A DNA stretch of 27,372 nt from a virus, in IMG/VR virus record IMGVR_UViG_3300048050_000028, positions 1 through 27,372 of that record. The stretch is one strand, 5' to 3'. The notes beneath the pieces are model-generated. The model worked only from the letters and a program-made list of their open reading frames with translations. It was not told the origin of the DNA and did no database searches. Shown here one piece after another: positions 1 to 27,372 of this stretch. The position numbers and the translations under genes are program-made. Position 1 is the first letter of the stretch; each line of letters begins with the position of its first letter.

Positions 1-1741
1 ACGCCTGTGTACCGTTTAGAAAGCCATTAGTTCCGTATGTTGTATCAAGCACTATCGTTCCGTATGCATTGCCTATGACTAGCCCAGCACTCTTATTGAT
101 AGGGCGCAATCTAATATAGTCGCCATTGACAAAGCATTGTGTTGCGGGTATTCCCTCTAAATCGTCTACTATTAATTGAGCTGTTCCGCCTACAGAACTC
201 GGAATCACAAAATTGTAAGATAGCTTGCTTACCGATTTTGTCAAGAAATCAGAACCTGCAAGTGCTTGACTCACCTGTGCGGTAAACGCCTGAACGTCTA
301 ATTCGTCTGCGTAAACCTTTCGGAAGTCCGCTAAACCATTTGCTCCTACTCTCCAACCTGTTAATTGAGATACGTAATTGCGCGTCCCGATATTTCCGTC
401 TGCGAACATGTCCGACGTTGCCCTGAATGTACCGTTAACATCCAAACCAAAGAGCGGAGTTCCACCTATTCCTACTTTCGTGCCATCCGTTTGAATTGGG
501 CTATTAACAAGTCCATCGACGGTGTGATACGGCAAATATCCGGCACCTAAATTTGTAAAATTGCCAATTGGAGACTTTACATAATTTGTAAAGAAAGCCG
601 TTGCACCATTAAGAGCATTGATATTTCCATTTGTTGAGTTCAGGGTATCAATAGTACCTACCGTAGAACGTAGCGTATCTATCGTTCCCGATGTAGCATG
701 TAAGGTTGTTGCCTCAACACTTCCTAACGTTGCCAAACCCGTAATAGTTACGGCTGCTGCTTTGAGCAAGTTTACAAATGTTCCATTATTTCCCTTAACT
801 TCTGTGGCATCAACTTCGTTTGCAATCAACGTCCCCCCAATGTTTGCATTTGCGGCATAAGCCGTACCTACAACGTGCATGTCTTTGGCAAAATATATTG
901 TTTCAAGTGCTGTATCTGCCACATCCTTTCGTAAGAACATGGAAGATTCTTTTAGAGCCGAAAAGACATTTGTATCACTTGCAGGAATATCATCACTTGT
1001 TCTAATAACATCTGAAATGGATTTACCGTTTATATTAGTTGTTGTTTTGGTACTTAACTCGTTTACGGTTAATTTATCGGCTGTAACACTTCCTATTGTA
1101 AGATTCCATGATCCATCAACGTAAGAAATTGAGGCACCATTCGTAAAGTTTATACCCTTTAGAAATGTTACCTTTTCATTTGCCGTACATTCTGTGTCTC
1201 TACGCAAAAATGTATTTATAGCCTTTAAAGCACTTAAAATATTTATATCTGATGCGGTACCTTCATTTATAGTTCCTATATCGGAATATCTTAATATATC
1301 CGTTAGTTTTTTCCCGTTTATGGTTTCATCATCGACAATCAAATGCCACTTATCATCATCTCCTTTTAATATGGATGAGCCATTAGAGAAATTAATTCCT
1401 TTGATGAAAGAGATAGTTTTACTTGCTGAATCTTGCTCATCCTTCCGAAGGAACATGTTTAATATATCTTCGTCGTTTAAGGAAAGAGATTTTAATTTCG
1501 TGCTTCCCTCAACGGTTAAATTCTTCTTTATATCAACGTCGTCATTTACGACTTGAGTATTATCCACAACCGTACCTACTACACCATCTGTTACCCAATT
1601 ATCGGCTGAGAAAGACCAATAACATTTTGTGCCATTAATAATAACGTAGTCTTCTTCTGAATTACCCCCGTTGGGTATCTTTAACCATACCTCGGCAGGA
1701 TTATTGTACGTTCCCTTGTTGTGTAGTTCCTCTATTAACAT
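1..1741 (-). CDS. Modular phage tail/fibre protein, 3' end outside the window
   Basis: The minus strand is open from an ATG at 1741 to the left edge (580 codons, no stop reached); an in-frame TAA lies two codons before the ATG. The product begins MLIEELHNKGTYNNPAEVW and then shows a roughly 80 to 90 residue module three times, each with an FLRKD-like core (near residues 95, 177 and 268). Two of these cores are preceded by an INGK-x3-D-x2-R-x-SD...SALK segment. After residue 300 come short beta-type repeats (GTIDTL, GNINAL, GNFTNL) followed by a region similar in style to phage tail fibres. The start overlaps the upstream gene by 41 bases, so it is probably translationally coupled. It is the last visible gene of the operon starting at 5320. 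The role as tail or adhesion protein is inferred from repeats and position. Confidence 0.75.
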   Translation of the reverse strand, partial: MLIEELHNKGTYNNPAEVWLKIPNGGNSEEDYVIINGTKCYWSFSADNWVTDGVVGTVVDNTQVVNDDVDIKKNLTVEGSTKLKSLSLNDEDILNMFLRKDEQDSASKTISFIKGINFSNGSSILKGDDDKWHLIVDDETINGKKLTDILRYSDIGTINEGTASDINILSALKAINTFLRRDTECTANEKVTFLKGINFTNGASISYVDGSWNLTIGSVTADKLTVNELSTKTTTNINGKSISDVIRTSDDIPASDTNVFSALKESSMFLRKDVADTALETIYFAKDMHVVGTAYAANANIGGTLIANEVDATEVKGNNGTFVNLLKAAAVTITGLATLGSVEATTLHATSGTIDTLRSTVGTIDTLNSTNGNINALNGATAFFTNYVKSPIGNFTNLGAGYLPYHTVDGLVNSPIQTDGTKVGIGGTPLFGLDVNGTFRATSDMFADGNIGTRNYVSQLTGWRVGANGLADFRKVYADELDVQAFTAQVSQALAGSDFLTKSVSKLSYNFVIPSSVGGTAQLIVDDLEGIPATQCFVNGDYIRLRPINKSAGLVIGNAYGTIVLDTTYGTNGFLNGTQA

Positions 1742-2423
1742 CGATTAATCCCATTAAATTTTTACCTATTGAATCCATTGCATCACCTAACTTTTCACCA
1801 AAAGAGTAATACACTTGTGATGCTATGAAATAAAGCATCGGTTGATATAAGTTATCTCCACAATCTATTTGATCTATGCTGTTATTGGTAACAATACTCG
1901 GATATGCCACATACTTTGCCAATTCAATGGCTGGAGTTGTGGTAGATGTGATAGCTCCATTCGCATCCGTAGAAGCATACGAACAGAAAAATTCCAACTT
2001 CTTATTGGATGTTCCCTCTACAATTGCAACTACCGGGCATTGAGGTGTACCTCTTAATCCGGGATAGTTGAATTTTTGTTGGGAATAACTTGGATCATCC
2101 GGAGTAATCGGATTGACTACCGGACGAATCCAGTCACTCATTTTAAATGAAAGTAACCTTAAAAAATTAGTGGGTAAATCTATACTTCCCCACCCTGTAC
2201 CTGCTTGTGATTTTCCCCATGTGATCTGATTTGAAGAAAAAGACTGTCCGTTATCTACCATAGATTGCGGAGCAATAATCAACGCCCTCCTTAATCCGTT
2301 TGTAATTTGACTCTCAATAAGAGAATCCAAATCCAGCGTATCATCACTGACTAAGACACTATCACTTTGGTTCTCGTCCAAAATGATACGAACAGCTTTT
2401 ATTATATCAGATACATTTTTCAT
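1701..2423 (-). CDS. Candidate head-tail adaptor/connector protein (240 aa)
   Basis: A 240-residue protein between the head genes and the tail gene. The N-terminal 60 residues are helical (MKNVSDIIKAVRIILDENQS...LDSLIESQITNGLRRALIIAP), followed by a beta-rich part containing LPTNFLRLLSFKMSDWIRPV. The C-terminus is again helical (LYFIASQVYYSFGEKLGDAMDSI). This helix-beta-helix layout, the size and the place immediately after the capsid genes fit a ring or adaptor protein bridging portal and tail, but I recognise no specific motif. It overlaps the stop of the 128-residue gene by four bases (ATGA) and overlaps the tail gene downstream, so the three are tightly coupled. It could instead be a tail completion protein. 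Confidence 0.6.
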   Translation of the reverse strand: MKNVSDIIKAVRIILDENQSDSVLVSDDTLDLDSLIESQITNGLRRALIIAPQSMVDNGQSFSSNQITWGKSQAGTGWGSIDLPTNFLRLLSFKMSDWIRPVVNPITPDDPSYSQQKFNYPGLRGTPQCPVVAIVEGTSNKKLEFFCSYASTDANGAITSTTTPAIELAKYVAYPSIVTNNSIDQIDCGDNLYQPMLYFIASQVYYSFGEKLGDAMDSIGKNLMGLIDVNRGTTQQGNVQ

Positions 2424-2806
2424 AATCCTACAAACTCAATATTTTTTTCTTTAGCAAAAGCTTTGATTTTTCTCTTACCTGTAAGTTGTTTTTCCGAAGC
2501 ATTAAACTCTTTGATCAGATAATCTAGTGCATCAGATATAGACGAAACTGTTATCTTTTTTTCCTCATCTACTATAGGTTTAACTTCCTCTTTGACCTCT
2601 TCTTTTTTCTCCTCATTATCCACCCTTTCAATGAAGTATTTATCACCAAACCATGCATTACCTTCCAATGCGTTCTGCTCATTTATATCTTCGGTTGTAT
2701 ACTGAGATCCATTTGTCAATGGGAAAAAAGAAATTGTTTTTTTTCTTCCTGATACGTAAACCGATACAGTTATTTTCGAAGGTGCTCTATAAAATTTTCT
2801 CGCCAT
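2420..2806 (-). CDS. Small head-associated protein with acidic linker (128 aa)
   Basis: Three parts are visible. Residues 1-60 form a basic, beta-type segment (ARKFYRAPSKITVSVYVSGR). Residues 65-85 are a Lys/Glu linker. Residues 86-128 are a helical end (SDALDYLIKEFNASEKQLTGKR...AFAKEKNIEFVGL). That last part resembles the small HeH/LEM-like helix-extension-helix domains often found at the ends of phage head or connector proteins. Its place right after the capsid gene suggests a capsid decoration or head-closure role, which is inference. The start is ATG at 2806, only 14 bases after a hairpin that separates it from the capsid gene. Confidence 0.6.
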   Translation of the reverse strand: MARKFYRAPSKITVSVYVSGRKKTISFFPLTNGSQYTTEDINEQNALEGNAWFGDKYFIERVDNEEKKEEVKEEVKPIVDEEKKITVSSISDALDYLIKEFNASEKQLTGKRKIKAFAKEKNIEFVGL

Positions 2807-2819
2807 AATTTTAGATTTA

Positions 2820-2846
2820 AAAAGGCTGCCACTAGGACAGCCTTTT
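2820..2846 (-). terminator. Hairpin after the capsid gene, probable leaky terminator
   Basis: AAAGGCTG (2821-2828) pairs perfectly with CAGCCTTT (2838-2845) around a 9-base loop, and A2820/T2846 can add a ninth pair. Read on the minus strand it sits between the capsid stop (2861) and the next start (2806) and ends in five T residues, part of which are inside the stem. The weak T-run and the operon continuing behind it suggest partial termination, giving more capsid mRNA than downstream mRNA, or a processing site. On the plus strand the hairpin is also followed by a T-rich stretch, but no plus-strand gene precedes it. Confidence 0.6.
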
Positions 2847-2860
2847 ATTATTTATTTTTA

Positions 2861-4531
2861 TCAAGCTGCCAAAGATGCTCTAGCATGTGCATCAGGATAG
2901 CGCAAGTATAATGCACTTACCTCTTGCAATACAACATCATCGGTATTTGAAACACCGGCTGCTTTTAAATCTAGCGCGAAACGTCTCCACTCGAAGCGAA
3001 TTGCTTTAACAAGATAATCGGCATCAAGTACCAAACCTTGATTAGAACGACCTAGTTGGTCAAACAAATCATGATAGATAACAAGCACTTCTCCAAAACC
3101 TGTACGGAAAGATTTGAATGTCAAATCCCAATTTTCAATAGAACTCTTTGTGATCTGATATTTGTCACCTTTGATTTTTTCAAAAGCAGCCAACATTTCA
3201 GAACCGCAAAGCAAGATTTTCTTATCAGAAGAATCATTACCGACGAATACAGATTTAGTAAAGTCTACTAATTGATCTACATCAATTGCAACATTAGATA
3301 CAGTGAATGCACCTGTTACTCCGGTTGTACCGGTATCGGTAAATGTAGGAGTACTGTAAGCTCCAACAGAAGATCTTATGAATGTAACAACGTTTGCATT
3401 AGCAGTAGCCGACCAACCAGAGAAAGTAGTTGCTGCAATTAATGCTGCAACGTCTGATGTTGATTTACCTGTACCAATTGCAATAGTATATGGAATACCA
3501 TTCAAAACAACTGTTACATTTCCTGCTGCTGTAGATGCATGCCCGACAGTAAATTGTAATGTATCAGGAGTACCGATCTGAACGTCACGTCCAGCTTGCC
3601 AGAATATACCTCCGGTAAAATACTGTTGTGTTTTCTTAAGATTATGTTTGATCTTACGTTTAGTACCCATAAGGTAACTAACCTCCATAGATCTCTTCAT
3701 ATCAAAGATTGCATCGTCTTCCAAATCACTGAAGTTCCAGTTAACTTCCTTAGACGCCATTTTGTCAAATGTAGTTTGACTAACTTGCGTCATGAAGTTT
3801 TGGACGTATTGCTCGTCCGCAGTAGGAACGGTTGTGAATGTACCTGTTTGAATATCTGATTCGGCACATGCCTTAGCAGCACGAACAAGAACTGTGTTTG
3901 CAGGAATAGCCGGAATAACGGTTGTCTGATTAGTGGATGTTCCCATCTTACCATTGACGGCATAAACGACAGGGAAACCGCTATCATCGCGTTTCAGCAC
4001 ACAGAGTTCAAGATCATGAGAAGACAAGGTAACTCCATCCTCTAAATAACCTTTTACACCTACACAGATGATGGTATCATCCTCTGTAAACATATTAGTA
4101 TTGGCTACATTTAAAGAGACAGTAGCTTCAGTAGTCTGAAGAGCTACGGCAGTTGTCAGAGAAGTAGACAACGGACGAGTACCAGCACTGTAATACTTAA
4201 CAATAGCAGAATCGGTTTTTACAACTCTTGCTGCTTTTCGTGATATCTGATCAATTGGTGTACGATTGGGACGAATACGGGTGATAATCTCATCTATATG
4301 TTTTGTATATAGATTATCAGGATTCATTATCTGACCACCTGTTTCGGTCGCTACTCCTGCTAGATCACCATGGTCACCTGCCACCTGCTCACCACCTCCG
4401 GCAAGTTCGGATGCATTTGCGGCTGCCGTGGCAACATCTTCTGCCATCATAACCCCACCGGGTACTCCGACAAACAGAGCTATAATAAACAATACAGCTC
4501 GTAGAATAAATTTAAACTTTTTACTTTTCAT
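2861..4531 (-). CDS. Major capsid protein (556 aa) with hydrophobic N-terminus
   Basis: Called as the major capsid protein from position (directly after the scaffold-like gene), size and overall sequence style: an N-terminal NLYTKHIDEIITRIRPNRTPID segment, Thr/Ala-rich beta regions, and a C-terminal part with LRYPDAHARA. This fits the HK97-fold capsid proteins of Bacteroidetes phages. Two oddities are visible. Residues 1-29 read like a signal peptide or membrane anchor: a KSKKFK basic start, a hydrophobic stretch at about 9-28, then MMAEDV. Residues about 316-412 look like an inserted beta domain (NVTVVLNGIPYTIAIGTG...SGWSATANANVVTFI) of a type that recurs in phage structural proteins. The start lies 12 bases after the scaffold stop. 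ATG codons at residues 28 and 29 are alternative starts that would remove the hydrophobic segment. Confidence 0.82.
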   Translation of the reverse strand: MKSKKFKFILRAVLFIIALFVGVPGGVMMAEDVATAAANASELAGGGEQVAGDHGDLAGVATETGGQIMNPDNLYTKHIDEIITRIRPNRTPIDQISRKAARVVKTDSAIVKYYSAGTRPLSTSLTTAVALQTTEATVSLNVANTNMFTEDDTIICVGVKGYLEDGVTLSSHDLELCVLKRDDSGFPVVYAVNGKMGTSTNQTTVIPAIPANTVLVRAAKACAESDIQTGTFTTVPTADEQYVQNFMTQVSQTTFDKMASKEVNWNFSDLEDDAIFDMKRSMEVSYLMGTKRKIKHNLKKTQQYFTGGIFWQAGRDVQIGTPDTLQFTVGHASTAAGNVTVVLNGIPYTIAIGTGKSTSDVAALIAATTFSGWSATANANVVTFIRSSVGAYSTPTFTDTGTTGVTGAFTVSNVAIDVDQLVDFTKSVFVGNDSSDKKILLCGSEMLAAFEKIKGDKYQITKSSIENWDLTFKSFRTGFGEVLVIYHDLFDQLGRSNQGLVLDADYLVKAIRFEWRRFALDLKAAGVSNTDDVVLQEVSALYLRYPDAHARASLAA

Positions 4532-4543
4532 ATTTTTCGTTAA

Positions 4544-5320
4544 TTACAAATTATGTCTTTTTGCCTTAGACCAAATATTCCTATTTTCGGGAACTTTGAA
4601 CTCATTGCTTTTTTGCATGATAGATTCTGATTTTCCATTAAGTGTAGGAACTTCCGGTTTAGCTAATTTTGCACGGTCGATTTTGTCATTCTTTGCTCTT
4701 ACGGCTGCTTGATTAGCAGCACTAGCAATATCATCCGAATAATTCTTTGCATGAATTACATCATCCAAAGTTTCAGGTTTGATAACGCCCATAAAGTAAT
4801 CATTGACGATTCCCTCTATACTGGATATAGCACCGTCCACTTCTTCCTCCTTGTACTTCCCTGACTTTACCAGACCGTCCATAGTTTCTAAAGACTTATT
4901 TAGATTCTTATCGAAATCTTTTTTAGTCTTTCCGCTTTCTTCTACTTTCTTCAAATAGTCATCTTGGTCCTTTTGAAGCTTAGCAACAACCTCAGGATCT
5001 TGTAATCTTGAAATCAAACCATCTACTCCATATCGTGTGACATAAGTTGAAAGCAAATCCCTTCCGTTCATTACGGATTGGAACAAAGAAGCATTGGCTG
5101 GATTTTTAGAAAAAGCATCAGAGATACGCTTTCTTTCGTTCTCGCTTTTATCGTAATTATCCATCAATCCGTGCATTTTTCCATAGTAAGCATCCTCATC
5201 GGATAAGTCTTCACCTGGGAATTTATCAGCGATTCTTTTTCTGAAAGCATCTTTTTTGCTTACAGGTGGCTCATTTTGAGCTACTTGATTTTCTATTTTT
5301 TTATCTTTCTCATCCGCCAT
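4544..5320 (-). CDS. Candidate scaffolding protein (258 aa)
   Basis: A highly charged, almost wholly helical protein starting MADEKDKKIENQVAQNEPPV, with a long Lys/Asp/Glu-rich central helix (VAKLQKDQDDYLKKVEESGKT...) and a basic tail ending IWSKAKRHNL. Charged helical proteins of this size encoded just before the capsid gene are typically internal scaffolds for procapsid assembly. No catalytic motif of a head-maturation protease is seen. It is the first gene of the left structural operon. The start at 5320 lies about 18 bases below the predicted transcription start from the promoter at 5344-5387. Confidence 0.68.
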   Translation of the reverse strand: MADEKDKKIENQVAQNEPPVSKKDAFRKRIADKFPGEDLSDEDAYYGKMHGLMDNYDKSENERKRISDAFSKNPANASLFQSVMNGRDLLSTYVTRYGVDGLISRLQDPEVVAKLQKDQDDYLKKVEESGKTKKDFDKNLNKSLETMDGLVKSGKYKEEEVDGAISSIEGIVNDYFMGVIKPETLDDVIHAKNYSDDIASAANQAAVRAKNDKIDRAKLAKPEVPTLNGKSESIMQKSNEFKVPENRNIWSKAKRHNL

Positions 5321-5343
5321 GGTTTTATGTTTTTAATGACGAA

Positions 5344-5387
5344 CAAATATAAACAGGGCACATCATGTAGCAACTTTATTCTTATAA
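5344..5387 (-). promoter_or_regulatory. Late promoter for the scaffold-capsid-tail operon
   Basis: On the minus strand an upstream box TTATAAGAATAAAGTTG (5387-5371) ends in the -33 TTG. After 19 bases comes TATATTTG (5351-5344), an exact match to the Bacteroidetes -7 element TAnnTTTG. The 17-base box is identical to the one before the second structural operon at 22546-22530, with the same 19-base spacing. The predicted start of transcription is about 18 bases before the ATG at 5320. Confidence 0.82.
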
Positions 5388-5405
5388 GAGCTTTTATTAA
5401 ATTTG
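5375..5405 (+). promoter_or_regulatory. Possible plus-strand promoter for the packaging operon
   Basis: TAAATTTG (5398-5405) matches TAnnTTTG exactly, and TTTA (5375-5378) lies 19 bases upstream as an imperfect -33 element. It overlaps the divergent late promoter. The ATG of the next gene at 5411 is only six bases downstream, so the mRNA would be nearly leaderless, or translation begins later. Only the -7 element is convincing. Confidence 0.35.
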
Positions 5406-5410
5406 CATTA

Positions 5411-5839
5411 ATGAAAACGAAAGGATGCACATTCGACTTTTCTTGTCAGCGTGAGAAAGAATTGATGGAAGCTTACCATGAAGAGATGTCAAAAAAAGAG
5501 ATCAGTTCTTTTGAAGATGTGATTAATCGGGTTATACAACATCCTTGTAAACGTTTTTGGGTTTCAGAATATCGGGCGGCAAACATAATATCAAAGATGA
5601 TAAAAGGAGAAAGGCTCGAGAACATGAGTGAAATAAAGAGAGAAATGTTTAACGAAATCTATAATCGTTATCTATCGTCAAAATCAAAATACAGCACGTT
5701 AATAGACGCTATGTTTGATATAATCAATTCCCCCGCTCCAAAATTTTATATGTCTCCCGTAACCGCAACAATATACATATGCAAAATAAAGAAAAGCTGG
5801 TACAAATCCAGAATGAAAAAACTGCATGGATTATTCTAG
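5411..5839 (+). CDS. Small packaging-module protein with duplicated motif (142 aa)
   Basis: No named family is recognised with certainty. The protein begins MKTKGCTFDFSCQREKEL and is basic and helical. A motif occurs twice: VIQHPCKRFWVSEYRAANII near residues 46-65 and IINSPAPKFYMSPVTATIYI near 106-125. The shared pattern is I-x2-P-x2-[KR]-F-[WY]-x-S-x3-A-x2-I, suggesting two copies of one small helical DNA- or protein-binding unit. It is the first gene of the plus-strand operon leading to the rhomboid and the large terminase, so a small-terminase or packaging-accessory role is possible, by position only. The frame is open further upstream, but ATG 5411 is chosen because earlier starts run back through the divergent promoter and into the scaffold gene. 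Confidence 0.65.
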   Translation: MKTKGCTFDFSCQREKELMEAYHEEMSKKEISSFEDVINRVIQHPCKRFWVSEYRAANIISKMIKGERLENMSEIKREMFNEIYNRYLSSKSKYSTLIDAMFDIINSPAPKFYMSPVTATIYICKIKKSWYKSRMKKLHGLF

Positions 5840-6264
5840 CAGTTATGATCATTTGTTATTTCCTTCCATGCAAGGTTGGATTTAATCACAATTCTGTTTG
5901 GTATTCAAGATTTGTCTATCAATTCTTTCATGTAACCATTTGGCATTTGCTTATCAATCTTACCGCATTGTGGGAATTTAGAAAAGTGAAGTTTAGATAT
6001 TTCTTTGTCGCCTATCTTATTTCATGTCCTATACTTCTTTATGGAGATAAACTCACTATGGGATTTTCGGGGGTATTATTCGCTATTGGAGGTATGTGCG
6101 TAGGAACACAGAACAGCCGGTTACATGACAATATCTATTTTCTCATTACATTCGTCATTTCCTACTTCATTTATAGATGGGTAGGCATGTCTAATATATT
6201 CATTCACATCTACTGTTTTTATCTCGGTCAAATTTATGGAATATGGATGAAGAGGTGGTATTAA
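5779..6264 (+). CDS. Phage-encoded rhomboid intramembrane serine protease (161 aa)
   Basis: The sequence carries the rhomboid hallmark pattern. FFHVTIWHLLIN (His51, His56, Asn60) matches the HxxxxHxxxN of transmembrane helix 2 in GlpG, which forms the oxyanion side. GFSG at 95-98 is the GxSG motif with the catalytic serine at 97. IHIYCFYLGQIYG gives the catalytic His143 followed by the usual small-residue helix. About six hydrophobic segments are visible, and the total is short, as in minimal bacterial rhomboids without a cytosolic domain. Rhomboids cut transmembrane helices inside the membrane. The target here is unknown; a phage membrane protein or a host surface or secretion protein are both possible. 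It overlaps the gene before it by 61 bases and the terminase by 22 bases. Start 5779 keeps the first membrane helix complete. Confidence 0.86.
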   Translation: MQNKEKLVQIQNEKTAWIILAVMIICYFLPCKVGFNHNSVWYSRFVYQFFHVTIWHLLINLTALWEFRKVKFRYFFVAYLISCPILLYGDKLTMGFSGVLFAIGGMCVGTQNSRLHDNIYFLITFVISYFIYRWVGMSNIFIHIYCFYLGQIYGIWMKRWY

Positions 6265-8324
6265 AAATCATTGAAGAAAGTGACCGGCGCAATGTAGAAC
6301 ATGACAATTTCAATCCACTAACCGGTGAAGGATCTCCACTTAAACGCGAAAAAATACTCATTGAAGACTTCGGGGGAAATGATCACATCCAGTACATCCC
6401 AAAAGATATGCTTAAGAATAAGTTTGTGCGTTATCTTAAGGCTGCAAAGTCATTCAAAAAAATGTGGAAACTCCTTCACCCTAAAGCTGAATACAACGAT
6501 GAGATAAAAGATAAGCTTGAGAGAAAATATATAAAGATAAGGTCAAGATACGACTTTGCATTTTGGGCGTTCGTCTTTGTTATCATTCACGACAAAAGCA
6601 CGGGACGGGATATACATTTCAAATTAAACTATCCGCAGATATTACTACTTGAAACATTAGAAGAAATGCGCCTTGCCGGATTACCTATCCGTGTAATACT
6701 TCTTAAAGCCCGACAATGGGGAGGATCCACATTAACGCAAATATACATGGCATGGATTCAACTCGTGCATAAGACCGGTTGGAGCTCCATTATAATTGCG
6801 CATCAAGCTATCGCATCAGATAACGTAAAGGGTATGTTCGATACGCTTATTAATCATTACCCATTATGGATGCTTTATTCTCCCACAGATTCTTACAACG
6901 GGAAGGAACAAAAAATCAAACATTTCGGACGTACCGGATCTGTAGACATCATACCTTCACGTAATTGCAAGATCGGTGTAGGTACTGCTGAAAGCCCGGA
7001 ATCCGCACGTTCAAGCGATTTGGCTTTAGCCCATTATTCGGAAGTTGCTTATTGGAAAAAGACAGACAATAAATCTCCCAAGGATATTATCGGTTCTACC
7101 TCTTCATCAATCATGGATATACCCTGGACGATGATTGTAGAAGAATCAACGGCAAACGGCTATGGGGACTTCTTTTATCAGGAGTATGAAGATGCCAAGA
7201 TGCTGAGATCAAATTATAAGGCATTGTTTATTGCATGGTTCCAAATAAAGATTTACAGGAAATCATTTGGATCTATCGAGGATAAAGAAGAATTTGCTAA
7301 AAATCTATATGAATCGAAAGAGAATAAGGTTGAAATAGACTTACGACATGAATGTGGGGCATACTTATGGAAGTTGTGGGAAAGTGGTGCCTCATTGGAA
7401 GCGATAAACTGGTATATAACAAAAAGGAAAAGTTATACGGACCATGCGACAATGGCTGCCGAATTTCCGACAGATGATATCGAAGCCTTTAAACTTTCCG
7501 GTCAGATGGTATTTGACCAATACCTCGTTGACAAATTTAAATCCGGTTGCAAAGTTCCCGAATTTATCGGAGAGGTGCAAGGTGATGGCATCGACGGAAA
7601 AAAAGCATTGATAAATCTTTCATTTATAGATGATCGACAGGGTCACTTGTGGATGTGGAAGAAACCATCCTTCATGAAAGTATCAAATAGGTACATTGTA
7701 TCTGTAGATATCGGAGGACGCTCAAACAAGGCGGATTGGTCCGTAATAAGAGTATTTGACCGATTTTGGATGAAAGATGGTGAAGGTCCGGAACTCGTTG
7801 CACAATGGTACGGACATATTGATCACGATTTATTGTCATGGAAAGCGGCCCAGATAGCAAAATATTACAATGATGCTCTATTAGTCATTGAAAGCAATAC
7901 ATTGGAAACAAAAGATCCATCCGTCGACGGTGATCAGTCCGGGTTTATCTTAAACCAAATAAAGAATGTATACGATAACATCTATGCCCGCCGACAATCG
8001 GAGGAAGATATAAAGATGCATAATCCGGTCCGTTACGGGTTCCATACGAATACCTCGACCAAACCTGCACTCATATCAAACATGATAAGGGTTGTTCGTG
8101 AAAAAGGTTATATCGAACGTGATGAAAGATGCTTGAATGAATATAGAGTTTACGAGAAAAAGAAAAACGGATCATACGGGGCGATTGCCGGTGCTCATGA
8201 TGATATATTAATGAGTACGGCCATTGCATTGTGGGTATCGACTTATGAGATGGACATACCCCAATTAATACAACGAGGAGATAAGATAAAAATAAATACG
8301 GCCATTTCGGCAGCAACCATTTAA
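6243..8324 (+). CDS. terL: Terminase large subunit (693 aa)
   Basis: ATP-driven motor and nuclease that packages phage DNA into the procapsid through the portal. The ATPase half shows a Walker-A-like KARQWGGST (residues 155-163), a Walker-B-like strand ending in the catalytic Glu267 (LALAHYSEVAYW), and a coupling motif ESTANG at 301-306. The RNase-H-like nuclease half shows its acidic residues: Asp489 in VSVDIGG, Glu550 in LLVIESNTLE, and Asp653/654 in GAHDDILMSTA. The length is usual for the family, and both domains look intact. The N-terminal 100 residues are an extra helical region. It overlaps the rhomboid gene by 22 bases, and the small 125-residue gene follows after 11 bases. It lies on the strand opposite to the portal, which is not the common arrangement. 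Confidence 0.95.
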   Translation: MDEEVVLKIIEESDRRNVEHDNFNPLTGEGSPLKREKILIEDFGGNDHIQYIPKDMLKNKFVRYLKAAKSFKKMWKLLHPKAEYNDEIKDKLERKYIKIRSRYDFAFWAFVFVIIHDKSTGRDIHFKLNYPQILLLETLEEMRLAGLPIRVILLKARQWGGSTLTQIYMAWIQLVHKTGWSSIIIAHQAIASDNVKGMFDTLINHYPLWMLYSPTDSYNGKEQKIKHFGRTGSVDIIPSRNCKIGVGTAESPESARSSDLALAHYSEVAYWKKTDNKSPKDIIGSTSSSIMDIPWTMIVEESTANGYGDFFYQEYEDAKMLRSNYKALFIAWFQIKIYRKSFGSIEDKEEFAKNLYESKENKVEIDLRHECGAYLWKLWESGASLEAINWYITKRKSYTDHATMAAEFPTDDIEAFKLSGQMVFDQYLVDKFKSGCKVPEFIGEVQGDGIDGKKALINLSFIDDRQGHLWMWKKPSFMKVSNRYIVSVDIGGRSNKADWSVIRVFDRFWMKDGEGPELVAQWYGHIDHDLLSWKAAQIAKYYNDALLVIESNTLETKDPSVDGDQSGFILNQIKNVYDNIYARRQSEEDIKMHNPVRYGFHTNTSTKPALISNMIRVVREKGYIERDERCLNEYRVYEKKKNGSYGAIAGAHDDILMSTAIALWVSTYEMDIPQLIQRGDKIKINTAISAATI

Positions 8325-8335
8325 AAATTAAAGAT

Positions 8336-8713
8336 ATGTTTGGATTTATATTTAAAAAGAGACTTGAAGCCGCAATCAATTTAGCGGATAATGCACACGA
8401 GAAAACAGGTGACAGGTATTATGTACTACCTTACGGATTCGACCTAAGAATCTTCTCGAAAAAGGATTTCATGAATTATAAAAGAAATGGATTGATTCCC
8501 CGTAGAAACAAAATGGGTAATGTGATCAATACTTGTTTCTATTACACGAGCAATAAGTTCGGAAATAAACCGTCCCCCGAATTCTTGCAAAAGAAAGTGG
8601 AGGACGGTCTAAAAATTATGAACGAGTATTATAAGTATTACCTCACTAGTAAATTTCTCAACTGGTGCAAGAAATATAAACTCACTAGTAAATTAGTTAT
8701 CAAATTAAGCTAA
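8336..8713 (+). CDS. Unknown small basic protein (125 aa)
   Basis: Not recognised. The protein is Lys/Tyr-rich and soluble. It starts MFGFIFKKRLEAAINLADNA, has a central segment DRYYVLPYGFDLRIFSKKDF, and ends with two short repeats LTSKF and LTSKL encoded by a 14-base direct repeat. It follows the terminase after 11 bases and is probably co-transcribed. Its last nine bases overlap the 3' end of the portal gene on the other strand, so the two operons meet tail to tail with no room for a separate terminator. A role in packaging is conceivable from position only. Confidence 0.65.
   Translation: MFGFIFKKRLEAAINLADNAHEKTGDRYYVLPYGFDLRIFSKKDFMNYKRNGLIPRRNKMGNVINTCFYYTSNKFGNKPSPEFLQKKVEDGLKIMNEYYKYYLTSKFLNWCKKYKLTSKLVIKLS
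8642..8694 (+). repeat. 14-base direct repeat in the 3' end of the 125-aa gene
   Basis: CTCACTAGTAAATT occurs at 8642-8655 and again at 8681-8694, 39 bases (13 codons) apart and in the same reading frame, encoding LTSKF and LTSKL. It could be a small in-frame duplication at the C-terminus. Confidence 0.7.
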
Positions 8714-10642
8714 TTGGTTATACATATTATTTACGGCCGGCATGTTCGCACCTTGCTGAACTTGCTGCTGTAATTCGGGCGATAACGGTTGTGGTTGTTG
8801 CCCGTTTTGCACTGCTTCTTTTTGTTTATTTATTTCTGAAAGAAGTTTATCAGCATAGGGGAAAGAGCCGGTATCCAACATTTGTTCCAAAGTAATATAG
8901 TGGGCATTCAACAACTGAAGCAAGAAATCATTTGAAACCTGACGCGAAGCCATAGACGTTTGACTTTCTGCAATAGATAAATCAAATTCAAGATCTTTTA
9001 CACGTTCAGGATGATCCACACTCATATCTGCATCCTTGCCAACAATATTACGTATCATCCGATCATCATACATTTGCTGGATGTTCTGCACATCCTTCAA
9101 TGCGCCATCTTTCAAGAATGAAGAGAAAGCCTCCAAGAGATCAAGTAATGACATGGTAGCGTTCTGCGTTTCTTGCTGATACTTGCTGGCGCTATCTCCT
9201 GAGAATCCGGGTTTGCCTTGCAGAGCTCCATTCACCCCTGCGATATCTTCAAAGAATTTAAGTTGGATATTCAGCAATTCACTGATACCTATGTTTGTTG
9301 AATTACTTGAAATTTGCTGTGGTAATGCAGTACCATTTTTTGATTTATAAGGAAGTATCCCTTTGAAGTCGCCCCACATCTTACCAACTTCTTTCCAACT
9401 ATAACCATCCGGCTTAGCCTCTTGAGGGAATAATAACAAACCTTTTGCGCTAGCCGACATAATGAAATCATACATAGTAATCAATCTATTGACATAGCGT
9501 TGTTGGTCTATTACATCAGCAACATAAGAATGTATCTCCCCATTTACGAAAGGATATAATTTATAGGAATAAGGATGCTCCCCATGTTCAAATGGAGTTT
9601 CTCCCTGGTCCAAGACATAACCGTCCGGAGAAACAAAACGGAAGTACCAATACCTATCTATACACCACTCATATTCGATAAGAGGGATATCTTCTTTATC
9701 CATGCCGGCTTGTGTTACTTCTTGAATACGTTTATTGTTTACCGAATCAATAAGACTTGGTTTATCTTTTATTTCACACTTGAAACATTCTCCCGTTGCG
9801 TAATCATGGCAATGGTAACGTGGCTTTTCTTCTTTGCTCCATATTTCAAATACACGGCATAAATTAGCATCCTTAGGTATATAGAAACTCGATTCTATCT
9901 GTTTCCTGTATCCAAATTCTTCGCTACTGTTTTTTATGTATCCCGAATAGTCCGGGTATATTTCATCCAATATGAATTTATCTGAAGGAGTCTTTGCAAA
10001 CTTCGACAAAAGATCTCCATGAGAAATATCATGAATCTCTCCTATTAAATCCGCATCCCAGTTGCGAGGATCTTTCATATCTCCATCAACAAACCATTTC
10101 TGTAGGTCTACGTTATCCGTGTATTCATCATAACGCCCTTTTCTCCAATCTGGGCACTTGCGTTGACATACGGCGCCATATATCATAAATTCTTCAAATG
10201 CACGTCCGTCAAGCTCGGATAACCGGTTCATCTGTCTATTGTATTGAAGAAGAGTAGTCATTGTTTCCCCGTATTTCTGTTCGTCCCGATCACGGGAAGT
10301 ACAAGTCGGCTCTTTATCTTGACTATGCCATACGCCCAATACGGTTTTTACGAATCGACGTATAAGGTTATTCTTAAGGGGTACTCGTCCCTGTTGACGA
10401 ATATAGTCTTCTTCAGTCATCATACGGCCATCAATACAAACCATGTCATTCCATTGTTTTCCGTATGTATAATTTCTATTCCGTTCCATATCTTTTCTAA
10501 ACGTGTACATATTCGCCCAAACCTGAGCTGCACGTTCCAAAAGATCTTTTGCATCTCTATCCACATCATAGAGCATCTTTTTTGAAACGGGTTTCTTTTT
10601 TCCTTTAAAGGAACTAAGTTTTGATAATGGTACTAAGTTCAT
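8705..10642 (-). CDS. Portal protein (645 aa)
   Basis: Forms the dodecameric channel at one capsid vertex for DNA entry and exit. The length and architecture fit P22/crAss-like portal proteins. An N-terminal helical region carries RNRNYTYGKQW and LKNNLIRRFVKTVLGVW, a pattern common in podovirus portals. A central wing and stem region follows, with VADVIDQQRYVNRLITMYDF and the segment GVNGALQGKPGFSGDSASKY, then a long C-terminal helical part. The extreme C-terminus is Gln-rich (EAVQNGQQPQPLSPELQQQV), as in portals with a barrel or disordered tail. It starts three bases after the stop of the giant protein gene, so it is translationally coupled and is the last gene of the operon from 22477. The assignment rests on position next to packaging and virion genes and on sequence style. 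Confidence 0.88.
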   Translation of the reverse strand: MNLVPLSKLSSFKGKKKPVSKKMLYDVDRDAKDLLERAAQVWANMYTFRKDMERNRNYTYGKQWNDMVCIDGRMMTEEDYIRQQGRVPLKNNLIRRFVKTVLGVWHSQDKEPTCTSRDRDEQKYGETMTTLLQYNRQMNRLSELDGRAFEEFMIYGAVCQRKCPDWRKGRYDEYTDNVDLQKWFVDGDMKDPRNWDADLIGEIHDISHGDLLSKFAKTPSDKFILDEIYPDYSGYIKNSSEEFGYRKQIESSFYIPKDANLCRVFEIWSKEEKPRYHCHDYATGECFKCEIKDKPSLIDSVNNKRIQEVTQAGMDKEDIPLIEYEWCIDRYWYFRFVSPDGYVLDQGETPFEHGEHPYSYKLYPFVNGEIHSYVADVIDQQRYVNRLITMYDFIMSASAKGLLLFPQEAKPDGYSWKEVGKMWGDFKGILPYKSKNGTALPQQISSNSTNIGISELLNIQLKFFEDIAGVNGALQGKPGFSGDSASKYQQETQNATMSLLDLLEAFSSFLKDGALKDVQNIQQMYDDRMIRNIVGKDADMSVDHPERVKDLEFDLSIAESQTSMASRQVSNDFLLQLLNAHYITLEQMLDTGSFPYADKLLSEINKQKEAVQNGQQPQPLSPELQQQVQQGANMPAVNNMYNQLA

Positions 10643-10645
10643 AAT

Positions 10646-13600
10646 TTATTTTATTTTATCTATATCCTTTAAAAAACTTGCTTTATCCATATTGTAAGAT
10701 AACTCGTACATTTTTCTATCAGAGTCGGAAGTTGCATCTTTCAATGCCTTTCTATCAGAGTCAAGTGTTTTTTCCCAATCCTGATAGACTTCATACATTT
10801 TATAATTCTTAGAGTTGTATATTTTTGTTAGCTCTTTGGATGAATCAATAATCCCCTTTTCCTCCTCTTTCGAGAAACCTGATATTTGATTTTTGACATC
10901 TTTCATTTTATCGTTAATATCATAGAATCTTTCATTAACTGCACCGAATTGATTCATATCATCCGAAGGAGACTGCAAGAAAGAACTTACTATTGGTAGA
11001 TTACGGTACTGACGTTGCGATGGATCATTAATCATCAGTGCAGTTTTTACCGCTTGGTTGATGGTAGAAAATGTTCCACCTAAATAACCGGTAAAGATAT
11101 GTTCAAAATCAGCGGGGTTAATATTTATGTATCCACCGTGATGAGCATTTCCACCAGTTATATTATTCAATATCTTACTTGCATTTACTAATTCTTTATT
11201 GGTTCCTGAATAGACTTTTGTATATTCAGGTTCTAAGTCATTGTAACTATCTTTATGTATCTTCTTCCCAAAATAATCCTTGTTTACCATTACTTGCGCA
11301 ATTGGCTTTACTACGTCGGGAACAAGCAATGCCATGCCCATTCCCTTAAGTGAAGCATCGTTATTTCCCTGCAGCATATTTACAGGCAAGACATCTAAGA
11401 ATTGTCCAAGTATATCCAAAGCTCCCTCTTCAGGTGTTTTGTCATAAGTATGGTTTACGATATGATATAATTTCTCACCGAGACCATAGAAGGATCTATC
11501 CTCAATTGAGATTGGTATACTTACAGATTTTCCAAAAGGTAAAGAAATAGTCAAATCATTTTCTCTAATCCAAGATGGGATATTATCATACTCGCTATCA
11601 TCCCCACTCCCGGCACCATTAATTATTAACTTGCTGATAATTGGGGCACATGCACCAAGTGCAACAAGGAATGATTTATCCAGCATAAATTTGAATTTAC
11701 TTGCATCCCATAAATCCTTTTGAAGCTTTAAAGATTGAACGCCTGCATTAAAGAATAACATGGTATCTTGACACCAACCTGCAAGCCCAAATCCTGAACC
11801 TTTCTTATTAAAGTTTACTGTGATATTTTTTGCATCTGACACAGATGTAATGATAGATCGTCCCATTTGCCGAGAAGTAAGATAGGTGTTGAAACGTGTA
11901 ACATCCTCCGCACATCTATTTGCCAACTCTATGCCATTTCCAACAATATTCAAAAGATCAACCGGTTTCATCGTGATATCTTTCCCCTTGCTACGAGTAA
12001 GTTTCTTTATTTCTTTATCAATTATTCCTTTATACTCTTCGATTGTGTTGATATTGGTATATCCTGTTTCCCCTCCATTTGTCATAAACTCATGGAAATA
12101 CTTTTCCATCGGATCGTTTATATCAAGTTTGTTGTTTTGGAACTTTCTCATTAATGAAACAATCTTCATATCACCTCCGGCATAACCGGCTGTTACAATT
12201 CCTAGCGATTGATTTAATCCGCCAATTGCTGCATTCTCCATCCATCTTTTGAAATAGGACGAACTCTCTTTTACAAATACGGCATTGCTGGCAAACTCCA
12301 TATCCTTTGCCAAGTTCCTTACAACAAATGCAGGGTTGGCGGTTGTAAAGAACATAGCCATGTGCCCCATAATGTAACGAAGGATTTTTCTAGGTACCCA
12401 ATCACTCGAATTACGTATCATTCCATTGAGTGCCTGGGCTGCTCTAGGATTACCATTTACATGTACTGTATATGACTCTCCATTTAAACGAACCTGAACA
12501 TCGTGCTGTGACTTCTCATTATTCGTAGCGACATATTTTAAATCAATTCCATTCGGTCTTTGAGTAGCCGTGCCCTCTTCTTGCTTTTGCCTCATCTCAT
12601 TCAACCACTCATCACGAATCTTAGTAGCTTGATCTGCTGTTGATTTTTCCGGGATATCCGGATAAGATTCTTTCCAAACGGGCTTTTGTTTTGTGCCGGT
12701 ATTTATGTACCACATTCTATCCGCACCCAAAAGCTTTGATGGATGATTCACAGCGAAGTTATATAATTTTTGATTGACAAGATTACGGTTGCCGTCAGAT
12801 ATTGTACGTTGCCCGACTGCTCCGATAGTAGCTAGAGGATCATCTGCTAAAGATACACGTCCACGAGCTGCCTTTATAGTACCAATGGCAAAGTTTTGAG
12901 GTCTATCATCAAAGTATTCATAAACATCAGAAGCTACATCCTCTTTAAATCCGCGAAGAGGAATATAGTTGACAAACATTCGTTTGGTATTATTATATTG
13001 AGATTTACTGATTGTCCCACTTTTGAATGCCTTTTCAAGTGTTTTTTTAGTTGCATCGTTTATATAGTCCCATAAGGTCTTCGTATCATACGAACTTTCT
13101 ATATCATTTACCGAATCTAAAGCTTTGTCTTCCCATGTACCATCCTCATTATTCTCTTCGTCCTCTTCGTTCTTAAATATACTTGAAATTCCTGAACGAT
13201 CCTTGTATTCAAATTCAGGTACTAAATTAGCAGCAAAGTCTTTCAGCTCTTGGTTCTTTTTATATAAGTCCTTATCACTCTTCTCTAGCTCGTCCCTAAA
13301 CTTATACAATGAATCATACTTCCCGTTTATCAAAGAATCTATCTTATCTTTCGTTTCCTTTGAATTATCACCTTTGGAGAGAGCATCTAATAATAATTGA
13401 TTCCTTTCTCCCTCAACGGCATCACGGAAAGACTGGATAATGTTTCTTTCAAGTCCGTGCTTTTCTATTAGGTAATTTACAATTTGATTATAAGTCATTC
13501 CGGTCTTTTGCATATCAGCAACAGCCTTAAAGATAGGCTTCATGTATGTTTCATTAAACATCTCATTTTCGACCTTATTGATAGATGAAACATGATTCTC

Positions 13601-16600
13601 TGCTGTGTATGGATCTTCCCATTCTTGCAACTTCTCGTTGCGTTCCTTAAGCACAGAATCTATAAGGACTTTGAGCGAAGCCATATTGTCGACAAATGCT
13701 TCACGACCTAATCTAAACCACTTGTCACCTACAATTTGCTCGTACATTCTTGTTGCTGTTCTATGAGAAACCTCGTTAGCATCTTTTCCACGATAAAGTA
13801 TCTTCTCAGGAGAATAAGTAAGATCAATCTTACCATTCTTAAGTTTAGAATAAGACGCTTGAATAAGTGAACGTATATCATTATCTGATAAACGGAATCC
13901 GAGTTTTATTTTTGCATTGGCAATTGCAGAACGAACCTGATCACAGACATAATGCCATAAATTATGATCGGTTGTATTTTCTGCCATACGGGCCATATAC
14001 TCATCCACTTCTCTATCTTGGTCAAACTTGGTAAAGTCCCCTCCACTATTTCTGAACCGTTCTATGATAGAGTTGCGTATTGCATCATTCTTCCAAACAG
14101 AATCTAGTAAATGAGTAAAATTATTTCCTAACAAATTACGAAGTCCGTAGTGACCGACTGTTTCATGTAAGATGGTCCGTTGCGCGTCTTCGGGAGAATC
14201 TGCATTATCCATGTTTACGACTACTTCACCGGTCTTTGTGTTAAACCAGCCCTTAGCCATCTTTTGCCTATCGGTTAAATCGTCTTCATTTGTAACTTGT
14301 TTTATGGGAGTATTCAATGATTCGGCAATAGACTTTACAGAAGAATCTACCTGGTCAGTTAATTGCTTTGATTGTATTTCTGATTCACGATAGAGATTAT
14401 TATCATCAACATTAATCGGTTTATCCGACCGCTCTAATATCTTGTCATTGCTTACCGTATAAGAACGTCCATTTGATTCTATGGTGATTCCATTCTTTGT
14501 ACTACCAACTACTTTACCCGATACAATGGTGCCATCCATAAATTTTGCCTTGGCGTAATCCGGTACTTTACTTTCTTTATCCGATGGACTGGGATTTATT
14601 TCTTCTTGGCTTTCGCCTCTTCCGCGTATGAATCCCGAAGCATCTTTCGATGTCTCGCTATTTCCTCGTCCCAATCTATCTTCCGGTTCTTCTGATCCTC
14701 TAGATATTTCTTGGCTTTTTCCGAACTTTCCTTGTGAAACTGATTCAGATACTCTGTCATTTTCGTTATTTTTATTATAATCTATTCCTCTTTTTTCTAA
14801 CGATCTTCTCGCCGCTTTAGTACTTTCGTTATCAAGATTACCATTTGCAGATTTAATGAGTTGCTCTACCGGTGTAGGATTTCGTATTTCTCCATTATTT
14901 ACTTTATTTTGATATTCCTTACGTAACTCATCTCTTCGAATTTGAAGATCTTTATCCTTCTCATTTTGGATATCAATTATCTTATCTTGTTGATTTTCGG
15001 TTTTTTGTTTTCCTTTATGAATAGCACTATCCCCAAAATCATACCCTGCACCTTTTGATGAAAGATATTCCTCTTCCGTCATTACAGGAATCGGATTAAT
15101 ACTTTTATAGTCCGCGAATGCTTTTGTTTTACGTTTAGAAGAATCCAGCCACTTTTTAAAGTCCTCTTTCGATACCTCGGTAATATTTCCTAATCCTTTC
15201 CATCCTTTTCCATAATTGGATAGATAAGCTTTCTCGGCATCGTCTTTAGAATCGAATCCGTACATGACTTTATGTTCATCAAATTCACCTGTTTTCGGAT
15301 TGACTTGATCAACAACATAAACATTGCCGGAATCAGGATGGCTAGAGAAGTATACATCAACATGGTCACCATCTACACCTGTTGTTCCACGGATATATCC
15401 GTAGTCATTATGCATAGATGTTTTCCAAACTTTGCCATCCTCTGAGACACCACGGCGGACGCTACCGGCAGGATTTTCAATAGTAACATCCATGCCGTCA
15501 ATCTTAACGTGCCCTTTCTTATAGTTTCCAGCTTCTTTCTGTGCATCTGTCGGATTAGTGTCAACATCCCCACGGACGTCTTTTATCTGAGATTCATTTG
15601 GATGTTCTAACTCATTTATTCTCTTTTCTGCTTCATCTGCTATAAACTTATTAGCCTTTTTATACTCCTTGGGCCATCCTCTTCTTTTTTCATCTTTTCT
15701 CGCCATCCTTAAGGTTGTCTGTAAGGTGTCGAGGTCAGAAGATGAGTTTATAAAATCAGATATTTTCTTTTCAGTTTCTTCAATATTCTTACCATCGTGA
15801 TAAGCATTTACTAAGTCAACTGGAGTTACTTCTTCATTTGGTTTTGTAGAAACAGGTTCAGTGCTTTCTGTTCCCCGTTCCTGTCCCTGGTTATCGGAAT
15901 GTTCTGTTCCTTGCAATACTTCACTGCTTCTTTCATTACTTGCATCAGATCCTTGTCCTTCAGGTAATTCTTCGCGAATTCTGTTATATTCATTATCTAT
16001 TTCATTTAATATGTCATCATGTTGTTCAGGTGTAAGTGCATCTAGTTCACTATCCAAGTATCCGATATAACTTACATAATCTTTTACATCAGTCCCCAGC
16101 ACATCTGCTTTGTCTTTGTAAAGATAATAATCTTTTGGAGAAACACCATCTTCAGAAGCCTTCTGTAATAATTCATCATACATCGGTTCCAACTCTTTCG
16201 GAGTTATGCCCAACTCACTTGCAAGATTATTTATTTCTTCACTTTTTGTATTGGTTTGATCATGCAACTTTTGTGAGGCATTAATCATTTCACGAGTAGA
16301 ATTATTCGTTCTTACCGCATCAATAATCATATTTCGTATATCCTGCTCACTTACATTATCAAATGCATGTTCATCGTCATTCTCTTTGAGATATTGAGCA
16401 AGTCCGGAAGGTGTATATCCCTCATTACTCAAAAGGCTTATGCGTTTACGACGTTCATCTTCACTCATTCCAAGTTCAGATCCTAAGCCCTTGTCTCCAT
16501 TTTTATCGGACCATCTTAATAAGTGCCCTTGTGACAAAGCACGATAGACCTCATCTTCCGGAGAAACACTCTCTCCCAATTCTTTATTTATATCAGCAAT

Positions 16601-19600
16601 TGACTTATTAACATCTTCTTTATAATTGGATATTGAATTCCATGCGCCCGACTTTTGCTTAAGATCATCTACTTGTTTCTGCCAAGCATCATGACGTTTC
16701 TCATAATCCTCTTGCCATGCCTGATATCTAGCATTAAAATCCAAAGGAGATTCTCCACGATTAAGTTTTGGAGCCTCGCTTATCTTCGGCTCTTGTTTCT
16801 TTAGATTGGCTAAATCTTCTTTTAATAAAGACCTTTGGCCATCAGCATAGTTCTTTATTACCTCATCCGATAAGCCCTTTCCACGCATGTCATAAACAGC
16901 CTCATCGGGAGCCATTGATGTATAATCGACTTCTTTAGATTGAGCGTCCTTTGATTGAGTTTCTTTTTGCTGAGGCTGAACTTCATTCATCAGGGATTGA
17001 TAGTAGTTCAATTCTGCTTGGGCATTGTTTATGTCTGATTGCTTATTCTGTTCGTTTTGTAAAAACTTCTCACGATCCGTTGCTGTATTCTTTTTATTTT
17101 GAGCTGCAGTAAGTTTCTTTTGAGCAGAATCAATATTGTTTTGAATAAAAGTTTGTACTTGATCAGCAGGCATTTTAGACTTCAAATCATCAATGACCTC
17201 TTTGGGAGTAGCAGGCTTTTGTTCTTTAGGTTGCTCAACAGGTGGATTGTTTACAATATCCGCAAGGTTGTCTGCCGTTAGAGGCCGCTTTTGGTACATC
17301 TGTCCGTTCTCATCATATAAAGCGAATGCCGATGCAGGTTTTCCATTTTTATCCTTGCTCTCATACCCTTCATTAATAGTATAGTCTTTCCCTCCTATGT
17401 TTACTGTTTCGCCAACTTTGCCTCTCCAATAATCAGGAGTAGCCATTTCAGCTTGCTGATTCTTTTGTTCTTCTTGTTGTTGAACCTGTTTAGTTTGTTG
17501 CTCATTCTCTGCCTGAATATCCTGCATTGATTTGGCATCCGCATATTCATTTAATTGATCAGGAGTAGAAATATAAGAAGTATGGCCATCTGTAAATACG
17601 ATTCCGTCTGGAGTGACCTGTGTAACTTGAACGTTCATAGGTTTACCACTGACCAGTACACTGTATTGTTCACCAGGCTGAAAATCTCTCTTACCGTTTA
17701 TTTCATCTGCTAATTGTTCAGATAACTGACTATAGATGCCTTCGCCAACACGTTGCTTCATTGCATCCGATGGCTCTACAGAGTTGATCGATATGTCACT
17801 AATAGGGACCATCTGCATTTGTCCGTCTGAATCTTTAATGACTACAGTATCATCACTCTGTTTAGGATCAACTTCACCGTTCTGATCAAATCCTATTTTG
17901 CCGGATAAGACATTAATAGGGTTGTCACTACGATCCGTTGCAGAATATACATTCCCATCTACATGAGTAATTCCGTCAATTTGTTGGTTGTTCGCATCAA
18001 CTGTTTGAGATATATTATCTTGTGCAGCATGAATCATTCCATTGTACTTTGCCGAAAGATTGAAATAATTGATAGCGGCCTGTACCTTATCTTCCGACAC
18101 ACCCATATCACGCAAAGCTTGAATCTTCTGTGCAGGAGTTCCAGGCATTGCATCCAGCTTGGAAGTATCTACCTGATCAGAGACAACTTGTAATCTTAAT
18201 TTAGTATCTGCTTTCTCTTGGGGATCCGTAGTAGTCAGTCCTTGGTCATAACTAGCCTCACCTGTCATTTGGTTATTATCCAAATCGCCTTCAGTCTTTT
18301 TCTTAAGGTCCGCGATATTATAACCGTTTGCAAAAGTCTTAGCTCCGATATAACCGAGTATGGCCGCCTTTTCTTTTTGGTTTAGATAATCGGTGTTTTT
18401 TATTCCATCACCATAAGCTTTCAGAGCATCCATGTCCGAATTATCTATATCTGTTTTAAAGCTTTGCCAATCACCTCCAAGTACATTGAATCCATTTATG
18501 TCCGATCTATTTAATAAAGATCTAGCTTGACGGCGTCCGGTAAAATAGCCTGCAGAGTGTACGGCAGAAAAGAATCCGGACATTAAGGCTACAGATAAAA
18601 ATGTATTAAGGTTTTGTTTAGGATCTACTACATCCGCCCATGATTGATCACCTACTGTAGCAGCATTCATTACATTTCCTACGACCTCTTCACCATATTC
18701 ACCTAGAGCACCATTCCAATGTGCATGTTTTTCAAAACCTGAAAGTGCTTGTGATAGTTCAGACGCTTTGGCTGCTGTAAGAAAATCAGCAACCTTATTC
18801 AATTGTAAAACTTTGCCTACTTTTGAAGATGCCATTTTACCAACAGCTCCTTTGATTGCATTTCCGGCCGGAGAGAAATACTCACCGAACATTTCCGAAT
18901 AGTCTTGTATGAATTCGTTTAATGCAGATTTACCAATAGCCTTAACAGTATTGTCGCCTCCCTGTGTACCGGCATATTGTGTATATCCTTGCGGACTTAT
19001 CTTTGTCTGAATATTTCCTGTTGCTCTTTGGGTAGCATCAGCAGTAATACGAGGCATACCGAATGTAGCCTCAACTCCAACCGCCTTTACAGCATCACCA
19101 ATCAATCTAGCAGAAGTAGAGGCAACCTTTTTTAATATTGCACTACTACCAAATCTTTTCAGTACATAATTAGTTAAATTCTTTGTTACAGCGTCTCCTA
19201 CACTTTCTCCCGGATTCAACAAGAATTCAGCCATATAAGGTATAGACTGTCCGGTCGTAAGTCCTGCATTATAAGACATGCCTATTTGATTACCATAACT
19301 TTGATCTACTGCCTGTTTCACAGCCGCCGAAGTCAATGCAAGATTATCAGCATACGAAGCCTTACCTTGCTTCTGACGTTGAATAGCTTGCAATGTTGCG
19401 AGAGCATTTGCCGCTTGAATAGTTTGTCCCGGTATGTAAGTATACTGTCCTGTAATAGCATCTTTTAATCCTGATAGTATATTGCTTGCTATTCCTACAC
19501 CGGCATTCTGTCTTGCAACTTGGTCAATGGTTTTCTTTGATTCTTCCAAACTCCCCAAAGCCGCCTCAGCCGAAGCATAACTAGGATCCAAATTTCTAAG

Positions 19601-20434
19601 ATTCATCAATCCGCCAAAACTTTGCAATGCGGCCGGATTGTTTTTAGTAAGCGCATCAAATCTTTGTGAAGCTACTTGAGTTGCCTTATCCTGCAAATCT
19701 TGTACTTGTTGTCTGAGTACCGCTTGCGCATAAATATCTTTAGATTGATTCGCTTGATTCTGCAATGAAGTTATTTGACTTTGCAACAATTGCTCATTGC
19801 TGGGAGCATCTTTACCTGTTGTTTGTTCTAATGAATTACCTAATCCGTTATCTTGTGTAGCAAGAGGAGTAAGCGCCGGCTCTGCAGGTTGACCGGCAAC
19901 AGTAACTTGTGGCTGTAATTGATTCTCCGCTTCCTGTCCTGTAATAGGTTGGTAATTGCTCAAAGGGTTGGTTTGTGCAATAGGTGCTGGCGGTGTTGCT
20001 TGTGTAGGCTGTTGTAAATAAGATGGTGGAGGCGTATTTTCTACGTCTTGTATATTCTCTGTCTGTGGAGCAACCGGTGTAGTATCAGGTTGTACGATAG
20101 GTCCGTTATTGTCAGGAGTAACAGCATTTCCATTATCATCGTTTTCAGGCTGATTATCATCAACCTGATTCGTTTGATTATTAACCCTTGTTTTTGTTGG
20201 ATAAGGGTTGTTATGCTGGTATACTTGTCTTCCTCGTTGATTAACGATTTGAGGATTCGTTATTCTAAGATGCCAATTTTCATTTGATGGGCGTTGAGGT
20301 TGTACGGGTTGTCTAGGTTGAGCATTATCATTCATCGAGACGATCTTACTATCCGAAGGAGCGACCGACATGAATCCTTTCAATTCTTCTTTCGGAACTT
20401 GATATGTACCTTGACTATTTTTTACTACAGGCAT
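10646..20434 (-). CDS. Giant polyvalent virion protein candidate (3262 aa): pyrophosphatase-like, zincin peptidase and LPD38-like domains
   Basis: Domains by approximate residue: 1-220 Pro/Gln/Asn-rich, disordered; 330-640 Ala/Gly-rich amphipathic helices; 870-1120 two small beta units separated by Gln-rich coil; 1120-1600 charged coiled coil; 1625-1770 inorganic-pyrophosphatase-like; 1770-1990 charged linker; 2060-2200 zincin; 2200-2690 helical; 2690-3230 LPD38-like, beginning NPAFVVRNLAKD. In the pyrophosphatase domain DYGYIRGT is followed by DGDHVDV with Asp1688, 1690 and 1693, close to the family-I active-site signature. The zincin has HETVGH (His2090, Glu2091, His2094) and a likely third ligand Glu2145 in DEYMARMAE. 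Fusions of this kind are known as large polyvalent proteins, thought to be packaged and ejected with the DNA to act in the new host. Position before the portal supports this. No frameshift is seen. Confidence 0.85.
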   Translation of the reverse strand: MPVVKNSQGTYQVPKEELKGFMSVAPSDSKIVSMNDNAQPRQPVQPQRPSNENWHLRITNPQIVNQRGRQVYQHNNPYPTKTRVNNQTNQVDDNQPENDDNGNAVTPDNNGPIVQPDTTPVAPQTENIQDVENTPPPSYLQQPTQATPPAPIAQTNPLSNYQPITGQEAENQLQPQVTVAGQPAEPALTPLATQDNGLGNSLEQTTGKDAPSNEQLLQSQITSLQNQANQSKDIYAQAVLRQQVQDLQDKATQVASQRFDALTKNNPAALQSFGGLMNLRNLDPSYASAEAALGSLEESKKTIDQVARQNAGVGIASNILSGLKDAITGQYTYIPGQTIQAANALATLQAIQRQKQGKASYADNLALTSAAVKQAVDQSYGNQIGMSYNAGLTTGQSIPYMAEFLLNPGESVGDAVTKNLTNYVLKRFGSSAILKKVASTSARLIGDAVKAVGVEATFGMPRITADATQRATGNIQTKISPQGYTQYAGTQGGDNTVKAIGKSALNEFIQDYSEMFGEYFSPAGNAIKGAVGKMASSKVGKVLQLNKVADFLTAAKASELSQALSGFEKHAHWNGALGEYGEEVVGNVMNAATVGDQSWADVVDPKQNLNTFLSVALMSGFFSAVHSAGYFTGRRQARSLLNRSDINGFNVLGGDWQSFKTDIDNSDMDALKAYGDGIKNTDYLNQKEKAAILGYIGAKTFANGYNIADLKKKTEGDLDNNQMTGEASYDQGLTTTDPQEKADTKLRLQVVSDQVDTSKLDAMPGTPAQKIQALRDMGVSEDKVQAAINYFNLSAKYNGMIHAAQDNISQTVDANNQQIDGITHVDGNVYSATDRSDNPINVLSGKIGFDQNGEVDPKQSDDTVVIKDSDGQMQMVPISDISINSVEPSDAMKQRVGEGIYSQLSEQLADEINGKRDFQPGEQYSVLVSGKPMNVQVTQVTPDGIVFTDGHTSYISTPDQLNEYADAKSMQDIQAENEQQTKQVQQQEEQKNQQAEMATPDYWRGKVGETVNIGGKDYTINEGYESKDKNGKPASAFALYDENGQMYQKRPLTADNLADIVNNPPVEQPKEQKPATPKEVIDDLKSKMPADQVQTFIQNNIDSAQKKLTAAQNKKNTATDREKFLQNEQNKQSDINNAQAELNYYQSLMNEVQPQQKETQSKDAQSKEVDYTSMAPDEAVYDMRGKGLSDEVIKNYADGQRSLLKEDLANLKKQEPKISEAPKLNRGESPLDFNARYQAWQEDYEKRHDAWQKQVDDLKQKSGAWNSISNYKEDVNKSIADINKELGESVSPEDEVYRALSQGHLLRWSDKNGDKGLGSELGMSEDERRKRISLLSNEGYTPSGLAQYLKENDDEHAFDNVSEQDIRNMIIDAVRTNNSTREMINASQKLHDQTNTKSEEINNLASELGITPKELEPMYDELLQKASEDGVSPKDYYLYKDKADVLGTDVKDYVSYIGYLDSELDALTPEQHDDILNEIDNEYNRIREELPEGQGSDASNERSSEVLQGTEHSDNQGQERGTESTEPVSTKPNEEVTPVDLVNAYHDGKNIEETEKKISDFINSSSDLDTLQTTLRMARKDEKRRGWPKEYKKANKFIADEAEKRINELEHPNESQIKDVRGDVDTNPTDAQKEAGNYKKGHVKIDGMDVTIENPAGSVRRGVSEDGKVWKTSMHNDYGYIRGTTGVDGDHVDVYFSSHPDSGNVYVVDQVNPKTGEFDEHKVMYGFDSKDDAEKAYLSNYGKGWKGLGNITEVSKEDFKKWLDSSKRKTKAFADYKSINPIPVMTEEEYLSSKGAGYDFGDSAIHKGKQKTENQQDKIIDIQNEKDKDLQIRRDELRKEYQNKVNNGEIRNPTPVEQLIKSANGNLDNESTKAARRSLEKRGIDYNKNNENDRVSESVSQGKFGKSQEISRGSEEPEDRLGRGNSETSKDASGFIRGRGESQEEINPSPSDKESKVPDYAKAKFMDGTIVSGKVVGSTKNGITIESNGRSYTVSNDKILERSDKPINVDDNNLYRESEIQSKQLTDQVDSSVKSIAESLNTPIKQVTNEDDLTDRQKMAKGWFNTKTGEVVVNMDNADSPEDAQRTILHETVGHYGLRNLLGNNFTHLLDSVWKNDAIRNSIIERFRNSGGDFTKFDQDREVDEYMARMAENTTDHNLWHYVCDQVRSAIANAKIKLGFRLSDNDIRSLIQASYSKLKNGKIDLTYSPEKILYRGKDANEVSHRTATRMYEQIVGDKWFRLGREAFVDNMASLKVLIDSVLKERNEKLQEWEDPYTAENHVSSINKVENEMFNETYMKPIFKAVADMQKTGMTYNQIVNYLIEKHGLERNIIQSFRDAVEGERNQLLLDALSKGDNSKETKDKIDSLINGKYDSLYKFRDELEKSDKDLYKKNQELKDFAANLVPEFEYKDRSGISSIFKNEEDEENNEDGTWEDKALDSVNDIESSYDTKTLWDYINDATKKTLEKAFKSGTISKSQYNNTKRMFVNYIPLRGFKEDVASDVYEYFDDRPQNFAIGTIKAARGRVSLADDPLATIGAVGQRTISDGNRNLVNQKLYNFAVNHPSKLLGADRMWYINTGTKQKPVWKESYPDIPEKSTADQATKIRDEWLNEMRQKQEEGTATQRPNGIDLKYVATNNEKSQHDVQVRLNGESYTVHVNGNPRAAQALNGMIRNSSDWVPRKILRYIMGHMAMFFTTANPAFVVRNLAKDMEFASNAVFVKESSSYFKRWMENAAIGGLNQSLGIVTAGYAGGDMKIVSLMRKFQNNKLDINDPMEKYFHEFMTNGGETGYTNINTIEEYKGIIDKEIKKLTRSKGKDITMKPVDLLNIVGNGIELANRCAEDVTRFNTYLTSRQMGRSIITSVSDAKNITVNFNKKGSGFGLAGWCQDTMLFFNAGVQSLKLQKDLWDASKFKFMLDKSFLVALGACAPIISKLIINGAGSGDDSEYDNIPSWIRENDLTISLPFGKSVSIPISIEDRSFYGLGEKLYHIVNHTYDKTPEEGALDILGQFLDVLPVNMLQGNNDASLKGMGMALLVPDVVKPIAQVMVNKDYFGKKIHKDSYNDLEPEYTKVYSGTNKELVNASKILNNITGGNAHHGGYININPADFEHIFTGYLGGTFSTINQAVKTALMINDPSQRQYRNLPIVSSFLQSPSDDMNQFGAVNERFYDINDKMKDVKNQISGFSKEEEKGIIDSSKELTKIYNSKNYKMYEVYQDWEKTLDSDRKALKDATSDSDRKMYELSYNMDKASFLKDIDKIK

Positions 20435-20435
20435 A

Positions 20436-21932
20436 TTACTTTATTTTATATTTACTGTATTTATTCTGGAATGTTTGATTAGCGGCATTGGTGGGGGAAT
20501 AGATCTTCCCTTGCGAATAACTATGAATCATATTATTCATGTTGGCATATTTTGAGAAAGAATTCTCTACCATCTGCCTCTTATCGGAATCAGTAAGTTT
20601 GTCCGGGCTTTTACCTCCCATCAATGTACTTACAGGTACGCCCCTTCTTTGAGCTTCTCTTTGAACATTCCCTATAGCATTATTGTAGAATCTTCTCCAA
20701 TCTCCATTATCCCAGGCTGTTTTGTCTACTTTTACAAAGCCGTTACGCGTTTTAAATAATATCTTATTCTTGTCGGCTGCATTGCCTGCTTTAGATTCCT
20801 CTAAATTCAATCTTTCTTTAGAAAGACCTAGATTTTGTTTGCCAATATTCTCTTCTGCATTGTTATGAGCCGCTGTAATGTCTTGCCCCCTAGCTGTAAG
20901 CGCATGTCCTTCCTCTGCACTCTTTTCTGTTGCCCTGTTATGAGTTACCGTTTCTTGTTGAGTTGCGGTATCGTGTTGTGTCTTTTCCGCAAGAGTATCT
21001 TGTTTGTACCTGTTTTCAGATATGTTTTGATTTTGGCCCTGTAGAATTTTCATTGCTCCCTGCGCTAATGTAGCTTGCTGATTGACTTGCTTATTGTGCG
21101 AATCCTGATTCTTGTAATACATATCAAGAACATTCTTCATTGAATCACGATAATTCTTATCCATTGCCATACGATTAGCAATTATCTTTTCATACCGTTG
21201 CTCATTTGCACCTGTAAGATTGAGAGTCTTACGATTTGGTGCTCCTTTTGTTGTGCCTATAAGGTTCGTAAAGGCATCGGCTATATCCGCTATGTTGTAT
21301 ATGTTATCTTCTGTCTGTTTCTTCTTTTGTTCTGCAGCCAAAGCTTCAGGTGAAGAATCTTTCGGATTCATAAGATTATATATATCATTAAGAGATAGAT
21401 CTTGCCCTCCACTATCATTTAAGGCACTATTAACCTTGTCCTGATAGTTGCTTATCTGGGCCGAGTTTTTGTTCTGTTGAGTAATATCGCCTAGACGATT
21501 GCTTATATCCGCCCCAACCGGACTAGTTGGTGAAGGTGCTGCAGGAGTTTGAGCTTGTTGTGTTACGGGTTGAGTAGCTTGAGTTGGCTGTGTAGATTGA
21601 GTATTCCTCAGATCAACAACATTAGGCTGGCTTGGTGGCTGCTGTGCAGATTGCACTGGTGGTGCTGCCTGTGCGGGCTGTTGATTAGTTTGTGGGGCTG
21701 GTTGTTGAGCTGTCTGTGAAGCTGGTTGTTGCTCAGGCGCCGGCTGTAACGTAGGCATTGTTCCCGGTTGAGTACCTGCCGGAACAGAATCAATTTGATT
21801 CAGTTTAGCTACAGCATCATTTCCTGTTTGCTCCAATACGGACGGGTTTGTAATCTCTCCCGTCATTGTATTTTGATATTCTGTAGGAGCTGGCTTAATA
21901 CCTTTTATATTTTCAAGTGGATTGAGTATCAT
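20436..21932 (-). CDS. Pro/Gln-rich virion (ejection) protein candidate (498 aa)
   Basis: Residues 1-40 are ordered-looking, 50-135 are a Gln/Pro/Ala/Thr low-complexity stretch (repeats of QQPA and TQPTQ), 170-290 are helical, 290-390 form a long Gln/His/Thr-rich coiled coil (TQHDTATQQETVTHNRATEK), and 390-498 form a compact, basic C-terminal unit (TRNGFVKVDKTAWDNGDWRR). It has no catalytic motif that I recognise. The place between the 182-residue protein and the giant protein resembles the T7 gp14-gp15-gp16 order of internal virion proteins, which is a positional analogy only. The stop lies one base before the giant gene start, and the start overlaps the gene before it by four bases. Confidence 0.7.
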   Translation of the reverse strand: MILNPLENIKGIKPAPTEYQNTMTGEITNPSVLEQTGNDAVAKLNQIDSVPAGTQPGTMPTLQPAPEQQPASQTAQQPAPQTNQQPAQAAPPVQSAQQPPSQPNVVDLRNTQSTQPTQATQPVTQQAQTPAAPSPTSPVGADISNRLGDITQQNKNSAQISNYQDKVNSALNDSGGQDLSLNDIYNLMNPKDSSPEALAAEQKKKQTEDNIYNIADIADAFTNLIGTTKGAPNRKTLNLTGANEQRYEKIIANRMAMDKNYRDSMKNVLDMYYKNQDSHNKQVNQQATLAQGAMKILQGQNQNISENRYKQDTLAEKTQHDTATQQETVTHNRATEKSAEEGHALTARGQDITAAHNNAEENIGKQNLGLSKERLNLEESKAGNAADKNKILFKTRNGFVKVDKTAWDNGDWRRFYNNAIGNVQREAQRRGVPVSTLMGGKSPDKLTDSDKRQMVENSFSKYANMNNMIHSYSQGKIYSPTNAANQTFQNKYSKYKIK

Positions 21933-22477
21933 GCTAACCCGGAATTATATAAGTTCTTCTTTGTCGTAGCAGCTCCCCCTGTACCTGAATTAGCGACAAC
22001 CGTACCTAATGTTCCCGCAAGTCCCGACGTAGCGCTCGCAATATTTTGCGCTTGATTATTGGCTACGCCGATCTTTGCGTTGTCGATAGAAGTCTTTTGA
22101 TTTTGGTATTGGTTCTCTACTTGATTCTTTCTAGCATCTGCTTGTGCTGCTATATTCTGAACCGAATTACCTAAAGCTTGATTGTCCTGCTCTTTTTCCT
22201 GTGCTACAGATTCATCCGTTCCACCCCCGACCGCTTGTCTTCCAGCTTCTGCACTTGATCTATTACGTAGCATCTCCGCTGTCTTATTGATCAAAGCCTG
22301 ATTAGAGGCTGTTTGAGTATAATCCTGATTATAATTCTTGTTATACCAGTCTTGGTTTTCCTGTGCTTCTTGGTTGAGAAGCTTATTCGCTTTACGTGCT
22401 TGCTTAGCTGCCGAGATCGTTCCGAACACGCTCCCGACTAACCCTGTACCTGCTGCAGCTATTGATAATGGATTCAT
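21929..22477 (-). CDS. Small virion (ejection) protein candidate (182 aa)
   Basis: Residues 1-27 are Gly/Ala/Ser-rich and weakly hydrophobic (PLSIAAAGTGLVGSVFGTISA). They are followed by a charged helical region with KANKLLNQEAQENQDWYNKN, a Gly-rich patch with GGGTDESVAQEK, and a Gln/Asn/Ala-rich tail. This composition is common for a small protein encoded beside the large internal virion proteins of Bacteroidetes phages and for T7 gp14-like pore proteins. No motif proves it. It is the first gene of the operon; its ATG lies about 20 bases after the predicted start of transcription from the promoter at 22503-22546. Confidence 0.68.
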   Translation of the reverse strand: MNPLSIAAAGTGLVGSVFGTISAAKQARKANKLLNQEAQENQDWYNKNYNQDYTQTASNQALINKTAEMLRNRSSAEAGRQAVGGGTDESVAQEKEQDNQALGNSVQNIAAQADARKNQVENQYQNQKTSIDNAKIGVANNQAQNIASATSGLAGTLGTVVANSGTGGAATTKKNLYNSGLA

Positions 22478-22479
22478 AA

Positions 22480-22523
22480 TTATAAGAATTAACTTTTGTC
22501 TGCAATAATAAGGTGTATTTTCG
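22480..22523 (+). promoter_or_regulatory. Divergent plus-strand promoter with the same upstream box
   Basis: TTATAAGAAT (22480-22489) is identical to the core of the two minus-strand late promoters. TTTG lies at 22495-22498 and TATTTTCG at 22516-22523 (one mismatch to TAnnTTTG). The distance from box to -7 is 26 bases, exactly as in the other two, although TTTG itself is two bases closer to the -7. It reads towards the gene at 22551 and overlaps the opposite promoter almost completely. Confidence 0.6.
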
Positions 22524-22546
22524 CGGCAACAACTTTATTCTTATAA
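22503..22546 (-). promoter_or_regulatory. Late promoter for the ejection-portal operon
   Basis: On the minus strand the box TTATAAGAATAAAGTTG (22546-22530) ends with the -33 TTG. Nineteen bases later TATTATTG (22510-22503) matches the -7 consensus TAnnTTTG at all but one position. The box and spacing are the same as at 5344-5387. It precedes the ATG at 22477 by a short leader. Confidence 0.8.
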
Positions 22547-22550
22547 TGAC

Positions 22551-22880
22551 ATGGTAAAGAAAACTGAAAAGAAAGAGGTTCGTAAAACAAAAAAGGGTGC
22601 AATAGACAATCGTGTAGGCAACGGAGGGGCACACGAGAAGAAAGGTATACGTGAAGTACGTGAGATAATCAAAGACTTTGTGTCTGACTATATGAACAAA
22701 AAAGAACAATTAGAGCTTGACCTTCAGATGTGCAAACCAAAGGAAAGACTAGATATCATAGTTGGACTACTGAAGTATGTCACCCCAGCGTTACAGAATA
22801 TAGACTTATCTACTGTAAAGGTAGAAGTAAGTAAGATAGATCAAGAAATAGAGAAGTTAGACGAAGAGCTGAAAGATTAA
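22551..22880 (+). CDS. Small charged helical protein, possible small terminase subunit (109 aa)
   Basis: The N-terminal 30 residues are very basic (KKTEKKEVRKTKKGA, then NRVGNGGAHEKK). They are followed by a helix VREIIKDFVSDYMNKKEQLE and the segment CKPKERLDIIVGLLKYVTPALQ, then an acidic coiled end. The PKxRLdiiikLlpYvxP pattern is common in small phage proteins of Bacteroidetes that are often suspected to be small terminase subunits, recalled from family style and not verified. It is driven by the plus-strand promoter that shares the late box, which fits a late function. It is the only gene on this transcript before the convergent repressor gene, whose stop it overlaps by four bases. It could also be a DNA-binding regulator of the late genes. 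Confidence 0.6.
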   Translation: MVKKTEKKEVRKTKKGAIDNRVGNGGAHEKKGIREVREIIKDFVSDYMNKKEQLELDLQMCKPKERLDIIVGLLKYVTPALQNIDLSTVKVEVSKIDQEIEKLDEELKD

Positions 22881-23122
22881 TCTTTTATGTAAATTCGTTC
22901 GCCACAATGAGGGCATGTAATATAATCTTTCTTGCTTTCAAACAGTTCTGATATGTCGACGCCCAATATTTCTGCTATTTCTGTAAGTCTTTCTACCCTC
23001 ATATTACCGGTACGCAATAATATATATAAGGCACTTGAAGTAATACCCAACTCCAACGCCATTCTTCGTAACGTCATCTTCCTTTCTTTCATTAATTCTC
23101 TTATTCTCAATGCTGCTTTCAT
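22877..23122 (-). CDS. Cro/C1-type HTH repressor with C-terminal CxxC (81 aa)
   Basis: A helix-turn-helix of the XRE class fills residues 5-60 (LRRMALELGITSSALYILLR, then VERLTEIAEILGVDISELF). The last 12 residues hold CPHC (Cys70, Cys73), a single zinc-knuckle half that could bind metal in a dimer. Divergence from the small plus-strand genes at 23341, with a palindromic operator and two strong promoters between them, is the arrangement of a phage lysogeny switch, so it is the best candidate for the prophage repressor. No peptidase domain for RecA-dependent self-cleavage is present, so induction must work differently from lambda CI. Confidence 0.8.
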   Translation of the reverse strand: MKAALRIRELMKERKMTLRRMALELGITSSALYILLRTGNMRVERLTEIAEILGVDISELFESKKDYITCPHCGERIYIKD

Positions 23123-23142
23123 AATGTCTTACAATTTTGCCG

Positions 23143-23173
23143 CAAAAATAACATTAAAATAAAACATTTGCAA
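23143..23173 (-). promoter_or_regulatory. Repressor promoter
   Basis: On the minus strand TTG (23173-23171) is followed after 20 bases by TATTTTTG (23150-23143), an exact fit to TAnnTTTG. The ATG of the repressor gene at 23122 follows after about 20 bases. It lies 18 bases from the palindrome at 23192-23205, so it may be autoregulated. Confidence 0.72.
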
Positions 23174-23191
23174 TACTCTCTTTTGGAAACC

Positions 23192-23205
23192 TATAAGTAC
23201 TTATA
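23192..23205. promoter_or_regulatory. Palindromic operator candidate in the lysogeny switch
   Basis: TATAAGTACTTATA is a perfect 14-base palindrome in the 218-base space between the repressor and the divergent small genes. It is just upstream of the repressor promoter and about 80 bases upstream of the plus-strand promoter. Its half-site TATAAG also occurs inside the late boxes TTATAAGAAT. Binding by the 81-residue repressor is inferred from position. Confidence 0.5.
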
Positions 23206-23283
23206 TGCTTTTGATCATTTTCATTAGAAGTAACATCATATTTGTTAAACTATGTCAACAAAACAAAGATACTTGATTAACTA

Positions 23284-23315
23284 TTTGGTATCAATAAATA
23301 AAAAGTATATCTTTG
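23284..23315 (+). promoter_or_regulatory. Promoter of the small plus-strand lysogeny-region genes
   Basis: TTTG (23284-23287), 20 bases, then TATCTTTG (23308-23315): both elements match the Bacteroidetes consensus exactly. The leader to the ATG at 23341 is about 20 bases and A-rich. This is the best promoter in the phage part of the window. Confidence 0.82.
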
Positions 23316-23323
23316 ACACATAA

Positions 23324-23346
23324 TCAAAAACAAATAAATTATGAAA
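23324..23346 (+). repeat. Translation-start leader, copy 1 of a 23-base repeat
   Basis: The 23 bases covering the A-rich leader and the first two codons plus start (CAAATAAATTATGAAA at its end) are identical to 23547-23569. Bacteroidetes use A/T-rich unstructured leaders instead of Shine-Dalgarno sites, so this is probably a strong start signal. Confidence 0.75.
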
Positions 23347-23535
23347 GCATTAGTAGTTACAAACAGCGAACAAGTTGATCTTAATCTTGATGCAAAAACT
23401 GAGATTGCAGCCAAAAAAGAAATTAATGAATACCTAAAAGATTCAGGAACAACACAGTGCTCCGTGAAACTATACGATGATAATGGCAACGAAATATTAA
23501 CCTCGGAAGGAGATTCTTTTATTAGAAAGTATTAA
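23341..23535 (+). CDS. Unknown small protein of the lysogeny region (64 aa)
   Basis: Not recognised. It begins MKALVVTNSEQVDLNLDAKT, continues with a charged helix (EIAAKKEINEYLKDS) and ends with a likely beta hairpin (CSVKLYDDNGNEIL) and a basic tip. It is the first gene after the strong promoter at 23284-23315, and its start lies in the duplicated leader sequence. Its place opposite the repressor is where a Cro-like or early regulator is expected, but it has no helix-turn-helix. It could be a host-takeover or anti-defence protein expressed early or from the prophage. Confidence 0.65.
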   Translation: MKALVVTNSEQVDLNLDAKTEIAAKKEINEYLKDSGTTQCSVKLYDDNGNEILTSEGDSFIRKY

Positions 23536-23546
23536 ATATAAACCAT

Positions 23547-23569
23547 TCAAAAACAAATAAATTATGAAA
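23547..23569 (+). repeat. Translation-start leader, copy 2 of a 23-base repeat
   Basis: Identical to 23324-23346 over 23 bases, including the ATG and the following AAA codon of the 73-residue gene. The 223-base spacing equals one gene unit, suggesting duplication of a start cassette or selection for an optimal start. Confidence 0.75.
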
Positions 23570-23785
23570 ACAATTAAAGATAATACCCTAAGAACTCTTA
23601 GAGAAAACTACAAAGAATCTGGAGAAAAAATTTCATTTAATGAATGGGTGAATCGTGAGAGTGAAAACGATCCGAACTTCTTCAGGTTTCTTTTCAATAA
23701 AGAATTTGACAATGATTTTGATGCTGATCTTTCAGATGAAGAAAGAAAAGAGTTCAAAGAAACATTCCCTCTATTGGTGGGATGA
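23564..23785 (+). CDS. Unknown small acidic protein (73 aa)
   Basis: Not recognised. A strongly acidic, helical protein: MKTIKDNTLRTLRENYKES, then ISFNEWVNRESENDPNFFRF, then DNDFDADLSDEERKEFKETF. Clusters of Asp/Glu could mimic DNA, as some anti-restriction or anti-CRISPR proteins do, but this is speculation from composition. It shares its leader with the preceding gene and is followed after six bases by an HTH gene, so the three form one transcript ending at the hairpin at 23973-24005. Confidence 0.65.
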   Translation: MKTIKDNTLRTLRENYKESGEKISFNEWVNRESENDPNFFRFLFNKEFDNDFDADLSDEERKEFKETFPLLVG

Positions 23786-23791
23786 ATCAAG

Positions 23792-23989
23792 ATGGATATC
23801 GGAAAAGAAATAGCTCTCATCCGTGAGAGAAAAAAAATAAGTCAACGAGAGTTGGCGAAAAGATGCAAAACTTCACAAACCTACATTTGCAAACTCGAAA
23901 AAGGAGATGTAAACCCAACGAAGAATATAGAAAGGGTATTAAATGAGTTAGGTTGTGAAATAAAGATAGTAGAAAAGGTAGCCGATTGA
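23792..23989 (+). CDS. Small XRE-family HTH regulator (65 aa)
   Basis: Nearly the whole protein is one helix-turn-helix: EIALIRERKKISQRELAKRC, then KTSQTYICKLEKGDVNPTKN, with a C-terminal beta tail LGCEIKIVEKV that is common in antitoxin-type or Cro-type XRE proteins. It is the third gene of the small transcript opposite the repressor, so it may act as the Cro-like counterpart, or pair with the 73-residue protein as a regulatory module. The stop codon is inside the terminator hairpin. Twin inverted repeats start 20 bases downstream and could be its binding sites. Confidence 0.82.
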   Translation: MDIGKEIALIRERKKISQRELAKRCKTSQTYICKLEKGDVNPTKNIERVLNELGCEIKIVEKVAD

Positions 23990-24005
23990 AGCTACCTTTT
24001 TATTT
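23973..24005 (+). terminator. Terminator of the small lysogeny-region transcript
   Basis: AAAAGGTAGC (23973-23982) pairs perfectly with GCTACCTTTT (23991-24000) around an 8-base loop and is followed by a T-rich run. The TGA stop of the HTH gene lies in the loop. On the minus strand the arm ends in AAAA complements, so it may also stop integrase transcription. Confidence 0.85.
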
Positions 24006-24009
24006 TAAT

Positions 24010-24079
24010 ATGTTCATCTTTGAACATTTCCGCTACTTTCTATCGAAATACGATAATATTCATGTTCAACTTTGAACAT
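24010..24079. repeat. Two copies of an 18-base inverted repeat flanking a third dyad
   Basis: ATGTTCATCTTTGAACAT (24010-24027) and ATGTTCAACTTTGAACAT (24062-24079) differ at one loop base; each is a perfect 7-base inverted repeat with a 4-base spacer. Between them lies TATCG-AAATA-CGATA (24041-24055), another dyad. The second copy covers the stop codon of the integrase gene. The arrangement suggests protein-binding sites, or a pair of hairpins at the convergent ends of two transcripts. No T-run follows, so simple termination is less likely. Confidence 0.7.
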
Positions 24080-25244
24080 CTTCTCCATTTAAATAATCAA
24101 TCACCTTTCTATTAGCCTCATCAACTTTATTCTTATCAAGCTTTATATAGATAGATGTTACTGAACTTCCTATTTCATGTCCAAGAGCTGCACTTATCGT
24201 TTCTTTTGGTATATCCAACTCTGATGCCAACGTTGCCCACGTGTGCCGACTAGCATATGTTGTTATATTCGGCAATATGGGATGAAAGACTTTCTTTCCA
24301 CTGCGCCCTACTAGATCATATTCTCCTATTTCCTTTAATCGATGGTCCATCTGATGCCGAAAATTTTCATAATTCGTATAAGGCAAATCAATTATTTTCT
24401 TTTCTCCCTTATATTTATCAATGATTTCCTGAGCTTCCGGCTCTATTTTGACGCTGTAGAGCTTATTTGTCTTCGCACGATGATATACTAGTCTATCACC
24501 CGAAACGTTATCTACGGTCAACGAGAACAGATCTACGCAGTTTATTCCGATAAGATAGAACATCAACATGAATATATCTCTGTATTTTTCTTGAAAAGGC
24601 TCAACCGGATAATCACGTAACATTCGCAACTGGTCTACCGTCAAAGCACGCTTTGCAGTTTCTTCCTTCTTGATTGAAAAACGTCTAAATGGATAGTTGG
24701 TTGTTAATTCTTCGTCAAGGCAATAGTTGAATACTGCTCTCATATTACGCATATGAATTCCTCGAGCATTTATTTTCATTGTTTCTGCCAACCAATTATC
24801 AAAATTTATCAGCCATTTACGATCAACAGACTCCAGCGTACAATTAGGATCATATTTCTCCAGCTTTCGAAGAGTTTCAGTATATACTCTTTTAGTACCC
24901 GGTCTCTTTTTTAAATTAATGAATTCCTTCAAATAGAAAATGAAGTTCTTCTTTACTTTCACTTCCTTATCAAAAAGAAGTTTTTCTAAAGTTGCACGTA
25001 ACTCCTTATCTCCAATTCCTTTATCACACGAAAGGAAATAAGTTTCTATTTTGGAAACCATATTTGAAAGTTGTACATTCCTTGCTGCATACATTCCGAT
25101 ATACTTTCCATCTTTCCATTCTTGCTCATTCGCAAAATATCCAGAGGATATCATAAACCTTCCAACATGGTTTATATAGAATTTAATTGAATACCTTCCA
25201 TCTGTGGAAATCCATCTCTTGTCTAAAAAAAGTTTTATTTTCAT
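24066..25244 (-). CDS. int: Tyrosine recombinase / phage integrase (392 aa)
   Basis: Site-specific recombinase that inserts and excises the prophage. Residues 1-95 form the arm-binding-type N-terminal domain common in Bacteroidetes integrases (SIKFYINHVGRFMISSGYF). Residues 97-190 are the SAM-like core-binding domain, and 200-385 are the catalytic domain. The nucleophile is Tyr366 (TSIYIKLD), with His356 in ALGHE, Arg333 in YASRHTWAT and Lys258 in RAKT. Two usual positions differ: the first arginine (normally GxR) is Asn235 in FYLIGINCVDLF, and the His of box II is Tyr330. This variant occurs in the Bacteroidetes integrase group as I recall it, so activity is still likely. It is transcribed away from the tRNA-Gly gene and converges with the small HTH transcript. 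Confidence 0.93.
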   Translation of the reverse strand: MKIKLFLDKRWISTDGRYSIKFYINHVGRFMISSGYFANEQEWKDGKYIGMYAARNVQLSNMVSKIETYFLSCDKGIGDKELRATLEKLLFDKEVKVKKNFIFYLKEFINLKKRPGTKRVYTETLRKLEKYDPNCTLESVDRKWLINFDNWLAETMKINARGIHMRNMRAVFNYCLDEELTTNYPFRRFSIKKEETAKRALTVDQLRMLRDYPVEPFQEKYRDIFMLMFYLIGINCVDLFSLTVDNVSGDRLVYHRAKTNKLYSVKIEPEAQEIIDKYKGEKKIIDLPYTNYENFRHQMDHRLKEIGEYDLVGRSGKKVFHPILPNITTYASRHTWATLASELDIPKETISAALGHEIGSSVTSIYIKLDKNKVDEANRKVIDYLNGEDVQS

Positions 25245-25249
25245 TGTTT

Positions 25250-25269
25250 TACTTGCACTATACTTGCAC
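25250..25269. repeat. Tandem 9-base direct repeat before the integrase
   Basis: TACTTGCAC occurs at 25250-25258 and 25261-25269, 11 bases start to start, about one helical turn, immediately upstream of the integrase ATG. Such spacing fits cooperative binding by an integrase arm domain or an excisionase. Function is inferred from position only. Confidence 0.5.
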
Positions 25270-25343
25270 AGTATCCCTCTATATCGTACTGTTTCCGCTA
25301 TTAAAATTGGTTAATATTGCAATAAATCGTGAGAATATTAACG

Positions 25344-25375
25344 AAAAAGGAAGCTACTTTTTAGTGTAACTTCCT
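25344..25375 (-). terminator. Terminator downstream of tRNA-Gly
   Basis: On the minus strand AGGAAGTTAC (25375-25366) pairs with GTAGCTTCCT (25357-25348), one G-T pair included, around an 8-base A-rich loop, followed by five T residues (25348-25344). It ends the tRNA transcript 14 bases past the mature 3' end and keeps it from entering the integrase gene. If the phage joined inside the tRNA, this terminator was brought by the phage. Confidence 0.8.
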
Positions 25376-25388
25376 CATTATCAATGCG

Positions 25389-25461
25389 AGCGGCAAAAGG
25401 GACTCGGACCCTCGACCCTCAGCTTGGGAAGCTGATGCTCTACCAACTGAGCTACTACCGC
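25389..25461 (-). tRNA. tRNA-Gly (anticodon CCC), probable phage attachment site
   Basis: The minus strand folds into a full cloverleaf: acceptor GCGGTAG/TTGCCGC with wobble pairs, D arm AGCTCAGTTGGTAGAGC, anticodon stem TCAGC/GCTGA with loop TTCCCAA giving anticodon CCC (glycine, codon GGG), and T arm GAGGGTCCGAGTCCCTT. The discriminator is T and CCA is not encoded, as in many Bacteroidetes tRNAs. The 3' end points to the integrase 144 bases away, so the phage core attachment sequence most likely lies in the anticodon-to-3' half, which the phage restores on insertion. Confidence 0.95.
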
Positions 25462-25472
25462 ATTTGTGATTG

Positions 25473-25503
25473 CAAAGGTAGCCATTTCCCCGAAATCTGC
25501 AAA
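25473..25503 (-). promoter_or_regulatory. tRNA-Gly promoter
   Basis: On the minus strand TTTG (25503-25500), 19 bases, then TACCTTTG (25480-25473): a perfect Bacteroidetes promoter 11 bases before the tRNA 5' end. It is a host promoter and supports the consensus used for the phage promoters. Confidence 0.85.
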
Positions 25504-25680
25504 TATTTTGTCATGTTTTCTTAAAATAATGTACTGCAATATGCATTAAATGTATGAATAAGGTTGAAACATCTTATTTTTTATGCATTAAATAAAAAAA
25601 AACGCTTACTCATCCAATATTCTTATTTTTTTTCTGTTATTTCGCACATTCTTTGGTACAATATAAAAAGGTAATTATAT

Positions 25681-26367
25681 ATGATGGATACAATATATGC
25701 TATTGAAAAAAGCATACTTTTGGGCGTGAATGGATTTAATTCTGCATGGGGAGATGTTTTTATCAGTTACATTACAGGTCGAATAGCATGGATTCCCATG
25801 TACTTGTGTATATTATGGGTTTTATACAAAAACCTGAAATTAAATACTTTCCTAATTGTTGTCGTTTCCATTGCACTGGCTATTACCCTCTCCGACCAAA
25901 TATGCGGAAGTGTATTGCGCCACATGTTTGGGCGTCTTCGACCATCAAATCTAGATAATCCGATACATTACTATATTCATATTATAGATGATCATCGTGG
26001 TGGAGAATATGGAATGCCTTCCTGCCATGCTTCCAATACGGTGGCTTTGTTTGTGTGGATTCTATGCTTGATACGCAAACGCCTAGTTTCTTTCTTCCTG
26101 GGAGGATGGGTACTGCTTGAATGCTACTCACGGATGTATGCAGGAGTACATTATCCCGGAGATCTTTTGTGCGGTTTGATTTTAGGCTCTGCTGTTGCGT
26201 TCGGGACATACAAACTATCACGTTACACCATCCTTTCTCACCCCAATTGGTACCAAGACAGCGAAACGATCCTACAACATAAATTTGAAGGATCGTCTCT
26301 TATAGCTTATGTAGGACTTGCTACTATTGCTGTTATTGCTATATGGGCTACAATCAGTGTATGGTAA
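25681..26367 (+). CDS. PAP2-family membrane phosphatase (228 aa), host gene
   Basis: Integral membrane lipid or polyprenyl-diphosphate phosphatase. The three PAP2 signature motifs are present: Arg80-x6-Arg87-Pro88 (RHMFGRLRP, with Arg in place of the usual first Lys), PSCH at 113-116 (the usual PSGH with Cys for Gly, His116 as general acid), and SRMYAGVHYPGD at 150-161 with His157 as nucleophile and Asp161. About six membrane helices are visible, one of them C-terminal after the catalytic part. Likely substrates are undecaprenyl diphosphate or phosphatidylglycerol phosphate at the outer face of the inner membrane. Two ATG codons in a row (25681, 25684) are equally possible starts. Its last 14 bases overlap the convergent Smr gene. 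The 219 bases before it hold the tRNA promoter and AT-rich DNA without a convincing promoter for this gene. Confidence 0.92.
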   Translation: MMDTIYAIEKSILLGVNGFNSAWGDVFISYITGRIAWIPMYLCILWVLYKNLKLNTFLIVVVSIALAITLSDQICGSVLRHMFGRLRPSNLDNPIHYYIHIIDDHRGGEYGMPSCHASNTVALFVWILCLIRKRLVSFFLGGWVLLECYSRMYAGVHYPGDLLCGLILGSAVAFGTYKLSRYTILSHPNWYQDSETILQHKFEGSSLIAYVGLATIAVIAIWATISVW

Positions 26368-27372
26368 TCTGAGTAGCTCCGAAGCCATACTGTTGGAAAG
26401 AAGCATCCTGCCATGCGCAATTTCTATAGCGACGTTTCAATTCTTCCAATAATTTTTGACGCAACACGCCATTACCTTTACCATGGATGAAAACAATTTT
26501 GGCATTCTTCCTTGATTTGTTTTCTTCCATCACTTCAACAAATTTCTTTATCTGATAATCAAGCATTTCCTTATGGCTCATTCCTGATGTAGTATCTAAC
26601 AGATTATCAATATGTAAGTCTATTTCAATTAAAGCATTGGTTTCTTGTCTTTTCGGTTGGTGATTATTCGCAATATTGGATTCTTCCATTTGCTTTTTAC
26701 TCATCATTTCCTTTTCAAGTACTGCCGGATTTATAGATAATTGTTTAACAACATGATCATTATCTATAACCTTCTGCAACAAAGCCGGATCTTCAAAGAA
26801 ATCAGTCCGTTGAAAAGCATTCAACTTATAAAATCTGACTAAATCAATCTTAAGTTGTACTGTAACAGAAGGCTTATAAGGATAACTTACTCCCTCTTTA
26901 AACGGTATAACCTGAACAATAAGCGGATCAAGTTCATCAAGGTTTACTTTCTCTATCTCTTCAATATAAATCTTTGTATCAGGCTCTGCTACGCCACTGG
27001 AACGAACACACCATTTACTTCCTTCTGCCGAATGTATCACATAAAACAACTTGTAGTTACAATCATTAATAAGATACATGTCATAGGATGATGAAGAAAG
27101 TGCTTGAATGTTAGTAGGCACAAATGCAATCATCACATTTACTTTATCCGCATCAGTACTCTTAGCTGCCATTCCAAAGGCTGCAGCCACAGATTCATAT
27201 CCTCTTTCAGATGCCATTTCCGGTTTACGTGCTTTACTTGTCGATGTTTTATTTGCTGTTCCCGGTACATCCTTCGCCACACTGGCAGGTTGACGGGCTA
27301 TATTATAATCGTCTGTATCAACCACCACACATTCACGCATTAACATTGGTATTTCAAATCCATCGGCATCTT
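26354..27372 (-). CDS. DUF2027-Smr domain protein, 5' end outside the window; host gene
   Basis: The C-terminal 80 residues are an Smr domain: EIDLHIDNLLD is followed by IVFIHGKGNGVLRQKLLEEL with the HGKGxGxLR signature. Smr domains bind or cut nucleic acids; related MutS2 Smr domains act on stalled ribosomes or branched DNA. The N-terminal part matches the DUF2027 domain found fused to Smr in Bacteroidetes. The apparent ATG at 27346 is not the true start: the frame stays open to the right edge, reading DADGFEIP before that Met, which is the expected continuation of the domain. So the gene extends beyond 27372. It converges on the PAP2 gene with a 14-base overlap. Confidence 0.9.
   Translation of the reverse strand, partial: DADGFEIPMLMRECVVVDTDDYNIARQPASVAKDVPGTANKTSTSKARKPEMASERGYESVAAAFGMAAKSTDADKVNVMIAFVPTNIQALSSSSYDMYLINDCNYKLFYVIHSAEGSKWCVRSSGVAEPDTKIYIEEIEKVNLDELDPLIVQVIPFKEGVSYPYKPSVTVQLKIDLVRFYKLNAFQRTDFFEDPALLQKVIDNDHVVKQLSINPAVLEKEMMSKKQMEESNIANNHQPKRQETNALIEIDLHIDNLLDTTSGMSHKEMLDYQIKKFVEVMEENKSRKNAKIVFIHGKGNGVLRQKLLEELKRRYRNCAWQDASFQQYGFGATQITIH

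Follow-up and report, generated by a model that had tools for sequence, protein, structure and literature searches.

The presence of a rhomboid intramembrane protease gene between the terminase genes of a phage raises the question of what the enzyme would cut, and at which step. The window, that is, the whole stretch of 27,372 nucleotides of a virus record that we analyzed, holds a tyrosine integrase gene (24066-25244) with a tRNA-Gly beside it (25388-25461) and is therefore a prophage; judged from its relatives, its host is probably a member of the Bacteroidales. The tRNA-Gly is a likely attachment site, past which lie host genes for a PAP2-phosphatase and an Smr-like protein. After the portal gene, positions 10646-20434 are taken up by one ORF of 3262 aa, the counterpart of which in Bacteroides phage BKO1-TP3 is annotated as DarB-like antirestriction.

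Rhomboid gene and packaging operon

The rhomboid gene (5779-6264, plus strand) encodes 161 aa and was identified by its translation together with profile and structure matches. It overlaps by 61 nt (5779-5839) a TerS-like ORF of 142 aa (5411-5839, plus strand, phrog_27246), whose position and conservation point to a small-terminase function, and by 22 nt (6243-6264) the gene for the terminase large subunit, TerL (6243-8324, plus strand, 693 aa). Protein X (8336-8713, plus strand, 125 aa, phrog_22658) is encoded 3' of TerL in the same operon. The minus strand carries the major capsid protein, MCP (2861-4531, 556 aa), assigned to the SU10_MCP/HK97 fold by Pfam PF17236 (E 1.7e-24) and by fold search, and, in the interval separating MCP from the divergent TerS operon, a putative scaffold-like acidic protein of 258 aa (4544-5320). 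The original prediction had placed the core rhomboid residues in a 161-aa protein overlapping the terminase gene. The ORF translation bore this out, with H51 at 5929-5931, H56 at 5944-5946, N60 at 5956-5958, S97 at 6067-6069 (within G95-F-S-G98) and H143 at 6205-6207, and the overlap proved to extend to the TerS-like ORF as well as TerL.

The window copy by itself was a weak query. It reached 16.8 bits (E 0.0079) against Pfam Rhomboid PF01694, for which the gathering score is 22.6 bits. No rhomboid in the PDB was matched by phmmer, a PHROGs search gave nothing useful, tblastn against phage records returned one weak match only, and scanning the viral collection brought up only a near-copy (L002). 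Because single-sequence searches were weak, relatives of the rhomboid were reached through relatives of TerL, and among them L003 (40.7 bits), L025 (30.2), L008 (28.3), L038 (28.0) and also L032 exceeded the PF01694 gathering score. When a profile of the family was searched against the PDB, only GlpG entries fell below E 0.001 (best 5.5e-8), and the HxxxxHxxxN, GxSG and late His of the profile aligned with those of GlpG. Structure prediction, a check set beforehand, gave the same answer. The AF2 model (pLDDT 76, pTM 0.75) has six helices, and its top match was GlpG (Z 16.0, 2.5 A over 150 residues; Foldseek probability 1.00), with the Ser and His of the dyad present and aligned by motif. The iRhom and Derlin folds were matched too, more weakly than GlpG. 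The gene product is a rhomboid protease with the GlpG fold and a conserved Ser-His dyad, encoded inside the TerS-TerL operon. A soluble prohead-protease fold was also considered for this protein and was rejected, as the fold is that of a rhomboid; at most the protein works like such a protease.

We compared 72 non-redundant relatives with a median pairwise identity of 27%. H51, H56, G95, S97 and H143 were invariant in 72 of 72, and N60 was present in 71. Catalytic residues that stay invariant at so low an identity indicate selection for catalysis, and loss of these residues in close relatives did not occur, Ser and His being kept in every one of the 72. One near-duplicate (L162, close to L158), which the redundancy filter had excluded, has Arg in place of His51, which may reflect genuine variation or faulty sequencing. 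The dN/dS of the rhomboid was 0.08 against its nearest relative, L002 (18 synonymous and 6 non-synonymous changes), mostly 0.1-0.3 in other pairs, and 0.47 at the maximum; it was higher than that of TerL within every pair where both were computable. Judged from its sequence, the rhomboid is a protease in which selection preserves catalysis while the rest of the protein diverges fast, and apparently an active intramembrane protease.

Distribution of the rhomboid

Scans with TerL yielded 33 loci, then the best 80 of about 470 genome loci and the best 80 of about 540 viral loci; with three lytic Bacteroides phages (BS-TP4, BKO1-TP3 and BF1-TP2), the survey took in about 190 phage and prophage loci. 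A survey of conservation beside the terminase had been proposed in advance, and the rhomboid was found in the TerS-TerL slot in 82 of the 177 loci in which TerL was preceded by 900 nt or more of sequence. In many loci with no rhomboid in the slot, the TerS-like ORF directly abuts or overlaps TerL. In six rumen Prevotella genomes, the rhomboid adjoins TerS and is separate from TerL. Locus L138 was rejected as a rhomboid-negative, as the C-terminus of a rhomboid is present beside an assembly gap.

Some of these genes had been seen before. In BS-TP4 and BF1-TP2, the rhomboid was annotated by the depositors, and the BKO1-TP3 copy is labelled a glycoside hydrolase, its note recording a structural match to a rhomboid; all three belong to the same family and occupy the same slot as the window copy. 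The TerL of these three records (PQ571277.1, PQ571269.1 and PQ571263.1 for BS-TP4, BKO1-TP3 and BF1-TP2; L035-L037) is annotated 'tail spike protein'. The annotated rhomboids of Podoviridae sp. ctzXp5 and ctsfx1 are related to the window rhomboid by structure only. No function was assigned to annotated phage rhomboids in the records examined or the literature searched.

Capsid protein leader and its occurrence with the rhomboid

In phages with the rhomboid, the N-terminus of MCP is basic and hydrophobic, e.g., MKKTMSFFCRITLMILAFVTGASSGVMMAEASNLPDAG. The window's leader comprises MCP residues 1-30, MKSKKFKFILRAVLFIIALFVGVPGGVMMA (4442-4531, minus strand), with a basic N-terminus, a hydrophobic helix and a stretch of small residues. 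It is the strongest hydrophobic segment among the phage structural genes of the window, the rhomboid excepted. Leaders open with two to four Lys/Arg, continue through roughly 16 hydrophobic residues and close with a conserved GASSGVMMA. The strongest columns in an alignment of 51 leaders were the G-A that closes the hydrophobic segment, G-V, M, and an Ala (48 of 51, otherwise Cys or Gly), past which the sequence continues as A/D/E, A, x-L-P-D-A-G. VMMA, residues 27-30 of the window MCP (4442-4453, minus strand), represents the conserved V-x-M-A, and the candidate rhomboid site follows A30. AF2 models the leader of the window MCP as a helix of its own (4-20), set off by a disordered linker (residues 22-89, pLDDT <50) from a capsid domain that matches HK97-fold capsids, that of Vibrio phage VP1 first.

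The rhomboid and the leader were scored together in 98 loci: 51 had both, 38 had neither, nine had the leader only, and none had the rhomboid only. Among 101 Bacteroidales loci, a set that includes 13 rumen Prevotellaceae genomes and lies apart from the nine leader-only environmental phages, 59 had both, 42 had neither, and none was discordant; three Prevotella leaders in this set were missed by the regular expression and scored by eye. All 3 switches on the MCP tree were concordant for the two traits, as were all 7 on the TerL tree, 3 of them on starred branches. Those on the MCP tree include L159 and the domesticated rumen Prevotella copies. A sign test on the 3 well-supported independent switches gave p 0.25, significance being impossible at n = 3. 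So few switches mean that the case rests on the whole pattern. The leader-only outgroup (L004, L007, L014, L021, L028-L030, L033 and L034) consists of environmental viral contigs that, together with the rhomboid-positive L008, make up one side of the TerL tree. Their leaders are longer and have no V-x-M-A end. A rhomboid elsewhere in these nine virus records was not found; the records are probably fragments. These phages, with long hydrophobic MCP N-termini and no rhomboid detected, count against the proposed trimming.

The joint presence and absence of the two traits suggests, from comparative data, that the rhomboid trims the capsid protein. The original prediction had listed the N-terminal hydrophobic segment of the capsid protein among several possible substrates, and the joint pattern supports that role; nothing was found to favor the others, namely cleavage of a holin, superinfection exclusion and action against a host defense. 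Removal of the leader could also be the work of the host. The leader resembles a Sec signal peptide in its basic n-region, its h-region and an A-x-A at its end (Ala in 48 and 45 of 51), so signal peptidase I stays a rival for the cut itself, in which case the rhomboid would either clear the leftover leader peptide or act on a different membrane protein, of phage or host. We regard this as unlikely, although the least so of the alternatives: it leaves the constant joint loss of rhomboid and leader unexplained, and no other family of membrane proteins near TerL tracks the rhomboid. Joint occurrence would likewise be accounted for if the rhomboid were a non-proteolytic membrane chaperone or dislocase for the leader, in the manner of Derlins and iRhoms, whose folds are among the weaker matches of the model. 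The iRhoms and Derlins lack the catalytic residues, whereas Ser and His are invariant here, and we consider this explanation highly improbable.

Protein X was the only family near TerL that tracked the rhomboid. It was found near TerL in 37 of 50 rhomboid-positive loci compared to 0 of 38 without the rhomboid; scored by profile, 69 loci had both and 72 had neither. Seven of the eight loci with protein X only fall within the leader-only part of the tree or among its neighbors, and the eighth is L138, with its rhomboid remnant. This distribution indicates that protein X tracks the leader-type capsid rather than the rhomboid, and it was confined to phages with that type of MCP; a second gene that follows the leader counts against the proposed trimming. 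Protein X is soluble, with no membrane-spanning segment predicted, and matched nothing in Pfam or NCBIfam; it is perhaps a leader-binding or head protein.

Natural losses and unlinked genes

In most phages, MCP and the rhomboid lie within about 3 kb of each other and could therefore travel as one module. Two sets of loci bear on this. Locus L159 is nested in the rhomboid-positive capsid clade and has no rhomboid, no protein X and no hydrophobic leader. Its MCP reads MRKFWNVLYGIEGRRSQMKMAASTLPDAGK, compared to ..GALMAAASALPDAGK in its neighbors, and retains the MAASTLPDAGK that comes after the leader in those neighbors. The rumen Prevotellaceae carry MCP, TerS with the rhomboid, and TerL each as a single chromosomal copy, dispersed among host genes. 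Nine of these genomes have the rhomboid and retain the leader, and a clade of four has neither. The MCP of these four starts MSTKMNLPDAG or M(A/S)TEN(N/R)LYQGG; in one (G036), MSTKMNLPDAG begins directly past the lost leader. MCP and the rhomboid are unlinked in the rumen Prevotellaceae (about 18 kb apart in G022), so hitch-hiking in a head module is not an easy explanation there. The rumen copies are a domesticated element, possibly one resembling a gene transfer agent. Dispersed single copies of the MCP, tail, TerS plus rhomboid, scaffold and TerL genes were noted in L081, L086, L099, L101, L109, L117, L068, L103 and L238-L240. One rumen Prevotella MCP (L209, genome G026) carries TAG in frame at a position that is Gln in relatives, so either the copy has decayed or the codon is recoded.

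These loci also bear on whether the rhomboid is an accessory gene of the moron type, serving superinfection exclusion, counter-defense or remodeling of the host membrane, with its link to the leader a product of hitch-hiking. Stenotrophomonas phages DLP3 and DLP5 encode a rhomboid too, and that of DLP3 (gp93) is encoded not near the head genes but elsewhere in its genome (PMC7326821). The DLP5 report mentions morons that act on the host membrane (PMC5834331), and the faster evolution of the rhomboid relative to TerL would suit such a gene. An accessory role does not, however, fit the fixed slot, the joint loss with the leader even where MCP and the rhomboid are unlinked, or the retention of the rhomboid in domesticated copies, where exclusion would bring little benefit. 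We judge it quite improbable, more so than cleavage by signal peptidase.

Proposed role in head assembly

We conclude that the rhomboid probably removes the N-terminal membrane leader of MCP before or during head assembly, and we give this reading, drawn from sequence comparison, a probability of about 0.7. The cleavage itself, the cut site, the topology and the timing relative to head assembly are what we infer. MCP would be made with its leader inserted in, or lying on, the inner membrane. The rhomboid would cut where the leader's hydrophobic stretch ends or close by, most likely after VMMA, and the soluble HK97-fold part, tethered by its long flexible linker, would be freed for head assembly. 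Expression from one operon with the terminase would synchronize the protease with assembly and packaging. The broader proposal, for which we see slightly better than even odds, is that an HK97-fold MCP is a membrane-anchored precursor released by the phage's own rhomboid, which gates head assembly at the inner membrane, and that the pair is kept even in domesticated elements of rumen Prevotella, which possibly resemble gene transfer agents. Rhomboids favor hydrophobic residues at P4 and small ones at P1. The key positions of the rhomboid cleavage motif are P4, P1 and P2' (PMC2941825), and V-x-M-A, with A, C or G last, fits a motif of this kind. The basic N-terminus of the leader, by the positive-inside rule, predicts an N-in/C-out orientation and so a capsid domain outside the cytoplasm, which counts against the proposal; the leader may be only partly inserted, or may be cut before translocation.

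Rhomboids, and annotated phage rhomboids, were already known; the pairing with a capsid leader is new, as is the mechanism if confirmed. The open-access literature, which leaves most subscription journals outside, held no paper tying a rhomboid to a phage capsid, no description of an intramembrane protease at work in any step of a tailed phage, no report of an HK97-fold capsid protein as a membrane-anchored precursor, and no paper on virion proteomics for the TP phages. Beyond that literature, we know of no such tailed-phage step or precursor. If true, the proposal would add a route to capsid maturation, place part of head assembly in gut phages at the membrane, and provide a natural enzyme-substrate pair for bacterial rhomboids, with many sequence pairs for work on specificity.

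Comparison with known systems

The phage protein shares with GlpG and other bacterial rhomboids (MEROPS S54) the six-helix fold, HxxxxHxxxN, the GxSG Ser and the His of helix 6, at 14-19% identity in structural alignment. Unlike them, it has only 161 aa and no cytoplasmic domain, lies in a packaging operon and is proposed to have one dedicated substrate. Rhombosortase (TIGR03902) was the best NCBIfam match of the relatives, at 17-28 bits (best 28.3) against a cut-off of 84 bits, and the window copy was unmatched. Rhombosortases are likewise small, consist of the core only and serve one dedicated kind of substrate tag. Their tags are C-terminal (GlyGly-CTERM), whereas the tag in the phage system would be an N-terminal leader on the capsid protein. 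PARL cuts the N-terminal anchors of PINK1 and PGAM5 near the C-terminal end of the helix (PMC9436811). The predicted cut in the MCP leader is similarly placed, with acidic residues downstream; PARL, however, is mitochondrial and has no phage link, and the phage cut site is only predicted. The prohead proteases of HK97, T4 and other phages offer the parallel in head building, as the rhomboid would likewise take an N-terminal piece off an HK97-fold MCP. The known proteases of this kind are soluble and work inside the prohead, whereas the phage rhomboid would act within the membrane.
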